A DNA stretch of 64,000 nt from a virus. Where the stretch lies: IMG/VR virus record IMGVR_UViG_3300037808_001516, positions 1 to 64,000 of that record; one strand, given 5' to 3'. The notes below the pieces were generated by a model that was not told where the DNA came from, made no database searches, and saw only the letters and a list, made by a program, of their open reading frames with translations. The position numbers and the translations under genes are program-made. Positions 1 through 64,000 of this stretch are shown in pieces; within the stretch, counting starts at the first letter, position 1, and each line of letters starts with the position of its first letter.

Positions 1-2
1 AC

Positions 3-119
3 AAAGATATCGCAGAACACCTTTCTTTACCTCCAGTAAAAATTCACTGCTCTGTTTTAGCTGAAGACGCTATAAAAGCAGCGATTAAAGATTACAAATC
101 TAAAACCAAATCAGAATAA
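3..119 (+). CDS. iscU: IscU-type Fe-S cluster scaffold, C-terminal end (5' partial)
   Basis: Only the last 38 codons are present. The reading frame gives KDIAEHLSLPPVKIHCSVLA followed by EDAIKAAIKDYKSK, which matches the very conserved C-terminus of IscU, including the LPPVK motif recognised by the HscA chaperone and the third cluster-ligand Cys in the KIHCS context. IscU assembles [2Fe-2S]/[4Fe-4S] clusters from IscS-derived sulfur in the cytoplasm. The other two ligand cysteines lie outside the window. It is followed after 25 bases by a Cys-rich micro-peptide, and a cysteine synthase lies 2.6 kb downstream, hinting at a phage sulfur/metal set. Identity is confident for this segment. Whether the complete gene is intact cannot be seen. 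Confidence 0.85.
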   Translation, partial: KDIAEHLSLPPVKIHCSVLAEDAIKAAIKDYKSKTKSE

Positions 120-144
120 CTAATTAAGAAAGGAGGTGAACACT

Positions 145-225
145 ATGAGTGATACACAAACATGCAAATGCTGCAAGTGTTGTCAGTGCACAAAGGAATG
201 TTGTACTGAGGGCAGCTGCAAGTAA
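145..225 (+). CDS. metallothionein-like Cys-rich micro-peptide (26 aa)
   Basis: A 26-codon ORF opens with ATG six bases after a near-perfect ribosome binding site (aaaggaggtg) and encodes nine cysteines: C7, C9, C10, C12, C13, C15, C19, C20 and C25. The core CKCCKCCQC and the ECC pair are interspersed with Lys/Thr and there are no hydrophobic residues, the layout of metallothioneins and copper-thionein peptides that bind soft metals through thiolate clusters. It follows the Fe-S scaffold gene and is closed by a hairpin terminator, so it is probably the last cistron of an isc-like operon. The very strong Shine-Dalgarno argues that it is translated. I cannot assign it to a named family. Metal binding is inferred from composition only. 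Confidence 0.72.
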   Translation: MSDTQTCKCCKCCQCTKECCTEGSCK

Positions 226-235
226 ACAAAACTTT

Positions 236-259
236 ATACCGCCTCTTCTGGGGCGGTAT
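236..259 (+). terminator. hairpin terminator after the micro-metallothionein gene
   Basis: An eight-base perfect inverted repeat (ATACCGCC at 236-243, GGCGGTAT at 252-259) encloses an eight-base loop and lies 10 bases after the stop codon. The following bases TTCTATTT are T-rich but are not a pure T run, so termination may be partial. It separates the iscU/metallothionein cistrons from the next gene, whose candidate promoter motif starts immediately afterwards. Confidence 0.65.
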
Positions 260-260
260 T

Positions 261-270
261 CTATTTATAT
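261..270 (+). promoter_or_regulatory. CTATTTATAT motif, candidate phage promoter
   Basis: CTATTTATAT lies directly after the hairpin terminator and 18 bases before the start codon of the gene at 289. The same core recurs before the genes at 2109, 3668, 31046 and 41224. It differs from the T4 late -10 element TATAAATA at two central positions. A gp55-like sigma factor is encoded in this window, so a late-promoter role is plausible but not shown. Confidence 0.4.
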
Positions 271-288
271 TGAACAGGAGACAATAAT

Positions 289-720
289 ATGCCAAAATTT
301 AATGGACAAAACAAAAAGAGAATTGACCCTCGTTATTTTTTAAACGAGACAACAAATAGAGATATAGATGAGAGCGCTGAACGTATAGGTCTTGATGCAT
401 CATTCGAAAATTTAAGATCAGGTTTACTTGATATGACGGACGAGCCGCTAGAGGATAACCAGAGAGAGATAGTGGACACACTTCTTAAACAGTTAGATAA
501 ATATAAATGCGGAAGAGTACAGGTTGATCAATCGGTTCCAAGCTTGAATCCACAAGATATTGAACAGCTCGCATCCCTTGCCGGTAATAATCTTCCTAGA
601 TTTTTTGAAATCGCTAATGAGATGCAAAAAGCAGATAATCCAAGTGCATTTTCCGATACCGACGGAGACGGATCCAGCGACAAAGAAGAGTTGATGCAAA
701 TTGCCAAGAACTTAAAATAA
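289..720 (+). CDS. unknown protein with a calcium-loop-like C-terminus
   Basis: A 143-residue acidic soluble protein. The start is supported by caggaga upstream. The middle (about residues 40-90) is predicted helical. Residues 122-134 read SDTDGDGSSDKEE, a DxDxDG-type calcium loop as in EF-hands, dockerins and thrombospondin type 3 repeats. Only one such loop is present, so calcium binding is tentative. No signal peptide or membrane segment is evident. The stop codon abuts the first base of the tmRNA, so the protein and the tmRNA precursor are probably cotranscribed. I do not recognise the family. It could be a small virion or regulatory protein. Confidence 0.7.
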   Translation: MPKFNGQNKKRIDPRYFLNETTNRDIDESAERIGLDASFENLRSGLLDMTDEPLEDNQREIVDTLLKQLDKYKCGRVQVDQSVPSLNPQDIEQLASLAGNNLPRFFEIANEMQKADNPSAFSDTDGDGSSDKEELMQIAKNLK

Positions 721-1028
721 GGGGGCGTACAGGTTTCGACAGGGTAAGGAAAATAATGTGTGCAAGGATGTGTGGGTAGGCACAGTAAAAATACCCAAAA
801 AAATAAACGCAAACGATGACGTTGAAAACTTCGAGGATTATGCGCTCGCCGCATAACCCTTGAGGAGGTCCCCAAATACCTCTTTAATCCAACATTTGGA
901 CTTGTTACTTTATATTATTATATATTTGCTACTTAATGGCTGTCTAGGGCCAGAACTAGACTAACCTTGTGAACGACACACTATTCGAGATGCTTTGGAC
1001 GGGGGTTCGACTCCCCCCGCCTCTACCA
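721..1028 (+). ncRNA. ssrA: tmRNA (SsrA) with divergent tag ANDDVENFEDYALAA
   Basis: Transfer-messenger RNA that rescues stalled ribosomes and tags the nascent protein for proteolysis. The acceptor stem pairs 721-727 (GGGGGCG) with 1018-1024, includes a G3-U70 wobble (723/1022, the alanyl-tRNA synthetase identity element) and ends in encoded ACCA (1025-1028). The T arm is GGGGG-TTCGACT-CCCCC at 1001-1017. The tag frame runs from GCA at 809 to TAA at 854 and reads ANDDVENFEDYALAA. It keeps the start AND and the YALAA end recognised by ClpXP, with a longer acidic middle than the E. coli tag ANDENYALAA. The 5' end touches the upstream stop codon. Pseudoknots were not folded. Length 308 nt is normal for a one-piece tmRNA. 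Confidence 0.93.
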
Positions 1029-1104
1029 CTTTATAAATTCACACAACTGACACATAACTATTTCCAATATCGTGTATACTTATATCGATTACAAGGAAAG
1101 AAAA

Positions 1105-2040
1105 ATGTTAGAAATGATTTTGCCTCTTATAGGCCTTACCCTCGCCGGAGCATCAGTAATAAGCAATGATGCGGTCCAAACCCTCGGGACTTTTATGGTC
1201 TCAAATAAAAAAACAGAATGGTGGAAACTTTGGTTGCCGGCCGCTGCAATTCTCGTAACAACGATTTTATATAGTTGGATAAACTATAACGGAGACATAT
1301 CCTACGGAAGGTTGGAGAATATACCTTACGTAAAGGTCCAGTGGTATCATGCGCTAGCGCCAGGTGTGCTATTGTTGTTAACTCGACTTGGAATACCTGT
1401 CTCTACTACTTTTCTAGTACTCTCAGCATTTGCTTCAAGTGTTGTCTTTGAAAAAATGCTAATCAAAAGCATGCTAGGATACACTGTTTCAGCAGTTTTC
1501 GCCTATTCTCTCTGGATGGGCCTTTCCAGACTTTTAGATGAGAAAAAGAAAGTAAAAAAAGACCAAGAAAAATATTGGAGAGTGGCTCAATGGTTCACAA
1601 CGGGATTTCTTTGGTTTACATGGCTTACTCATGACCTGGCAAACATAGCCGTGTTTGCTCCAAGGCAGATGTCGGGAATTTATGTATCAGGAGTAATCGT
1701 TCTCCTTGTGTCCTTGTTGGCATTTATGTTCTGGGAAAAAGGAGGAAAGATACAAGAAATAGTTACCAGCAAGTCTTCTACCTCTTATGTTCGTTCCGCA
1801 ACTATCATCGACGCAGCATATGCTTTTGTCCTTTTGTACCTCAAAGAGATGAATAACATACCAATGAGTACCACTTGGGTCTTTGTAGGGCTTCTGTGCG
1901 GCCGAGAACTCGCCATAGCGACGACTTACGGCCGTAAGATAAAGAGAGTGTTTCCTATGATAGTAAAGGACTTCCTAAAGATGCTCCTGGGCCTCGCGGT
2001 GTCTGTGGTTATTATTGTAATGATACAGACGGCAACATGA
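1105..2040 (+). CDS. PiT/PHO4-family-like phosphate permease
   Basis: A 311-residue polytopic membrane protein with about eight hydrophobic helices. The PiT (PHO4) family moves inorganic phosphate with a cation, and two duplicated signatures are visible. Near the N-terminus is ISNDAVQTLGTF, with a partner WLTHDLANIAVF mid-protein (compare GANDxANAxGT). GIPVSTTFLVLSAF and NIPMSTTWVFVGLLCG correspond to the family's PVSTTxxxxxxxxG repeat. This internal duplication is typical of PiT, but the protein is shorter than the usual 400-500 residues. I place the start at ATG 1105 (acaaggaaag seven bases upstream); an earlier in-frame ATG at 1072 lacks a site. It sits between the tmRNA and an unknown protein gene. 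Substrate could be sulfate or another anion. Confidence 0.72.
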   Translation: MLEMILPLIGLTLAGASVISNDAVQTLGTFMVSNKKTEWWKLWLPAAAILVTTILYSWINYNGDISYGRLENIPYVKVQWYHALAPGVLLLLTRLGIPVSTTFLVLSAFASSVVFEKMLIKSMLGYTVSAVFAYSLWMGLSRLLDEKKKVKKDQEKYWRVAQWFTTGFLWFTWLTHDLANIAVFAPRQMSGIYVSGVIVLLVSLLAFMFWEKGGKIQEIVTSKSSTSYVRSATIIDAAYAFVLLYLKEMNNIPMSTTWVFVGLLCGRELAIATTYGRKIKRVFPMIVKDFLKMLLGLAVSVVIIVMIQTAT

Positions 2041-2089
2041 ATGTTGAGAAGATTACCGTTTCAGCGCCAAATTGAGTTTTAAGCTTCAA

Positions 2090-2103
2090 TAACACTATTT
2101 ATA
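2090..2103 (+). promoter_or_regulatory. TAACACTATTTATA motif, copy 1
   Basis: A 14-base word repeated exactly at 3632-3645 in another gap between genes. Here it is also flanked by an inverted repeat, TAACA at 2090-2094 and TGTTA at 2105-2109, which could form a weak operator or hairpin. The motif ends five bases before the ATG at 2109, leaving no room for a ribosome site. Confidence 0.45.
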
Positions 2104-2108
2104 ATGTT

Positions 2109-2777
2109 ATGAAAATTATAATGGAAAATTGGAAAAAATATATAAAAGACCTCGTCGTAAATAATCCAGTCTCTTCCTGGTTAGAAGATAATCAACCAGA
2201 ATTCGTAAGAATACAAAATTTCGCAATATCTAAAACAAATACTTTTTTCTTATGGACATCTAAGGGACCTCAAAGAAAAAAAATCCAAAACAAGGTGATT
2301 TCCACAAAAGGAACACCAGAAGAGGCCCGGGCTATAGAAAGGTTGAGATCTTGGGACGATAATGCCTACAAATCAAATGCGTTCCGTCACATATTGACAT
2401 CGTTAATGATCTCACACAGATCTTTCGGACCAGAAGCCACGCGTATCGCCGGATATGGAAAAGAAGCTATAGATCTGCTTTTGAAAAACCTGCCCAATGT
2501 GATACCATCGACAAAAGTACTTCAAGATTCAGAGGTCGATTCCAACAACAACGAAGTGGGAATTCAGTTATCAAAAAGATTTAATCATATAAGTCCAGAT
2601 AAAATGAAAGATGAAGAGTATGTTAAGGCTGTTTTGTATCGTATAAAAGAGGGCGAGTTTTGGTTAGATCCAGAGGAAGACCCCCAGGGTCAGGACGGCG
2701 ATCTTACTAGCGCATCTATCATAAAATACAAGGACCTGGTTAAATTAAGAGATCGAAAGAAAAAAAGACAATCATGA
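2109..2777 (+). CDS. unknown phage protein, DUF6973-like
   Basis: A 222-residue soluble, charged protein with a basic C-terminal tail (RDRKKKRQS). Residues 89-110 contain SNAFRHILTSLMISH, followed about 50 residues later by DSEVDSNNNEVGIQL. The spacing of an N-x-FRH helix and a D...NN..G segment recalls, from memory, the DUF6973 family of bacterial proteins of unknown function. That family link is tentative. No Shine-Dalgarno precedes ATG 2109 or the in-frame ATG 2121, so the start is uncertain. The stop overlaps the ATG of the cysteine synthase gene by four bases, so the two are probably translationally coupled. Confidence 0.6.
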   Translation: MKIIMENWKKYIKDLVVNNPVSSWLEDNQPEFVRIQNFAISKTNTFFLWTSKGPQRKKIQNKVISTKGTPEEARAIERLRSWDDNAYKSNAFRHILTSLMISHRSFGPEATRIAGYGKEAIDLLLKNLPNVIPSTKVLQDSEVDSNNNEVGIQLSKRFNHISPDKMKDEEYVKAVLYRIKEGEFWLDPEEDPQGQDGDLTSASIIKYKDLVKLRDRKKKRQS

Positions 2778-3634
2778 ATCTTATAAAACCAATCGTTGGT
2801 GAAACTCCTCTTATTAAAATTTCAAGTAAAATCTATGCAAAACTGGAAACCTATAACCCAGCTGGAAGCGTAAAAGACAGAATGATAACTTACGTCGTCG
2901 ACCGCGCTCGCCTCTTCGGAAAAATTCATGACAACTCAATACTCTGTGACGCAACAAGTGGTAATACTGGGATTGCTCTTTCAATGGTTGCTGCATCTAT
3001 GGGTTTGCCTTGTTTGATATTTATGCCGTCAAACATGTCAGAAGAGAGGAAGCAAATGATTAGAACCTATGGTGCAAAAATAATAGATGCACCTGATGAT
3101 GATTTTGCAGGGGCAATCGCAATGCGGGATCAATATCTAAAGGCAAACGAGAATGCCTGGTCGCCGATGCAATTTAGTAACCAGGAAAATGTTCTTTGCC
3201 ACCAAAACCAAACAGCACCGGAAATACACAAACAAGTAATTGAAAGAAAATATCTCTGGTCCGCTTTTATTCACGGTGCAGGTACGGGAGGCACAATGGA
3301 AGGCGTAAGAAGATATAAAGAAGTTCAAAACCTTAGAACAAAATTGTGTTTAGTGCAACCTGCAGAGTCTCCACATGGCATCCAAGGCATTGCGGACGGA
3401 AAAGACTTTTTATTTAACTCTGAAGATGCCGATAAGATAATGATTATAAAGACAGAGGATGCAATCAATAGGGCTAAACAATTTGCCAGAGAAACTGGTA
3501 TATTGGTAGGTATATCATCAGGAGCAAATATATTAGCATCAGAAAGATATGTAGAAAACAGAATAATCTCGGGTATAGTTGTGACCATGTTGTGTGACAG
3601 AGGTGAACGCTACATGTCCATTTACGGAAAATAA
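2774..3634 (+). CDS. cysteine synthase-like PLP enzyme (CysK/CysM)
   Basis: O-acetylserine sulfhydrylase family, which makes cysteine from an activated serine and sulfide. All PLP-fold signatures are seen: NPAGSVKDR with the Schiff-base lysine K34, TSGNTGIAL as the substrate loop (about residues 60-68), GAGTGGT as the phosphate cup (about 165-171), GISSGAN near residue 248 and the C-terminal CDRGERY. At 286 residues it is slightly shorter than CysM (about 300), with a compact N-terminus. It overlaps the preceding gene by ATGA. In a phage next to iscU and a Cys-rich peptide it probably supports sulfur supply. A serine/threonine dehydratase or cystathionine beta-synthase role is less likely because the TSGNTG loop and the C-terminal pattern are of the CysK type. 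Confidence 0.85.
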   Translation: MNLIKPIVGETPLIKISSKIYAKLETYNPAGSVKDRMITYVVDRARLFGKIHDNSILCDATSGNTGIALSMVAASMGLPCLIFMPSNMSEERKQMIRTYGAKIIDAPDDDFAGAIAMRDQYLKANENAWSPMQFSNQENVLCHQNQTAPEIHKQVIERKYLWSAFIHGAGTGGTMEGVRRYKEVQNLRTKLCLVQPAESPHGIQGIADGKDFLFNSEDADKIMIIKTEDAINRAKQFARETGILVGISSGANILASERYVENRIISGIVVTMLCDRGERYMSIYGK

Positions 3635-3645
3635 CACTATTTATA
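3632..3645 (+). promoter_or_regulatory. TAACACTATTTATA motif, copy 2
   Basis: An exact second copy of the 14-base word at 2090-2103. It begins at the last bases of the cysteine synthase gene (stop TAA) and ends 22 bases before ATG 3668. It heads the four-gene basic-protein/hydrolase cassette, so it is a good candidate for that operon's promoter or regulator site. Confidence 0.45.
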
Positions 3646-3667
3646 TTAGACGTTCCGGAGAATAAAA

Positions 3668-4198
3668 ATGAAGATAAACATTATTTTAGAAAAAAAAGAA
3701 AAAGACTTCACACAACATATGATGTTCGACCCTAATTCTGACGACAAGAAAGAAGCAGAAAAAGTAGAAGACCATGAAGAGATGGCAGAGAAAGGCTACA
3801 CTCATGTCGACCCTGAAGAACTGCGTAAAGTCCTCAAGGACGAAGGCGGAGCGTCAGGTATGGACCCGTTCTTAGAAGCACTTCCAGATAGCGATGAGGA
3901 AGAAATAAAGAAAACCCTCGATGCAATGGAAGACGTTGGCCAACACGAAGACGGTGATTATATCCTTGATGATGATAAAGAGATTATTGTCAATATAATA
4001 AAGGAAGAAATACGTTTTGTTCTGGAGAAAAGAAAGAAGCGCAAAAAGAAGAAAAAATCAAAAGGCAAGAAAGACGCATGCTATCGTAAAGTAAAATCTA
4101 GATACAAAGTCTGGCCATCTGCATACGCCTCTGGAGCACTTGTTAAGTGTCGCAAGGTGGGAGCAGCAAATTGGGGCAACAAGAGTAAAAAGAAATGA
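3668..4198 (+). CDS. small phage protein, acidic N-terminus and Lys-rich Cys tail
   Basis: A 176-residue bipartite protein. Residues 20-105 are strongly acidic. Residues 106-120 form an amphipathic IIVNIIKEEIRFVLE helix. Residues 121-135 are almost pure Lys/Arg. The tail (138-176) carries C138 and C161 within YKVWPSAYASGALVKCRK and ends in NWGNKSKKK. This tail is a motif I associate with small basic proteins of marine T4-like phages and some giant viruses; function unknown. The polybasic block suggests nucleic-acid binding or an internal head protein. It is the first of four genes joined by 4-nt ATGA overlaps. The start is preceded by tccggagaataaaa. Confidence 0.7.
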   Translation: MKINIILEKKEKDFTQHMMFDPNSDDKKEAEKVEDHEEMAEKGYTHVDPEELRKVLKDEGGASGMDPFLEALPDSDEEEIKKTLDAMEDVGQHEDGDYILDDDKEIIVNIIKEEIRFVLEKRKKRKKKKKSKGKKDACYRKVKSRYKVWPSAYASGALVKCRKVGAANWGNKSKKK

Positions 4199-4665
4199 AA
4201 AAACAAGAACTCATTCAAATTATAAAAGAGGAAATCGAAGCTGTTTTACTTGAGAAGTGCCAGAAAGGTTATAAAACCCACCCTACAAGAAAAACAAAAA
4301 AAATGTATGGCAAAACATATCGTAATTGTATAAAAGCGGATGAGTCCAAAGAAGTGGAAGAGTCAGACGAGGTTTTGGGAGAAGAGGGATTGCATCAATG
4401 GTTTGACGACAAAGATGCCGACGGTCAAAAAGGTTGGGAACAGATTGGCGGAAAATATGATGGAAAACCGTGCGCCAAGCAACCTGGCCAAAAAACAAAG
4501 CCAAAATGTGCATCACCAGAGAAGGCAGCAACAATGTCTAAAAAAGAGAAAGAATCAGCTGCCAGAAGAAAAAGGGCAAAAGATGGTAATCCAAATCGCC
4601 GCGGCAAAGCAAAAAATGTGAAAACAGATTCTAGCCGTAAAAAAACAAAAGGAAAAAAATCATGA
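4195..4665 (+). CDS. Lys-rich phage protein with IIKEEI N-terminus
   Basis: A 156-residue basic protein. The N-terminus KKQELIQIIKEEIEAVLLE is the same amphipathic IIKEEI helix found inside the preceding protein, suggesting a shared targeting or assembly tag. Next come KGYKTHPTRKTKKMYGKTY, an acidic linker, and LHQWFDDKDADGQKGW, in which DKDADGQKG looks like a calcium-type loop. A Cys pair region (about 98-112) precedes a Lys/Arg/Ser-rich tail with NPNRRGKAKNV. Similar tails occur in other T4-like phage proteins of unknown role. It overlaps both neighbours by ATGA. DNA packaging, head-internal or DNA-condensing roles are possible; none is proven. Confidence 0.68.
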   Translation: MKKQELIQIIKEEIEAVLLEKCQKGYKTHPTRKTKKMYGKTYRNCIKADESKEVEESDEVLGEEGLHQWFDDKDADGQKGWEQIGGKYDGKPCAKQPGQKTKPKCASPEKAATMSKKEKESAARRKRAKDGNPNRRGKAKNVKTDSSRKKTKGKKS

Positions 4666-7385
4666 AACTGAACGAATTCGTAAAAATGTTTAAGAATAAC
4701 TCTCTTTATAGAGAAGATAAAGTTAACGAAAGAGAAGGATCATTTTTATCGGACCTAGACTCAGATTCAATTAGCACTCTAGATAGAATGCCGTCTTTTG
4801 ATCTCAAGAAAGAACCAGGAAGCACCACTTCTTTCAAGGATTCCCCACCTTCTTCAATGAAAACAGATGATGATGAAACGCCTGAAGCTGAAGAGACAGG
4901 CTACACTTCGTGTTTCTCCCAAAAGGGACACAACTTGACTTTTCAAGATGCTGCTTTTCTAGTGTATGGCTACGCCAGAGACAATAGCCTAATCGACTAT
5001 CCAATCACGGACTTCGACAACAGAAGTGAGTTTACTGGAAAACAGTGCACACCGGAATTCGTAAAGGTCATAAAAATCGTACAAAGAGATCTCGGAGTAG
5101 AAAATGATGGAGTGATAGGTAATATTACAATATCTAACATCGAGAAAAAGAATAGTGGAAATGAAGACAAGCCCGCCACAGCTACGGTGATCGCAGCCCC
5201 AACCAGTACTAGTAACGCCGGAAGAACAATTTCTATTATAGGTAAAAGAGGGTGGACACACGGATCGGCTGGGAAACAGAGTAATGTAATACCCGGTATA
5301 ATTAATTCTGTAAATGTTCAAGATATTATGATGTCTTCCGGACAGTTTACGCTTGGAATGGCTAGGCCATCTACAGCATGGGGCAACCCAGTTCTCGCCC
5401 AGGTTATGATCGCTGCAGCGGAATATGCCCAAAAGTTTAAAAACCCGGAAAATGACAATTCCGGCAAGATTGATCTTGGAAATGTTGGATACAAGTATGG
5501 TGGACCAATATCGACAAGTACTTCACACCAGGTCGGTTTGGATATAGATTGCAGTTTTTATAGAAATGATGGAACTTCTAGGTGGTTTATGGCGCCTCAA
5601 GACTTCAAATCTTTTGATGTTGATAGGAATGTTGCATTTATGCATTACTTAGTTAGTGCCGCAAACCCAGAACTAACTCAATGTTTTGTTTCGAATGAAA
5701 CTTGGAATTTATTGACAAAAGCAGTCGAAAATTCTAGCGATCAAATAAAAACTATGTTTAAATTACTTCAGTCAAAACGTGGATCCCGCGGTGGCGTTAA
5801 CCACTTCAAAGATCATAATAATCATTACCACATTAGATTGAAGCATCCAGATAATTCAATAACACTCAAACAACTAAAGGATAAAATAGGTCAAGAAGAA
5901 TTCGATAAACTAGTCAAACAGTCTTTGTCTAACAGTCTTGTAAACATTAGCCGAGCTGGAAAGTTAGATATTGTAAAGAAAGATAAAGCGTATTCAAAAT
6001 ATTACGATGGCGCCATTGATGAGTTCTTAAAAGATCGCCCCGGAATGACCAATATCGCAAAGAAATACAATGTTGGGATAGAATCCTGGAAAAACACAAC
6101 AGAAGATTTGGCTTCGTTAATAAGGGTTGATCCAGAAGAAATAAACAAATTAACTCGAAAAAAAGTGATAAATTTTCAAAAAGCAATTGGCATCAAGCCT
6201 GACGGCGTCGTCGGAGGAGATACTTTAACCGCGATGGCTTACATTTCAGACGCAAGTGCCAAGGGATTGATGGAGAGTAAAGAAGGAGTCGGCTCATCAA
6301 ACAAAATAGATCTTGTAGGGTTTATGAAAACCCCAGCATATAGGGCAAGAAAGAGAAAAATATCCAACACAATAGATAATAAATTTAAAATTAAAAAAGA
6401 TACAACTTCGAAGGATAAGGGTGAAGGCTCTATTGTTGATCTCTTGAAAAGCACAGCGCCCTCAAATTTCGGGTTTGTCGTGGGTACTATTGACGGAACA
6501 ATACTGGCCTCACATAATGAAGATAAAATGTTCTATGGAGCATCTAGTAACAAGACCATGGCAGGCCTTGTTCAACTAATAAAATTTGAAAACGACAAAG
6601 AAAAACAACTTGACGATGGAGAACTTCGAGGGCTGCTGACATACGCAAATAGGGTGCCTCCTTATACTGGTGCAGATTCCAATAGAGTTAACAGATCTTT
6701 AACGGGCATAAAGAAGTTCGAGGCAACATCTCTTCGAACCGGCAAAACATACACCAAGCACCCACATTACAGAAAAGGACAAAGACCGAAAATAGGCGTC
6801 ATCAATGGAGAAGACGTTAAGAGAATAGCTAAAATATTTGATATTAATAACGGAAAGTTCCGATATGGAGGTGCGAGAAATAAACAAACTCCTCTAGATC
6901 AGTTTAAACTTTTCGCAGGACTGGCAAGAATAGACACGAAAAACTTTAAAGATCAAAAAGAAAAACAATATTACAATGAACACAAAGATGCTTTTGATAG
7001 AGTAATTAAAATTACCAAAGAAAGGACAAAGTCCCAATACAAGGGAGGAAAAGGCTGGCTTCAAGATACTGGTATATACAGATCAGGAACTGAAGGTGTT
7101 TGGATGAAAGGCGGCCAAGCTGCCGGCGCCGCAAACATAGCCTTCGCATTTGAAGGAAAGTATGTTGTTTCTGTATATTCTAAAAGCATCAACAAAGCAA
7201 TAACTGAAGATTCTCCCGGCCCTTTTGCTGGAGATGACAAACACTTTGACAAGCAAGGTTTCCTACGAGATTTAGATATAGTCTCCAAAATAGTAGAAGA
7301 ATTAATGAAAAGACACGTTTTAAAGACCTTGGAGGAATCACTGAAAAGTGTAATAAGAATAATTATTGAGAGGAAAGTTAAATGA
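4662..7385 (+). CDS. 907-aa dual peptidoglycan enzyme: M74 endopeptidase plus beta-lactamase-like domain
   Basis: Likely a virion-associated or lytic murein hydrolase. Domains in order: an acidic, low-complexity N-terminus (1-80); a peptidoglycan-binding-type repeat (about 130-160, VQRDLGVENDGVIG); an M74/MepA-like zinc endopeptidase with HQVGLDID (H289, D294/D296) and the second metal motif HNNHYH (H385, H388, H390); a second peptidoglycan-binding repeat (about 485-525, FQKAIGIKPDGVVG); then a serine beta-lactamase/DD-peptidase-like domain with SxxK (S628-x-x-K631 in FYGASSNK) and a KGG triad (816-818) in the place of KTG. MepA cuts D-Ala-mDAP cross-links; the second domain could be a DD-carboxypeptidase or substrate-binding relic. 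No signal peptide is present. The C-terminus (SLKSVIRIIIERK) echoes the IIKEEI helices of the neighbours. It is ATGA-coupled on both sides. Confidence 0.8.
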   Translation: MKLNEFVKMFKNNSLYREDKVNEREGSFLSDLDSDSISTLDRMPSFDLKKEPGSTTSFKDSPPSSMKTDDDETPEAEETGYTSCFSQKGHNLTFQDAAFLVYGYARDNSLIDYPITDFDNRSEFTGKQCTPEFVKVIKIVQRDLGVENDGVIGNITISNIEKKNSGNEDKPATATVIAAPTSTSNAGRTISIIGKRGWTHGSAGKQSNVIPGIINSVNVQDIMMSSGQFTLGMARPSTAWGNPVLAQVMIAAAEYAQKFKNPENDNSGKIDLGNVGYKYGGPISTSTSHQVGLDIDCSFYRNDGTSRWFMAPQDFKSFDVDRNVAFMHYLVSAANPELTQCFVSNETWNLLTKAVENSSDQIKTMFKLLQSKRGSRGGVNHFKDHNNHYHIRLKHPDNSITLKQLKDKIGQEEFDKLVKQSLSNSLVNISRAGKLDIVKKDKAYSKYYDGAIDEFLKDRPGMTNIAKKYNVGIESWKNTTEDLASLIRVDPEEINKLTRKKVINFQKAIGIKPDGVVGGDTLTAMAYISDASAKGLMESKEGVGSSNKIDLVGFMKTPAYRARKRKISNTIDNKFKIKKDTTSKDKGEGSIVDLLKSTAPSNFGFVVGTIDGTILASHNEDKMFYGASSNKTMAGLVQLIKFENDKEKQLDDGELRGLLTYANRVPPYTGADSNRVNRSLTGIKKFEATSLRTGKTYTKHPHYRKGQRPKIGVINGEDVKRIAKIFDINNGKFRYGGARNKQTPLDQFKLFAGLARIDTKNFKDQKEKQYYNEHKDAFDRVIKITKERTKSQYKGGKGWLQDTGIYRSGTEGVWMKGGQAAGAANIAFAFEGKYVVSVYSKSINKAITEDSPGPFAGDDKHFDKQGFLRDLDIVSKIVEELMKRHVLKTLEESLKSVIRIIIERKVK

Positions 7386-8143
7386 AAAAAATAAATATCA
7401 ACATAACGGAGGGCAGCGGATGCAATACTTGCAGCGCTCCTGCAGACGATCATGGTTCAGAAGGAGCGAGAATGCACCGTACAACGCTAGCGCACCTTAT
7501 GGCTGACGTCAAGGTATTACTCGGCATGATAGACGACGGAGACGACCTCCCTGAGTGGTTGGAGACGAAAATAACAAAGGCCGGAGACTATATGTCATCA
7601 GCAGCGAGATACATTGCAGGCACTGAAGCTAGGGAGCATGGACAATTAGAAGAAAAGAAAAACTGTGGTTGCGGACAAGACCCATGTATCACATATGGCC
7701 TGCAGAATGAGAGCGTAATCGAAGAAGATGTGTTCTGCGAGGTAGACATATACCCAGAGCTTCACGAAATTTTACAGGATGCAATAACAGAGGACAATGA
7801 ACCTGCGTGCCCCGAATGTCTATATGAAATCATGGTGGATGCTTCTTGCGACTGTTCAGAGATGCTATCAGAAGCTGAATACAGAGGGCGGAAAGTAAAG
7901 TTAAACAAGCCCATGCGCGGAGATGTCAAAAAGTTCAAGGTTTTCGTCAAAGATCCTAAGACAGGAAATATAAAGAAAGTCAATTTTGGACATGGTGGCT
8001 CTTCAGCTAAGAAGAAGGGAGAAAAGACTATGAGAATCAGAAAGTCAAACCCGAAGGCTAGAAAGAATTTTAGAGCAAGACACAATTGCAAAAACCCCGG
8101 ACCAAAAACAAAGGCTAGATATTGGTCTTGTAGGAAGTGGTAA
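7382..8143 (+). CDS. Cys-rich phage protein with ARYWSC basic tail
   Basis: A 253-residue protein of three parts. The Cys-containing N-terminus leads into a helical segment (about 30-80; MIDDGDDLPEWLETKITKAG) of a type common in phage virion-associated small proteins. The middle (about 95-165) is rich in Cys pairs (NCGCGQDPC, CPEC, CDC), possibly a metal site. A basic tail (170-253) reads LNKPMRGDVKKFKVFVKD and ends in ARKNFRARHNC plus KARYWSCRKW. That last element is one I know from T4-like phages and large DNA viruses, function unknown. It closes the four-gene ATGA-coupled cassette; gaggaaagtt precedes the start. A role in head assembly or DNA packaging is inference from neighbours. Confidence 0.7.
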   Translation: MKKININITEGSGCNTCSAPADDHGSEGARMHRTTLAHLMADVKVLLGMIDDGDDLPEWLETKITKAGDYMSSAARYIAGTEAREHGQLEEKKNCGCGQDPCITYGLQNESVIEEDVFCEVDIYPELHEILQDAITEDNEPACPECLYEIMVDASCDCSEMLSEAEYRGRKVKLNKPMRGDVKKFKVFVKDPKTGNIKKVNFGHGGSSAKKKGEKTMRIRKSNPKARKNFRARHNCKNPGPKTKARYWSCRKW

Positions 8144-8146
8144 GAT

Positions 8147-8902
8147 ATGTCCAGAAGAAACAAAGTTGACGTAGAGCAGATTGGATGGGATGAACAGATA
8201 AGAGAAGACATTTCAATATCTGGAAGCCTAACAATCACAGGTTCTATGTTTATAAACAACCTAGGAAGCGACAGTAATGTTTTACTAGTAGGGCCCTCCG
8301 GAGAGATATCTTCAACCAGTACTTTGCACATTGATGAATCGAACGGCCGTGTTGGTATGAATACGACCTCTCCGCAAGAGCAGTTTCATATTCACGGAAA
8401 CAACGCAACACTTAGATTGGGCAATGGAAATTCCACAGGTGAGCATTCGGTAAAATTAGAACTATCAGAACAGTCTAATGCCGATGGCAATATGAATTAC
8501 GGATTTAGCTTGGGTTATGACGGCTCAACTAATGATTTTGAAATAAGAAAATACGCAAACAGTACTGTCGGTAGCACCCAGATGTCTATCGATAGAACGA
8601 CAGGCATTATGACCATGACCAATCCAATAGGCCTGACAGTCGTTGCATCGAACCCATCTACAGTGGGTAATATAGCACACATATATGCCAAAGATGTATC
8701 TACATCTGCTGAAGTCTTTGTTCAAGATGAGGCTGGCAATGTAACCCAGATATCCCCCCACAACACCGAAGGCGAATGGCAATACTTTTCTAAAAATGTA
8801 AAAACAGGAAAAGTGGTAAGAGTCAATATGGAGAAAATGATTCGCAAACTCGAAGAGATCACCGGCGAGTCCTTTATAGAAGAATGGGTAGAAAAAGTAT
8901 AA
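8147..8902 (+). CDS. tail-fibre-like protein
   Basis: A 251-residue protein starting four bases after the previous stop. Residues 20-180 are rich in Gly, Ser, Asn and Thr with short beta-type repeats (SGSLTITGSMFINNLG; NGRVGMNTTSPQEQFHIHGN), the style of trimeric beta-helical phage fibres and of proteins ending in an intramolecular chaperone. The C-terminus, TEGEWQYFSKNVKTGKVVRV followed by NMEKMIRKLEEITG, is a conserved helical end found in marine phage fibre-like proteins and may trimerise. No S74 endosialidase-chaperone catalytic residues are evident. It probably decorates the capsid or tail. Receptor binding is possible but unproven. Confidence 0.6.
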   Translation: MSRRNKVDVEQIGWDEQIREDISISGSLTITGSMFINNLGSDSNVLLVGPSGEISSTSTLHIDESNGRVGMNTTSPQEQFHIHGNNATLRLGNGNSTGEHSVKLELSEQSNADGNMNYGFSLGYDGSTNDFEIRKYANSTVGSTQMSIDRTTGIMTMTNPIGLTVVASNPSTVGNIAHIYAKDVSTSAEVFVQDEAGNVTQISPHNTEGEWQYFSKNVKTGKVVRVNMEKMIRKLEEITGESFIEEWVEKV

Positions 8903-8905
8903 ATA
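8898..8905 (+). promoter_or_regulatory. TATAAATA, T4-late-type -10 element
   Basis: An exact match to the T4 late promoter core TATAAATA. It overlaps the end of the fibre-like gene (stop codon 8900-8902) and is 39 bases before tilS. It could initiate late transcription of the tilS/tRNA unit. A chance match in AT-rich DNA is possible. Confidence 0.35.
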
Positions 8906-8909
8906 ATAC

Positions 8910-8936
8910 TTGACATATGAAATATAATCCTATAAT
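8910..8936 (+). promoter_or_regulatory. sigma70-type promoter for tilS
   Basis: TTGACA (8910-8915) is a perfect -35 box. TATAAT (8931-8936) is a perfect -10 box after a short 15-base spacer; TAATAT at 8933-8938 would give 17 bases. The expected start of transcription lies about 8943, at or next to the ATG at 8945, and there is no Shine-Dalgarno, so the tilS message may be leaderless. This would be a host-polymerase (early) promoter. Confidence 0.55.
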
Positions 8937-8944
8937 ATATTACT

Positions 8945-9547
8945 ATGATAAGAATAATAGGTAAAATCCCTCATAACCTAACCGTAGCTTGTTCTGGTGG
9001 TATAGACTCAATGGTTGTAGTACATTTTCTTCTTCAAGGTAAAAAGAAAGTTAACTTAGCTTATTTCAATCATGACACTCAACATTCTCACAAAGCTCAA
9101 GAATTTGTAGAAAACTATGCAAGTGATAACAATCTAAATCTAGTTATAGGTAGTGTCAAAGGCCGCAAGGGGAAAAGATCCTTGGAAGAGTTTTGGAGAG
9201 ACGAACGTTATGATTTCCTGCAGCGCGTTAGCAGCAACTATATTATTACTTGTCATCATCTCGACGATTGCGTAGAGACTTGGCTGATGTCATCTTTTCA
9301 TGGTCAATCGAAGTTGATACCTTATCACAGAGGTGGTAATGTTTACCGGCCGTTTCTTATGACTACTAAAAAATCAATAAAAGAATATGCAGAAAGAAAA
9401 AAAGTTTCTTGGATCCAAGACCCCTCAAACCAAAAGACGAACTTTATGAGAAATCATGTTAGGCACAACGTGATGCCTCAAGTTTTGGTAGTCAATCCGG
9501 GATTAAGAACCACAATACGTAAAAAATTGATTGAAACTTACTTGTAA
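8945..9547 (+). CDS. tilS: minimal tRNA(Ile)-lysidine synthase
   Basis: Converts C34 of tRNA-Ile2 (anticodon CAU) to lysidine, so that it reads AUA as isoleucine, using ATP and lysine. Motifs seen: the PP-loop SGGIDS (17-22), HHLDDCVETWLMS (104-116), then RPFLMTTKKSIKEYA and WIQDPSNQKTNF with MRNHVR (156-173), all diagnostic of the TilS catalytic domain. At 200 residues it keeps only that N-terminal domain; E. coli TilS is about 430 residues with additional C-terminal domains. It lies 24 bases upstream of a tRNA with a CAU anticodon carrying tRNA-Ile2-type acceptor pairs, the obvious substrate. Its own start, MIRIIGKI, uses AUA for three of four isoleucines. The start has no ribosome site, see the promoter entry. 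Confidence 0.9.
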   Translation: MIRIIGKIPHNLTVACSGGIDSMVVVHFLLQGKKKVNLAYFNHDTQHSHKAQEFVENYASDNNLNLVIGSVKGRKGKRSLEEFWRDERYDFLQRVSSNYIITCHHLDDCVETWLMSSFHGQSKLIPYHRGGNVYRPFLMTTKKSIKEYAERKKVSWIQDPSNQKTNFMRNHVRHNVMPQVLVVNPGLRTTIRKKLIETYL

Positions 9548-9554
9548 AATCTGT

Positions 9555-9562
9555 TATAAATA
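9555..9562 (+). promoter_or_regulatory. TATAAATA element before the tRNA gene
   Basis: TATAAATA lies ten bases before the first base of the tRNA, the distance expected for a -10 element of a transcript starting just ahead of the tRNA. It matches the T4 late promoter core. Read-through from tilS could also make the tRNA. Confidence 0.35.
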
Positions 9563-9571
9563 TATGTATAA

Positions 9572-9648
9572 GGGCCTATAGCTCAATCGGTTAGAGCATC
9601 TGTCTCATAAACAGAAGGTTTCTGGTTCAAGTCCAGGTGGGCCCACCA
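9572..9648 (+). tRNA. tRNA-CAU, probably tRNA-Ile2 (lysidine substrate)
   Basis: A 77-nt cloverleaf with encoded CCA (9646-9648). The acceptor GGGCCTA (9572-9578) pairs with TGGGCCC (9638-9644). The anticodon arm is TCTGT-CTCATAA-ACAGA (9599-9615) with anticodon CAT at 9606-9608, the variable loop is AGGTT, and the T arm is TCTGG-TTCAAGT-CCAGG. It is not an initiator: base 1 pairs with 72 and the anticodon stem lacks three G-C pairs. C4-G69 and C5-G68 are present, the acceptor pairs reported to mark tRNA-Ile2 for E. coli TilS as against elongator tRNA-Met. With tilS directly upstream, AUA decoding is the best reading; elongator methionine is the alternative. Confidence 0.88.
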
Positions 9649-9668
9649 ATCAAACTAAGGAGAAAATA

Positions 9669-9848
9669 ATGATTGTAGAAAAGTTGAAGAACATTTTAGA
9701 GGAATTAGCGCATGCCGAAGAAGATGCAACAAAGAGTGAAGAAGGAAATGCGTCCGCTGGTAGGAGAGTAAGAAAAGCTTCCATGTCAGCCATTAGGGAA
9801 CTGAAGGAACTTAGGAACTTAGTATTGCAGCAGATAAAGGGAGAATAA
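9669..9848 (+). CDS. histone H1-like (Hc1-type) small protein
   Basis: A 59-residue ORF behind actaaggagaaa, overlapping the next start by one base (TAATG). The helical protein contains EEGNASAGRRVRKASMSAIR followed by ELKELRN. This closely resembles the GNKAAGTRVRKxMxxLKxL core of the bacterial Hc1 histone-like family (from memory). The family binds DNA or is of unclear function in small forms. The N-terminal half is acidic, and the protein lacks the long Lys/Ala/Pro tail of chlamydial Hc1. It lies between the tRNA and the ClpP-like gene. Nucleoid or virion DNA binding is inference. Confidence 0.65.
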   Translation: MIVEKLKNILEELAHAEEDATKSEEGNASAGRRVRKASMSAIRELKELRNLVLQQIKGE

Positions 9849-10486
9849 TGAGGGACTATTTTTGGGGTGAAAAGAAAGATGACCAACCGCAGGATCCGAT
9901 GTCTGTACATGAGTTTGCGTCGGAAACAAAAGGACACGCTTCAACAGACAATAATGTTGTAGACACTCTTCATAACAGAATATATTTTTATTCTGGCGTC
10001 ACGAGACCAAAAATACTTACTTTAAATAAGAGTATATTTAGTTTAAACGTTAATATGCTTTCGAAAACCGGACCATTACAGTATGAGCCACCTCCAATTA
10101 TCTTGCATATAAACAGCTATGGCGGCTCTGTGTTCGCTGGGCTCGCTGCCGTTGACTACATTAGGAATTCAAAGATACCAGTACACACAGTTATTGATGG
10201 ATGCGCAGCCTCCGCTGCAACGTTAATGTCTTGTGTGGGATCCCATCGCATGATGCACAAAAACTCGTGTATGTTAGTGCATCAATTGTCTGGTGTGATG
10301 TGGGGTAAATTCCAAGAAATGCAAGATGATATGGAAAATTCTGAAATGTTAATGGAGAAAATCAAGAACATCTACAGAGAGCACACAAAAATACCAAAAA
10401 AAGAGATGGATAATATCCTAAAGCATGATATTTGGTGGGAAGCTGAAAAATGCCTGCAGTATGGATTGATAGACGAGATTATATAG
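9848..10486 (+). CDS. ClpP-like serine protease (S14 family)
   Basis: A 212-residue protein with the ClpP/crotonase-like fold. PPIILHINSYGGSVFAGLAA (81-100) is the oxyanion/strand region. The catalytic triad is visible as S122 (DGCAASAATLM), H145 (MLVHQ) and D194 (LKHDIWWEAEK), followed by the family end YGLIDEI. About 60 residues at the N-terminus differ from housekeeping ClpP, which could alter docking to ClpX/ClpA or make it ATPase-independent. In phages this fold serves either as a ClpP replacement or as a prohead maturation protease, and both fit here. The tmRNA tag of this phage ends in YALAA, a ClpX signal. It shares TAATG with the upstream small gene. Confidence 0.82.
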   Translation: MRDYFWGEKKDDQPQDPMSVHEFASETKGHASTDNNVVDTLHNRIYFYSGVTRPKILTLNKSIFSLNVNMLSKTGPLQYEPPPIILHINSYGGSVFAGLAAVDYIRNSKIPVHTVIDGCAASAATLMSCVGSHRMMHKNSCMLVHQLSGVMWGKFQEMQDDMENSEMLMEKIKNIYREHTKIPKKEMDNILKHDIWWEAEKCLQYGLIDEII

Positions 10487-10801
10487 ATGAGTGGTAAAAA
10501 AGATAAAACTTTAAGAGAGTATACCATTGATGAGTCTCACGATGTGATAGTTAAACATCTCGGTACCGAACAGAGTAAGAATATGCTGGACTTCAAAAAT
10601 CACAGGAAATATAATAAACTAAAAAACACATATAGGTTTACTGTCAATATTATATCGTTAAATTTCCTAACAAGCATCATGAATGATGAAGAAGTCGCAA
10701 GCGTACATTTTAGCCCTTCTATCCCACCCCCAGGCACTGGCTTTGATGGAACATCGTTAAGGTATAAAGTTTACGTTGAATATTACGAAAAGGAGGATTA
10801 A
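10487..10801 (+). CDS. unknown phage protein (104 aa)
   Basis: The ATG follows the ClpP-like stop codon directly. The protein is charged and soluble, with a helical N-terminal half (DESHDVIVKHLGTEQSKNML) and a beta-type C-terminal half ending YKVYVEYYEKED. There is a short Pro-rich turn (SPSIPPPGTG). I do not recognise it. Its coupling to the ClpP-like gene suggests a partner, adaptor or simply a cotranscribed virion protein. The end carries the strong aaaaggagg ribosome site used by the next gene. Confidence 0.6.
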   Translation: MSGKKDKTLREYTIDESHDVIVKHLGTEQSKNMLDFKNHRKYNKLKNTYRFTVNIISLNFLTSIMNDEEVASVHFSPSIPPPGTGFDGTSLRYKVYVEYYEKED

Positions 10802-10804
10802 GAG

Positions 10805-10981
10805 GTGCCAACATTAAGAACAATACAGAATAGATTACAAAAAATTAAAACTGAAATAATGGAAATTGAAGCTTCAATCGAAAGAGCAGAGACGGCCGGA
10901 AAACCTCACTTTGCAAATAGACTCAGGATGATGATAGAGAAGAAGCTAGAAAAAATCAGTTCTTTATCAGAGGAAGAATGA
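10805..10981 (+). CDS. small coiled-coil protein, GTG start
   Basis: A 58-residue ORF starting at GTG 10805, eight bases after aaaaggagg, one of the best ribosome sites in the window. The sequence (LQKIKTEIMEIEASIERAET; MMIEKKLEKISSLSEEE) is an obvious heptad-rich helical hairpin or coiled coil. Function unknown; such small coiled coils are often adaptors or inhibitors. Its last 26 bases overlap the end of the oppositely oriented protease gene, so no terminator lies between them. Confidence 0.62.
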   Translation: MPTLRTIQNRLQKIKTEIMEIEASIERAETAGKPHFANRLRMMIEKKLEKISSLSEEE

Positions 10982-11720
10982 TCTCTGTCTTACCAGTATA
11001 CATTTGAATTACTTCATATAAAAATAATGCACTAGCATGCCAGTTAGTCATTATGGTTACGTGGTGGAAATTGTGTGCCGCCCACAGAACGCCCACCATT
11101 TTATTATTCATATCTAAAATGACAGACCCTGAAGAACCGCCAACCGCAGGTACTCCGACCATGGCATTCGATGCATCAATGTCTCCGCTAAATATTCCTG
11201 TTAGGATTGGCATCACTGGAGGGTGATATATACCTGCCGGCGATCCTAGATAATATACTTCTTGTCCCGCTTTCGGAGCAAACATTGAAAAATCAACACC
11301 GGTTTCTCTAAGTGTGGGTACCCAAAGAGCACACATATCAACGCTTCCCATCCCATTGTCGTGAGTAGCTTTTATTACGTGCGCTTGGTGTTGGTTACCT
11401 TTGTAATCTACAACGCTTACTTCTTGTTGATATTTTGAGATCCTATTTTCGTCAACCTCTGATTCGCAAACATGTCCCGCCGTGATAACTATTGTTTGAT
11501 CTTCAATCATGTTGACCACCATTCCACTTCCCATAGACATATATTCGCCCGTAGGACACATAGCTACGTAATCCGGCAAACATTCTAATATTTTGACTGT
11601 GTGTAATATTTTTACATAACTTTTTATTGGAGGATCGACCTTTCTTTCAAGATTTATCGTAGTACAACTAAAAATCAGTGGTAAAAATAAAATAAAAATA
11701 AGTTTGCTTTTATTCAACAT
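10956..11720 (-). CDS. lipoprotein trypsin-like serine protease
   Basis: The only minus-strand gene in the window. A 254-residue protein with an N-terminal hydrophobic signal (KLIFILFLPLIFSC) ending in a lipobox-like IFSC, so probably anchored in the host outer or inner membrane. A chymotrypsin-fold protease triad is visible: H83 (VITAGHVC), D128 (GSVDMCALW) and S197 (GGSSGSVIL). Several cysteines (C47, C55, C85, C130) could form disulfides in the periplasm. Its opposite orientation, own promoter region and export signal are typical of a moron expressed independently of the lytic genes, for example for superinfection exclusion or envelope remodelling. No ribosome site is seen; TATTTATT (minus strand, 11732-11725) precedes the start. 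Confidence 0.8.
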   Translation of the reverse strand: MLNKSKLIFILFLPLIFSCTTINLERKVDPPIKSYVKILHTVKILECLPDYVAMCPTGEYMSMGSGMVVNMIEDQTIVITAGHVCESEVDENRISKYQQEVSVVDYKGNQHQAHVIKATHDNGMGSVDMCALWVPTLRETGVDFSMFAPKAGQEVYYLGSPAGIYHPPVMPILTGIFSGDIDASNAMVGVPAVGGSSGSVILDMNNKMVGVLWAAHNFHHVTIMTNWHASALFLYEVIQMYTGKTEIILPLIKN

Positions 11721-11724
11721 ACAT

Positions 11725-11732
11725 AATAAATA
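11725..11732 (-). promoter_or_regulatory. TATTTATT element before the minus-strand protease
   Basis: On the minus strand TATTTATT ends four bases before the ATG of the protease gene. The same core precedes several plus-strand genes. It falls in the 48-base divergent gap between the protease and the small exported peptide. Confidence 0.33.
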
Positions 11733-11768
11733 TATATGAAAATAACTTTTCGTTAAAAGGAGTACAAA

Positions 11769-11945
11769 ATGAATATCATACTTACGGCCCTAACAATAAC
11801 TACTTTAGCCATCTGCGGGCCAGGAAAGAACACAATCAAGGAAGATTTAATTATTAAAAAAAATACTAATTCCGCATCAGAAAAAACAATTCAATATAAA
11901 AAGGTACCTACCAAGTGGGTAAAAATGCCTAAAAAATCTAATTAA
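11769..11945 (+). CDS. small exported or lipoprotein-like peptide (58 aa)
   Basis: The ORF starts eight bases after aaaaggag. The N-terminus NIILTALTITTLAIC is a short hydrophobic signal ending in Cys (LAIC, an imperfect lipobox with Ile before the Cys). The remaining 42 residues are Lys-rich and polar. It is divergent from the lipoprotein protease gene, with 48 bases between them, suggesting two envelope-acting products from one locus. Candidates are an o-spanin-like lipoprotein, an immunity partner of the protease, or an exclusion peptide; none is established. The stop codon lies inside a repeated 13-base motif (11938-11950). Confidence 0.62.
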   Translation: MNIILTALTITTLAICGPGKNTIKEDLIIKKNTNSASEKTIQYKKVPTKWVKMPKKSN

Positions 11946-11950
11946 TAGTG
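11938..11950 (+). repeat. CTAATTAATAGTG intergenic motif, copy 1
   Basis: A 13-base word present again at 61929-61941. Here it overlaps the stop codon of the small exported peptide gene and ends 27 bases before the TTG start of phoH, almost the same distance as at the second site. It contains AATAGTG, the reverse complement of CACTATT found in the TAACACTATTTATA motif. A regulatory site is likely but its type is unknown. Confidence 0.4.
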
Positions 11951-11977
11951 CTATTATAAAACAGAAAAGGAAACATT

Positions 11978-13294
11978 TTGGCTAAAAAAACTTACGTACT
12001 AGATACAAGTGTTTATTTGACAGATTCTAACTGCATAAATTCATTTGGAAACAACGACATCGTCATACCTCTCAAGGTTCTAGAGGAAATCGACAAACAT
12101 AAAAAAAGACAAGATTCGGTTGGCTCACAGGCTAGATCGACAATACGATCACTCGATGCACTTAGAGATAAGGGCAGTCTATCTAAAGGGGTCCGTATTG
12201 AAAAGGGACTAGGAATCATAAGAGTTTCTTCCTATAATCCATTGTGCCTACCAGACGATTTGGATCTGGAAGATCCAGACAACCAAATAATAGCTACAGC
12301 GCTTTCAGAGCAAGAGATTGCCCCTAAATCAAGAAAGCTGGTGGTTGTATCACGTGATATTAATATGAGAGTCAAGTGTGATGCGTTGGGTCTACTTACT
12401 GAGGACTATAATGCTGAACAAGTCGTACATAATGCTGAGGGATTGTATACTGGTAGAGCAGAGATACTTGTGGATGAACAAGAAATCGATAGGTTTTATG
12501 CAGGTGATGAAATATGGATGGATCCTGAAGAACACATCTTAAGCCCTAATCAGTTTATAATGCTGATATCTAACTCAAATGATAAAAAGACAGCTTTAGC
12601 AAAATTTGAGAATTATAACAAGCCGCTTCAAAAGATTGTAAAGAGCAATAAAAAGATTTGGAGTACTGAACCTAGAAACAAGGAGCAACAATTTGCATTT
12701 GAGCTTTTGCTGGATCCCAACATACCAGTCGTTTCTTTAGTTGGAAAAGCCGGCTCCGGCAAAACATTACTAGCACTAGCCTCAGGATTGGAACAAACGT
12801 TTGGAAAGGGAGCCTTGTATAAGAAGATCGTAGTGACAAAGCCAGTGGAACCGGTGGGTAAGGACATTGGTTTTCTTCCGGGCTCAATGGAAGAGAAGAT
12901 GTTGCCCTGGCTGGCCCCAATACAGGATAACCTTCAGTTTCTTATGGGGGATGACAAGGCAACACTAGAACTTTATATGGAAAAAGGTCAGATAGAAGTA
13001 GAAGCGATGACATTTATCCGCGGTCGATCAATATCAAACGCATTTATTGTAATAGATGAAGTTCAGAACATGACACAGCATGAAATTAAGACCGTACTGA
13101 CAAGGGTAGGAGAAGGTACCAAGATCGTCCTTACAGGCGACATTGAACAGATAGATAACGTCTACATAGATGCAACTAACAACGGCCTCTCGTACGTTGT
13201 AGAACGTCTCAAAGACGAACAGATAACAGGACACGTAACACTATTGAAGGGAGAGAGGTCAAAGGTGGCCACGATAGCAGCAACAAAACTATGA
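11978..13294 (+). CDS. phoH: PIN-PhoH (PhoH2-type RNA helicase/nuclease-like protein)
   Basis: A 438-residue two-domain protein. Residues 5-150 are a PIN ribonuclease domain (YVLDTSVYLTD with D9; LEEIDKHKK; DPDNQIIATA; VVSRDINMR with D126). Residues 235-438 are the PhoH P-loop ATPase with Walker A GKAGSGKT (256-263), GFLPGSMEEKMLPW and Walker B FIVIDEVQNM. The fusion is the PhoH2 class, reported to act as a sequence-selective RNA unwinding and cutting enzyme in mycobacteria. PhoH genes are common in phages of phosphate-poor waters. I use TTG 11978 as start, eight bases after aaaagg, giving MAKKTYVLDT. The stop overlaps the next ATG (ATGA). Confidence 0.88.
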   Translation: MAKKTYVLDTSVYLTDSNCINSFGNNDIVIPLKVLEEIDKHKKRQDSVGSQARSTIRSLDALRDKGSLSKGVRIEKGLGIIRVSSYNPLCLPDDLDLEDPDNQIIATALSEQEIAPKSRKLVVVSRDINMRVKCDALGLLTEDYNAEQVVHNAEGLYTGRAEILVDEQEIDRFYAGDEIWMDPEEHILSPNQFIMLISNSNDKKTALAKFENYNKPLQKIVKSNKKIWSTEPRNKEQQFAFELLLDPNIPVVSLVGKAGSGKTLLALASGLEQTFGKGALYKKIVVTKPVEPVGKDIGFLPGSMEEKMLPWLAPIQDNLQFLMGDDKATLELYMEKGQIEVEAMTFIRGRSISNAFIVIDEVQNMTQHEIKTVLTRVGEGTKIVLTGDIEQIDNVYIDATNNGLSYVVERLKDEQITGHVTLLKGERSKVATIAATKL

Positions 13295-13560
13295 AAAATC
13301 CAGATTTATTAAAAGAAGTAATACCAACAGAGTCAGAGTTAAAAGAGATAGTAGTTAATTATGTTGGAAAAGTCATAAACCCAGAAAGTGATGAAATTAC
13401 CGTGGAAAATATTATTGATGTGTTTGCGGAACAGTTTCCAGAGTTCTTACTCGTGTTGGCAGAAGAGAACTGGGTAAATGGATACACTCAAGCATTAAAA
13501 GATACGGAGTACGTGGATGACAAAAGTAGAATACATAAAACAGAAACAACTGCAGGCTAA
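13291..13560 (+). CDS. unknown acidic protein (89 aa)
   Basis: Overlaps phoH by ATGA and the following zincin gene by 44 bases. The protein is acidic and helical (ESELKEIVVNYVGKVINPES; ENIIDVFAEQFPEFLLVLAE; NGYTQALKDTEYVDDK). I do not recognise it, though small acidic proteins of this type are frequent beside phage phoH genes. Translational coupling to phoH suggests a partner or inhibitor role, which is only inference. Confidence 0.62.
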   Translation: MKNPDLLKEVIPTESELKEIVVNYVGKVINPESDEITVENIIDVFAEQFPEFLLVLAEENWVNGYTQALKDTEYVDDKSRIHKTETTAG

Positions 13561-14185
13561 ATCGTTTAGAGTAGCAGGTATCGAAATATTCATAAAAGAC
13601 GAGGTAAAAGAGAATGTATCTGTTAGGAAAGTAGTAGAAAAACTTTATTCTTTGATTCCTCGGGCCCTGCTGTTGAACGTAAGGTCAATACACATCGGAC
13701 AATTCTCAGAATTAAAGAGCAGAAATTTGCAAGCCATGTATGAGAATTCAACTATATTTGCGACAAACGAACAAAGCTCAAACGAAGATCTTCTAGATGA
13801 TTTGATACACGAGGTGGCTCATTCTGTTGAAGAACTATATTCAAGCTTTATATATGACGACGATCAGATAAAAAAAGAGTTTCTGCAAAAAAGAAAACAA
13901 ATGTGGATAACTTTAAAGGGCAAAGGTTTCGAAATAGAGCTGGAAAAGTTTTTGAACGTTAAATATGTGGAAGATTTTGATATGTTTTTATATAAAGAGG
14001 TTGGATATCCTTTATTGTCTTCCGTGGTAGCTAGTTTATTTTATTCGCCATATGCAGCAACTTCTTTGAGAGAGTATTTTGCAAATGGCTTCGAATCGTT
14101 TTTTATGAACAAGGACATTGGCAGATTAAAGAATATCAGCCCAACTTTATATAAAAAGATTTCTAAATTATCAATGAGGAGTTAA
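13517..14185 (+). CDS. zincin metallopeptidase
   Basis: A 222-residue protein with the metzincin/gluzincin signature DLIHEVAHSVEEL (H98-E99-x-x-H102) and a downstream acid in SLREYFANGFESFF (E186 or E193) that would complete the zinc site, the arrangement of anthrax-lethal-factor-like and phage M-type zincins. The HEVAH and glutamate helices are about 85 residues apart. No export signal is present, so it acts in the host cytoplasm or as a virion or prohead protein. The start overlaps the previous gene by 44 bases; a later start is possible since the first 20 residues are not obviously conserved. Substrate unknown. Confidence 0.72.
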   Translation: MTKVEYIKQKQLQAKSFRVAGIEIFIKDEVKENVSVRKVVEKLYSLIPRALLLNVRSIHIGQFSELKSRNLQAMYENSTIFATNEQSSNEDLLDDLIHEVAHSVEELYSSFIYDDDQIKKEFLQKRKQMWITLKGKGFEIELEKFLNVKYVEDFDMFLYKEVGYPLLSSVVASLFYSPYAATSLREYFANGFESFFMNKDIGRLKNISPTLYKKISKLSMRS

Positions 14186-14190
14186 AGGGA

Positions 14191-14523
14191 ATGTTTAAAG
14201 AACAAATAGTGCAAGAAAAAGATATATTAAAAATTACGATCTCAATTCAAAGAAGGGTGCACGCCATAGAAAAGAAAGTAATTTACACCGGTGATCATAG
14301 AGAACTAATACCCGAGGACCTACTTGGAAAGGTAAAACTTATCTTTTCACCTGAAAAGAAAATATCTAACATGAATAAAGAAAAGTACACAAATATTGGC
14401 ACTTGGACTTACGAGATAGAGAAAAGTGAACCAGCAACTAAAAGCCGTCGAATTAGAAAAACAAAAGACTCGACAACCTCTTCGAAACGTGGTACAATAA
14501 GGAAACCAACTAAAAAAGAGTAA
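14191..14523 (+). CDS. unknown basic protein (110 aa)
   Basis: A 110-residue protein behind gaggagttaaaggga. Residues 1-80 look like a small alpha/beta fold (DILKITISIQRRVHAIEKKV). Residues 80-110 are Lys/Arg/Ser/Thr-rich (SRRIRKTKDSTTSSKRGTIR), likely disordered and nucleic-acid binding. No family recognised. It lies between the zincin and the RecB-type nuclease, four bases from the latter. Confidence 0.6.
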   Translation: MFKEQIVQEKDILKITISIQRRVHAIEKKVIYTGDHRELIPEDLLGKVKLIFSPEKKISNMNKEKYTNIGTWTYEIEKSEPATKSRRIRKTKDSTTSSKRGTIRKPTKKE

Positions 14524-14526
14524 TAA

Positions 14527-15309
14527 ATGTCAGAAGTAAAAAGAATTAGCTTTTCGGAACTTAAGAACTGGAAAGAATGCCCACACAGACACAAGTTGAT
14601 CTACATAGACAAGCTTCCATATTTCTCCGGAAACGAATACACTGCTTTCGGAACAGCCATTCATGCGGTTTGTGAAGAGATAGTGCCAGACAATTCTAGG
14701 AATGCTATGGAAATCTTTGAATTAAATTTTATCAAAGAACTTACACAACTTAAAGACGAGGGACATCAACTTAACGCTGAGATGGTCAGCGACATGAGAC
14801 AGCAAGCTAAACCAATTTGTGAACAGATAATTCCAGCAGTAAAAGATCATTTCGGTGAGTTTGAAGTTGTGTCGGTTGAAGAGCAATTGCTAGAGCCGAT
14901 GGATGATATCGAGTCTTACGGAAAGAAGTTTAAGGGGTTTATTGACATGGTGATAAAGACACCAGACGGAAAGCATCATATCATAGATTGGAAAACTTGT
15001 TCATGGGGTTGGTCTCGCGACAAGAAGTCAGATCCCATGACTACATATCAGTTAACATATTATAAAAACTACTTTTCAAAAAAGCATAAAATAGACCCTA
15101 AGGATATAGAAACGTATTTTGTACTACTTAAGAGAACAGCGAAGAAAGATAATGTAGAAGTGCTGAGAACTACATCTGGTCCAAAAAAGACATCAAATTC
15201 ATTAAAAGTTTTGCAAAATGCTGTTATAAACATAGAGAAAGGTCTTAAAATTAAGAATCGCCTTAGTTGTAGATATTGTAAATTTCACAAAACGGAACAT
15301 TGTAAATGA
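14527..15309 (+). CDS. PD-(D/E)XK exonuclease with Fe-S cluster (RecB/Cas4-like)
   Basis: A 260-residue single-domain nuclease of the PDDEXK_1/Cas4-AddB type. Catalytic residues visible: H46 (GTAIHAVCE), D140 (KGFIDMV) and D154-x-K156 (IIDWKT). Cysteines C18 (WKECPHRH), C248, C251 and C259 (SCRYCKFHKTEHC) fit the one-plus-three Cys pattern that holds a [4Fe-4S] cluster in these nucleases. It would degrade or process DNA ends in replication, recombination or host-DNA breakdown. It needs an Fe-S cluster, which gives a functional link to the iscU gene at the left edge. Its end overlaps the first glycosyltransferase (ATGA), so the glycan island may be read from the same transcript. Confidence 0.85.
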   Translation: MSEVKRISFSELKNWKECPHRHKLIYIDKLPYFSGNEYTAFGTAIHAVCEEIVPDNSRNAMEIFELNFIKELTQLKDEGHQLNAEMVSDMRQQAKPICEQIIPAVKDHFGEFEVVSVEEQLLEPMDDIESYGKKFKGFIDMVIKTPDGKHHIIDWKTCSWGWSRDKKSDPMTTYQLTYYKNYFSKKHKIDPKDIETYFVLLKRTAKKDNVEVLRTTSGPKKTSNSLKVLQNAVINIEKGLKIKNRLSCRYCKFHKTEHCK

Positions 15310-16562
15310 CAGAAAAAAAGAGAATTTTAGTTATAGCGGATTCCCCGCTAGTACCTTCTGGTGTGGGTACACAGACAAAATATATGATAGAAGCTATGGT
15401 CAGAACAGGAGAGTTTAAATTCTTTTGTCTCGCCGGCGCCATAAAACACGCAGATTATAGAACAGTCAAGGTTTCTCCTTATGAAGAAGATTGGCAAATA
15501 AAGCCTGTTGACGGCTACGGAAACGAACAGATAGTAAGACAAATAGTGCAAGATTACAAACCAGACGCTATCTGGTTTATGACAGATCCCAGGTTCTATG
15601 TATGGCTTTGGGAGATGTCTTCTGAAATAAGAAAAAACGTCCCTATGATATATTATCACGTTTGGGACAATTATCCCTATCCCAACTATAACAAGAAATA
15701 CTACGACGCAAATGATATGATTTGCACAATCAGCAAAGTTACGGATGACATAGTGAGAACAGTTTCACCGGACGTCCAGTGCGTGAGAATCCCGCACTCT
15801 GTTGATACTAATATCTTTTGTGATAAAGGACCCACAAGCAGATCTGAAATGAGAAAGAAAATGGCATCAGACCATGAAGGTAAGGTGATATTTTTTTGGA
15901 ACAATAGAAACGCCAGAAGAAAACAATCTGGATCTTTGATATTTTGGTTTAAAGACTTTTTGGATAGGGTTGGACATGACAAAGCAATATTGGTGATGCA
16001 CACAGAACCGAAGGATCCCAACGGCCAAGACTTGGAGGCCATATTGGAGAACTTAGGGTTAAAGGACGGACAGGTTCTGTTATCGACACAGAAGATGCCA
16101 CCAGAGGACCTGGCTAAAGTTTATAGTGCCTGTGATTGTACTATTAATATTTCAGATGCAGAAGGTTTTGGTCTGGCTACTTTAGAATCTTTAGCCTCTG
16201 AAACTCCCATAATTGTAAACATGACCGGAGGATTACAGGAGCAAGTGACTGATGGCGAAAACTGGTTTGGCATTGGGTTGGAACCATCCTCTAAAGCAAT
16301 TATCGGATCTCAAGATGTTCCGTACATTTATGAAGATAGGCTTAACGGAGATCAGGTTGTAGACGCCTTAGAAAGGTTTATAGGACTTTCGAAAGAAGAA
16401 AGAGAAGAGATGGGAAAACAAGGAAGAAAACATGTTTTAGAAAATTATGGTTTTTCACAATATTCAGGATTGTGGTATCAGGCGTTCCAAGACGTGTTCA
16501 CTCGCTGCGGATCTTGGGAAAACAGAAAAGGATATAAGCACTGGAGTTTTGAAGAATTATGA
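15306..16562 (+). CDS. GT4-family glycosyltransferase (GT-B fold)
   Basis: A 418-residue enzyme. The N-terminal domain begins KRILVIADSPLVPSGVGTQT, the Gly-rich loop typical of GT-B enzymes. The C-terminal domain holds the EX7E nucleotide-sugar motif AEGFGLATLE (E286, E294). It ends with the family segment FSQYSGLWYQAFQDVF. It transfers a sugar from an NDP donor to a glycan or protein acceptor in the cytoplasm; donor and acceptor cannot be read from sequence. It is the first gene of a 14-kb glycan island and overlaps both neighbours by ATGA. Very similar in layout to the next gene, so the two may add successive sugars. It could also modify phage DNA bases, but the island context favours a polysaccharide or glycoprotein. 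Confidence 0.82.
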   Translation: MTEKKRILVIADSPLVPSGVGTQTKYMIEAMVRTGEFKFFCLAGAIKHADYRTVKVSPYEEDWQIKPVDGYGNEQIVRQIVQDYKPDAIWFMTDPRFYVWLWEMSSEIRKNVPMIYYHVWDNYPYPNYNKKYYDANDMICTISKVTDDIVRTVSPDVQCVRIPHSVDTNIFCDKGPTSRSEMRKKMASDHEGKVIFFWNNRNARRKQSGSLIFWFKDFLDRVGHDKAILVMHTEPKDPNGQDLEAILENLGLKDGQVLLSTQKMPPEDLAKVYSACDCTINISDAEGFGLATLESLASETPIIVNMTGGLQEQVTDGENWFGIGLEPSSKAIIGSQDVPYIYEDRLNGDQVVDALERFIGLSKEEREEMGKQGRKHVLENYGFSQYSGLWYQAFQDVFTRCGSWENRKGYKHWSFEEL

Positions 16563-17854
16563 TTAAAGTATTATTAGAGGCACCAATACTAACTCAGTCT
16601 GGATACGGGGAACATTCTCGATTAGTATTCAGATCACTACAGTTAATGGAAAACGTGAGAGTATATACGAACCCACTAAATTGGGGGCAAACGTCCTGGG
16701 CAAGCTCTATAGAACCAGAAACAAAAGATCAGATTGATAGATCACTTGAGAGAATGTCAGAGTATATCCAAATATCAAACAACGCTGGACAAAACCCATC
16801 TTTCGATATGCAGATACATGTCGGCATACCCTCAGAATTTGAAAAGAAGGCCAAGTATTCTGTTATGGTCACAGCTGGTATTGAGACGGATAGGGTGTCT
16901 CCTGAGTGGATTGTCAGAACCCACAGAGGAATTGACAAGATCATAGTCCCATCCGAGCATTCAAAGTTGGGCTTTACAGAAACAAGTTACGAAGCACTCA
17001 ATCAATCCACCAATCAGAAGACGATTTTAGAATGTTCGTGTCCAGTGGATGTAATTCCCTACCCTGCTAAGGAAGTCTCACCGATCACCTTAGATTTCGA
17101 AACAGACACTGATTTTAACTTTGTCTCAATCGCTCTGCTCGGCCCTAGGAAGAATCTCGAAAATATGCTAAGGTGGTTTGTTGAGGAGTTCAAGGACGAA
17201 AATGTCGGACTGGTACTAAAAACAGGTCAGGTTAAAGGATCCCCGGCGGACAGAGACAGGACAACTAGACACATCAGGAATGTATTGGCAAATCATGTAG
17301 ATAGAAAGTGTAAGGTCTACCTTTTACACGGAGACTTGGAAGAAAACGAGATACACTCGTTGTTTACCCGCGATGACATTCACGCATATGTTACTGCGAC
17401 TCATGGAGAGGGATATGGATTACCCGTATTCGAAGCAGCCTGCGCCGGATTGCCAATAGTCGCGACGAACTGGTCCGCACACACAGAATTTTTGACGGCT
17501 CCGTATAAAGAGGGTGGTAAAATTAAAAACAAGAAATTGTTTGCAAAGGTAGACTTTGATTTAAACAAGATCCCAAACCACGTAGTATGGAAGGATATAC
17601 TAATAGAGGGATCCCAATGGGCCTACCCGAAAGAGAAATCATTCAAGGAGCAGATAAGAAAAGTTTACAAGAACCACGGCATGTACAAATCTTGGGCAAA
17701 GTCCCTACAGGAGAGCATTAAAGAAACTCACGAGAAAAATAAGATATTGACAGCGATGTTAAATTCTGTGATGACTACAATTCCAGATGGTGAAAGACAG
17801 ATTCTGTTGTCTCCAGACGACGCCCCACAAGAGGATGTGGTGGTATTCGAGTGA
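16559..17854 (+). CDS. GT4-family glycosyltransferase (GT-B fold)
   Basis: A 431-residue enzyme with the N-terminal motif APILTQSGYGEHSR and the EX7E motif GEGYGLPVFE (E284, E292) followed by AACAGLPIVATNWSAH, a strong GT4 signature. Residues 195-200 (GPRKNLE) are the inter-domain donor loop. It overlaps the preceding gene by ATGA and the following by GTGA. No membrane segment, so cytoplasmic. The donor sugar is unknown. Likely paralogous to the preceding enzyme. Confidence 0.82.
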   Translation: MIKVLLEAPILTQSGYGEHSRLVFRSLQLMENVRVYTNPLNWGQTSWASSIEPETKDQIDRSLERMSEYIQISNNAGQNPSFDMQIHVGIPSEFEKKAKYSVMVTAGIETDRVSPEWIVRTHRGIDKIIVPSEHSKLGFTETSYEALNQSTNQKTILECSCPVDVIPYPAKEVSPITLDFETDTDFNFVSIALLGPRKNLENMLRWFVEEFKDENVGLVLKTGQVKGSPADRDRTTRHIRNVLANHVDRKCKVYLLHGDLEENEIHSLFTRDDIHAYVTATHGEGYGLPVFEAACAGLPIVATNWSAHTEFLTAPYKEGGKIKNKKLFAKVDFDLNKIPNHVVWKDILIEGSQWAYPKEKSFKEQIRKVYKNHGMYKSWAKSLQESIKETHEKNKILTAMLNSVMTTIPDGERQILLSPDDAPQEDVVVFE

Positions 17855-19452
17855 GCAGAGTACATTTTATAGCAGACTTCTTTTCAGACGAAGTCTCAGG
17901 AGGAGCAGAATTAGTAGATTCAGTTTTGTGCAACTTTCTCACAAGTAGAGGTGTGGATGTAATAAAATTAAGATCTTTCGATACAGACAGTATAAAATTA
18001 TCACTATCTGAAGAGTCGTACTACATAATTTCTAATTTTACGGGCATGAGTGATGAGGTAAAGGACTTATTGAAAAATTCAAGGTACTCTATTTTTGAAC
18101 ATGATCACAAATATTTGACAACAAGGGATCCGTCGTTATTTCCAAATTTTCAAGCGCCAAGCAATGCAATAATAAACAGAGATTTTTACGCTCACGCTAA
18201 TAGGGTGTTTTGCCAATCAAAGAAACACAAGGAAGTAGTGGAGAGTAACCTGCAGTTGAACAACATCGTAAATCTAGGATGTAGTCTATGGTCAGAAGAA
18301 GAGTTAAATTGTTTAGAGTCCGCTCTAGAATCTGAAAAAATAAACAAAGCCGCGATTATGCAGTCTCATAATGAAATAAAAGGACAGGCAGAATCGGTAC
18401 AATATTGTGAAAAAAATAATGTTGATTTTGATCTATTACCCGGTATGCCATACGGACAGTTTGTTAGTGCACTAGCTCAGTATGATAAGATAGTTTTTTT
18501 CCCAAAAGTCTTAGAGAGTTTTAGCAGGCTAGCAGTAGAGGCTAGAGTTTTGAATTGTTCACTGGTGACTAATAACCTACTAGGATGCACTTCAGAACCA
18601 TGGTTCAAGCAAAAGAAGGGCAGAGAGTTATTAAGCTTCTTAAGAACAAAGAAAAGAGAGATATTAGAAAAGATATTTCAAGAAGTATCACCAAGAAATC
18701 AGTTTGACAAAGAGGGGATTACAGTCATATTGAATTCCTATAGAAGGCCTTATAACCTTGAGATGCAGATAAAGGCGATCAGAGAGCAAACAGTTAAGCC
18801 GGCTCAGATCTGGTTGTGGGTAAATGCACATGAAGATAACGAGAACTTTGATTATAGCAAACTTGACGTAGACAGAATTTTTAATAATGATCACAACTGG
18901 AAGTTCTATGGTCGCTTTGCAGCTGCATTGTTGATAGACACGGAGCACGTAGCAATCTTCGATGATGACACCGTCCCCGGAAATCAATGGTTTGATAATT
19001 GTTTGTCGACAATGGCTACACAGCCCGGAATCCTAGGTTCTGCCGGCGTAACTTTGAATGACAAATTCTACGTACAACATGATCGATGTGGGTGGCCATC
19101 ACAAAATTCGGAAACGACAAGAGTGGACCTTGTCGGTCATGCATGGTTTTTTAAAAGAGAATGGTTGCAATACCTCTGGAGGGAAAAACCAACAACATGG
19201 GATAACGGAGAAGATATACAATTTTCATACTTAGCACAGAAATATGGAAATATTCAAACTTTTTGCCCACCTCATCCTCCTAATAACAAAGCCTTACACG
19301 GTTCAATACTTGGCAATGAATTAGGCATCGACAACAAAGCGACATCTACAAACAACGCAGTGTCGCATAATCAGTTCTTTAATGAAAGAGATGTCTGTGT
19401 TCAAACAGCGATTAAAGGTGGTTGGAAAACTGTCAGGGAGATAAAGGTTTGA
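17851..19452 (+). CDS. two-domain glycosyltransferase (GT-B plus GT-A)
   Basis: 533 residues, GTG start overlapping the previous stop (GTGA). Residues 1-275 resemble a GT-B enzyme: SGGAELVDSVL near the N-terminus and EX7E in LESFSRLAVE (E222, E230). Residues 288-520 are a GT2-type GT-A domain: GITVILNSYRRPYNLEMQIK, the DxD motif AIFDDDTVPG (D371-D373) and the acidic base region NGEDIQFSYLAQKYG. Such fusions usually make a disaccharide unit on one acceptor. The C-terminal sequence is complete. The next gene starts inside its last codons. Confidence 0.8.
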   Translation: MSRVHFIADFFSDEVSGGAELVDSVLCNFLTSRGVDVIKLRSFDTDSIKLSLSEESYYIISNFTGMSDEVKDLLKNSRYSIFEHDHKYLTTRDPSLFPNFQAPSNAIINRDFYAHANRVFCQSKKHKEVVESNLQLNNIVNLGCSLWSEEELNCLESALESEKINKAAIMQSHNEIKGQAESVQYCEKNNVDFDLLPGMPYGQFVSALAQYDKIVFFPKVLESFSRLAVEARVLNCSLVTNNLLGCTSEPWFKQKKGRELLSFLRTKKREILEKIFQEVSPRNQFDKEGITVILNSYRRPYNLEMQIKAIREQTVKPAQIWLWVNAHEDNENFDYSKLDVDRIFNNDHNWKFYGRFAAALLIDTEHVAIFDDDTVPGNQWFDNCLSTMATQPGILGSAGVTLNDKFYVQHDRCGWPSQNSETTRVDLVGHAWFFKREWLQYLWREKPTTWDNGEDIQFSYLAQKYGNIQTFCPPHPPNNKALHGSILGNELGIDNKATSTNNAVSHNQFFNERDVCVQTAIKGGWKTVREIKV

Positions 19453-20444
19453 TTTTAATAAGTTTCGGAACCCGACCAGAGTGGATAAAAGTAAGGCCAC
19501 TTATTCAGAAGTTTGATGGAAAAATTCCATACAAACTGTTGTTTACAGGGCAGCATGAGAGCCTCTTGTCAAAGGTGAATGATCAAGCAGATCTAGTTAA
19601 ATTAGATATAAAACAAGGATCCAATAGGTTAGACTCCATAGTCGAATCTGTGATGAACCTAGATCACATCTTCGAGGGAATAACTTCCGTACTTGTTCAG
19701 GGAGACACCACCTCTGCTTTCTCTATTGCACTCGCTGCTTTCCATAGGAAGATAAAAGTTATTCATCTCGAAGCGGGACTGAGAACGTATGACAAGAGGC
19801 AGCCTTATCCAGAAGAGTTTAATAGGCAATCTATTTCTAGAATTGCGGACATTCACTTGTGCCCAACAAGCACGTCAAAAGTATTTTTAGAGAATGAATC
19901 AACTCAGGGCAAGATTGAAGTTGTAGGGAATACGGTATTAGATAACCTTGTAGATTTAAAGCCTACATATTCAAACAAAGTCGTAGTGACAATGCATCGA
20001 AGAGAGAATCACGATATTATGGACAAATGGTTTGCAGAAATAGACAAACTAGCACAACAAAATCCAGATTTAGAGTTCATAATACCCTTGCACCCAAACC
20101 CAAACGTTCAAAAGTTCAGAGATTTGCTCAAGAGTGTTAAAGTTGTTGATCCAATGGAGTATGAAGAGTTTGTTGCTCTTCTTGCCGAGACAAAATTTGT
20201 AATTACCGACTCCGGAGGATTACAAGAAGAAACTAGCTTTCTATCAAAGAAATGTATTGTCTGCCGGCAGAAAACGGAAAGACTAGAGGGTATTGATAGT
20301 TTTGCCTATCTGTGTTCAGAACCGTCAAAACTTCAAGGTTTGTTTGAAAAAGTAAATCATGATCACATCCCTACTGGAAAGTGTCCATATGGCGACGGAG
20401 AAGCTGCATCTAAAATCTACAGGATTCTAAAAGATGAAGTATAA
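19449..20444 (+). CDS. wecB: UDP-N-acetylglucosamine 2-epimerase
   Basis: Non-hydrolysing WecB/MnaA family, which interconverts UDP-GlcNAc and UDP-ManNAc. Signatures: FGTRPEWIKVRPLI at the N-terminus, VQGDTTSAFSIALAAF (catalytic Asp), HLEAGLRT and PEEFNRQ (catalytic Glu residues), VTMHRRENH (catalytic His) and TDSGGLQEE in the nucleotide site. I set the start at TTG 19449, which gives MILISFGTRPEW as in relatives and overlaps the previous stop as TTGA; starting earlier adds nine unconserved residues. Length 331 against about 370 for E. coli WecB. It may supply ManNAc for the phage glycan. Confidence 0.9.
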   Translation: MILISFGTRPEWIKVRPLIQKFDGKIPYKLLFTGQHESLLSKVNDQADLVKLDIKQGSNRLDSIVESVMNLDHIFEGITSVLVQGDTTSAFSIALAAFHRKIKVIHLEAGLRTYDKRQPYPEEFNRQSISRIADIHLCPTSTSKVFLENESTQGKIEVVGNTVLDNLVDLKPTYSNKVVVTMHRRENHDIMDKWFAEIDKLAQQNPDLEFIIPLHPNPNVQKFRDLLKSVKVVDPMEYEEFVALLAETKFVITDSGGLQEETSFLSKKCIVCRQKTERLEGIDSFAYLCSEPSKLQGLFEKVNHDHIPTGKCPYGDGEAASKIYRILKDEV

Positions 20445-21210
20445 AAAAGATTTTTTTAATTTACTGGCAAAACTCCGTTCCGGTGAAAATTTTGCATATA
20501 CTAGGTTTTCCGACGGAGAAATTTGTGTTATGCAAGACCAGGAACTTCGGCTAGCATCCGACCACGTAGTCGTGGGTCCAAAAATTTATGGTTTCGGATA
20601 TTCAGAAGATGACCACAAGCACTATGATCCAAACAAGCATGGTTTTTTGAAAGACGCCCTGATTGATGCCTACAAATTTAAACACAAAGACTATTACGTT
20701 GGGGGCATATGCAACGGCTGCACCTGCGCATCTAAGGAGTTTGCATCGTGGATGCATGATCTCTATGGAGAGGTCGACGATAATTTGACTTCTACAAACC
20801 TCTTGGTTAATTCAAATTACCCACTGTTTGTTCAGAATTTCATACCTATTCTTAAAGGAAAGAAAGTCGTGCTAGTGTGTAGTGAAAATGCAAAGATTAA
20901 TCAAATGGGATTTGATATTATAAAAGATTTTAGAGTGGGAAAGAATTGCATAGTTAATGACCACCATCTGATTGAGGAGATCTCTCAATGGATTTTTGAA
21001 AACGAAATTGAGGACCATGTGTTTTTGTTTTCTGCTAGCAGTCTAAGTGAAGTTCTTATACACAATCTATTCAAGTCCAGCCAAGACAACACATATATAG
21101 ATATCGGAACCACCCTTCACCCATATATGGGCTTGGATATAGCACGTGACTACTTAAAAGCATACCATCACAACCTGCCACACCCAGACTTGAGAAGCTC
21201 CTGTGTGTAG
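20434..21210 (+). CDS. GT-D-type glycosyltransferase (DUF1792-like)
   Basis: 258 residues. The N-terminal FAYTRFSDGEICVM (20-33) matches the RxGDGE-type motif (R24, D27, E29) of the GT-D fold described for streptococcal DUF1792 glucosyltransferases, where D-x-E binds metal and donor. The middle has a Rossmann-like strand KKVVLVCSENAKI (about 148-160). The C-terminus is YIDIGTTLHPYMGLD, similar to the family end. It overlaps wecB by 11 bases and the next gene by 8. Family call moderately confident; sugar unknown. Confidence 0.65.
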   Translation: MKYKKDFFNLLAKLRSGENFAYTRFSDGEICVMQDQELRLASDHVVVGPKIYGFGYSEDDHKHYDPNKHGFLKDALIDAYKFKHKDYYVGGICNGCTCASKEFASWMHDLYGEVDDNLTSTNLLVNSNYPLFVQNFIPILKGKKVVLVCSENAKINQMGFDIIKDFRVGKNCIVNDHHLIEEISQWIFENEIEDHVFLFSASSLSEVLIHNLFKSSQDNTYIDIGTTLHPYMGLDIARDYLKAYHHNLPHPDLRSSCV

Positions 21211-21601
21211 TGCGAACAAGAGGTTGGTTAAAAACGAACAAAAATATTGGCCATTTATAAGAAAGCTTAGAAACGATAAGAGAGTCAAAGAGGGGTTTGT
21301 CTCTCAGCAACACATATCAGAAGAGGATCATGAAGATTTTATGAAAGATCATGGTGATAAATACTACATTTGTTTAGTAGGAGACGTGCCGGCAGGTTTC
21401 GTCGGGTCCATTATGGGAGACATAAGGGTAGCAACTGATCCCTGCTATCAAGGCAAGGGTGTGGGAAAATTTATGATTTCCGAAATATTGTTAAAATTTC
21501 CTGATTCATATGCTAAAGTTAAGACAGAAAACAAGGCCAGTCTTGCTTTATTTGAGTCTTGTGGTTTTAAGAAAAAATATTTCATTTTAGAGAGAGAGTA
21601 A
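21203..21601 (+). CDS. GNAT-family N-acetyltransferase
   Basis: A 132-residue protein from GTG 21203 (8-base overlap with the previous gene). A typical GNAT core is seen: YYICLVGDVPAGFVGSIMGD strands, then the acetyl-CoA loop VATDPCYQGKGVGKFMIS (Q/RxxGxG/A as QGKGVG), and the C-terminal VKTENKASLALFESCGFKKK. In sugar loci this family acetylates amino sugars (PseH/WecD type). An amino sugar could be made by the DegT-like enzyme encoded immediately downstream. Confidence 0.78.
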   Translation: MCSANKRLVKNEQKYWPFIRKLRNDKRVKEGFVSQQHISEEDHEDFMKDHGDKYYICLVGDVPAGFVGSIMGDIRVATDPCYQGKGVGKFMISEILLKFPDSYAKVKTENKASLALFESCGFKKKYFILERE

Positions 21602-22221
21602 TGCTCCATAATCCATACAAAATAGTTAAGATGTTTGAAGAAGAAGTTGCGCATTATACTGGCGCCCCACTAGCAGTTTCAGTGAACAGTTGTACCAACG
21701 CCTTGTTCCTAGCATGCAAATGGAACAAGGTAGCCGGTAAAGAAGTTATACTACCGAAGAGAACTTACTTATCACCGCCACAGTCTGTTTTACAAGCTGG
21801 CGGCGACCTGGTGTTTGAAGACAAAGAATGGGAAGGCATATATCAATTGAAGCCGTTTCCGATTTACGACGCAGCAAAGCGATTGACATCTAAAATGTAC
21901 ATACCTGGTACAATGATGTGTTTATCTTTTCACATAAAGAAACACCTAAAAATAGGGAAGGGCGGCATGATACTGTTGGACGACCCCGAAGCAGCGAAAT
22001 GGCTAAAAGCCAGAAGATACGAAGGTCGCACTGACGGATTAAGATATCACGAAGACCAAATATATGAAGAAGGTTGGAACTTATACATGACACCAGAACA
22101 AGCGGCCAGGGGTCTTACATTAATGCAAAACTACCCAGAACATGTTCCAGATATTCCAGAGGATCCACCATATAGAGATTTGACTGAGTTTGAATTATTT
22201 AAGAACATAAAGGTTTTATAA
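21601..22221 (+). CDS. short DegT/DnrJ/EryC1-family aminotransferase
   Basis: 206 residues. NPYKIVKMFEEEVAHYTGAP and SVNSCTNALFLAC are the N-terminal substrate and PLP-phosphate region. IYDAAKRL keeps the PLP-binding Asp (D90). SFHIKKHLKIGKGGMIL contains the expected Schiff-base lysine K114 and the GGM turn. Normal sugar aminotransferases have about 370 residues; here the C-terminal domain is reduced to about 70 residues, so it could be a minimal form, an inactive relative or a truncated gene. There is no frameshift, the stop abuts the next start, and the motifs are intact, so I favour a functional short version. It starts at the base following the GNAT stop region (TAATG). Confidence 0.72.
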   Translation: MLHNPYKIVKMFEEEVAHYTGAPLAVSVNSCTNALFLACKWNKVAGKEVILPKRTYLSPPQSVLQAGGDLVFEDKEWEGIYQLKPFPIYDAAKRLTSKMYIPGTMMCLSFHIKKHLKIGKGGMILLDDPEAAKWLKARRYEGRTDGLRYHEDQIYEEGWNLYMTPEQAARGLTLMQNYPEHVPDIPEDPPYRDLTEFELFKNIKVL

Positions 22222-23759
22222 TGAAGATAGCGCTTTGTTTACATGGATATTACAATAGTTCCGGAGGGCCCGAGTCTGGTAATTTTGGATTTGATTACTT
22301 GAACAAGAACGTAATCTCAGGAAATGACGTCGATGTGTTTGTACACAGTTGGGACCTGCCAGCAGAAGAAAGAATCCTTCAAAGTTACAAGCCGACTTCG
22401 AGTTTATTTGAGGCTCAGTCTGATTTTGAAGAGGAGCTTTCCCGAATCGACTCAGAGTGGTTTGAAGAAGGTTTTGACAGATCTCAAACTATGTATCGAA
22501 ATTCAATATATCAAACATTTAGCTTTTTATATTCTAGAAAGGCTTCTGTGGAGTTGAAAAAGAAATACGAAGAGGAAAATGGGTTCGAGTACGATTGCGT
22601 GATCCTGTGCAGGTTTGACCTAGGTAGCAGAGGCAAGGAACACCCTCAGCTTTTTTACGCGACAGACATGGAGTTTAATTTGAGTGCTGATCTTGATAAA
22701 CTGCATATGAAGTATTGGAACCAATTTAATTGGGGCATTGCCGACCACTGGTTCTATTCAAACAGTAAAACTATGGATCAAGTAGCTGGACTGTATGACA
22801 AGCTAGAGAGTTACTATCACAAAGACAGTGATTATGTAAGAGCAGTAACAGAAGCCTGGCCAGAGAGCAATAGTGATAATGAATTTTCAAATGAATTGTT
22901 TTTAAAAAACAAGTCTGACAATTTGGTAAAGTTTGAAAAGTGGCACTGTGTCGACAATCATAAACTGTATAAGTGGTTTTTTTATGAAACGGGCCTGTCA
23001 AAGCGCATTGGTTTCGGGGACCCAAAGACACAAGAAAATAAAGACTTTTCAATAATCATGTATAGTCACAGTAGTTATTCTGACGCCTGGCCTATGTTTT
23101 TCGGACAAACAGATAAATATTTTAAAGATCACAAGAAATACATTTTCTGCGATGATGATTGTTCAATAGTGCCGGATGATTGGGTTTGTGTAAAATATGA
23201 TGAAAGTCAATCTTACAATAAGAGGGTTGCTTCTTGCTTGGAACAAGTAGATGAAGAGATTGTCATTTTTCATCACGAAGATATGCCGTTGTATTTAAAG
23301 CCTAGATTTGACGAACTGAACAGGCTCAGTTGTATTCTGAGGAGAGAAGGTATAGATTTTGTAAAGCTTCTCCGCGGAGGCATAACAAAAGATGATCCTC
23401 CGTACAAATTTTACACGAACTTGTACAAGATAACAGATGGTGTTCATTATATGGCAGTACAGCCAGCTTTATGGAAGAAGAGCAGCTTGCAAAAGGTGTA
23501 TGAAAAATCAAATGTATCCCACATTAGAGAATTTGAGACCCTGGCATCTTCTGTTTGCTTGAGAGAAGAGATCAGAGGTGTATATAGTTATTCCGGTGAA
23601 CCGAAGGCCGGACTCTATCATTATTCCTCAAGGACTTATCCATATGTAGCAACCGCAATTTCCGCTGGAAAATGGAATACAAAAGAATATAAAAATGAAT
23701 TGATGCAACTATCCAGAGAATACGAAACAGACTTACAAGAAAGAGGTACAAATGATTAA
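22221..23759 (+). CDS. putative glycosyltransferase (512 aa)
   Basis: Begins MKIALCLHGYYNSS, then VDVFVHSWD (about 36-44) and CVILCRFDLG (about 125-134), an arrangement shared with uncharacterised viral and bacterial sugar transferases in which the FVHxWD and RxD segments replace classical DxD loops. The second half (from about 280) holds KYIFCDDDCSIVPDDWVCVK, a possible DxD-like cluster, and HHEDMPLYLKPRFDELNR. Two modules may therefore be fused. No membrane segment. It overlaps the KdsC-like gene by eight bases. The assignment to glycan transfer rests on position and these segments. Confidence 0.6.
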   Translation: MKIALCLHGYYNSSGGPESGNFGFDYLNKNVISGNDVDVFVHSWDLPAEERILQSYKPTSSLFEAQSDFEEELSRIDSEWFEEGFDRSQTMYRNSIYQTFSFLYSRKASVELKKKYEEENGFEYDCVILCRFDLGSRGKEHPQLFYATDMEFNLSADLDKLHMKYWNQFNWGIADHWFYSNSKTMDQVAGLYDKLESYYHKDSDYVRAVTEAWPESNSDNEFSNELFLKNKSDNLVKFEKWHCVDNHKLYKWFFYETGLSKRIGFGDPKTQENKDFSIIMYSHSSYSDAWPMFFGQTDKYFKDHKKYIFCDDDCSIVPDDWVCVKYDESQSYNKRVASCLEQVDEEIVIFHHEDMPLYLKPRFDELNRLSCILRREGIDFVKLLRGGITKDDPPYKFYTNLYKITDGVHYMAVQPALWKKSSLQKVYEKSNVSHIREFETLASSVCLREEIRGVYSYSGEPKAGLYHYSSRTYPYVATAISAGKWNTKEYKNELMQLSREYETDLQERGTND

Positions 23760-24276
23760 GCTAGTTATTTTAGATGTCGACGGCGTTTTAACAGACGGCC
23801 GGAAATATTATGATGAATCGGGAATGCCAAAGGCAAAGACATATTGTGATAAAGATTTTACAGCCATAAAAAGACTTAGAGGGGCGGGATTAAGCGTTTG
23901 TTTTCTATCCGGTGACGATTTTGTAAACAAGTCAATGGCAAAGAACAGGAACATTGATTTCTATTCAGCAAGAGGAAAAGATAAGGCGACCTTTGTAAAG
24001 GAATTTGAGTCCAAATATGAAACCACTGCAGCTGATATGGCTTATGTTGGCGATGACCTGTTTGATAGCAGTATATTAGAGAAAGTTGGGTATGCCTTTT
24101 GTCCGTCTGACGCATGCCTTGAAGTCAAAAAGATATGCGGTCTAAAAAACATCCTACCCCAACCGGGCGGCCACAACGTTGTCATGAACCTGGTAGAGTT
24201 GCTTCTAGAAAGGGGTCTAGTTCCGGATGCCACAATGGAGCAAATTGAAGAATTAGATAGAAAAGAAAAGTTTTAA
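23752..24276 (+). CDS. KdsC-like HAD phosphatase
   Basis: 174 residues, the usual size of KdsC (3-deoxy-octulosonate 8-phosphate phosphatase) and related C0-type HAD enzymes. HAD motif 1 is LDVDGVLTDGRKYY (nucleophile D8, acid D10), motif 2 CFLSGDD, motif 3 lysine in ARGKDKATF and motif 4 VGDDLFDSSIL. The C-terminus ends GHNVVMNLVELLLERG, as in the family. It would dephosphorylate a phosphorylated sugar made in the pathway encoded next to it. Kdo itself is not implied because KdsA/KdsB are not seen in the window. ATG 23752 overlaps the upstream gene by eight bases. Confidence 0.82.
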   Translation: MIKLVILDVDGVLTDGRKYYDESGMPKAKTYCDKDFTAIKRLRGAGLSVCFLSGDDFVNKSMAKNRNIDFYSARGKDKATFVKEFESKYETTAADMAYVGDDLFDSSILEKVGYAFCPSDACLEVKKICGLKNILPQPGGHNVVMNLVELLLERGLVPDATMEQIEELDRKEKF

Positions 24277-24980
24277 TGATCAACGTTGCACTATTGGGTA
24301 AGAAATATCAAGACTGTATTTTTTATGTAGAAAACTTATCAGTGGGAGAGACGAACCTTTCTTCGGAACCTTACAAGACTCTCGGAGGTTGTTATAATTT
24401 GCTGAAGGCGCCCATTGACACGGTACAGTTTGACATCCACACAAAAGGGTCCAAAGACGCTTTTATAATAAGTGAATCAAAATCAAGCACACGCACATCC
24501 ATAGTGGTAAACCGATCTGAGTCTTATTATAGTAAATCACTCATAGATACCATTAATCAAAACTATAACTGGGCTCACACATGTTATATCGATGATATCG
24601 AAGATCCACAGCCTCTCCTTGGACTGACAATTGATTTTAGTATAGACTTTTGTACTTTAAAATCTCGTCAAAGATTCCAGGAAATTATAGATAAAGCAAC
24701 GGTGGTTTTTGACTCTAGAGAAAGAAAATCTCTATATGAGAAGATTAACACCAAAACCCCCATAGTATTTCATGACCAAAACGGCATAGAGGTTAACATA
24801 AACGGTGAAGTTTTACTTGATTCACAAGTGGAGCCTATTTTAAATTTAAATGTCAATGGTGCCGGCGACATGTATGCTGCAAATTTTATTAAAAATTATT
24901 ACAAGTATGGTATAATTAAGTCAGCCAACATGGCGATGATATCAACAACACATTTACTCAAAAAAGGACTAAACAAATAA
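24276..24980 (+). CDS. PfkB-family carbohydrate kinase-like protein
   Basis: A 234-residue protein. The C-terminal LNVNGAGDMYAANFIKNYY (191-209) matches the PfkB signature DTxGAGDxFxxGxl with the catalytic base D198, and TLGGCYNLLKA (35-45) corresponds to the substrate-loop glycines. It is short against about 300 residues, losing part of the central sheet. Kinases of this family phosphorylate sugars such as ribose, heptose or fructose. Between a phosphatase and a nucleotidyltransferase-isomerase fusion it likely acts on the same unknown sugar. Start overlaps the KdsC-like stop (TAATG). Confidence 0.68.
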   Translation: MINVALLGKKYQDCIFYVENLSVGETNLSSEPYKTLGGCYNLLKAPIDTVQFDIHTKGSKDAFIISESKSSTRTSIVVNRSESYYSKSLIDTINQNYNWAHTCYIDDIEDPQPLLGLTIDFSIDFCTLKSRQRFQEIIDKATVVFDSRERKSLYEKINTKTPIVFHDQNGIEVNINGEVLLDSQVEPILNLNVNGAGDMYAANFIKNYYKYGIIKSANMAMISTTHLLKKGLNK

Positions 24981-26141
24981 ATGAACAAGAAATTTAACTT
25001 ACTATTACCTATTGCTGGAGCAGCAAAGAGATTTTCCGATGTAGGCTACACAATGCCAAAGCCTTTGATTATGGCAAACAATAGGCATATTATTGACTGG
25101 TCTATGGATTCCGTCAAGCTGGACGATTGCAATATAATTTTTGTTGTTAGAGCCGAGCATGTTTATAATTTTTCTATTGATGAAATTCTAAAAGAAAAGT
25201 TTGGAGAAGATATAACCATTGTCGTCTTAGATCACATGACCCGCGGCTCAGTGGAGACGTGTTTGGAGGCAAGGAAATTTATTGAGAATGATATGCCGCT
25301 AGTAATTTACACACCGGATGTATATTTTCAGAACCAACTGGACCCGGAAACTATAGACCCCAATCTAGATGGGTTCATATTAACTTTTAAGGCAAACAGT
25401 CCAGCCCACAGCTATGTTAAGCTTGACAAGAGAGGTCTTGCCACAAAGACAGCTGAAAAGGAAGTTATAAGCCAAGATGCAGCTGTCGGTGTATATTATT
25501 ATAAGACAGGTGACATGTTTGTTAAGTACGCCGAAAGATTAATTCACAATGACATAACCGTTAAGAACGAATTTTACCTTTGCCCAATGTACAATCTAAT
25601 GATTCAAGACGGCTTAAAAATAAAAACCAAAAGCGCAGAAAAAATGCATGTACTAGGGACTCCGTCGGAGTTAGAATTTTTTACTAACTATGTGGTTCAG
25701 CGATTTGGCGAGAAGCCAGTCGCTTTGTGTTGTGATCACTCTGGATATAAATTAAAAGAAGCGGCAAAAAAAGTCTTAGATGCTAACAGGGTTCCTTACA
25801 TCGACTTTGGAACTCTAATGAACAAGAACTGTGATTATAACGACTACGTATCTCAGGCAATGCAAGCGATCGAATCTAAAGTCTGCGATTTCGCAATGGG
25901 CTTTTGCCGCACTGGCCAGGGCATAAACATTCTTGCTAACACGTCTAAGGATATCAGAGGCGCCTTGGTCTTCGATGAGTATACGGCAGAATATTGTATA
26001 CGACATAATTGCGCAAACTTTTTCACAATTCCAGAGAAATACGTTGATAAAGATGAATTAGATCGAATGGTAAAAATATGGCTCACCTCTAGTTTTGACG
26101 GCGGCCGCCACATGACTCGAATGAAGAAGACGATAGGGTAA
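24981..26141 (+). CDS. fusion of sugar nucleotidyltransferase and RpiB/LacAB-type isomerase
   Basis: 386 residues. Residues 1-240 are a GT-A-like nucleotidyltransferase: LLLPIAGAAKRFSDVGYTMP plus KPLI (K27), then VIYTPDVYF (D113) as metal site and VKNEFYLCPMYN. Residues 245-386 are a ribose-5-phosphate isomerase B/galactose-6-phosphate isomerase fold: CDHSGYKLKEA (252-262), CDYNDYV, the catalytic Cys loop GFCRTGQGINILAN (C309), RHNCANFF (H342) and DGGRHMTRMKK. Both modules look intact. The fusion predicts isomerisation of a phosphorylated pentose or similar sugar and its activation to an NDP-sugar in one polypeptide. With the kinase, phosphatase and split transketolase it defines a compact sugar pathway. 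Confidence 0.83.
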   Translation: MNKKFNLLLPIAGAAKRFSDVGYTMPKPLIMANNRHIIDWSMDSVKLDDCNIIFVVRAEHVYNFSIDEILKEKFGEDITIVVLDHMTRGSVETCLEARKFIENDMPLVIYTPDVYFQNQLDPETIDPNLDGFILTFKANSPAHSYVKLDKRGLATKTAEKEVISQDAAVGVYYYKTGDMFVKYAERLIHNDITVKNEFYLCPMYNLMIQDGLKIKTKSAEKMHVLGTPSELEFFTNYVVQRFGEKPVALCCDHSGYKLKEAAKKVLDANRVPYIDFGTLMNKNCDYNDYVSQAMQAIESKVCDFAMGFCRTGQGINILANTSKDIRGALVFDEYTAEYCIRHNCANFFTIPEKYVDKDELDRMVKIWLTSSFDGGRHMTRMKKTIG

Positions 26142-26152
26142 AGAACAAATTG

Positions 26153-26924
26153 ATGACCCACGAGTACAAGTATGAGGAAGTTACCACTCTAATTCAAGGT
26201 CCCTTGAACGAAGTTGGTCTGAGCCATATAGAGACTTATTCAGAATACGGCCCCCGTGGTGGTTAGTTCTTGGAGCGACCCAGACTTCGACAGTCTTTTG
26301 GGGTTCATGAGGCACACCCCCGGTGTCAAGTTTATTCTTACTACATTACCAGACATCAAAAAGACAACACACTGTCTTATGGACAGTACTTTTTACTGGG
26401 CAATATGTTCTATGTACCATGGACTCAAAAATGTAGAAACTGAGTATGTCGTAAAGACCAGAATGGACGAAGCGTTTTCGGGACTAGAACCTTTCATTGA
26501 TCCTTTCTTACTAGACGACAAGAAGATGGTGTGTGGGAACATATTTGTTCAAAAATTCGACAGACAACAGTTTCACATAGGGGACCACGTTTTCGTGGCA
26601 AAAACAGAAGTGCTATTGAGAGCAACTAAACAACTTAAAGATATATATGAAAATAAGATACCATCAGAAACTTGGGCACAGCAAGGCCCTTACTCTGCAG
26701 AACAGGTGCTCGCTTTTGCATTTTTGAAAAATAGTGGTATTCCGGTCCCTCTTGTAATCAATGGCACTGCACCCCCTTCAAACCGCGAAGTGTTCTGCAA
26801 TAATTTTCACGTTGTTGATGTTAATGAGGTAGAAAGTTTCACTCTTCGATGGAACCACAATGAACAAACTTATAAAGATAAATTTGTGAACCCTCACGGA
26901 GTCACAACTATGGAGGACATTTAA
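26153..26924 (+). pseudogene. WavE-like sugar-transfer gene interrupted by +1 shift at a C5 run
   Basis: The ATG at 26153 opens EVTTLIQGPLNEVGLSHIET plus YSEYGP and stops at 26264. The next frame from 26256 continues VVVSSWSDPDFDSLLGFMRH to the end at 26924. The two join perfectly at the run CCCCC (26251-26255): with four Cs the product reads YSEYGPVVVSSW, the typical start of WavE-type lipopolysaccharide synthesis proteins (QGPL...YG..V.S.W). Conserved downstream pieces include VKTRMDEAF and GDHVFVAKTEVL. So the gene is either frameshifted, subject to phase variation or programmed +1 frameshifting at CCC-C, or carries an assembly error. The full product would be about 257 residues. The rest of the frame is open, arguing that the lesion, if real, is recent. 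Confidence 0.72.
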
Positions 26925-27574
26925 TGAAAAAAGACCTAAAACTTCACAAGAGACTCTTGAAGCTACTGTATGAACACAACGAAGAACACGTTGGCAGTTG
27001 TTTTTCTTGTGTAGATATAATAGATGAAATATTTGAGAAGAAAGCCCCACGAGACATTTTTGTATTATCTAACGGTCACGCCGCATACGCACTTTACAGC
27101 GTCTTAGAAAAACATTATGATCACATAGATGCTGACGAGCTGGTAAAGAAACATGGAGGTCATCCAAACCGGGATGAATTAAATCACATCTACTGTTCTA
27201 CCGGCAGCTTAGGGATGGGAATTATGATGGCAGTCGGCAGAGCCTTGGCGGACAACACAAGAACTGTTCATGTAATGATCAGCGATGGTGAATCAACAGA
27301 GGGTTCAGTCTGGGAGGCTTTAAGATACATAGAGGAAAAGAAGGTCACAAATATTGAAGTTCATGTCAACGCCAACGGATATGCGTGTTATGATGAGATG
27401 GACATAGATTACCTAGAGAGGAGATGTAAAGCGTTTATGCCAAGAATTAATTTCCACAGAACAACATCTGAAACATTTCCTTTTTCATTTTTGCATGGTC
27501 TAGATGCGCACTACATTAAGATAAACGAAAATCAATACAAAGAGGCTAAGGAGGTGTTGGAAAATGAGCGTTAG
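26924..27574 (+). CDS. transketolase-like, N-terminal (PP) half
   Basis: A 216-residue protein equal to the thiamine-diphosphate PP domain. SNGHAAYALYSVLEK (H52), HGGHPNRDELNHIYCSTGSL (H77 and H80), and the ThDP/metal motif MISDGESTEGSVWEALR (SDGE 120-123) followed by VHVNANGYA (N149) are all seen. Transketolases move two-carbon units between sugars. Split forms like this are found in polysaccharide and antibiotic sugar loci. It needs the Pyr half encoded next (10-base overlap). It starts at the last base of the WavE-like stop codon (TAATG). Confidence 0.88.
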   Translation: MKKDLKLHKRLLKLLYEHNEEHVGSCFSCVDIIDEIFEKKAPRDIFVLSNGHAAYALYSVLEKHYDHIDADELVKKHGGHPNRDELNHIYCSTGSLGMGIMMAVGRALADNTRTVHVMISDGESTEGSVWEALRYIEEKKVTNIEVHVNANGYACYDEMDIDYLERRCKAFMPRINFHRTTSETFPFSFLHGLDAHYIKINENQYKEAKEVLENER

Positions 27575-28043
27575 AAAAAAGTTTGTACAACTACTTCATG
27601 AAAAAATGAAGGTAAACAAGGATGTAGTACTAGTTTTAGGTGACTTAGGTTATGGGCATTTCGACAAAATAAGAGAGCAATTTCCAGATAGAGTGTTCAA
27701 CCCCGGGGCAGCCGAGCAGCTTATGTTGGGCATGTCGTGCGGCTTAGCTATGGAAGGCAAGATCCCCGTATGTTATTCTATGACACCGTTCGTGCTTTAC
27801 AGACCCTTTGAGGTAATAAGAACCTACATTGATCACGAAAAAATTCCAGTCATATTGGCTGCCGGCGGCCGCGGCAAGGACTATGGCGCCGCAGGCTTCT
27901 CTCATTGGGCGACTGATGACAAAGAGCATCTGTCTGGATTCAAAAACATTTTAAAAACCTGGCCATCAGAATCTAGCTTAGAGGATGAGTTCGATTCGAT
28001 TATTGAAAGCAGGGTACCGTATTATGTTAATTTGTCAAGGTAA
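27564..28043 (+). CDS. transketolase-like, pyrimidine-binding half
   Basis: 159 residues. FNPGAAEQLMLGMSCGLAME carries the glutamate (E51) that activates the thiamine aminopyrimidine, and PVCYSMTPFVLYRPFEVIR and AAGGRGKDYGAAGFSHWATD follow as in Pyr domains. The usual third transketolase C-terminal domain is missing, as in other split pairs. It should form a heterotetramer with the upstream half. Start aggaggtgttggaaaatg has a strong ribosome site inside the previous gene. Confidence 0.87.
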   Translation: MSVRKKFVQLLHEKMKVNKDVVLVLGDLGYGHFDKIREQFPDRVFNPGAAEQLMLGMSCGLAMEGKIPVCYSMTPFVLYRPFEVIRTYIDHEKIPVILAAGGRGKDYGAAGFSHWATDDKEHLSGFKNILKTWPSESSLEDEFDSIIESRVPYYVNLSR

Positions 28044-28057
28044 AAGGGGGAGAGAAT

Positions 28058-28183
28058 ATGGTAGTAAGTGATGATAATAAATTCACATTTGTTTGTATAG
28101 CGAAAGCAGCCCCCGCAGAAAAGTTTACCAATAATCACCTCTGGGGCGCCCATGCAAACTACCCATATTATGGGGGTTTTTGA
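28058..28183 (+). CDS. 41-aa ORF of unknown function
   Basis: ATG 28058 is preceded by aaaaggggga at normal distance and the stop overlaps the next start (TGATG). The peptide reads NKFTFVCIAKAAPAEKFTNN and then HLWGAHANYPYYGGF, with an aromatic/Gly-rich end. It resembles no family I know. It might be the remnant of an N-terminal part of a larger sugar gene, or a real small protein, since it keeps ribosome site and coupling. Confidence 0.42.
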   Translation: MVVSDDNKFTFVCIAKAAPAEKFTNNHLWGAHANYPYYGGF

Positions 28184-28623
28184 TGATACTCATATCACAC
28201 AGAGGCAACACTACCGGAGAAGACCCGCAAGAGAACAAGCCAAGCTTTATCGACCAAGCAATTAAGAAGGGCTTTGATGTAGAGGTCGACGTTTGGTTGA
28301 AAGATAAAGATCTTTTTCTAGGTCATGACAATCCACAATACCCTATTGACTTGCAGTTTTTAAAATCCCGCCCTTTGTGGTGCCACGCTAAAGACTTTAA
28401 GGCGTTAAATTTTATGTTGGACAATAATATAACTTGCTTTTGGCATGAAGAAGATCAGTATACAATAACCAGTAATAATCAAATATGGACTTATCCTTTA
28501 AAAAAAGTTGAAAAAAGAAGTATAATTGTCTGTAAGACGCTAGAAGATTCTAGAGAATATGCAAAAAGACATATTTTTGGAATTTGCAGTGATTATGTAG
28601 GAATCATCGAGGAAAAGAAATGA
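28183..28623 (+). CDS. small GDPD-like phosphodiesterase
   Basis: 146 residues from ATG 28183; an upstream TTG would add one residue. The start ISHRGNTTGEDPQENKPSF and VEVDVWLKDKDLFLGHDNP give the glycerophosphodiester phosphodiesterase core: H6-R7, E34 and D36 as metal ligands and H48-D49. Usual GDPD enzymes are 230-300 residues; here the second half of the TIM barrel is compressed (HAKDFKALNFML, CFWHEEDQY). It may remove phosphoglycerol or another phosphodiester from a glycan, or be a family relative with a changed role in polysaccharide loci. Its end overlaps the dehydratase start by ATGA. Confidence 0.7.
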   Translation: MILISHRGNTTGEDPQENKPSFIDQAIKKGFDVEVDVWLKDKDLFLGHDNPQYPIDLQFLKSRPLWCHAKDFKALNFMLDNNITCFWHEEDQYTITSNNQIWTYPLKKVEKRSIIVCKTLEDSREYAKRHIFGICSDYVGIIEEKK

Positions 28624-29567
28624 AGCTGGTAGTTATCACCGGGTGCCTAGGGTTTATAGGTTCACAAATTACAAGAGACTGTTTAGAGAATGGATTCAAA
28701 GTTTACGGAGTAGACAGTCTCACCTATGCTGCAAACACTGGTTTGCTAGAGATATTCCTGCAGAACAAAAACTTTAAATTCTGCAAAGAAGATATAGCAG
28801 ATTTAGAAAATATTCCAGATTGTGATTTTGTAGTAAATACGGCAGCAGAAACTCACGTTGGAAACAGTATAATTGATAGCACTAATTTTATTAAAAGCAA
28901 TATTATTGGTGTGCAGAACATTTTAAACTTAATAAGAAGAAAGCCTAGCAACGTATCAAACCCTCCAAGATTGATACATTTCAGCACTGATGAAGTGTAT
29001 GGAGATTTAACCTCTGGAAGCCATACCGAAACAGACTTATTGAACCCGAGTAATCCCTACTCCGCTTCAAAAGCGTCCGCGGACCTGTTAATTAAATCTT
29101 GGGCTAGAACATATAACATACAATACAACATCCTAAGACCAACAAACAATTATGGGGAATACCAATATCCAGAAAAATTGATACCACTGGCTGTCAAACT
29201 CCTTCAGAGGAACTTGAAAATAAGATTGCATGACCATGGTGAACCAATAAGAACTTGGCTGCACGCAAAGGATACTTCATCGGCAGTAATGACAGTGATG
29301 GAAAAAGGAAAAGCTAACGAAATATATAACATTTCAGGAGGCTTTGAACAGAAAAATATTGAAACAGTTAAAAAAATAATAAATTCTTATGATGATAACT
29401 TAGATTGGAAAGAACACATTGATTTAAACCATGAGCGCCCGGGCCAGGATGTAAGATATTCCCTGGACGACTCTAAATTGAGAGAACTCGGCTGGAAGCC
29501 TAAATGTGTATTTGACGAGCAGATATCAAGCATAGTCGAATTTTATAAAAATAATTTTATATGGTAA
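28620..29567 (+). CDS. NAD-dependent sugar dehydratase/epimerase (RmlB-like)
   Basis: 315 residues, extended short-chain dehydrogenase. The NAD loop is VITGCLGFIGSQI (G8, G11, G14 pattern). NTAAETHVGNSI, HFSTDEVYGD and the active-site YSASKASAD (YxxxK) are strongly like dTDP-glucose 4,6-dehydratase, as is LRPTNNYGEYQYPEKLIPL and DHGEPIRTWLHAKDT. The Asp-Glu pair of STDEVYG is that used for 4,6-dehydration. It would provide an NDP-4-keto-6-deoxy sugar, a substrate for the DegT-like enzyme. It overlaps the GDPD-like gene by ATGA and closes the glycan island. Confidence 0.85.
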   Translation: MKLVVITGCLGFIGSQITRDCLENGFKVYGVDSLTYAANTGLLEIFLQNKNFKFCKEDIADLENIPDCDFVVNTAAETHVGNSIIDSTNFIKSNIIGVQNILNLIRRKPSNVSNPPRLIHFSTDEVYGDLTSGSHTETDLLNPSNPYSASKASADLLIKSWARTYNIQYNILRPTNNYGEYQYPEKLIPLAVKLLQRNLKIRLHDHGEPIRTWLHAKDTSSAVMTVMEKGKANEIYNISGGFEQKNIETVKKIINSYDDNLDWKEHIDLNHERPGQDVRYSLDDSKLRELGWKPKCVFDEQISSIVEFYKNNFIW

Positions 29568-29580
29568 AAAGGAGATAAAA

Positions 29581-29787
29581 ATGAAATTATCAAATCAAGC
29601 AATGGGAGCCATCATGATGGCTTTACAAAAGTCTTTGTTGGAACAAAGCGACATAACACCGGTACTAATGGATTTCAATTTTGAGGTCGGAGAAGACGAA
29701 GCACTAATCGTACGCAACCCACCGAAATTTCAAATTGGAAAGGACACTTTTCATCCCGAAGTCAAAAGTACTGTCGGATCTGATTAG
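29581..29787 (+). CDS. small conserved-type phage protein (68 aa)
   Basis: Starts behind the strong site aaaaaggagataaaa. It reads MKLSNQAMGAIMMALQKSLL followed by EQSDITPVLMDFNFEVGEDE, an N-terminal helix plus small beta part. I recall similar short proteins in marine myoviruses near late-regulation genes but know no function. The stop overlaps the GTG start of the zinc-ribbon protein by one base. Confidence 0.6.
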   Translation: MKLSNQAMGAIMMALQKSLLEQSDITPVLMDFNFEVGEDEALIVRNPPKFQIGKDTFHPEVKSTVGSD

Positions 29788-30035
29788 TGCCAGTTTATTG
29801 TTATAAATGCAAGGACTGCAGCGAAGAATTTGAAGTAAGACACAGTATGAGTTTTGAAGATCAAGCCTGTCTATTTTGTGACAGTAAGAATATATTCAAG
29901 CTTCCGTCTATGAGCAAGAGAAAAGTTGAACAATCAACCAAAAAGCGCGCCGGCATGGTGGTAGATGAATATATCGAAAACGCAAAAAAAGAAATTAAAC
30001 AACAAAAAATAGACCTAAGAACAGAGGAGATGTAG
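29787..30035 (+). CDS. FmdB-like zinc-ribbon protein
   Basis: GTG start sharing a base with the previous stop. The N-terminus MPVYCYKCKDCSEEFEVRHS followed by CLFCDSKNIFKLPS contains two CxxC knuckles (CKDC; CLFC), the FmdB-type zinc ribbon. The remaining helix (KKRAGMVVDEYIENAKKEIK) is coiled-coil like. The FmdB family are putative regulators with unproven targets; in phages they are often transcription accessory proteins, and this one sits three ORFs before the late sigma factor. 82 residues. Confidence 0.75.
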   Translation: MPVYCYKCKDCSEEFEVRHSMSFEDQACLFCDSKNIFKLPSMSKRKVEQSTKKRAGMVVDEYIENAKKEIKQQKIDLRTEEM

Positions 30036-30036
30036 C

Positions 30037-30330
30037 ATGTGGTTTGCCCTTTTTATAATCAGCGCGAGCTTAAATTTATTGGCAATTTTTTATATAAGGT
30101 GGTTAATAAAAGTTATTTCTACGATTAATGAAGACGTCAAGTCGGTTTCTAGCTTGGTTACGGAGTTCGCTGAACACACTAAAAGTGTATATGAGTTAGA
30201 AGTTTTTTATGGAGATGAAACTTTAAAGTCCCTCATGGTACATGCCACGAAATTGTCTGAGCAGCTGAGTGATCTAGACTTAGTTTTAAATGAAGAAGAG
30301 GAAGAACAACTTGGAACAGAAGAAGATTAA
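30037..30330 (+). CDS. small membrane-anchored protein
   Basis: 97 residues. Residues 1-28 (MWFALFIISASLNLLAIFYI) form one membrane helix with a short cytosolic or periplasmic acidic domain following. The rest is helical and acidic, ending EEEEEQLGTEED. No family recognised. Its last 20 bases overlap the sigma-factor start. Confidence 0.62.
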   Translation: MWFALFIISASLNLLAIFYIRWLIKVISTINEDVKSVSSLVTEFAEHTKSVYELEVFYGDETLKSLMVHATKLSEQLSDLDLVLNEEEEEQLGTEED

Positions 30331-31018
30331 AAGAAAAAGAAGACCCCGGACGAAGAACAATTACTTCACTAAAGTTCATGAGGACGCAATAGTAAAGTAT
30401 GCTCTCTCTTCCAGTAGGGAAGAAAAATCAAAACTGTATATTTCTCTGATACAGCCTGCTTTTGATGAGATGGTGAATAAGATTATATTCACTTACAAAT
30501 TCAACAACCTACCAAACATAGACCCACTACGTGATGATTGTAAGATATGGCTAACAACAATATTGGATAAATATGATCCAAATAAGGGCTCCAAAGCATT
30601 TTCTTATTTTTCAGTTGTGACAAAAAATTGGTTCATCCACAAAGTAAAAAAGAACTCAAAGGACTTAAAGAGACAAGTATCATATGAACATATCGTACAT
30701 AACGGCGGGCCCGACTCCTTAGGTACCTCAAGTAGCAAGGTAGAATATGTAGAACAGAGGGAACAGGCTGAGTTCTGGATGTGTTTGTTGACCCAGGTTG
30801 ACAAATGGGACACTGGAAACTTAAAAGCTAACGAGAAGGCAGTACTAGAGGCTGTAAAAGTCCTGTTGCATAACATAGAGGATATAGAGATATTTAATAA
30901 AAAGGCTGTCTACCTCTACTTGAGAGAGTTGACTGGGCTGAATACAAAGCAGGTGGTTAACAACTTAAATAAATTAAGAGAAAAGTACAGAACTTTTAAA
31001 CACAGGTGGGATAAGTAA
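30311..31018 (+). CDS. gp55-like late sigma factor
   Basis: 235 residues from TTG 30311, chosen because gaagaggaag precedes it and the product MEQKKIKRKRRPRTKNNYFT is the usual basic start; an ATG at 30290 lacks a ribosome site. LRDDCKIWLTTILDKYDPNK followed by GSKAFSYFSVVTKNWFIHKV is the sigma-70 region 2-type helix pair, kept in the T4 gp55 family, that binds core polymerase and late -10 elements. The rest (LNTKQVVNNLNKLREKYRTF) is helical. It would redirect host RNA polymerase to late promoters, with TATAAATA-type motifs in this window as candidates. Confidence 0.75.
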   Translation: MEQKKIKRKRRPRTKNNYFTKVHEDAIVKYALSSSREEKSKLYISLIQPAFDEMVNKIIFTYKFNNLPNIDPLRDDCKIWLTTILDKYDPNKGSKAFSYFSVVTKNWFIHKVKKNSKDLKRQVSYEHIVHNGGPDSLGTSSSKVEYVEQREQAEFWMCLLTQVDKWDTGNLKANEKAVLEAVKVLLHNIEDIEIFNKKAVYLYLRELTGLNTKQVVNNLNKLREKYRTFKHRWDK

Positions 31019-31034
31019 TAATTTTTACGAATTC

Positions 31035-31043
31035 CTATTTATT
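31035..31043 (+). promoter_or_regulatory. CTATTTATT element before the gene at 31046
   Basis: CTATTTATT ends two bases before the ATG at 31046, with no ribosome site. Same core as at 261, 2095, 3637 and 41200. If it is a promoter the mRNA would begin at or inside the start codon, so either the message is leaderless or the motif has another role. Confidence 0.33.
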
Positions 31044-31045
31044 TT

Positions 31046-31339
31046 ATGGCAAAACAAAACTTAGAAAAATATATTGAAGACGCGACAAAGAATATAGTTG
31101 ACGACCGGGCTGCAACTAAAACCTTGCTCATGACGGTTATGAAATACATGCAACTGGGAGACGATCGTCACAAAGAGGTGGGATTGATAGCAGCCAAGTA
31201 CTTAGAAACATTACAAAGATCTAACGAACAATTGGTTAAACTTGCAGCGCTTCTTCAAAAACAGGATCGTAGCACTGACGGTATATCCGACTCAGACAAG
31301 CAAGAGTTATTTGATCTGATAAACGACTCCGAGGAATAA
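31046..31339 (+). CDS. unknown helical phage protein (97 aa)
   Basis: All-helical: NLEKYIEDATKNIVDDRAAT; KYMQLGDDRHKEVGLIAAKY; LETLQRSNEQLVKLAALLQK, acidic at the end. This is a type of small conserved protein in T4-like marine phages that lies before baseplate genes; a small-terminase-like or assembly-factor role has been suggested for look-alikes, but I have no sequence evidence for it. Start lacks a Shine-Dalgarno. Confidence 0.6.
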   Translation: MAKQNLEKYIEDATKNIVDDRAATKTLLMTVMKYMQLGDDRHKEVGLIAAKYLETLQRSNEQLVKLAALLQKQDRSTDGISDSDKQELFDLINDSEE

Positions 31340-31343
31340 TGCC

Positions 31344-32144
31344 ATGACAAGACCAACAAACATAGATACGGCCGTCTCTAAGAACAAGAGCCCGATTCAA
31401 AACCGCGCCGGCACCCAAAATATATTCGACAAAATGAGATCTTTCTTTGCTGATGTAAAAAAGAAAGATGCCGAGCAAGGAACAGATGGAAAATTTTATG
31501 GATATGTGTTGTATAGCAATAAGTTAACGGTCGACCAATTTAAAGAGTTATTTAAAAATAATAAAGAATTTATGACAGATGTCATTGTTGATGGGTCCGA
31601 CGGAACAGACACCAAGCCCTCTGGAGAAGTTGTCGAAATGTATGTATACGTCCCGCAAGTTTCAGACTTTCTACCAGAACCGGACATCAGCCTTCTGAAT
31701 AAGTTCATATCTCTCAGGAAAGACGAAAAAGTATTAGAACTCCTAAAAACGCAGAGAGCAGAGTACGCAGCCCTTGAAGGTCTGAACTCAGAAGGGCCCG
31801 CCACAGCACAATCCAGCGCCCCTTCAGGCCCGTTGCCAGCGTCATCCCCAATTAGCACAGAGGCTAGAAGAGTTAAGAAAAATTCGGAAGCACAAAGGAT
31901 ATTTGAAAAACTTAGAGAATCTCTGAACATTATAACCATGTATCCTAAAGTCTACAAATACACTGAAAAAAGTGAATACTATGCCCCTGGAACAGCTTGC
32001 GAGGTGGAGTTTCCAAACGACGTCCAGAAATCAATGTTAACTATGGGATATGGAATTTATAAGAAACAGCTATCTGGCAAGATAGTTTTTGAAAATGAAG
32101 ATGCCGGCGCCTTAGATAGATTCGTTGATCGGAGTTTTTCATAA
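31344..32144 (+). CDS. putative baseplate component (266 aa)
   Basis: 266 residues. The N-terminal domain (about 20-130) and C-terminal domain (about 170-266) are joined by a low-complexity Ser/Pro/Ala linker (SAPSGPLPASSPIS). The C-terminal segment YYAPGTACEVEFPND resembles segments of baseplate/needle adaptor proteins. It precedes the spike-like gene by a one-base overlap (TAATG). Position makes a baseplate or tail assembly role likely; no motif proves it. Confidence 0.55.
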   Translation: MTRPTNIDTAVSKNKSPIQNRAGTQNIFDKMRSFFADVKKKDAEQGTDGKFYGYVLYSNKLTVDQFKELFKNNKEFMTDVIVDGSDGTDTKPSGEVVEMYVYVPQVSDFLPEPDISLLNKFISLRKDEKVLELLKTQRAEYAALEGLNSEGPATAQSSAPSGPLPASSPISTEARRVKKNSEAQRIFEKLRESLNIITMYPKVYKYTEKSEYYAPGTACEVEFPNDVQKSMLTMGYGIYKKQLSGKIVFENEDAGALDRFVDRSFS

Positions 32145-33172
32145 TGAAAAAGACAGATAAAAAATTTCACATTGAAGACGAGTTCTTTAAATCTGGATAT
32201 AACGGACAAGGTCCAAATCCGCTCTATGAACCAGTCCCAAACTTTTCAAGCCGACCCGGCGACGAGATCTTTCAGCCTGCAATAAATAACAACACGATTA
32301 TAATCTTAGGTCGCGACCGAGACCCATTCAGGGAAACAAAGGAAGGTGTCAAAGAAAAACACGCGAACAATCCTATCGATATAGAAACAGTGTCGGGATA
32401 TTCTGACTTTATGGGCGCAGGTGCCATCGACATGATTGTTGGTAGAGGCGCCCCATATGCCGTTCCAGGTGTTGGTGACTACCCCAATAGCTTGCCGCCC
32501 CTCTACCTAACCAAGACGGACAATAATTTAAGATCGGTTAGATTGAGAGACGGAGAGTTCCACCCTGGGTATGTAATGGATGCCGCTCGAATTTACATAA
32601 GTCAAATGTGTGATATAGACGAATATTTCGCACTTAAGAACACAGAAGATATAACGGTAGACCAAGGGCCGAGTTCTGCAATAATCCTTAAAGGGGACAG
32701 GTTGAGGATGCATTCTCGAAGAGACGTTAAGATAATCGCCGGCGGAGACAAAGACACGCCAACTGACTCAAACGGCTTCTCAATTCGAGAAAGAGGAAAA
32801 ATACATCTAATAGCCGGCAACGGAAGGTATGGTAACCAGCAACCTATACCTGTAGGTACGAACCTTGTAGCATGTTTGAATGATATTATAGAAAGTATTC
32901 AGTCAATCTCTACAATTTTAGAGAATGTGGTAGTTGCTCAAAAAGAAGTCAATGCTGCACTTAAAGGACACGTTCACGGCACCGGCGCCGGACCCACTAC
33001 ATCACCAGATCCAATTTTGCAAACATATTGTTTGAATGCTGATTTGGGAATGATTAACGACCTTAGACAGTTAATTTCTGAAAAAACAGTAAACACTTTA
33101 GCGATAGTTAATAATTACTTAAGCCCTGCAGGCGCCAAATACGTGAATAGTAGATACAACACTACGACATAG
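32144..33172 (+). CDS. putative central-spike/baseplate hub protein
   Basis: 342 residues. The centre (about 165-225) reads SSAIILKGDRLRMHSRRDVK then IIAGGDKDT and GKIHLIAGNGRYGN. This short beta-repeat with ILKGDRLRM-type turns resembles the C-terminal beta-helix of gp5-type spikes. The C-terminal 100 residues are helical (LNDIIESIQSISTILENVVV) and end GHVHGTGAGPTTSPDP, a His-rich turn commonly found in spike-tip sequences. It starts in the last codon of the previous gene, ahead of the giant gene. A spike or hub role is inferred. Confidence 0.58.
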   Translation: MKKTDKKFHIEDEFFKSGYNGQGPNPLYEPVPNFSSRPGDEIFQPAINNNTIIILGRDRDPFRETKEGVKEKHANNPIDIETVSGYSDFMGAGAIDMIVGRGAPYAVPGVGDYPNSLPPLYLTKTDNNLRSVRLRDGEFHPGYVMDAARIYISQMCDIDEYFALKNTEDITVDQGPSSAIILKGDRLRMHSRRDVKIIAGGDKDTPTDSNGFSIRERGKIHLIAGNGRYGNQQPIPVGTNLVACLNDIIESIQSISTILENVVVAQKEVNAALKGHVHGTGAGPTTSPDPILQTYCLNADLGMINDLRQLISEKTVNTLAIVNNYLSPAGAKYVNSRYNTTT

Positions 33173-33181
33173 GAACATAAT

Positions 33182-36100
33182 ATGGCTTTTAAGATAGACA
33201 TTGAACATAGAGGCCGGTTTTTAACGTTCGGACCTAGATTTAAAGGCGAGACCGGGAAAGACATTTTCGCCGCCAAGGTGGCATTAGGAATACTCCGGCC
33301 AATTCCAGCCGCGTCTGAAGAAGAAAATAGCATAGAGCTTGGTACTGAGCTGTCTTATGATTCTAATATCCCCTTGGACGAGCAGAAGTGGTTCGATTGC
33401 TCAACTGGTTTGGGCGTTGACTTGGCAAAAGCGACAAAATTCGACACAACCTTGGAAAATGCTTTAATAAAATTTCAGTTAGATAATCAGTTTCTAATAA
33501 CCTCTTATTATTTTGAGAAATTTGGATATTTAAAGTTGCTCAACGCAGCAACAAATGACAAGACTATATTTGAAGCAGAGATAGCATCACAGATCTCAGT
33601 TTCCATGGGGTTATTCGAATCAGAATTGAGGACACTTGGCGAGGCTACTATCGCGATTATGCACGGATGGCTACCTGGAACCCGATTAGCGACAAACACC
33701 TCTTACACGCATGACGACAGGGTCTATTCAAACTCCAATATCTATGACGGTAGACTTCCCACCGTATTCGACTTGGTTCCTATCGGAATATATAACAACT
33801 TACTAGATCCAGAATATTCTCAAAACTTTGCTTCACTGCTCCGATCAGGTCTCGCAATACCCGGGACTTTGGCAAAGTCAGCAATCGCAAACGGCCCCCG
33901 AGATGGCGAGAGTTTTATGGAATGGCTTTCTAGATCAATGGAATCTAACAGGGCATGGGCATCCACACTTGGAGACGAATTCTTAAATTTTGAATATGGG
34001 TCTTTGCAATATTACCCCGTACTCACCGCGAAAAGTTCTTTATACACCGCTGCGAGTCAAGTAGTGGACTACTATTTAGAAAATGATTTATTTTCACAGA
34101 CTCTGTCGCAAGAGGAATTAAACGAACAGGCGAGAAGGGCTATCTATCCAGATCCCTTTTCGAGAGAGGATGTTTTCATAATAGATGGAACAAGGTTGGG
34201 GATATATACCGACACTGAATATTTTCTACGCGCAGAAGGTCCTCTGCCACCAGCATCGCTTCAAGAGGAGACTCAAGAGCAGCTCGAAGAGAGGGCGTTA
34301 AAAACAGCACTAGACAAATCACAGAAACCTGAAATATGGTATTTTCTCAAAGATGACGAAAAGTTTAAACAAACTTACCCTTCTCGCGACCGTTCATCAG
34401 ATGCATCATCTGGCCCGGACCATTCGGGAGATTATCCTTCTAGAATTACATTAAGTATGTCAGCCAGCTTACGAGAAAATTATGGTGACCTGTACTCTCC
34501 ACATGGAGACACTACAGGTTTCAAGAAAGAAAACTATTGGGTCTTGACAGCTGACGAAACAATAATTGAAGCTGGAGACAATCAAAATAAAGCACAGCAT
34601 TGGAGAGTGTTAGAGTCATCAAACGCCTCAAACCCATTGATAAGGTTTAAGGAATTTATCACGCCTTCCCTGAGACCAGGACAGAGCTATAGGGCTTTGT
34701 TTGAAATTAATAGACAAAAGTTTGAATTAATTACAGATGGAGAAGGTTTCGAGCAGCCCCCAGAATCCGCCACTCTAGATGTTGACCCAACATCCGAAAA
34801 TGTTTGTTTAGATCAAAATTCAGAGCAAGCAGAGCGCGCTTACGAAGAGTACCGATCACATGCCATAAAGAGAAGAAGAGAGATGGTTCGAAAAATCAGG
34901 GAGGCTGTGAGAAGTAATGACGGCTCTAGGACAACTGTTAATCTCGGCGTTCTTGGCGACTTGGACCTGGGAGGGTTTAATAATTTAAACATGGACACGC
35001 AAAGCGATTACGAGGTAATGCAAAAGGTGGCTCAAGTTTTACCAGGACAAGAAGCAATCGACTTTATCACTGGCTTTTCCGCAAGTACCAAAGACAGAAA
35101 ACTTAATAACCCTGACAACGACACAAACAACCTATCGATAACAGTGGAAGAGTTGAAGGAGCGCGTCGACAAAGCAGCAGAAGACCTAAGAGAGGCACAA
35201 GACATAATTACAAGAGAAAGAATAAAATTTGAAAAAGGGACAGACTTTAATGGTCAAAACGAAGCTGCACAGCTAAGTGCTTTTTTTACGGACACAATCG
35301 ACCGAGAATTCGGAAAAAAGTACAAAAACTTATCGAAGGAAGAATTGTCAACATCACTAGATTTTAGCTTTAGGGCCACCGGAGTAGGCCTGTTAGGTCA
35401 CCGGTCAGGTAAAGACGTTACAAGCTTCGCCGGCAATAAATCAGCCGGACTGAATGAAGTTGAGTCGAAAAAAATATTCACAAGACCTCGTACAAACAAC
35501 TATCTGTCTTTAATAAAAGATATGACTGCTGCACCAAAATTTTCGGGTTTTTTCGATGATTCTAGAAACTCATGTAAAGACTTAGGCATCAATATTGACA
35601 AAATTACTGCGTATGCTTTTGTTACAAAATATACCTCCGGGCTAAAGGCTGCCGCAAGAAAAGAGGAAGACTTTTCATTTAAGAGTTGGTTCGAAAATAA
35701 TGTCACAGACCCAATAAAGGAGTTCGGCGCCACCTCAGCACAGAATTTTGAAGATTCCTTCGATCCTGACAACTTCCCTGAAGACGCGGCATTAAGAGCC
35801 CTAGGCCAAGAGTGTGATCTAGAAAAGGTATGGTTAGGAGCCCTTGACAAGCTTGATTTAGTATCTCTACTATGTGATTATATCAAGTGTATTAAGCTAC
35901 CTCCTTTTGATTTTAAAGCCCCCGATTTCAGGCTTCCTCCCCTACCTAAGGTTCCTATATTGGGATGGTATGCTGGTTTTTATAAATTTGTAAGGGACAA
36001 TTATGAGCAGATATTAACTAGGCTAGCCTGTACCGCATCCAAGATGATAATAGACAAGCTAGCATTCCCGTTCTGTGAAGAACAGTTGCAAGACTTTATC

Positions 36101-39100
36101 CAAAATGATCTATTGTCGAAAAACCAGTACGCAAAGCAAGCAGTTATTGAATCGCTGACACGAACCGGAGTACCTGATGCAGACAAGGCGAAAGACTTCT
36201 TCGATGCAACATCCAACATCCTGACCGGCAGAGAACTTTGTTATATATTTAAAGGGAACATGCCAGACGATGCAACAATGTCTGCAATAACAAGGATGGC
36301 TGCAGCCACCGGAGTTTCGGAATACCTAGGAACTCCAGAAGACGTTATCAACTTTTTTGGTGTAGTTGGAGTGTATTTGCCTGACGAAATATGTGACCAG
36401 TTGAATAATCAAACTATTGTTAGCCCGACTAACTGTGATGATACAAACGATCTATTAAGAGGTGTAAGAAATAGACTACAAACAGGTGATGCCACTCTTT
36501 CGGATGAAGAGATAAACAGAGTTGTGAATTCTGCGGAACAAAGCAAACAAGAAGAAGCGGACAGGTTAAAGTCTTTTCTCGATAATGGTTTCAGCGGCTT
36601 GGTACCACCGATATTTCAGTATGGAAATGAAAGCGCTCCAATGTCAGACTTTCCAGAACACTTTAAGAAGGAACAAGAGAAGACAGCAGAGTCCATCTTT
36701 TCAGTACCTAAAAAAGCCTACAGCGAGGGGTTGGCTCAATATGTTCCAGCTATGTACGTAGGAAGCCCAGTTGATCTATGGCCATACGATGAAAGGTATG
36801 ACCAGTGGCAAGTATTGAGGCTTGAGTCTGCCCTGGAGCAGTTGAGGGTGTACGCGGAGACGATGGACCCCATCACCGGTTTCAACCCAAGACCAGAGTC
36901 TCAATGGGCTTCTTTGCATACATTATATGAAGTTGAGATTATAAACACTATACCAGGGAATCTAATTTCAGAAGATAAGAAAGCGTCTTTGCAAATTCTA
37001 GAAGGGACAGAGAATTCTAGTAATCCTGATTACATAGTTCCTCATGATACTGAGATTTTTAATCCACAAAGAAATAGCTACACAGGAAAGCTTGATATAC
37101 AAACCAAACGGAATTCAGTGTTGGTCCACAAGAGAAAGATTGCCGGCATGGACACTAAAGAGAATATCGAATTCGCACTCATCGGCTTAGAGGATGTAAT
37201 AGACAGATACGATAAACGAGTCAGACGAACTTCAGACGGAAAACAAGATAGACTCAAACGACAACGAGAGCCTTTTTTGACACAAAGGACAGAGCTGAAA
37301 AACTTGCTTTATCGACTTGAACAAAATCCCGAAACGGACTTGTCTCAAGCCGGAGTGGTATCTTACGAATTTTTTATGGCCTATCAGCAAAATATAAACA
37401 GTGAAGAAATTGAGAATTATACCGATGATTCAGGGAACAGACTTCAATTTGCACTTATACCATGGTTGGTCACAGGCCCAGATGAAACGGGCTCCGAAGA
37501 TTATCGAGTACACTCCATGGACTACGAATACAGTAAATTCTTGCGAGAGTACCTCGAAACAGACGCGAATTTGATTTCGTCAGCGGACTGTGTCGAGCGT
37601 ACAATGTCCATCGAATACAACGCGTACGGCATACCGAGCTTTTCGTACGACTGTGTGGAATACGCCCCAAAACCAAACTACGGAGAACTTAAAGAAAACG
37701 GTAAGAGAATTTTTGATACTCCCACTGCAGCTGCATACTTTAGGCTAAACTTCAGTCGCACTGGAGAAGATGACGCCAATGCAAATATTCAAACGGCTAT
37801 AAATGCTGTGTCGCAAAGAATAAATGATTTGTCATCTAGAATAACGGAAATAATCACCAATAGGCCTCCCATATCCGATGATCTTTTACTTCCAGGCCTT
37901 GAAGAACTCTTAGATCAAAGATCAGAAATAGCTTTAGAATCATCAGACAGCACCGCTGAGACCGTAGCATCCAGCGGTCAGCAATTCTCACTTGAATTTA
38001 GAGCAACTACAGCATACTCTCCGAAGATTACTTTGAGAGAGATGACTGCCGCGGAAGGAAAAGACAGGTACGACATGATAATTGAGGGAGACTTTTTCAT
38101 TGGGCTTGATCTGGAATCAGCCAGTGGACCCGCAGGAAGAGAGGTCTACAGTTATTGCAACCAATTACCAGACGCATATACACACCCAAGACCGCAAATG
38201 CGCACCCAAGAAGATTTCTTTTCGTCAAAAAGACATAGATTTTCAAATATGCTGATTGATAAATTAAAGTCTAATTTTTCATATCAGAGACAGAATACTA
38301 ACAATCAATACTTTGAAACTGAATTCACAAGTGGCGAGTTTTACAAGAGAACGACAGAAGCAATCATAGAGTCTCTTTTAGAAGAGCTATCTGAATCTTA
38401 CTTGTTTGAATCGGAAGAAGTCGAGAGACTAGATAACAGAATAGTTGGAAAAAGACAGAGGAGTACTTGTGTATCAAACCGATTCTCATTCGGTGATGCA
38501 TCAGTGGTTGCTTTCAACAAGGCTATACTTGGAGATGTCTCGACTGAAATAGCAAAAGAAATGGCAAAACCAGAAAATGCACCGGAAAATTATGATTTTG
38601 ATTCCCCATCTGCATTTGACAAGGCGATGCAAAATTTAGCATTCAAAGGCTTTATTAAAACGTGCTTGATGGATATTTTACTGAAAGGTGGATTGGCTTA
38701 TTCTAGGTGGGACGTCGAGCCGATAGTGGAAGAACAGTTTTTTATAGATTATGCGATATCTTATGTTTTTAACGAACTTCAGAGTAGTAGTGAATTGAAA
38801 GATTCTTGGAGGATAAACATTGAAAATGTAACAGGGATATCCAATAGCAAGGTTGCTCTTGATACTTTGGTGAAACAAGAGTTGATAAGATTGCCAAACT
38901 ATTCGAAACAGATCTTCAACCCTGAAAACAATAGTACAAATTTCTATAACTGGTTCCTGGAGGAAAAGACGTCACACTTTCACGTATCTAAGTTCGCGGA
39001 CTCTGAATCTCAACCATATTCGCCCCACATCGCGAAACATATAAATAGAATTTACGATAACCAAAACGAGAAAGTTTTTATACAAAACAAACCTGAATTT

Positions 39101-41161
39101 GTGGTGGAGCATTATATAGAAATCACAGGATCTCAACTTGTAAGTCTGTATTTAGATGTTTCCGGAGCATTTGATCTACCCCTTTCATTGGTCGATGACA
39201 TATCTGACACGCTTATTTTGAATGTAATAGATTTTGCTATTGCAACTCAACTAATTGATCCAGATGCCCTGATGAACGCCATTGAGCAGAACTTCGGAAA
39301 GATAAGTCAAGGATCTAGGATTGTCCTTGTAGAACCGGTGAATGATTCCGCTGACGACGTCCGTTTCATCGGCTTTGATCCAAACGCCGATCCTGGAGAA
39401 CAACAGCAGGAGGTAGATGATGAATATAACCAATTCAGCAAAGCCTTGAGGAATATTCCAGGCATATCTGAAGATGAAATCGCAAGCAGATCTGCAATCA
39501 TGAGGTCGTTTCAAGTCACAGCCAAAACTACTGATCGGGGTGAAGGTGATAATCCTGTAGTTTTTGCGATACCATTAGTGGAGTATAAGAGAGAGCTAGA
39601 CTTTGAGGATTGCTATTCAATTAGAAACTATAGTCTAGACAGTTTCACCGAAGCAATACCGTTTATGATCCAAGAGATGACGAAAAGCGAAGACTATGTT
39701 CTGCTGCTAGACAATATCTTTCCAACAAGGAGACTGATGTCTATGGCCTCTGTGTTTTCTACAAGTGTAGTATCGGGGTATAATAACATGCCAACGATCC
39801 TTACTCCAACAAAATCTTCTCTTGCATCATTGGTGAACACACTGGGATTAGGCAGGAGACAGAGAGCAGAACTTCAGACTCTTTCTCAAGAAGAATTTGT
39901 AAAACAGTTCACAGAAAACTTCCCAACAGACGAGTCAAATTGTATTGATTTTCCCTCTGGACTTGAGGATATGTTTAAAAAGTTCTTTGAAGAGTTGTTT
40001 AAGTTGATCCGCCAAATGCCATCTATAATCTTTAGAGGAGTAGCAAACCAGTTGGACCCTGCTTATAAGGAGATGAGGCAGCATTACATAAATTGCGATA
40101 TAAATCACCTGACCTATAGAGGTTTAAGACCAGCCGGCACAGGAGATTATAAGATAACAAATGGTTTATACTTGAAGGGCACACCGAGATTAAAACCTAA
40201 CCCGGAACTTCAAGAGTATGAGGGTAAAAATAAAGGAAAGTACGTTCCGCTTACTCTGGGGTTTGCGTCTGACTTAACGTATGCACTCGGCGCCATACCG
40301 AATTTTTCCATCTTTGGCGCAAGATTAGGCATATCTATAGCGAAGCTGGTGACTTATATCTATGCTGGAAATCGACCATTCTTAGATCCTTCTTCCTATT
40401 TTAAAATCCCCTGTGCAGACATAGATGTGGGAGCGTGGAGAAATAAAGGCAAATACGATGCAGGTATCTACGGCCGTTATGGGCACCCTCTTTCTCCTTT
40501 TACACTATTGGCGCTGGCAACGCCTCAACTTGAGGGGGACAAGAGAGCGAAAGAAGCAAACTGTCAAGTACCACTTCCAGAGTGTGTGGAGTTGAACACG
40601 GGCAATGCGCCACCACCAGAGATCCCAAGGGAAGACCGGGATTATCATCGACCTCCTGGGTCAAGCATCGGATCCGGCGACGGAGACGGTCTTCTGGACG
40701 AGGATATACAAAACCCTGACATCATGGGAGGACCCGAGTCAGATGATACACGTACGTTAGACTTTGAAGACTGTCGCGAGTCGTGGGAAGCCCGAGTAGA
40801 AACTGGAAACCAGGATAGGTTAGTAGAGTTGTTGGACGATACCGCGCGGATCGAAATCATGCTTTTAGGTCTCAGAGAGAATGGATATGACTCCACCGAC
40901 CCAGCAAGGCCTGTTGATCTTGAAGGTCCATTCGCTGATTATAACTCAATGACGATTCAACAACTTCTAGAAGCAAGGGACTGGTATTTTGATACGATCA
41001 ACGAGATAAAATCGTCTTACAGTGAATTAGAGCTGCAGTGTGCATCCGCTGATGAGTACATTGAGTACACCGGCGCCCAAAGCTTAATTGTTATGTCACT
41101 TTTATCAAAAGTGGAGCGAAACCGCGAGGAACAAGCCAGAAGCAATGACCGCAGAAGGTGA
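33182..41161 (+). CDS. giant virion protein (2659 aa), probable baseplate
   Basis: A single uninterrupted ORF of 2659 residues. The N-terminus (about 85-120, FQLDNQFLITSYYFEKFGYL) resembles a peptidoglycan-binding-like helical bundle. Around residue 890-1010 a Cys-containing segment reads LCDYIKCIKLPPFDFKAPDF then CTASKMIIDKLAFPFCEEQL. Around residue 1290 is HTLYEVEIINTIPGN. The C-terminus is acidic and helical. No signal peptide or catalytic motif is visible. It lies between the spike-like gene and gp25, a place of baseplate wedge or hub proteins in T4-like order, so it may be the scaffold of an unusually large baseplate. I recognise no family over its length. Confidence 0.72.
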   Translation: MAFKIDIEHRGRFLTFGPRFKGETGKDIFAAKVALGILRPIPAASEEENSIELGTELSYDSNIPLDEQKWFDCSTGLGVDLAKATKFDTTLENALIKFQLDNQFLITSYYFEKFGYLKLLNAATNDKTIFEAEIASQISVSMGLFESELRTLGEATIAIMHGWLPGTRLATNTSYTHDDRVYSNSNIYDGRLPTVFDLVPIGIYNNLLDPEYSQNFASLLRSGLAIPGTLAKSAIANGPRDGESFMEWLSRSMESNRAWASTLGDEFLNFEYGSLQYYPVLTAKSSLYTAASQVVDYYLENDLFSQTLSQEELNEQARRAIYPDPFSREDVFIIDGTRLGIYTDTEYFLRAEGPLPPASLQEETQEQLEERALKTALDKSQKPEIWYFLKDDEKFKQTYPSRDRSSDASSGPDHSGDYPSRITLSMSASLRENYGDLYSPHGDTTGFKKENYWVLTADETIIEAGDNQNKAQHWRVLESSNASNPLIRFKEFITPSLRPGQSYRALFEINRQKFELITDGEGFEQPPESATLDVDPTSENVCLDQNSEQAERAYEEYRSHAIKRRREMVRKIREAVRSNDGSRTTVNLGVLGDLDLGGFNNLNMDTQSDYEVMQKVAQVLPGQEAIDFITGFSASTKDRKLNNPDNDTNNLSITVEELKERVDKAAEDLREAQDIITRERIKFEKGTDFNGQNEAAQLSAFFTDTIDREFGKKYKNLSKEELSTSLDFSFRATGVGLLGHRSGKDVTSFAGNKSAGLNEVESKKIFTRPRTNNYLSLIKDMTAAPKFSGFFDDSRNSCKDLGINIDKITAYAFVTKYTSGLKAAARKEEDFSFKSWFENNVTDPIKEFGATSAQNFEDSFDPDNFPEDAALRALGQECDLEKVWLGALDKLDLVSLLCDYIKCIKLPPFDFKAPDFRLPPLPKVPILGWYAGFYKFVRDNYEQILTRLACTASKMIIDKLAFPFCEEQLQDFIQNDLLSKNQYAKQAVIESLTRTGVPDADKAKDFFDATSNILTGRELCYIFKGNMPDDATMSAITRMAAATGVSEYLGTPEDVINFFGVVGVYLPDEICDQLNNQTIVSPTNCDDTNDLLRGVRNRLQTGDATLSDEEINRVVNSAEQSKQEEADRLKSFLDNGFSGLVPPIFQYGNESAPMSDFPEHFKKEQEKTAESIFSVPKKAYSEGLAQYVPAMYVGSPVDLWPYDERYDQWQVLRLESALEQLRVYAETMDPITGFNPRPESQWASLHTLYEVEIINTIPGNLISEDKKASLQILEGTENSSNPDYIVPHDTEIFNPQRNSYTGKLDIQTKRNSVLVHKRKIAGMDTKENIEFALIGLEDVIDRYDKRVRRTSDGKQDRLKRQREPFLTQRTELKNLLYRLEQNPETDLSQAGVVSYEFFMAYQQNINSEEIENYTDDSGNRLQFALIPWLVTGPDETGSEDYRVHSMDYEYSKFLREYLETDANLISSADCVERTMSIEYNAYGIPSFSYDCVEYAPKPNYGELKENGKRIFDTPTAAAYFRLNFSRTGEDDANANIQTAINAVSQRINDLSSRITEIITNRPPISDDLLLPGLEELLDQRSEIALESSDSTAETVASSGQQFSLEFRATTAYSPKITLREMTAAEGKDRYDMIIEGDFFIGLDLESASGPAGREVYSYCNQLPDAYTHPRPQMRTQEDFFSSKRHRFSNMLIDKLKSNFSYQRQNTNNQYFETEFTSGEFYKRTTEAIIESLLEELSESYLFESEEVERLDNRIVGKRQRSTCVSNRFSFGDASVVAFNKAILGDVSTEIAKEMAKPENAPENYDFDSPSAFDKAMQNLAFKGFIKTCLMDILLKGGLAYSRWDVEPIVEEQFFIDYAISYVFNELQSSSELKDSWRINIENVTGISNSKVALDTLVKQELIRLPNYSKQIFNPENNSTNFYNWFLEEKTSHFHVSKFADSESQPYSPHIAKHINRIYDNQNEKVFIQNKPEFVVEHYIEITGSQLVSLYLDVSGAFDLPLSLVDDISDTLILNVIDFAIATQLIDPDALMNAIEQNFGKISQGSRIVLVEPVNDSADDVRFIGFDPNADPGEQQQEVDDEYNQFSKALRNIPGISEDEIASRSAIMRSFQVTAKTTDRGEGDNPVVFAIPLVEYKRELDFEDCYSIRNYSLDSFTEAIPFMIQEMTKSEDYVLLLDNIFPTRRLMSMASVFSTSVVSGYNNMPTILTPTKSSLASLVNTLGLGRRQRAELQTLSQEEFVKQFTENFPTDESNCIDFPSGLEDMFKKFFEELFKLIRQMPSIIFRGVANQLDPAYKEMRQHYINCDINHLTYRGLRPAGTGDYKITNGLYLKGTPRLKPNPELQEYEGKNKGKYVPLTLGFASDLTYALGAIPNFSIFGARLGISIAKLVTYIYAGNRPFLDPSSYFKIPCADIDVGAWRNKGKYDAGIYGRYGHPLSPFTLLALATPQLEGDKRAKEANCQVPLPECVELNTGNAPPPEIPREDRDYHRPPGSSIGSGDGDGLLDEDIQNPDIMGGPESDDTRTLDFEDCRESWEARVETGNQDRLVELLDDTARIEIMLLGLRENGYDSTDPARPVDLEGPFADYNSMTIQQLLEARDWYFDTINEIKSSYSELELQCASADEYIEYTGAQSLIVMSLLSKVERNREEQARSNDRRR

Positions 41162-41199
41162 TAAGTGCAAAGGTGTTTATCAAAATAAATGAATTATGA

Positions 41200-41208
41200 C
41201 TATTTATT
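41200..41208 (+). promoter_or_regulatory. CTATTTATT element before gp25
   Basis: CTATTTATT lies in the 62-base gap between the giant gene and the gp25-like gene and ends 15 bases before its ATG. Ribosome site gagg is between. This is one of the few gaps in the structural block, so a late promoter here is reasonable. Confidence 0.4.
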
Positions 41209-41223
41209 TTTGAGGTTTGAGTA

Positions 41224-41748
41224 ATGCCATTTAATCATTTTATACCACAAAGAAGTGAAGAGATGCTGAAAGTACAATATCAGCCACTTTTCCCTTTGCA
41301 GTACGACGGACTATTTGGTCCATATAAACCAGTATCGTCTTTGAGAGATTCTATACAAAAAGACTTTGAATATTTATTATTAACTAACCCAGGAGAGTGG
41401 CCGATGAACCCCGACCTGGGCATAGGAGTGAAAAGATATCTTTTTGAAACGTTCGGATCTCCAGAGATGAACAAGATTCAAGAAAGGATAAGGGCACAAC
41501 TACAGAGATATTTGCCCTTTCCGTATATACAACTGTTCAGTGCAGCGTTTGAATCAGACCCAGAAGAGCAGGATCAAGGCTATGCAAGTTTGGTTATAAA
41601 GTATGCAATATTGGACGACTTGGTGAGACAAATAATTGTAACCCAAATGGGGGTCAATGTTACAGACATCCAGGTCAACAACAGATTTCCTGCAGGCGCA
41701 CAATCCCGGTACCCGACAATAAGCAGCAATATGAGGACGATTAGATGA
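41224..41748 (+). CDS. gp25-like baseplate wedge protein
   Basis: 174 residues. PLQYDGLFGPYKPVSSLRDS, FEYLLLTNPGEWPMNPDLGI and VKRYLFETFGSPEMNKIQER match the GPW/gp25 family (lysozyme-like wedge fold without activity), whose members join the baseplate wedge to the inner tail sheath. 174 residues against about 130 in T4 because of an N-terminal extension. The last four bases overlap the gp6-like start (ATGA). Confidence 0.86.
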   Translation: MPFNHFIPQRSEEMLKVQYQPLFPLQYDGLFGPYKPVSSLRDSIQKDFEYLLLTNPGEWPMNPDLGIGVKRYLFETFGSPEMNKIQERIRAQLQRYLPFPYIQLFSAAFESDPEEQDQGYASLVIKYAILDDLVRQIIVTQMGVNVTDIQVNNRFPAGAQSRYPTISSNMRTIR

Positions 41749-43550
41749 CTACAAACAACAACAGAGGCGTCACGGACGCAAACTATACTAGTGTAACTTT
41801 TGATGAAATAAAAGAAAGACTTTTAACACATGCCAAATCTCGATATCCTGACACATATAGAGATTTTAACGCGTCGTCTTTTGGATCGATGATGTTCGAC
41901 TTAGTGGCCATGATGAGTGAGCAATTAAACTTTTACGCAAATTATGTAGGGAATGAGTCGTACGTCCAATCCGCGTACACCATGTCCGCATTAGAAAAAC
42001 TTGGGTCCGAAAACGGAGTAGATGTAAGCAATGCTATAACTTCCTACGGCACTGTCAGTATATATACTGCAATACCCGCCGACGCAGTCTTGGGAACAAT
42101 AGATAGTTCATATACTCACAGGATCCTGAAGGGTGCGGTATTCACAACTCCCTCTGGCGGAAGATACACTTCGACTCAAGACGCCGTCGTCGACTTGGGG
42201 TCTACGAACATTATAGGTACAACATTCTCAGACGACGATTCGAGAATTACGTACTTTGTATACAAGGTTGATGTTCCTGTTGTATCTGGTGAAGAAAGAA
42301 CGACTACATTAAATATTGGAACATATAGAAAGTTTTTAAAATTTGAAATAAGTGACTTAACATTATCGAATATAATAGATGTAGAAGATTCAAACGGAAA
42401 CAAATATTATGAGACTTCAAATTTAGCCCAGAACGTTATTTACAAGGAGTTGCCAAGTAGAGATAATAACGATCCGACGGTACCGTCGAAGCTAGTACCA
42501 ATGCCCGTACCAAGAAGGTTTACAAAGGAAATTAATAATGGACTCACCAGTCTCGTGTATGGCTTCGGATCCGAAGACGACCTAAAGGTTAAAAATGTTG
42601 CAAACCCAAATAAGATAGCAACTCAACAACCCGGAAAAGAGTATGTTACAGATAATGTATTTGACCCCGCACAATTGCAATCTACTGACAAATTTGGAGT
42701 GGCTCCACAAAACACAACCTTGACAATAAAATACAGGTCAAACACAACAGAGAACTCAAACGCACCAGTAAATTCTATAAACGGCATCTCCTCAGCACAG
42801 ATTATTTTTGAAAATGAAAATAATCTGGATGCCGACAAAGTTGCTTTTATAAGGAATAATATCGCTGTCACCAACAGTGAGCCAATAAACGGAACATTAA
42901 AATTTAACACGACCCAGGAAATATCCCAAAGAATAAAAGCATCTTTAGGTTCTCAATCCCGCGCAGTCACTCTGCAGGATTATGTCGCATCAGCCTATTC
43001 TATGCCTGCAAGCTTTGGCGCGCTAACGAGAGCATCAATAAGCAGAGATACAAACGACCTGAAAAGGAACTTGAACATGTATGTGATTTCACAAGACGTA
43101 GATGGAAATCTTCAACAAGCCAGCGCGCCATTAAAAAATAACCTTAAAACTTGGTTAAATTCAGTTAGAATGGTGACTGATACTCTAGACATCTTCGATG
43201 CAAAGATAGTGAACGTTGGGTTGGAGATTGACATTGTCGTGGACCAGAGAACTAACTTCTCTACTGTCTTGTCGGAGGTCAGAGAAAAGCTCTTTGACGA
43301 ATTAACTCTGGTGAGACCAGAAATCGGGCAGCATTTTTCGGTCGGCGATGTAGAAAAGATACTAAGTAAAATACCTTATGTTGTGAGGTTTAACAGTGTA
43401 AAAGTAGTGTCAAAATCGGGAACAGGATATTCGGACATAAGATACGACATTGCAACCAACATATCACCAGACGGCGGTTTGGTGTACATTCCGGAAGACT
43501 GTATCTGGGAAATTAAAAACGCATCAGATATAACAGGGAAGGTTCAATAA
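41745..43550 (+). CDS. gp6-like baseplate wedge protein (baseplate J family)
   Basis: 601 residues. The N-terminal DEIKERLLTHAKSRYPDTYR, NASSFGSMMFDLVAMMSEQL and NFYANYVGNESYVQSA are the signature of gp6/gpJ wedge proteins; the centre RAVTLQDYVASAYSMPASFG is the conserved VTxxDY...P loop; the C-terminus is the gp6 helical-beta part (EKIPYV-like SKIPYVVRFNSVKVV). It dimerises to bind wedges into the baseplate ring. ATGA overlap with gp25, TAATG with the next gene. Confidence 0.84.
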   Translation: MTTNNNRGVTDANYTSVTFDEIKERLLTHAKSRYPDTYRDFNASSFGSMMFDLVAMMSEQLNFYANYVGNESYVQSAYTMSALEKLGSENGVDVSNAITSYGTVSIYTAIPADAVLGTIDSSYTHRILKGAVFTTPSGGRYTSTQDAVVDLGSTNIIGTTFSDDDSRITYFVYKVDVPVVSGEERTTTLNIGTYRKFLKFEISDLTLSNIIDVEDSNGNKYYETSNLAQNVIYKELPSRDNNDPTVPSKLVPMPVPRRFTKEINNGLTSLVYGFGSEDDLKVKNVANPNKIATQQPGKEYVTDNVFDPAQLQSTDKFGVAPQNTTLTIKYRSNTTENSNAPVNSINGISSAQIIFENENNLDADKVAFIRNNIAVTNSEPINGTLKFNTTQEISQRIKASLGSQSRAVTLQDYVASAYSMPASFGALTRASISRDTNDLKRNLNMYVISQDVDGNLQQASAPLKNNLKTWLNSVRMVTDTLDIFDAKIVNVGLEIDIVVDQRTNFSTVLSEVREKLFDELTLVRPEIGQHFSVGDVEKILSKIPYVVRFNSVKVVSKSGTGYSDIRYDIATNISPDGGLVYIPEDCIWEIKNASDITGKVQ

Positions 43551-44665
43551 TGAGTATAAAAAGATATGTTGCAAATAAAGACAATACTATAACAAACGCA
43601 TTTAAAGAAAATCTACAAACACGCGCCACCGAAGCAAACATGGGTGCTTCTGATATAATTGAGGTTTTTTCAATTTATGGCCAGGCATCGACATCTTCAG
43701 CCGAGCAGGCTAGAATACTAATCGAATTTCCAGTTTCTCAGGTTGTTTCAGATAGATCAGCTTCCAGGATTGCAGCCTCTGGCAGTGTAAGTTTTGTTTT
43801 AAAGTTGACAAATGCTGAACATTCCTTTACCACCCCATCTGACTTTACTTTGAGTGTGTATCGTCTCTTAAATCCCTGGACAGAAGGTACAGGACTAGAC
43901 ATGGAAACCTACACAGATACTGGTGTAAGCAGTTGGACTTACAGAGTCTCTGGTTCACAATGGAGCGGCGCCGACGGGAGTTTCGCGGATAATACGCGAT
44001 CGGATGTGGCTTTTGAATCGGGAACAGAGAATCTAGAAGTAGATATTAGTGACATTGTAGAAGACTGGATTGATGGAACAGCAAATAATTATGGCCTGTT
44101 GATAAAGCTGTCAGGATCCGCAGAGAATGTTGTCGGAGGCGCCGACCCAATCGCGGAAAAATCTTACTACACAAAGAGGTTTTTTGCAAGACAATCTCAA
44201 TATTTTTTCAAAAGGCCAATAATCGAAGCGAGGTGGGATAGTTCTTCAGTACATACAGCCTCTCTTCCAAGTCCTTATGTTAGAGCGGACGAGTACTTAT
44301 ATAAAATAACGAATTTTAAATCGTCGTATAAGACGTATGAGAATGTAACATTTAAGGTGAATACAAGAAACAAAGACTGGCAACCAAACGTCTATACTGT
44401 TGCCACGAACAAAGCACCCGTTGACTTGGTTGATGAATCCTATTATAAAATTAGAAGAGTGGTGGACAATTACGTAGTTGTTGATTATTCAACTGGAAGC
44501 GCGCCAGCGTATTCCAAGCTATCATACAATGCGACCGGATCCTATTTTGATTTTGATATGTCAAATTTAGAACCAAACTATTTATATGAAATAAGCTTTT
44601 TAAGAAGAAACGAAAACGATTACATCGAACAGAAAGAGAAATTTAAATTTAGAGTTGATCCATGA
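43550..44665 (+). CDS. structural protein with DNRLRE-like beta domain
   Basis: 371 residues. Residues 55-195 (ARILIEFPVS...LTLSVYRLLNPWTEGTGLD; VSSWTYRVSGSQWSGADGSF; VDISDIVEDWIDGTANNYGL plus LIKL) resemble the DNRLRE/carbohydrate-binding jelly-roll module. Residues 240-371 form an Ig-like end (LYEISFLRRNENDYIEQKEK). Position after gp6 corresponds to gp8/gp9-type wedge attachments in T4. The module suggests glycan contact by the baseplate periphery, an inference. Confidence 0.65.
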   Translation: MSIKRYVANKDNTITNAFKENLQTRATEANMGASDIIEVFSIYGQASTSSAEQARILIEFPVSQVVSDRSASRIAASGSVSFVLKLTNAEHSFTTPSDFTLSVYRLLNPWTEGTGLDMETYTDTGVSSWTYRVSGSQWSGADGSFADNTRSDVAFESGTENLEVDISDIVEDWIDGTANNYGLLIKLSGSAENVVGGADPIAEKSYYTKRFFARQSQYFFKRPIIEARWDSSSVHTASLPSPYVRADEYLYKITNFKSSYKTYENVTFKVNTRNKDWQPNVYTVATNKAPVDLVDESYYKIRRVVDNYVVVDYSTGSAPAYSKLSYNATGSYFDFDMSNLEPNYLYEISFLRRNENDYIEQKEKFKFRVDP

Positions 44666-47600
44666 CAGACTACAGAGCAAAGACAGAGAAATCAAAATCA
44701 TCCGATAGAAAAGAAAAATTCTTTACTAGAAGAAATATCCCCTCGGCTAACGAGAACCGTCAAGGTTTAACATCAAAAGAGCAGGAGTCGGACGGTCTAA
44801 TAAAGAAGACCAGAGATATTACAAACAAATATAGACCCGACATCATTGTAAAAGACCCAAGCACTTTCGCGTTCTTTGGCAGTGCTAAAAAATACTATGA
44901 AGACGCTTTCTCCAACATTGTTAATTATTATCCGTTTGACGGATCAAGAAAAGAAATATTGGAGTGGTATGAGACAGCAACATCAGTCGAGATTGGAATG
45001 CTACACAATCATTGGCCATCATATGTCGGCCATGTCTCGATCGATTCACAACAATATATAAGTTTTTATAGTGGCCCTCAATCAATTGCTGAGTCAGAGT
45101 ACATGGGAGCATACACTCGCGGAGAGACGGGACTGAGACTGGATCCCTCCAAAGGAAATACAGTTGAGTTTTGGCTGAAGAAGGGCAGCTGGTCTATTCC
45201 GGAAGAAGTAGTGTTTGACATAGGGTCATACCCTGGAAAGGTCTCCGCTGCAAACGGTGGCCAGTTTAAGTTATATCTTTCAAATTCTTCTGGCTCACCA
45301 TTCCACGTGGACTATAGTATCGGTACAACCGGAATTTCTGCAACAAACATAGGGTCGTCTAATATTACAACTAGCTCTGTCGGAGACAGTGCTTGGCACC
45401 ATTATGCGCTTAAGGTTCACCAAGAGGATAGTAAACTTCATATGAAGTTGTACGTGGACGGTAAATACGACTCTCTTACGACTTCTTCTGTGGCTACTAT
45501 GGGTAGCGTCGACACATATATGTCCGGCCGCATTGGCGCCGCTCAAGCCGACACCACAGGATCTTTATCAGGATCCATGGATGATTTTAGGTTTTGGAAA
45601 GGGAAGAGAACGTCAAAACAAATCAGTAGATTTTTCGACCAAAAAGTATTTGCTAGCGAAAACTTAGAGGAAACCTATGAGACTAAATTGGGATTGTACT
45701 ATAGATTTAATAAGCCAGCAATAGCTGATACCGAGACAGATAGATTAGTTGTAGATTACTCCGGAAACGACATCACTGGTCAAATATATAAATACGACAA
45801 CACTGTGAGGGTAGCGGAGTCCGCAATAACAATATCCCCATACACTTCAGCATCAGAATTGCAAGACCCCCACCTTGAGGATAAAAGCAGCGCCGTACAG
45901 GATCTGAAGGTTGATTTGGTAAATATAGGAGAATCTTACGACATAAACAACGCTTCTAATTTAAAAAATTTCGTACCAGAATGGGTCTTTGACAACAACA
46001 ACGATGGACTTTCTAATCCAGACAGTCATGTGTCTATATTGTTTCATCTGTTGGCATCTGAATTTGACGAGATCAGACAAAAGATCGATGGCATCAAGCT
46101 TGAAAAATTACCCAGATACGAATCAATTACTCAAGAAATTACAAGCCACGAAGACTTTTCTCAGTTAGGAATGTCGTCAAGCTACATGCAAAACAACTTT
46201 TTCATCGGATGTGATGATAGTGGAGAAATATACGCTCCATCTTTAGGTTCTCATGCTGAATTTTCAGTCAGGAAATGTGAGAACGTCGGATTTAATGTTG
46301 TTCAGAAGCCCTTGTCGAGCGTAGATCCGAATGATGAACAGGATCTTAAGGTCGCGCAAGTATCAATAACGAAGCCATTCGAAGAAATAAGAAGAGCGAT
46401 TCTTGAAAATGTATATTCATCAGCTAAGTATATGTTAAAAAGAAAAGGCACCGCCACAGCTTTTGGCGCGGTACTAAGATCATATGGCGTTGATGAGGAT
46501 CTAGTGTCTCTTAACATCTATGGAAGAAACTCTGAGACTTTTATAGACAACTCAAAATTAGATACGGCCATCGACGAAAGAAATAGTGTCTATTTTGGAG
46601 AGAACCTGAATTCGACAATATTTCTATCGTCATCGGATAACGAGGAAAGAACTTACCTACAAGCAGACACGGATGAAACAGAATATACATTTGAAGGCAC
46701 ATTCATGTTTCCCTCCTTTCGAGATAAGCAGCATGATACAAACACCTCGTCTATCTTTGGTGTTTCCGAGGTTTCTGCTATTAATAACAACCTGACAGCG
46801 CCCGCAACCAATAATGCTGATTTTGTTGTCAAAGTGGCGAAGGACAATCTTTCTTCTGACGATGCCAAGTTTATCTTGACGTCTCCCGCAGGAATCATAT
46901 CAGATCTGGAATCAAATGTATTTAGAGATGTTTATGATAATTCTCGATGGAACATAGCCCTAAAGGTTGTAAAGGATCTAGATAACAAATTTGTAAGCTC
47001 TTCCGCGGCAACGTACAAGGTAGAGCTTGTAGGTCACAATCACATATTGGATACACTCCAAAATTCGTTTAGCATCACTTCGTCTTTGACCCAAGCCGAA
47101 TATGAAAACTTCCGAAGCGCACATAAAACAATCTTTATCGGCGCACAAAGAACCAACATAACAGGATCAGTAGTTACTTCGACTGACATCAAGGTTGTGG
47201 ACTTCAACGGATGGAATGACGACCTTTCATTAGACGAGCTGAAAGTTAGATCTATGACACCATCAACCACTGGTAGAGACAATTCAGATACTTACAGAGA
47301 AAACTACAACACGGTAAATAAACTGAAAGATAAGAACAAGATTTTTTCAATTCAGTTTGATGCTATATCTGCCTTATCATCGGAAAATACTTTGGTTGCC
47401 GTAGATGCAACCTCTGGATCCGTAGACCATGTGGCAAGGTATGGACAATTAATTGGAAACAAGTATCCAGCAAAGTCCACAGTGTTCTCCAAAAACCTAA
47501 CAAATGTAATACAGAGGGAGTACTTGCCGGTTGTGAGAAACATTCCTCTTGGCAACGACCATGGAGAACAGGGAATACAAACCAAGGCAGCAGAGATAAA

Positions 47601-50600
47601 CAAGTTTGACCTCTCTTCCAGACCACAGAGTAAGCTACTTTCTTTTGAAAAGAGTATGTACCAAGCAATTTCAAGAGAGATGGTCGACTTTGTGGGAGGG
47701 CTGTTGTCATTTAACAATCTGATAGGTGAGCCAGTAAACAAATATAGGAAGAGTTATAAGATGTTAGATCATCTACGTCAAAAATTCTTCGAAACGGTGG
47801 AGAGCGAAAATCAATTCGAAAGATTCGTAAGTTACTTCCGGTGGATCGACAAGTCTGTAGGACACTTCCTAGATCAGATGGTTCCCGCAACCGCAACTAC
47901 CAACACAGGCATAGAAGATGTTATAGAATCGCACGCACTAGAAAGAAACAAGTACGACCACAAGGCACCATTTGTGGAGAGAAAAGAGTATGACTCGGGA
48001 CTTGAGACTAACCTTTTAGCTATAAACGAGCTTCTTTATGACTGGGAGCACGGCCACAATTCTGACAGCGAGGCTGATCATTGCTTGTGGCAGAAAGACA
48101 GGAAAGAGAGGACGGGAGATAGAGAGACCATAAGAAAAGTCTTAACCACTGTGGTCTCAGGATCAACCTATGTTACCAGAAACCTAGTAAAGCCGTATCG
48201 ACACACTATAGATAGGCAAACTCTATTGAACATAGGGTCAAACAGAAACGCAAACAAGAATAAAGATTTATATAAAATAGTCAATGAGGGTAAAGAGATC
48301 TCCATATCTTCAAGCGATATTTATGAATTCAAGCAATGCAACGATGTAATAAACCCGCAGCAAGAAAAGATATATTCAGCGAAGACTAACACGACAACAA
48401 CAGATAGTTACCTTGACGCAGATTCAGACATGATTCTACCGTTCAGTTTATACAGCTCTTCAGTTGGTGTAGATTTCGAGAATTTCAAGCAAAACCTAAA
48501 GATAACTAACAACCATGACGGAACGCCTTCGTTACAAAGTCCATTCGTCAAGAGTCTCGTCGGAGGCATGCCTCATAGGAGCGTCAAATTTGGCACTGCT
48601 GACGCTGACCGTCCCGAAGCATACGATGTATCATCTTCTGCAAATACACTCACCATAAAGCAAACCTCGGCCCCTAAGTCCATGTTTCACCGTGATTTAG
48701 GAGGAGCCCGGTTCTATCACATTGGAAATGTAAAAACCACAGAGACTCCCTTAGTAATCGGAAATTATTCTAAAGACTATGAAATTGTCATGACCAACGG
48801 CCGTTCGTTGAACAACAATTATTTGGTAGAGAACGAAGGTCTAAATTTGACAGGCGGTATTTCACAGGGCCTGTATGTTCCAGCTATCACCGAGTTTGAA
48901 GTTCCTCAGAGGCCAGCGCGAGACCACGTCATAGTTAATCGCTTTAACGCGCCAGGAGGAGCAGAATCATCAACTCCACAGGGCATGAACAGGGAATCCT
49001 TAGAGTACTCAGTGTACAGTACTGTAAATTACAGAAACGGCGTGGTTCGATACATAGAAGATTTCCTGTCAGAAGAACACTCAGAGCAATTCGGATACCG
49101 ATCCGGCAGCACGACACAAGCTTCTAGACACATGACGAATAGAAACACCGGCAAAAAGACGGGGTCTTTAGGTCAAGAGCTGGAATACGACAACAACTAC
49201 GTCCAGCACGAAATACCACAAAATGATTTTGGATATTCTTGGGTGACGTCATCTGCAAATGAAAGCGTATACAGTTTTCTAAATAAGAATGAAAACACCG
49301 GTCATCAACATTTGCTTAACATATCTGGAGCCCTGAAATCATCTCAGACGATAACTTTCTTGGGAACCTCAGAGTTGACGCCAAACTTAGACTTTGTGAA
49401 TTTAAATACCTTTACAACTAGAAGTTTGACGTCTGATGTGAACATGCTGACAAACAACTCTGCAGACTTAAACTCAATCGTACTTAATCGCCAGGGACCA
49501 TACGGATGGCCATCTTGGAAACAATTAAAGGGAGAGCAACATCCCATTACGAAAGCACACAAGAAAAACAACAAGCTTTCGGTTGTTTATCGTACACACA
49601 ATTCAAAAAAATATGCTTTTGTGGATTCTATTAAGGGTGATTATGAGTTCGACTTCAAAGACACAATTGACATTAGCGACACTAACACTTCCGCAAGATT
49701 GGTTGACAACTATGATGAGATGTATATTACATCTAAGTTCAATCCATTGAACGTAAACTTAACTAGATTTGACAACACCAGTATCAGTTTAGAAAATCTA
49801 GATTTGGCAATTCGCTCGGCCATCGGTGTACCTATTTTAGCAGTAAACCAATTATCTCAGCATCACATGTGGACAAACGATGAATACTATTTGGGAACGG
49901 TTTTGCGTGACGCATCCAGACATAGCGATGGACTATCTTTTGATGAAGAAGATGAGTTCATGATGTTTAGCCCTGAAGGGGCCCTGAGTGAGGATGAGCA
50001 AGCAATGCTGTCAACTGCGCTTGGTGGTCTACGCGAGTCGGCCGCCGTGTCTATGCGTGCCACAGTACAAAACAAAATAACAGGCTTCGCTCAAAGAAAG
50101 TTTGAAAATTTGGTAATAGCAGGAGTGCAAAACCCAGAAATATGGTCAAAGTATATTGACCATGACAAATATGTTTCAGAGACTAGTTTTGCAGTTCTTA
50201 AGAATTTTCTTACGGAGGGTATTACCTCAAGAACAATGAGAGAGTTGAACTACATAGAGACAATATATCCGAGAGAGATAAATACCTACAAATCAAAAAT
50301 CAGAGCTAGGGATAGCTTTGATTTCTTTGGATGGAATAGTACCAGGTCTAATAGACAGTTAATCTTAACTGGAAACGTTTCTTACGATACTCCTCTGATC
50401 GAGAACTCAGATGTCCGATTGTTTTTTCCTCAATCTGCCTTGGCCGAAGAAAGAGAGTTTAAAAAGTCGTTTTACAATACGGTGGAGATGGTCGATATAA
50501 ATTCAACGGGATCAGATGCTTCGACAACGTCTAGCACACACATCACGGCTAGCAGCTGGGTCCTTGATTCTCGTGAAACTTTTACTGGCTTACCGTTGAA

Positions 50601-53600
50601 TATAACATCTTCATACTTCACAGAAGGGGATAATTTCCTTAGGTCCCGATCACAGGGCACAAGGGGAGAAGGCATTTTACAAAACGATTACAGTATTTTT
50701 GGATTAGGATATAATGGACTTCGGGGTGCACCTCCGATATCACCAGTATATAACAGAAGAATACCGCAGATTCACGGAAACAACTCTTACTTGGCTGGTG
50801 AGGCGAAATACGAAGCCGCCGCTACTCGAACGGGCCCGTTTTACGATTCATATCAAGACTACGCCGAAGGTTTAAGATCCGCAGGTCAGACATATTCGCT
50901 GATTCCTGAATTCCGAATGCACAAAGTTATAGAAGATTATCTTACAACCGTCGATTCTTCGAAGTTTGCAATTGATGAGTTCCTAGAATTAACAGGGACA
51001 GTATACCACACATCTTCAGGTAACCTGTCAGTTGGAACGCAGTTTTTTGAAACATACTCGATGACTGATTTTATGAAATATTTTCAAGTTGTGAAAGATG
51101 ATATCGAAAATGAGAATCTTGGACTGGCTCCTGGCAAATTAACATTAAGGTGTCAAGCCGTGAAAAGATTTTTGCCTTATAGAGGATTCTATCCAGCAGA
51201 AAGAGTCGTCCAGATATCCGAAGTTTTCGACAGGAGTTATCTTCGACCCGGGTCATATGGTTCAAAGTATATTGAAAACGATTCTATAAAAGAAGATGCA
51301 GCTAAATCTTATCTAGATTTAAGAATTGAAAATTCAAAAGCTCAAGCAATAAAGCCGCTTATGGCGCCTGGTGTGTTAATGAATTCGATAAAAACTGGCC
51401 TCGCGGTTGATTATCCGATATTCAGCTCATCAGTAGATACTGGTGTGAGTTATATTTTCAACAATCATATCACATCAGCTCTAGACGACTTTTCTTTGCT
51501 TTCTCTCGGAACATCAACCGCTTTCACCGGGTCCCTAATTAACTCGTCTGTAGATGAAGGCATACCGAGAGTTAGCGGTACTCTGGATTACAGAGTGTCT
51601 TTTGAAGATTTGTTATATCCACACCGCATTTGGGATCAAATTGTTTATGACAACGAACCACACCCAAGCGCGAGTATGTTGCATGGGACAACAGATCACC
51701 TTAAGGTGCTCGACCGTCCACCACGATTTGGAAACATCGATAGAGATATGTCTACTCAGTATGGCGCAATGAATTTTGAAACGTCAGAAAATGCATTTGC
51801 AATTTCTATGCTGCCTTTCACATTAGCTACTAATAATTTTTGTGCAGAAACTGTAAATTTCTTCTTGGAGGACGGAGTGTTGAATACTGCTATTTCGGCC
51901 CCGGGTGCACAATATTTTGATAACTTGACCTACAAGATGAGAGTGCATCTCGCGAACGAAGACACAGTCATGTACGATAGACACTCTGCTTTCGGCCCAC
52001 CAGTAGACGAAGGCAATCCAGAGATCACTACGTATAACCTGTCTAGCACAAAGATTTACAACGATGACGGTACCGCCGCCTCGGCTTCCGTGTCTTTCGC
52101 CGCTTCTACGGCTAGACCCCTCACTGAGATTCCAACAGAGGTCACGGCGTCGTCTCTTACTGTACTAAATGCTGTATTTGACTCTTTTCCAGGTTTTAGC
52201 TTCGAGTCTGCAAACTCTCAAACCGTTAATGTAAAATATTACGATTCAGAAAACTTTGTCGGAGATAACATAAAGTTTAAGTTTGGAGAAGCTTACACTA
52301 GTGCAACTCAAACATTTCTAAGTACAGCTCTCCAGCACCCAAGAATCACCATTTCTGGCGCCGCTGGCCAGCACAAATTTAGATTTTACAACTCCAACAC
52401 TTCGGGCGGTACGCAGTCGGACCTTTCGGATACTGCTTATGTCAATGTTTATGATACTAGCGCCGGCGCCTTACGCGATGGTTCAGAAGTCGCTCAAGAG
52501 TTTTTCACAAAGTTTGTGTCAATACCTGTAATGAGCCAATCTTTTGCAGCTTTCTTGGGCACCGGCGCGGACGCCGGGAAGCTTAACTTGTTCGGACGAA
52601 CTAGAAGTATAGATTCGGACATATCGATAACATCAGACATATCAATCGCCGGATTTAGTCATTATGACGACACATCCACAAAATTCATAGCCAGAATAAC
52701 AACAGGTAGCAACTCAAATGGTCATACGTCTGGGGATTACGGAACAGAGCAAATAAACTTTTCTTCTTCTGCTACATCCACTTCATGGGCTGCTCGTCTG
52801 GCTGCGCTGGATTCCTCAATTAGCAGATACGTTAATATTGGCGCCGCAGAGCCATTGTCTGCCGCTACAGTCGCTACGGCAACTAGGGACGCAGTTTTGG
52901 CCTTATCGTCTTCAACTGCCGCCTATCAGATTTCTGCATCAATCGGAGCCTCTTCCAACATTGTGACCTTGAGAAGACTAGACTCAGGTTCGCAGGGAAA
53001 TGTTCCGATAGGCAACCCAGGAGAAGCTGTTTCTGCAACTGATCTAGTTTCTTCGATCAGTACCAGTTTCGCCGGCGGTGCGCTACAAACCATCGCCGGA
53101 AAAGCAGATGTTTTTACTCCAACTACTGCGATTCAATCCGGATCTCATGGACATTTACCATATGTGCCACCCTTTTTAGATCCGAATACTAGCCCTTACG
53201 CAGAGTTAAGTTTTACACCAGCTAGCGCTGGAGAATATACGATTCCAGAGGTTCTAAATGACCTGCAAATAACATATTACAACATGCCTGCGCCGTCAAA
53301 TCAGTCAGAAAACATTAATTACAACGCAGCAATGGTGCTTTCTGCATCCATAGACTTTAAGAATCACATAAAGTTGCGAAGCGATCACACTAATACGAAC
53401 GTCGGATCAAATACTGTCGACCCAAACTCCGTTGATTTAAACAGATGGGTGATTAGACCCAAATGGGAAACTCCAATAATCGATTTCTCATTTGTCACAG
53501 CCAGCGCTATCAATCTGAACGATAACAGCGAGCAGCAAGTTTCGGGATCTCCATGGAAAACGAGATACCAGTCAAATTACTATGAAACGTTAAAGACATC

Positions 53601-55020
53601 CAGTGTTCCTTACCTGACGGCTTCTACTGGAATGTGGCACCAGAGCGGAAATCTTCTTGACGAATTAGCCCAAAAGGGATATTACATGGTCGTCGAAGCT
53701 GGAGATCAGAAAAACCCGGACAGGTTCGCCGCGAAAGACCTGGCAACTAAAGTTGGATTCTTGGATGGTTCTGAATCTAGCAAGAGGATACGTTTAGGTA
53801 ATCTTGCAACTGAAAAAACAGTGTGGGAGTCAGTAGTAGCGATCCCCTTTTACAATGATCCTAAGCAAGGTATTAAGTTCTTTAACCTTAACGCCGAAGC
53901 TTATCGCGATGCTACAAAACTAAACCATATAAACATGATAAGGCACTCAGCCAGAGTTTCTGATAACTCACTGGACCAGAACACTAAGAAACAGCTGAAT
54001 CAACTGTACGACAACTTCCTTAACACCCCCGGTACAAACGCCGCGGAAAACATAGCCTATCAGCTCAGAATGATGGAAAAATTTATTATACCGCCTCAAT
54101 TTGATTTCTTGTCTAACAATGTTGATTGCGCCGATGTGGCACCGTTTGTACAGTACATCTTCCAATTTAGCGGGAAATTCACAGATAAAGATTTAGCTAG
54201 TATGTGGCAAAACTTATATCCCAACTCAGAACAGGGATCTGGAAAAGCAAAACATTCTTCTCCATATCCAAACTCAGGACAACCGTCGGGTATATCGCTA
54301 GACTATCCAGATGTAGAATACGTTTCTGGATTTTTAGACACAGACTCTGTCGGAATATTTCAGGGAATGAGTTCGAATTATGAAGATACTTCTGAATTTT
54401 TGGAAAATGAAGTACGATGGCTCGTATTCAAAGCGAAGCAGCGAGGTACCTCCCGATACGATACCATTGTTGAGAAATCTGTATCCAAAAACAACCACTA
54501 TGATCTGATATCTGTCAATGGCAGAGAGATCAGCGCGGAAAGCATGAAGTCAGCACAATTGAAGCCACAGTTTAACTGGCCGTATGATTATTTTTCCCTA
54601 GTTGAATTGGGCAAGATTGAGTCCAAAGTAGATTTTTACGACGACATCAGAACCGTAGGAGTACCTAAAGAGAGTCCTCGCAGATTAGAGAAAGAAAGAG
54701 GGAACCAACAAGCGAGTCCACCGAAAACACCGGCTGTTGGCTCAACCTCTTCATCGACCTCATCTTCGAGTTCAACCACAACAGTCGCTACATCGATGGT
54801 ATTCAGGGAAGTGTTGCTAGAAGACACAACGACGCCCTCGACGAGGATATTTAATATTACTGGTGGCACGGTGTCGTCAGGTACTGAACAGTTGTTTGTA
54901 AATGGAGTTCTGCAATCACTAGGCGGCACAAACGATTATACGATATCGGGCAACACTGTGACGTTTACCTATGATTTGGATGATGGAGATTCTGTCGTAA
55001 TCTCTTATGTTAAAGACTAA
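44662..55020 (+). CDS. giant structural protein (3452 aa) with LamG-like domain
   Basis: One open frame of 3452 residues, the largest gene here. Near residues 165-320 is a laminin-G/concanavalin-like domain (NTVEFWLKKGSW; AWHHYALKVHQEDSKLHMKL; SMDDFRFWKGKRTSKQISRF). Residues 430-600 hold a wedge-like helical part (PEWVFDNNNDGLSNPDSHVS; EFDEIRQKIDGIKLEKLP). Residues about 2450-2820 are Ser/Ala/Thr/Gly-rich beta repeats. The C-terminus has a Ser/Thr linker (SSSTSSSSSTTTVATS) before an ~75-residue beta domain ending DDGDSVVISYVKD. It overlaps the preceding gene by ATGA. Its place after gp6 parallels gp7, the largest T4 wedge protein. Probably a baseplate or tail-fibre scaffold. Confidence 0.75.
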   Translation: MTDYRAKTEKSKSSDRKEKFFTRRNIPSANENRQGLTSKEQESDGLIKKTRDITNKYRPDIIVKDPSTFAFFGSAKKYYEDAFSNIVNYYPFDGSRKEILEWYETATSVEIGMLHNHWPSYVGHVSIDSQQYISFYSGPQSIAESEYMGAYTRGETGLRLDPSKGNTVEFWLKKGSWSIPEEVVFDIGSYPGKVSAANGGQFKLYLSNSSGSPFHVDYSIGTTGISATNIGSSNITTSSVGDSAWHHYALKVHQEDSKLHMKLYVDGKYDSLTTSSVATMGSVDTYMSGRIGAAQADTTGSLSGSMDDFRFWKGKRTSKQISRFFDQKVFASENLEETYETKLGLYYRFNKPAIADTETDRLVVDYSGNDITGQIYKYDNTVRVAESAITISPYTSASELQDPHLEDKSSAVQDLKVDLVNIGESYDINNASNLKNFVPEWVFDNNNDGLSNPDSHVSILFHLLASEFDEIRQKIDGIKLEKLPRYESITQEITSHEDFSQLGMSSSYMQNNFFIGCDDSGEIYAPSLGSHAEFSVRKCENVGFNVVQKPLSSVDPNDEQDLKVAQVSITKPFEEIRRAILENVYSSAKYMLKRKGTATAFGAVLRSYGVDEDLVSLNIYGRNSETFIDNSKLDTAIDERNSVYFGENLNSTIFLSSSDNEERTYLQADTDETEYTFEGTFMFPSFRDKQHDTNTSSIFGVSEVSAINNNLTAPATNNADFVVKVAKDNLSSDDAKFILTSPAGIISDLESNVFRDVYDNSRWNIALKVVKDLDNKFVSSSAATYKVELVGHNHILDTLQNSFSITSSLTQAEYENFRSAHKTIFIGAQRTNITGSVVTSTDIKVVDFNGWNDDLSLDELKVRSMTPSTTGRDNSDTYRENYNTVNKLKDKNKIFSIQFDAISALSSENTLVAVDATSGSVDHVARYGQLIGNKYPAKSTVFSKNLTNVIQREYLPVVRNIPLGNDHGEQGIQTKAAEINKFDLSSRPQSKLLSFEKSMYQAISREMVDFVGGLLSFNNLIGEPVNKYRKSYKMLDHLRQKFFETVESENQFERFVSYFRWIDKSVGHFLDQMVPATATTNTGIEDVIESHALERNKYDHKAPFVERKEYDSGLETNLLAINELLYDWEHGHNSDSEADHCLWQKDRKERTGDRETIRKVLTTVVSGSTYVTRNLVKPYRHTIDRQTLLNIGSNRNANKNKDLYKIVNEGKEISISSSDIYEFKQCNDVINPQQEKIYSAKTNTTTTDSYLDADSDMILPFSLYSSSVGVDFENFKQNLKITNNHDGTPSLQSPFVKSLVGGMPHRSVKFGTADADRPEAYDVSSSANTLTIKQTSAPKSMFHRDLGGARFYHIGNVKTTETPLVIGNYSKDYEIVMTNGRSLNNNYLVENEGLNLTGGISQGLYVPAITEFEVPQRPARDHVIVNRFNAPGGAESSTPQGMNRESLEYSVYSTVNYRNGVVRYIEDFLSEEHSEQFGYRSGSTTQASRHMTNRNTGKKTGSLGQELEYDNNYVQHEIPQNDFGYSWVTSSANESVYSFLNKNENTGHQHLLNISGALKSSQTITFLGTSELTPNLDFVNLNTFTTRSLTSDVNMLTNNSADLNSIVLNRQGPYGWPSWKQLKGEQHPITKAHKKNNKLSVVYRTHNSKKYAFVDSIKGDYEFDFKDTIDISDTNTSARLVDNYDEMYITSKFNPLNVNLTRFDNTSISLENLDLAIRSAIGVPILAVNQLSQHHMWTNDEYYLGTVLRDASRHSDGLSFDEEDEFMMFSPEGALSEDEQAMLSTALGGLRESAAVSMRATVQNKITGFAQRKFENLVIAGVQNPEIWSKYIDHDKYVSETSFAVLKNFLTEGITSRTMRELNYIETIYPREINTYKSKIRARDSFDFFGWNSTRSNRQLILTGNVSYDTPLIENSDVRLFFPQSALAEEREFKKSFYNTVEMVDINSTGSDASTTSSTHITASSWVLDSRETFTGLPLNITSSYFTEGDNFLRSRSQGTRGEGILQNDYSIFGLGYNGLRGAPPISPVYNRRIPQIHGNNSYLAGEAKYEAAATRTGPFYDSYQDYAEGLRSAGQTYSLIPEFRMHKVIEDYLTTVDSSKFAIDEFLELTGTVYHTSSGNLSVGTQFFETYSMTDFMKYFQVVKDDIENENLGLAPGKLTLRCQAVKRFLPYRGFYPAERVVQISEVFDRSYLRPGSYGSKYIENDSIKEDAAKSYLDLRIENSKAQAIKPLMAPGVLMNSIKTGLAVDYPIFSSSVDTGVSYIFNNHITSALDDFSLLSLGTSTAFTGSLINSSVDEGIPRVSGTLDYRVSFEDLLYPHRIWDQIVYDNEPHPSASMLHGTTDHLKVLDRPPRFGNIDRDMSTQYGAMNFETSENAFAISMLPFTLATNNFCAETVNFFLEDGVLNTAISAPGAQYFDNLTYKMRVHLANEDTVMYDRHSAFGPPVDEGNPEITTYNLSSTKIYNDDGTAASASVSFAASTARPLTEIPTEVTASSLTVLNAVFDSFPGFSFESANSQTVNVKYYDSENFVGDNIKFKFGEAYTSATQTFLSTALQHPRITISGAAGQHKFRFYNSNTSGGTQSDLSDTAYVNVYDTSAGALRDGSEVAQEFFTKFVSIPVMSQSFAAFLGTGADAGKLNLFGRTRSIDSDISITSDISIAGFSHYDDTSTKFIARITTGSNSNGHTSGDYGTEQINFSSSATSTSWAARLAALDSSISRYVNIGAAEPLSAATVATATRDAVLALSSSTAAYQISASIGASSNIVTLRRLDSGSQGNVPIGNPGEAVSATDLVSSISTSFAGGALQTIAGKADVFTPTTAIQSGSHGHLPYVPPFLDPNTSPYAELSFTPASAGEYTIPEVLNDLQITYYNMPAPSNQSENINYNAAMVLSASIDFKNHIKLRSDHTNTNVGSNTVDPNSVDLNRWVIRPKWETPIIDFSFVTASAINLNDNSEQQVSGSPWKTRYQSNYYETLKTSSVPYLTASTGMWHQSGNLLDELAQKGYYMVVEAGDQKNPDRFAAKDLATKVGFLDGSESSKRIRLGNLATEKTVWESVVAIPFYNDPKQGIKFFNLNAEAYRDATKLNHINMIRHSARVSDNSLDQNTKKQLNQLYDNFLNTPGTNAAENIAYQLRMMEKFIIPPQFDFLSNNVDCADVAPFVQYIFQFSGKFTDKDLASMWQNLYPNSEQGSGKAKHSSPYPNSGQPSGISLDYPDVEYVSGFLDTDSVGIFQGMSSNYEDTSEFLENEVRWLVFKAKQRGTSRYDTIVEKSVSKNNHYDLISVNGREISAESMKSAQLKPQFNWPYDYFSLVELGKIESKVDFYDDIRTVGVPKESPRRLEKERGNQQASPPKTPAVGSTSSSTSSSSSTTTVATSMVFREVLLEDTTTPSTRIFNITGGTVSSGTEQLFVNGVLQSLGGTNDYTISGNTVTFTYDLDDGDSVVISYVKD

Positions 55021-55031
55021 GGAGTAAAGAA

Positions 55032-55880
55032 ATGGCATTCTTTAATAAGAAAGAAGAAGTTATAGATATAAAGCTTACGCAATTTGGAAAAGACCTGTTA
55101 GCCCGCGGCATTTTTAAACCCGCTTTCTATCAGTTCTTCGACGATGACGTAATCTACAATTCCTCACTTGCGGGAGTATCAGAGCATCAGAACGAATCTG
55201 AATCTCGTATACTTGAAAATACACCAAAGCTGAAGACCCAGGCATTAACACTCGGTGTGGAGTCCCGCTTTCACGTAGAGCAGACCTTGATATCTTCTGG
55301 AGAGCGCAACACGTTTACTGTGATCAATAGAGCAGCAAACCCATACGTTCAGGACAGAATTTTGTTGTACCCGTTGGCGTCCCAAGAAACATCAAATCAA
55401 TCAGCGGCAACCTTTACAATGAGAGTTCTGGGTTCGAAAATGGAACAAGGAGTGGATCCATATGTTACAGAATTAACTGGCTCCGGTATCCTCAAGAGTA
55501 TTCCTCAGATAAACGTCAGCGCAAGTTTCAAGATGACAGAGGATAGAGAAGAGTTATTTGAGTCTCCCACGATGATAAACACTGAGGCGTTTTTTGATTT
55601 GTCCTCTAGAGAGACCGTTTTCGCCGACGGATCTAAGATTACGGTTGAGGGCAACCCAGTTATAGTTGATTTGGAAGAGTTAAATGTTTTCTTCGGGTTA
55701 GACAACTTTGAACTCGAAATCTATGAAATAACCGAAAAGAACAAGAACAAAATATTAACCAGGATAAAAGACCTAGAGGACGTTAACGGCTTGTTTCATA
55801 TAAAGACGGATTCGGATGTAGAAGAAGTTGAAGCGAAAACCGGAAGAAAAAGTAATTACTACAGGTCTAGAGAGAATTAA
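55032..55880 (+). CDS. structural protein (282 aa)
   Basis: Strong start taaggagtaaagaaATG. The first 40 residues, NKKEEVIDIKLTQFGKDLLA then RGIFKPAFYQFFDDDVIYN, resemble the start of the protein at 61968 (DAVLTDLGRKRLAAGNFRIS), indicating a shared N-terminal domain and probably multimeric tail or neck proteins. The rest is mixed alpha/beta. Function unknown. Confidence 0.66.
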   Translation: MAFFNKKEEVIDIKLTQFGKDLLARGIFKPAFYQFFDDDVIYNSSLAGVSEHQNESESRILENTPKLKTQALTLGVESRFHVEQTLISSGERNTFTVINRAANPYVQDRILLYPLASQETSNQSAATFTMRVLGSKMEQGVDPYVTELTGSGILKSIPQINVSASFKMTEDREELFESPTMINTEAFFDLSSRETVFADGSKITVEGNPVIVDLEELNVFFGLDNFELEIYEITEKNKNKILTRIKDLEDVNGLFHIKTDSDVEEVEAKTGRKSNYYRSREN

Positions 55881-55882
55881 CA

Positions 55883-58800
55883 ATGAGTAACACAAGTTTT
55901 CCAATTTTAACAACAAAAAGAATAGTTATATCAGAAGGATATGAATCTATTCCTGGTGAAGCCTCGACACGATCAGGGGGCTATGTAGATGAATCAGGGG
56001 CAAACATAATAACAGAGGTAGTAGACCAGGCCCCAGCAACACTTAGAGAATTTACAAAAGTAAAGGTAGAGTTTCTTTTAAAGTCCAGAGAAAATACGAG
56101 TCTTAGCAAATGGTTTTCTGACACCTACAAGAACAATGAAGCGTTTTCGCAGTACGCAGAATATTTGAAAGTGTACTTTATGGCACTTGATGATTCATCA
56201 GACATCCTCGCCGGCTACTTGCAAGACCCTTCGAGTAGATATAGAGCACTCAAATTCTTGCCGAGTGTGTTCGCTCTATCTGGAGAACCTATGCCCAAAG
56301 CCGCAGTCAACTCGATCACGTTCGCTGAAATCTTGCAAAATGAAAAGTTCACTACGACACCAGTCTCGGACACATCAGATTATTATGAACACGATATATA
56401 TGCAGAGATTGAGATGGATATCTCCAATTTAAGCATGGAGTCCACAAGCAAGGTGCACTTAATTGGGTTTATGCACATGGACGTGGAAAGCTACGCTCGC
56501 GACAAAGGACTCTCATTGTTGCCAGAAGAGCCCCACGCTGTTGAATCTATAGGCGGAGAATTAATATATGATCTTCTTTTGGAAAGATCAGATTCTCTGG
56601 AGGTTCCATTCAATAGAGAGTCTCTCTACCTCAATTCTGAACCCTACTATGGGCCATCACACTATCACAGTGAAGACAACCCAGGTCCCGACGGATACGT
56701 TGGATACATGGCAGGGTTCCCCGGGGATGATATGGGCCCCACCCTTGATGTTGTTACATTGAGAAACTACAAGGTGATATCCAGCATATACGACCATCAG
56801 GACGACCCATCAGTTTTCGGACTAGGTCCTATGTCATCTGAACCTGCATCTTCTACGGGTGCAAGCCTGGAATCTTATCTCGGATCCGTCTTAGATAGAG
56901 AAGATCTTCTAGACGCGTCTCGACGCATGGTGGAACTCGTGAGAGCATCCAGCTATGCGGAGTCTAAATCAAGAAAGAATTTTATGAAAGGTACGGATAT
57001 ACCTGCAACGTTCATTAACTCTGTGTCCTCACTGGATCCCATCACCGGAGAAATAACAAACGAGGGAAGCCACCACGCTAGTGTTGTTGGGTTGGACTAT
57101 TTTAAACTGGTGCGAGATATGTCGAACTATGGAAACATCATCAATTTTCATTTTGACAATGGCAACATACCGTTGGTGGAGAGTTTACTGGAAGATAGCA
57201 AAATCATAAATGTCGAAGTTCTGCGGGACAGAGTAACAAATAACCCATACAGCTTTAACGATACTGATTCTCTAGATTACAAGATATACGATACAAACGA
57301 ACCAAGCGTAAGAATGGTAAACACTCAGGATGCTTCACATTCATACGCCTTCAATCAACCAGACTCACAACCACGCATACGCCCATTCGCCGGCCGTCTA
57401 ATCCCTGCATCAACTCATCTAGCCAGTATAAGGGAAATAGATCTGATGAGTTTAAACGCAAGCTCCGGACTGATATCTTCGGTTCCGGGCCACAACAGGT
57501 TCTTTCACATAAAAGATTATGATCTGTTTCATAATGCGCAGTTTGGAAAATACAAGTACCGCTTGAAGTTGACGCTGATAGATGGAGTTTATAAAACAGT
57601 AAGTTTAATGCTGCGCCAACTGGAGCACTCATACCGTAAAATAAACGAATACTTCAACGAAGCGTCCCAGCCGGTGATCAAAAACTCGCAAGGAATTTAC
57701 GTACAAGGCAATTATGACTATGACGTGAATGTTTTCCATCAATCTTTTAAAGAGAGGGATTATTCCCTTACGATCCAATTGGCTAAGAGATCTTACGCTT
57801 CGGCCGTAGAATTCTTAACAGGCAATCGCCCTTCTGAGGCAAGACTGTTCTCGATCGAGGGCGCCCTAGCACCAGAAGTAGCAAACCTTGAAACGATAAG
57901 ACATATGAATGCAACGATTCAAAAATTAATACTGGCCATGAGAAATATACTCAAGGCGAACGGGGATTCTTCAAATTCTGAAGATCTCAAGAAGAGAGGA
58001 AAAACATATACTCCGGCCTCCGGTCCTGGTCGTAAATCAAGAACCATAGAAGTTACAGTAAAATGCCCGGACGTCATCTCTGCGCTGCCAGAAGGCACCA
58101 TTGTTGCAAATTATAGCAACCACCAGATAGAAGACGAAGATGGGAATGACATCACACCAGATTTACCTAACTTAGGCCTTCAAGACTATTTGGACAGAAT
58201 CTCCATAATGCAGGATAGGTACGCGCTCGACTTTTTGCTACCATCCTCATATTCGTCGTTGAGTTTCTCACCATATAGCGTGGCACAGTACGATGTTCAA
58301 TCAAGAAGGTTTGCACCCATTAACAACGAAAACAGGATTGAAGGCGTATCACAAATGGGATCATCGACAATTGTTTCATCTTATGTTTCATACCAGAACT
58401 CTTCAACACAGGAAAAGATAAATTCCGAAATCCTGGTAAACATCGCAAGATCCCGGGATAACATCCTCTCGTCTTTTACAAAGAAGCCTCCTTCAGACCT
58501 CGTGTATCAAGCATTTACATCAGCCGGCGTAGTTGTGAATATGCTGGGTACTCCTCTGTCAACTGGAGGACCTTCCACGAAATCAAATAACAGTAGCAAG
58601 GCCAAGGAGAAACTAAAGGATGCTCTAGATCAAGCGGACAAAGACAATTGCTTAGAGCTGTCAGACGGTTTAAAGTCGGCACTACAAAATGCTGCTTACA
58701 ACGGCGTGACGAGAAAAGAGGTCATGACCACGGCAGAGTCTGGATATGCTAATTTAAACGGTATTATCAATGTAATTGGCAACACTTATGATAATATGTT

Positions 58801-59137
58801 GAGCTTGGTGGGATCATTGCAGAATGCAGCTGCCATCTCACCCAGTGCCGCTAATAAGCCCACAACAGAGGAGCAGAAATTTCTAAACAATGTTGCAAAA
58901 TCCCGCCGGCGCCTCAATAATTTCGGCCTAAAAAGATATGATTTGTATGGTACCGACGCCGCCGAACTCTATGTTGTTGCTCCGGGGTCACCTTCAATAA
59001 AGTTTACTTTAGCGCAGGCAACAAAATGGCGCATGCTAAAAACACAGGCAGATGCATATTTACTTGTGATGGCAAAACCCACAAAAAAAGAGGATGCGGT
59101 AATTCACGTTAACAGTGGATACTTGCTTAGGATTTAA
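55883..59137 (+). CDS. large structural protein (1084 aa)
   Basis: An open frame of 1084 residues, starting three bases after the previous stop. It begins with a beta-rich part, has mixed regions containing EDNPGPDGYVGYMAGFPGDD (about 270-290), and ends in a helical segment (SAANKPTTEEQKFLNNVAKS). No motif I recognise. Position and size suggest a baseplate, tail or neck component. Its frame is free of interruptions. Confidence 0.65.
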   Translation: MSNTSFPILTTKRIVISEGYESIPGEASTRSGGYVDESGANIITEVVDQAPATLREFTKVKVEFLLKSRENTSLSKWFSDTYKNNEAFSQYAEYLKVYFMALDDSSDILAGYLQDPSSRYRALKFLPSVFALSGEPMPKAAVNSITFAEILQNEKFTTTPVSDTSDYYEHDIYAEIEMDISNLSMESTSKVHLIGFMHMDVESYARDKGLSLLPEEPHAVESIGGELIYDLLLERSDSLEVPFNRESLYLNSEPYYGPSHYHSEDNPGPDGYVGYMAGFPGDDMGPTLDVVTLRNYKVISSIYDHQDDPSVFGLGPMSSEPASSTGASLESYLGSVLDREDLLDASRRMVELVRASSYAESKSRKNFMKGTDIPATFINSVSSLDPITGEITNEGSHHASVVGLDYFKLVRDMSNYGNIINFHFDNGNIPLVESLLEDSKIINVEVLRDRVTNNPYSFNDTDSLDYKIYDTNEPSVRMVNTQDASHSYAFNQPDSQPRIRPFAGRLIPASTHLASIREIDLMSLNASSGLISSVPGHNRFFHIKDYDLFHNAQFGKYKYRLKLTLIDGVYKTVSLMLRQLEHSYRKINEYFNEASQPVIKNSQGIYVQGNYDYDVNVFHQSFKERDYSLTIQLAKRSYASAVEFLTGNRPSEARLFSIEGALAPEVANLETIRHMNATIQKLILAMRNILKANGDSSNSEDLKKRGKTYTPASGPGRKSRTIEVTVKCPDVISALPEGTIVANYSNHQIEDEDGNDITPDLPNLGLQDYLDRISIMQDRYALDFLLPSSYSSLSFSPYSVAQYDVQSRRFAPINNENRIEGVSQMGSSTIVSSYVSYQNSSTQEKINSEILVNIARSRDNILSSFTKKPPSDLVYQAFTSAGVVVNMLGTPLSTGGPSTKSNNSSKAKEKLKDALDQADKDNCLELSDGLKSALQNAAYNGVTRKEVMTTAESGYANLNGIINVIGNTYDNMLSLVGSLQNAAAISPSAANKPTTEEQKFLNNVAKSRRRLNNFGLKRYDLYGTDAAELYVVAPGSPSIKFTLAQATKWRMLKTQADAYLLVMAKPTKKEDAVIHVNSGYLLRI

Positions 59138-59139
59138 TT

Positions 59140-61902
59140 ATGACACAAATTATAGACCCGTGCAGTAGAGTGGAAGTCCCCGACGCCCCAGACCAGGGAC
59201 AAGGCCCTAATCCTGTTTCGACACGATCTCTTGAGATACCACCAGCCGCGTTCCCCGTTAGGCAGTCTGAACCGATAGAACAGACAACTGTCAGAGACAG
59301 CGCACTCATAGAGAAGTACTTGTGGAATGACCTCTCAGACACAATAGACCTCCTCAGATACCCTCAGCAGGCAGTGAGATTGACAAGTTGGCAAGAGAGG
59401 CCAGAGTTTTTAGACTCATTCCGGTTCGTCGCCGGCAAGAACTGGAGATTTGAAAATGGTAATCTAGTTTTTTACAAGAAAGACTTTAAAGCGTCGACGC
59501 TAAAAGGAGTACCCTTTGACTTGCAGACTAGATTTGTAGGAAGCGATCAATCCGGATTGGAGACATGTGAGATAACATTGACACCGGATTTCCCAATATT
59601 TCGAGGACTCCTACAACAGAACAATAGGTTTTCCTTGTCAGAATCGTCGATAATCTTTAACGCTCCTCAAAACTTTCATGCATACGTGTTCGGCACAGGA
59701 CCTTTTGAAGTGCCTCTAATATCAGACACAAATAACTGGAAATACGATTTTTGCTTCAAAGCTCCCGCAGCTTTTTTTAAATCTGAAGTGGATCGCTCAA
59801 GTGTACCGTTAGTAGAGGGAGTATCTATAACTTCTCATTACTTGGGCCTACCTGTAAATGAACCATCCGAAGAAGCAAAAGAGTTGACTAAGTATAGCGC
59901 ATATAGATTTTATGAAAACTCTTTAGACCCAACTGTTCCCGCAAGAGTAGCGGAAGACAGCTCCCAAGTCTTTTTTAATCACGAAATCGTAAACGATATA
60001 ACAGCGCACGCCACTAGTCAAGGTGCCATGAGTTCTTTATTCTCGACAGAACAAGGACAAAGCGTCTTAAACAATCATGTACGGATAACCCTTGACACTA
60101 GTCAGAAGGTGAAGAAAGAAGATTCATTCGCTGCAACCTTAGCTGCAGGCAACCACACCCGCGCTTTCATGAATTTTTTGGTGAACAGTGATGTAGAACT
60201 CAACGCCGAAAATAGGTTTGTTCAAATTCTAGATCAATCTAGACTAGGGGGAAATGTTAACAACAAACAAATCGTAAACTATGAGCCTAAGTCCTACGAA
60301 CAAAACAAGCCCGGAGAATCTGACAATAATTTTAACGAGCACTATGGGTTTTCTGTATATGAATTAACAACATCGCTGTCGGACAAGCAATATTCAAGAA
60401 GCCCGATACCCTATGATCGATCGAACTACGCTCTCTCTTTTAGTCAATTCGATGGCGCGGACCAGCGATTGATCGATATCAAAAACACAAAGAAAAGAAC
60501 ATTTGATTCGATATTAAGTGGTGATTTAGCGCACAGCGAGATTATCGCATATAGAATAGAGAAATCAAACTTAGAAGGAGACACTCTACAGAATTTTTAT
60601 TTCTTCAACAGCTACGATGATGATGCTTTAGACTTTATAGACACACAGGTATTTTATAACAGGGAATATACATATAGAATCTATGCGATTAACGCGGTCG
60701 TAGGAAATAAGTATAAGTATGTAAAATATTACGATAATAGTTATATCGACGACATCTACTCTTTTGCAAATGAGTCTCCTTATAAATTTTTGGCACTTAA
60801 CAAGGCTGTCGTCAGTTTTATTGAGACTCCATTTTTTGAACAGCAAATAGTCATGATCGACAAGCCCCCTCTCTTTCCTCAGGTAGAAGTTGTCCCATTT
60901 TTTCAAGAAGTGGACCGAATCGGGTTTAGATTGACACCAACATATGGATCTGTAATAGAAAAGCCAATACAAATAATTGCATCAGATGAGCGGAAGATAG
61001 CCGCCATGCAGAGTAATTCTGTGAATTTTTCTGAAACAGAGTCGGAGTCTGAAAGGTTGGTTCACTATTCGAGCGACAATCCCCCAACAGAATATGAAGT
61101 TTTGTTAATTCAGCAGCCTCCTAGTTCATATCAGGATTTCGCAACAGCGCAGAGGTTCGCCAAAGAGACAAGCTATAATTCTGGTTACATGGAACTGAAC
61201 CTTGAACCTAATAAAAGATATTACATGGTCTTTCGAGCCGCGGACAATGCCGGAATATCAAATCCCAGTTCAGTCTACACCATGGTGTTGAATCTACACA
61301 CAGACGGTATTTTCGTGGAGTTCGATGAGTACGAGATGCAACCAAACGATTCGGACATTCCAATGACGTTTGAAAGAGTTCTAAAAATAGATCCATCTCC
61401 CGAGCAAATGTCAGTTGATTTTTCAGAGCAAATACAGCAAGAGGGTTTTTATGCCACTGCACCTTCGGTTTCTGACTTGCAGCTTGGCATAGAAGAAAAT
61501 AAAGTCTGGACTAAAGATTATAAATTTCGATTAATATCGAGGACGACAGGAAAGGCAATTGACCTGAACATTAACTATGGGTATGACATTGTACAGCCAC
61601 CAGTCTCATCTAACTATGCGCTTAACTTTGATGATATTGAGATTTTTGACAATCAAGGGACATTAGTGGAAAGAGAGGGAGAAGTCCACGGCGGCCTGTC
61701 TGGGCTCCCTGTCGAGTCTGAAAATCAGCAAAGCTCGACCACGGAATATGATGAGGAAGGAAATCCCGTAAGAAGTACCGTCAGGGCAAACCCCGAATCA
61801 GTCAGAGAAAGGCTGGCCCGAGAAGAAAGGGAGCGCAACATGGAGAGCATTCGCAGAGATGATGCAACTAATACGGGCCCGACAAGAATATATGAGTATT
61901 AA
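59140..61902 (+). CDS. large structural protein with fibronectin-like modules (920 aa)
   Basis: 920 residues. Around 480-545 (IIAYRIEKSNLEGDTLQNFY; NREYTYRIYAINAVVGNKYK) and 655-720 (EVLLIQQPPSSYQDFATAQR; LEPNKRYYMVFRAADNAGIS) are fibronectin-III-like strands. The C-terminus is a charged helix (ESVRERLAREERERNMESIR). FN3 modules are common in phage tail fibres and baseplate proteins and help bind polysaccharide or protein. No enzymatic motif. Confidence 0.65.
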   Translation: MTQIIDPCSRVEVPDAPDQGQGPNPVSTRSLEIPPAAFPVRQSEPIEQTTVRDSALIEKYLWNDLSDTIDLLRYPQQAVRLTSWQERPEFLDSFRFVAGKNWRFENGNLVFYKKDFKASTLKGVPFDLQTRFVGSDQSGLETCEITLTPDFPIFRGLLQQNNRFSLSESSIIFNAPQNFHAYVFGTGPFEVPLISDTNNWKYDFCFKAPAAFFKSEVDRSSVPLVEGVSITSHYLGLPVNEPSEEAKELTKYSAYRFYENSLDPTVPARVAEDSSQVFFNHEIVNDITAHATSQGAMSSLFSTEQGQSVLNNHVRITLDTSQKVKKEDSFAATLAAGNHTRAFMNFLVNSDVELNAENRFVQILDQSRLGGNVNNKQIVNYEPKSYEQNKPGESDNNFNEHYGFSVYELTTSLSDKQYSRSPIPYDRSNYALSFSQFDGADQRLIDIKNTKKRTFDSILSGDLAHSEIIAYRIEKSNLEGDTLQNFYFFNSYDDDALDFIDTQVFYNREYTYRIYAINAVVGNKYKYVKYYDNSYIDDIYSFANESPYKFLALNKAVVSFIETPFFEQQIVMIDKPPLFPQVEVVPFFQEVDRIGFRLTPTYGSVIEKPIQIIASDERKIAAMQSNSVNFSETESESERLVHYSSDNPPTEYEVLLIQQPPSSYQDFATAQRFAKETSYNSGYMELNLEPNKRYYMVFRAADNAGISNPSSVYTMVLNLHTDGIFVEFDEYEMQPNDSDIPMTFERVLKIDPSPEQMSVDFSEQIQQEGFYATAPSVSDLQLGIEENKVWTKDYKFRLISRTTGKAIDLNINYGYDIVQPPVSSNYALNFDDIEIFDNQGTLVEREGEVHGGLSGLPVESENQQSSTTEYDEEGNPVRSTVRANPESVRERLAREERERNMESIRRDDATNTGPTRIYEY

Positions 61903-61928
61903 AATAGAGCAATAATAAAACTAAAACA

Positions 61929-61941
61929 CTAATTAATAGTG
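61929..61941 (+). repeat. CTAATTAATAGTG intergenic motif, copy 2
   Basis: Second copy of the 13-base word at 11938-11950, within a 65-base gap. Here it belongs to the palindrome CACTAATTAATAGTG (61927-61941) with arms CACTA and TAGTG. It ends 26 bases before the ATG at 61968, matching the first copy's distance to phoH. Likely a promoter or operator site. Confidence 0.42.
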
Positions 61942-61967
61942 ATTTCATTTAATAAAGGAGCAAAATA

Positions 61968-62972
61968 ATGGCATTTTTGGACAATTCCGGCGATATTATT
62001 CTTGACGCCGTCTTGACAGACCTCGGAAGAAAGCGTCTGGCAGCAGGAAATTTTAGAATTTCTAAGTTCGCGTTGGGAGACGAGGAGGTTAATTATAATC
62101 TTTTTAACTCAACTGACTCTAGAGGTTCTGCATTTTACGATCTTGAAATTATGCAGACACCAGTCTTGGAGGCATTCACAAGCGACCAGTCTTTAATGAA
62201 GACAAGGTTAATGAGTTTTGCTAGAAACAATATACTTTACATGCCTATGTTAAAGATAAACAACAAGTCGGAAAATCAATCAAGCCAACCAGACAGTGCC
62301 ATTCAGGGCTTCACTCTCATGGCGGACAAAGACACTGTGACGCACGATTCTGGAAACGATAGAGGACATAAGCCCGGATTTATTAGTGGAATGATGGGAG
62401 ACTCAGCACAAACAACGACTCACATAGCGATCGATCAGGGCATCGACTCCGGTGATGACGGACTAAACATAACTCAAACTCTCGACCCAGGACTGCTTGA
62501 GACAGCATTCGTAGTAAAGGTCGACCACAGAATATTGAGACTAGAGTCTTACACTGGGGAGTCCACTTACAATACGCTTACAAATCAATTCATCGATGAC
62601 GATGCCATAGCTACATACTACATAATGCAAGGGCAAGAAGGCTCTCCGATCTTAGGACCTAGAGAAGCAGGCTTCAGAATGAGGTCTGATCTTAGAGATT
62701 CTAATACCACTGAATTGACTACTATCGGCGGCCACGAGATGTTCGCTGGCCCCCTTGGTAACGTCTTGCGCATTGTACCTAGGGTTTCCAATTCGGCTCA
62801 ACAGTCTACGTCTCTTTTCACGGAACTTGGGGCCTCGAAGACAAATCTAGCGACCCGAACCGGAGGAGCGAATATGAGCAATTACAGATACATAGATACC
62901 GTAATGAATATTACAGGTATGACCACCGGGTACTCAATTGACGTACCGATAAGAATTATAAAGAAAAGTTAA
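61968..62972 (+). CDS. structural protein (334 aa), N-terminus like 55032 protein
   Basis: Behind aataaaggagcaaaata. It begins AFLDNSGDIILDAVLTDLGR, a motif found in several tail or capsid-decoration proteins of T4-like phages. Residues 60-110 continue SDQSLMKTRLMSFARNNILY. The rest is beta rich. The gap upstream and the strong ribosome site suggest a separately expressed, abundant virion protein. Function not known. Confidence 0.66.
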   Translation: MAFLDNSGDIILDAVLTDLGRKRLAAGNFRISKFALGDEEVNYNLFNSTDSRGSAFYDLEIMQTPVLEAFTSDQSLMKTRLMSFARNNILYMPMLKINNKSENQSSQPDSAIQGFTLMADKDTVTHDSGNDRGHKPGFISGMMGDSAQTTTHIAIDQGIDSGDDGLNITQTLDPGLLETAFVVKVDHRILRLESYTGESTYNTLTNQFIDDDAIATYYIMQGQEGSPILGPREAGFRMRSDLRDSNTTELTTIGGHEMFAGPLGNVLRIVPRVSNSAQQSTSLFTELGASKTNLATRTGGANMSNYRYIDTVMNITGMTTGYSIDVPIRIIKKS

Positions 62973-62986
62973 ACTAGGAGATTAAA

Positions 62987-64000
62987 ATGGCAAATTCTTT
63001 TTTCAAAACACTGACATCCGCGGACCGCACTCAATCACGCACTTTGTTGCACGAGAACATTCCAATTACGGGAACACTACTATCTGGAACTTACAATACC
63101 GATTCCGCAGGAAGAGAGGTTAACGTAAAAGTTTTTTCTCACGGAATGTTTCAGTCTGTGTATGATTATCCATACGCCAGCTCTTCAGCGAATCATATCC
63201 TAGATTTAGCCGCAGGGTTCAGCACCGATGCAAGTTCGGTCTCTTCTTCTGCAACTGCAGCAGCTGCACAGGCGCCGAAGAAGGTAAACATATACAATCA
63301 AATGGCACAGGTACTGGTAGGGTATGACACGGGAAGCAACGTTCGAACATTCGATATTGATGGTAACTTCGCCGACACCGGCACTAAGCATCATGACGTA
63401 ATATTCGTAAACTTTTCTAGGCTCCTTGTTAAGGATGAAATAAAGAAGGGTAGCTTCTCCATAGTGTTAGGCACAGGCTCAGCCTATGCAACGCCTTTCA
63501 GCAACACCCTCACAGTGTCTGACACTGGAGCCGCGACTTCATACCTGTCCAACTCACCTGCAGGTGAGTACGGTTTATTGAAGAGTGGATCCACCAATGT
63601 TGGATTGGTTTACTACCAGGCAGGCGTTGCTGTCTTGACAGGGTCAGTTTTCGGAACGGGATCAAACATGACGTCCACCGGGACTAAAATAGAAGGGTTG
63701 CTGACAGGGTCTTCAATAAACGCAACCGCAGATGCAGTAAGACACAGAATACAGAATATATCCTTCAACAATACAACCGAGCTTAATTCTACAATATTCT
63801 TCTGTAGAGCTAATCACAATGAGTTTAATTACAGTTCTAATCCCACTTATTTGAGTGGGAGTAAGATTGTGGTGAAGGACAATGAGCCCCTTAATCTGCC
63901 TAGATCGTATGTGACAACTGTGGGATTATATTCTCCAGACAATGAACTTATGGCTGTAGCTAAAGTGTCTGAGCCTCTACGCAAGGATCCAACCAACGAA
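62987..64000 (+). CDS. structural protein, 3' partial
   Basis: 338 codons open from ATG 62987 (aaactaggagattaaa) and continue past the window edge. MANSFFKTLTSADRTQSRTL then Ala/Ser-rich stretches (SSVSSSATAAAAQAPKKVNI) and C-terminal visible part VGLYSPDNELMAVAKVSEPL plus RKDPTNE, typical of tail- or sheath-associated proteins in marine phages where LRKDPxNE is conserved. A full role cannot be told without the rest. Confidence 0.65.
   Translation, partial: MANSFFKTLTSADRTQSRTLLHENIPITGTLLSGTYNTDSAGREVNVKVFSHGMFQSVYDYPYASSSANHILDLAAGFSTDASSVSSSATAAAAQAPKKVNIYNQMAQVLVGYDTGSNVRTFDIDGNFADTGTKHHDVIFVNFSRLLVKDEIKKGSFSIVLGTGSAYATPFSNTLTVSDTGAATSYLSNSPAGEYGLLKSGSTNVGLVYYQAGVAVLTGSVFGTGSNMTSTGTKIEGLLTGSSINATADAVRHRIQNISFNNTTELNSTIFFCRANHNEFNYSSNPTYLSGSKIVVKDNEPLNLPRSYVTTVGLYSPDNELMAVAKVSEPLRKDPTNE

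Follow-up and report, generated by a model that had tools for sequence, protein, structure and literature searches.

A single-domain TilS paired with a tRNA-Ile2 gene in a marine T4-superfamily phage: a conserved and probably functional AUA-decoding cassette

TilS settles a problem of tRNA identity, in which two tRNAs bear the same CAU anticodon, one of them serving methionine and the other isoleucine. Bacterial enzymes are sorted by their C-terminal domains into type I, with both CTD1 and CTD2, and type II, without CTD2; in the larger enzymes CTD2 touches the tRNA acceptor stem, and C4-G69 and C5-G68 are identity pairs of E. coli TilS (PMC12514573). The principle of AUA decoding and both of its parts are already known in viruses. 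A TilS was reported from phage MIJ3 in 2019, with a role in host viability proposed by the authors and none in AUA decoding (PMC6892783), and Ralstonia phage RsoM2USA has an annotated TilS of 349 aa (PMC8504454). Chloroviruses have both TilS and a tRNA-Ile(AUA) and use AUA 12-13 times as much as their host (PMC7589089). Among T4-like phages, those that bear tRNAs have a CAU tRNA with isoleucine signatures (PMC1524935), and in a vibriophage (Vibrio phage nt-1) one tRNA-CAU carries lysidine (reviewed in PMC13191261), while prophages of Latilactobacillus curvatus carry tRNA-Ile2 in a host that has tilS (PMC10688831). The open-access literature yielded no fixed tilS/tRNA pair in a phage, no single-domain TilS clade and no leaderless tilS promoter. 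Here we describe a locus that, judging by its sequence, very probably represents a phage-borne AUA-decoding cassette, composed of a single-domain TilS and its own tRNA-Ile2.

The window, i.e. the whole stretch of DNA under analysis, comprises the opening 64 kb of the record of a marine phage, 143,905 bp in length (G000). Across the whole record, genes for a gp23-type capsid, a terminase, a portal, gp32, UvsX and a tail sheath place the phage among the T4-superfamily myoviruses. The terminase did not serve to name a host, as the nearest isolate, Flavobacterium phage immuto, is too distant at 46.5%. Positions 8945-9648 of the plus strand hold a tilS ORF, a 24-nt spacer and a tRNA-CAU, just as an initial sequence-only reading had it when it placed a TilS catalytic domain 24 bases 5' of such a tRNA:

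8910-8938, plus strand: predicted sigma70-like promoter, TTGACA-17-TAATAT, 6 nt from the tilS ATG
8945-9547, plus strand: tilS, coding for a single-domain tRNA-Ile lysidine synthetase of 200 aa (PF01171, TIGR02432, AlphaFold)
9548-9571, plus strand: 24-nt spacer between the tilS stop codon and the tRNA, from the sequence, without a terminator-like site
9572-9648, plus strand: tRNA-Ile2 gene, anticodon CAU, CCA encoded, lysidine predicted at C34 (ARAGORN, Rfam, panel of bacterial CAU tRNAs)

The surroundings hold further genes of interest. A one-piece tmRNA lies at 721-1028 (plus strand; tag ANDDVENFEDYALAA; Rfam 118.8 bits), and tmRNAs with related tags are found near tilS in L002, L003 and L014. 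Just 3' of the tRNA, 9669-9848 (plus strand) encodes a 59-aa histone H1-like protein (Hc1, PF07432) and 9848-10486 (plus strand) a ClpP-like protease; homologues of both genes lie 3' of the tRNA in contig G011, and in G003 a homologue of the H1-like gene does. A PhoH-like protein with an N-terminal PIN domain is encoded at 11978-13294 (plus strand), and elsewhere in record G000 we find a Cpn60/GroEL chaperonin (131510-133078) and a UvdE-type UV endonuclease (138539-139501).

With the NCBIfam model TIGR02432 (lysidine_TilS_N), whose cut-off is 93.6 bits, the 200-aa ORF scores 137.6 bits over model positions 2-189 of 189, and its closest solved relative by sequence is Aquifex aeolicus TilS (1wy5, E 1e-24). 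No TilS family appeared among its PHROGs matches. The AlphaFold model (pLDDT 95.7) has Aquifex TilS 2e21 as its top fold match (TM 0.84 of the query), and an alignment of 54 TilS rows, 44 from the viral clade (one of them from a metagenome-assembled genome (MAG) contig) and 10 bacterial, retains 17 invariant columns, including the P-loop SGGxDS, H104, D108, E111, R169 and R173. PF01171 (132 bits) is the sole TilS domain that Pfam detects in the protein, and neither PF09179, PF22132 nor any other TilS substrate-binding or C-terminal Pfam domain was found, as the sequence-only reading had anticipated in describing a TilS without C-terminal domains. The same search recovered substrate-binding domains in the Aquifex (PF22132 at 223-287) and Caryophanon controls, and both PF09179 and PF11734 in the control L053. 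With PF01171 as its sole TilS domain it does not show the CTD1 and CTD2 of type I, and with neither PF09179 nor PF22132 to stand for the CTD1 of type II, the phage enzyme is by its domain content neither of the two types of PMC12514573.

This economy of domains is shared by a large set of relatives. All 86 TilS loci of this kind (85 viral contigs and the MAG contig L047) encode proteins of 189-240 aa, with a median of 198. The bacterial relatives found, 79 in number, are longer, with a median length of 429 aa; the shortest of them, at 255 aa, comes from a small contig. In the tree, the viral rows, among them those of MIJ3, of a Halobacteriovorax-MAG contig and of two phages 634-642 kb in size, all fall on the same side of a 100/100 branch, 1.67 in length, that parts them from the sampled bacterial TilS, these being drawn from the bacterial rows nearest to the phage protein, a choice that leaves room for other single-domain forms in bacteria. 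Their shortness in all 86 loci and their union in one clade indicate that the phage TilS is not a truncated copy; by the same comparison it is an unusually small form of the enzyme that, among the rows sampled, is met only in viruses. Since the tree separates viruses completely from the sampled bacteria, no bacterial donor could be named. The Halobacteriovorax-MAG contig itself (L047, PBIO01000016.1) has its viral-clade TilS (46%) flanked by a tRNA-Lys on one side and a CAU tRNA on the other; it is probably a phage contig and possibly a lead to a host.

The tRNA downstream of tilS was found both by ARAGORN (9572-9648) and by Rfam (9572-9645, 71.8 bits). Its acceptor stem, GGGCCUA/UGGGCCC, contains the C4-G69 and C5-G68 pairs, positions 1 and 72 form a G-C pair and the anticodon stem is not the GGG/CCC type seen in initiators, so that the description of the tRNA as bearing both pairs and not being initiator-like holds. 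For classification we assembled a panel of bacterial CAU tRNAs from two pattern searches and the annotated E. coli genes, in which the non-initiators divide into a Met type, with acceptors such as GGCUACG and GGCGAGG, and an Ile2 type, most members of which have the C4-G69 and C5-G68 pairs. The phage tRNA is on average most like the Ile2 members (mean identity 0.764), ahead of the Met (0.638) and initiator (0.606) members, and a nearest-neighbour class call is correct for 35 of the 36 panel tRNAs on leave-one-out, although we had labelled the panel by acceptor stem and E. coli annotation, which makes the test partly dependent on those positions. The tRNA thus classifies as Ile2 and not as elongator Met, a class that the sequence-only reading had named as counting against its own proposal. 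The phage acceptor stem is the same as that of Ile2-type tRNAs from one Sumerlaeota and one Chitinophagales genome.

A tRNA of elongator or initiator Met type, lying next to tilS by coincidence, is the label that ARAGORN would favour, as it calls every CAU anticodon here tRNA-Met; we regard this reading as extremely improbable, for every near-clade tRNA shows higher identity to Ile2 than to Met or initiator members of the panel, the acceptor stem of the phage tRNA is of Ile2 type, its top hits among E. coli genomes carry a tRNA-Ile annotation, and the linkage to tilS repeats across the clade. C4-G69 is present in 20/20 parsed near-clade tRNAs and C5-G68 in 19/20 (U5-G68 in one), while positions 3, 6 and 7 vary; in several sister-clade tRNAs and one MIJ3 tRNA the 4-69 pair is A-U and C5-G68 is retained. 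By these comparisons the phage tRNA-CAU is of the Ile2 class rather than an elongator or initiator tRNA-Met. The further idea that the acceptor pairs are positive marks for TilS stands in part: they mark the Ile2 class, but the acceptor contacts are assigned to CTD2, which is missing here, and the pairs alone are therefore no proof that the phage TilS recognises the tRNA. More generally, the absence of the recognition domains of studied TilS enzymes leaves the specificity for Ile2 over tRNA-Met unexplained.

ARAGORN over the rest of the record and Rfam over the whole 143,905 bp (1 tRNA) returned no second tRNA. The retention of a single tRNA in this genome and several relatives, together with the accepted idea that phage tRNAs replace lost host RNA (PMC13191261), would suit a role in counter-defence, with a host that cuts or depletes its tRNA-Ile2 on infection and a phage that resupplies a modified, cleavage-resistant copy. 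We give this very little credence, no anticodon nuclease or repair gene being among the genes noted next to the pair, and it is in any case compatible with AUA decoding rather than a true alternative to it.

An initial IMG/VR scan yielded 17 relatives of the phage TilS, and a profile scan was followed up for the best 80 of at least 528 more or less distant relatives. A CAU tRNA lies 13-25 nt downstream of tilS, on the same strand, in all 26 near-clade loci analysed, several of which are near-duplicates (e.g. L141-L145) and stand for fewer independent lineages; one further near-clade contig retains both genes around a 184-aa ORF (L297:894-1448). In a sister clade the order is reversed, with the tRNA 15-90 nt before the tilS ATG in L151, L154, L158, L163, L165, L176 and L183, and in L167 and L201 a CAU tRNA follows tilS at 11 and 43 nt, respectively. 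That the same pair occurs in two arrangements, with the tRNA 3' or 5' of the enzyme gene, argues that the two genes are functionally linked. In many distant relatives no CAU tRNA lies within 4 kb of tilS, a few of them having one elsewhere on the contig, so the linkage is not universal; ARAGORN with introns allowed gave no CAU tRNA, and an intron-split tRNA beside the unlinked tilS genes was set aside. In the clade of the window, tilS and tRNA-Ile2 are a conserved module, beyond chance. Two of the sister-clade CAU tRNAs just 5' of tilS (L154:3899-3984 and L151:3825-3910) have a variable arm of ~15 nt and a class II-like body, that of L154 passing the Rfam tRNA cut-off with 49.5 bits and that of L151 falling below it.

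The phage TilS might instead act chiefly on host tRNA, by raising the lysidinylation of host tRNA-Ile2 or, if its specificity is relaxed, by turning part of the host tRNA-Met pool into readers of AUA, with the linked tRNA as one of several targets: it is devoid of the domains that discriminate via the acceptor stem in other TilS enzymes (PMC12514573), the anticodon loop CUCAUAA is common to the phage tRNA and E. coli elongator tRNA-Met, distant phages such as MIJ3 have tilS apart from their tRNA genes, and chlorovirus TilS is described as acting on tRNA-Met (PMC7589089). We nonetheless consider this unlikely, as in the clade of the window the enzyme is never without a tRNA partner and a loss of Met decoding would hurt the phage as well.

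Upstream of tilS, an exact TTGACA-15-TATAAT at 8910-8936 overlaps the TTGACA-17-TAATAT listed above. In 9/19 clade loci tilS is preceded, each time 6 nt from the ATG, by a predicted promoter that agrees with the consensus at 10 or more of its 12 positions, and 0/136 of the remaining ORF starts of the record match that well. Exact TTGACA/TATAAT pairs whose halves lie 15-19 nt apart are found four times in the record, all on the coding strand and one of them at tilS, against an expectation of ~0.1 per strand. The arrangement predicts a leaderless tilS mRNA made by the host polymerase, whose transcription would probably be early. T4-type late promoters (TATAAATA) were considered as well and rejected: two lie near the pair (8898 and 9555), with no excess on the strand (5 found vs 4.2 expected).

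The sequence-only reading had pointed to many AUA codons, including three of the first four isoleucines of tilS, and the record bears this out: AUA makes up 24.5 per 1000 codons and 38.8% of isoleucine codons, with 8 of 13 isoleucines in tilS encoded by AUA and the isoleucines of its MIRIIGKI start by AUA, AUA, AUA and AUC. For E. coli, which nothing points to as the host, the figure is 4.9 per 1000 (PMC12514573). The composition of four-fold sites predicts an AUA share of 41.6% of isoleucines; the observed share is close to this expectation, and overall AUA is neither clearly favoured nor avoided in the phage, so that its high frequency alone is no proof of selection. Use is also uneven, AUA differing more from gene to gene than any other codon. 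In the replication genes AUA falls to 8% of isoleucines vs 41% elsewhere (Fisher 1e-25, the largest shift among all codons), it accounts for 3/32 isoleucine codons in gp23, and it is nearly missing from the gp32, UvsX, DnaE-like, RNR, helicase and gp23 genes (G000 110278-125560 and 82700-84481); even in this phage the codon is thus not freely used. We considered the dip as a sign of timing, with early genes translated before TilS is made, and rejected it: gp23 and contigs where TilS was not found show the same trend, which is explained by ordinary translational selection and is not creditable to the cassette. In three related contigs with neither TilS nor CAU tRNA found (G012, G013 and G014), AUA makes up 34-43% of isoleucines; as a TilS-negative codon control they proved uninformative, with most of the tilS-flanking block missing, possibly at assembly ends.

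We regard the cassette as real and conserved, and as probably functional on the strength of its sequence features. In the mechanism we propose, a dedicated promoter would transcribe tilS and probably also the tRNA behind it, co-transcription being probable because no terminator was found in the 24-nt gap. With ATP and lysine, TilS would then convert C34 of the phage tRNA-Ile2 (CAU) to lysidine, and the modified tRNA would be charged with isoleucine by the host IleRS and read AUA. The sequence-only reading had gone further and called the pair independent of the host; the cassette would still need the host for IleRS, tRNA processing and t6A. The outcome would be a greater capacity for AUA decoding during infection, in a phage that encodes 39% of its isoleucines by AUA. 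Of this, the sequences themselves establish the two genes and the class of each, their conserved linkage, the loss of domains and the use of AUA; the enzymatic reaction, its Ile2 specificity without C-terminal domains, the early transcription and the gain for the phage are inferred. A broader model, which we put forward tentatively and rate as somewhat improbable, would see single-domain TilS without CTD1 and CTD2 as a large viral class that finds its target by the anticodon arm and loop alone, is matched to a co-transmitted tRNA-Ile2, is expressed early and leaderless in this clade, and could be self-sufficient in any bacterium, even where no usable TilS exists.

In studied TilS enzymes much of the discrimination sits in the C-terminal domains, and single-domain enzymes that each lie, in this clade, beside their likely substrate would make the specificity of the catalytic domain directly testable. 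The takeover of translation by phages would be extended to a tRNA together with the enzyme conferring its identity, and a compact, portable AUA-decoding part would result.

Several known systems come close to this locus. The Pseudomonas jumbo phages MIJ3 and PA5oct (LR588166.1, MK797984.1), the nearest isolates with a TilS, encode a TilS of the same viral single-domain clade (~203 aa as annotated, 46% identical), but unlike here their tilS is not beside a tRNA, the 12 tRNAs, three of them CAU, lying elsewhere in the genome. The chloroviruses resemble the present phage as AUA-rich viruses with both TilS and an AUA tRNA, and AUA makes up 2.44% of codons in PBCV-1 and 2.45% here; they are algal viruses with tRNA clusters, and adjacency of tilS and tRNA is not described in the available excerpts (PMC7589089). 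The bacterial TilS of types I and II (Aquifex 1wy5, E. coli 1ni5) have the same catalytic domain and conserved residues, together with one or two C-terminal tRNA-binding domains, whereas the phage TilS has none. The T4-like phages with tRNA-Ile2 have a CAU tRNA with isoleucine signatures, as here, and we know of no phage TilS among them; their tRNA-CAU is presumably modified by the host enzyme, whereas in the present locus the phage supplies the enzyme as well.
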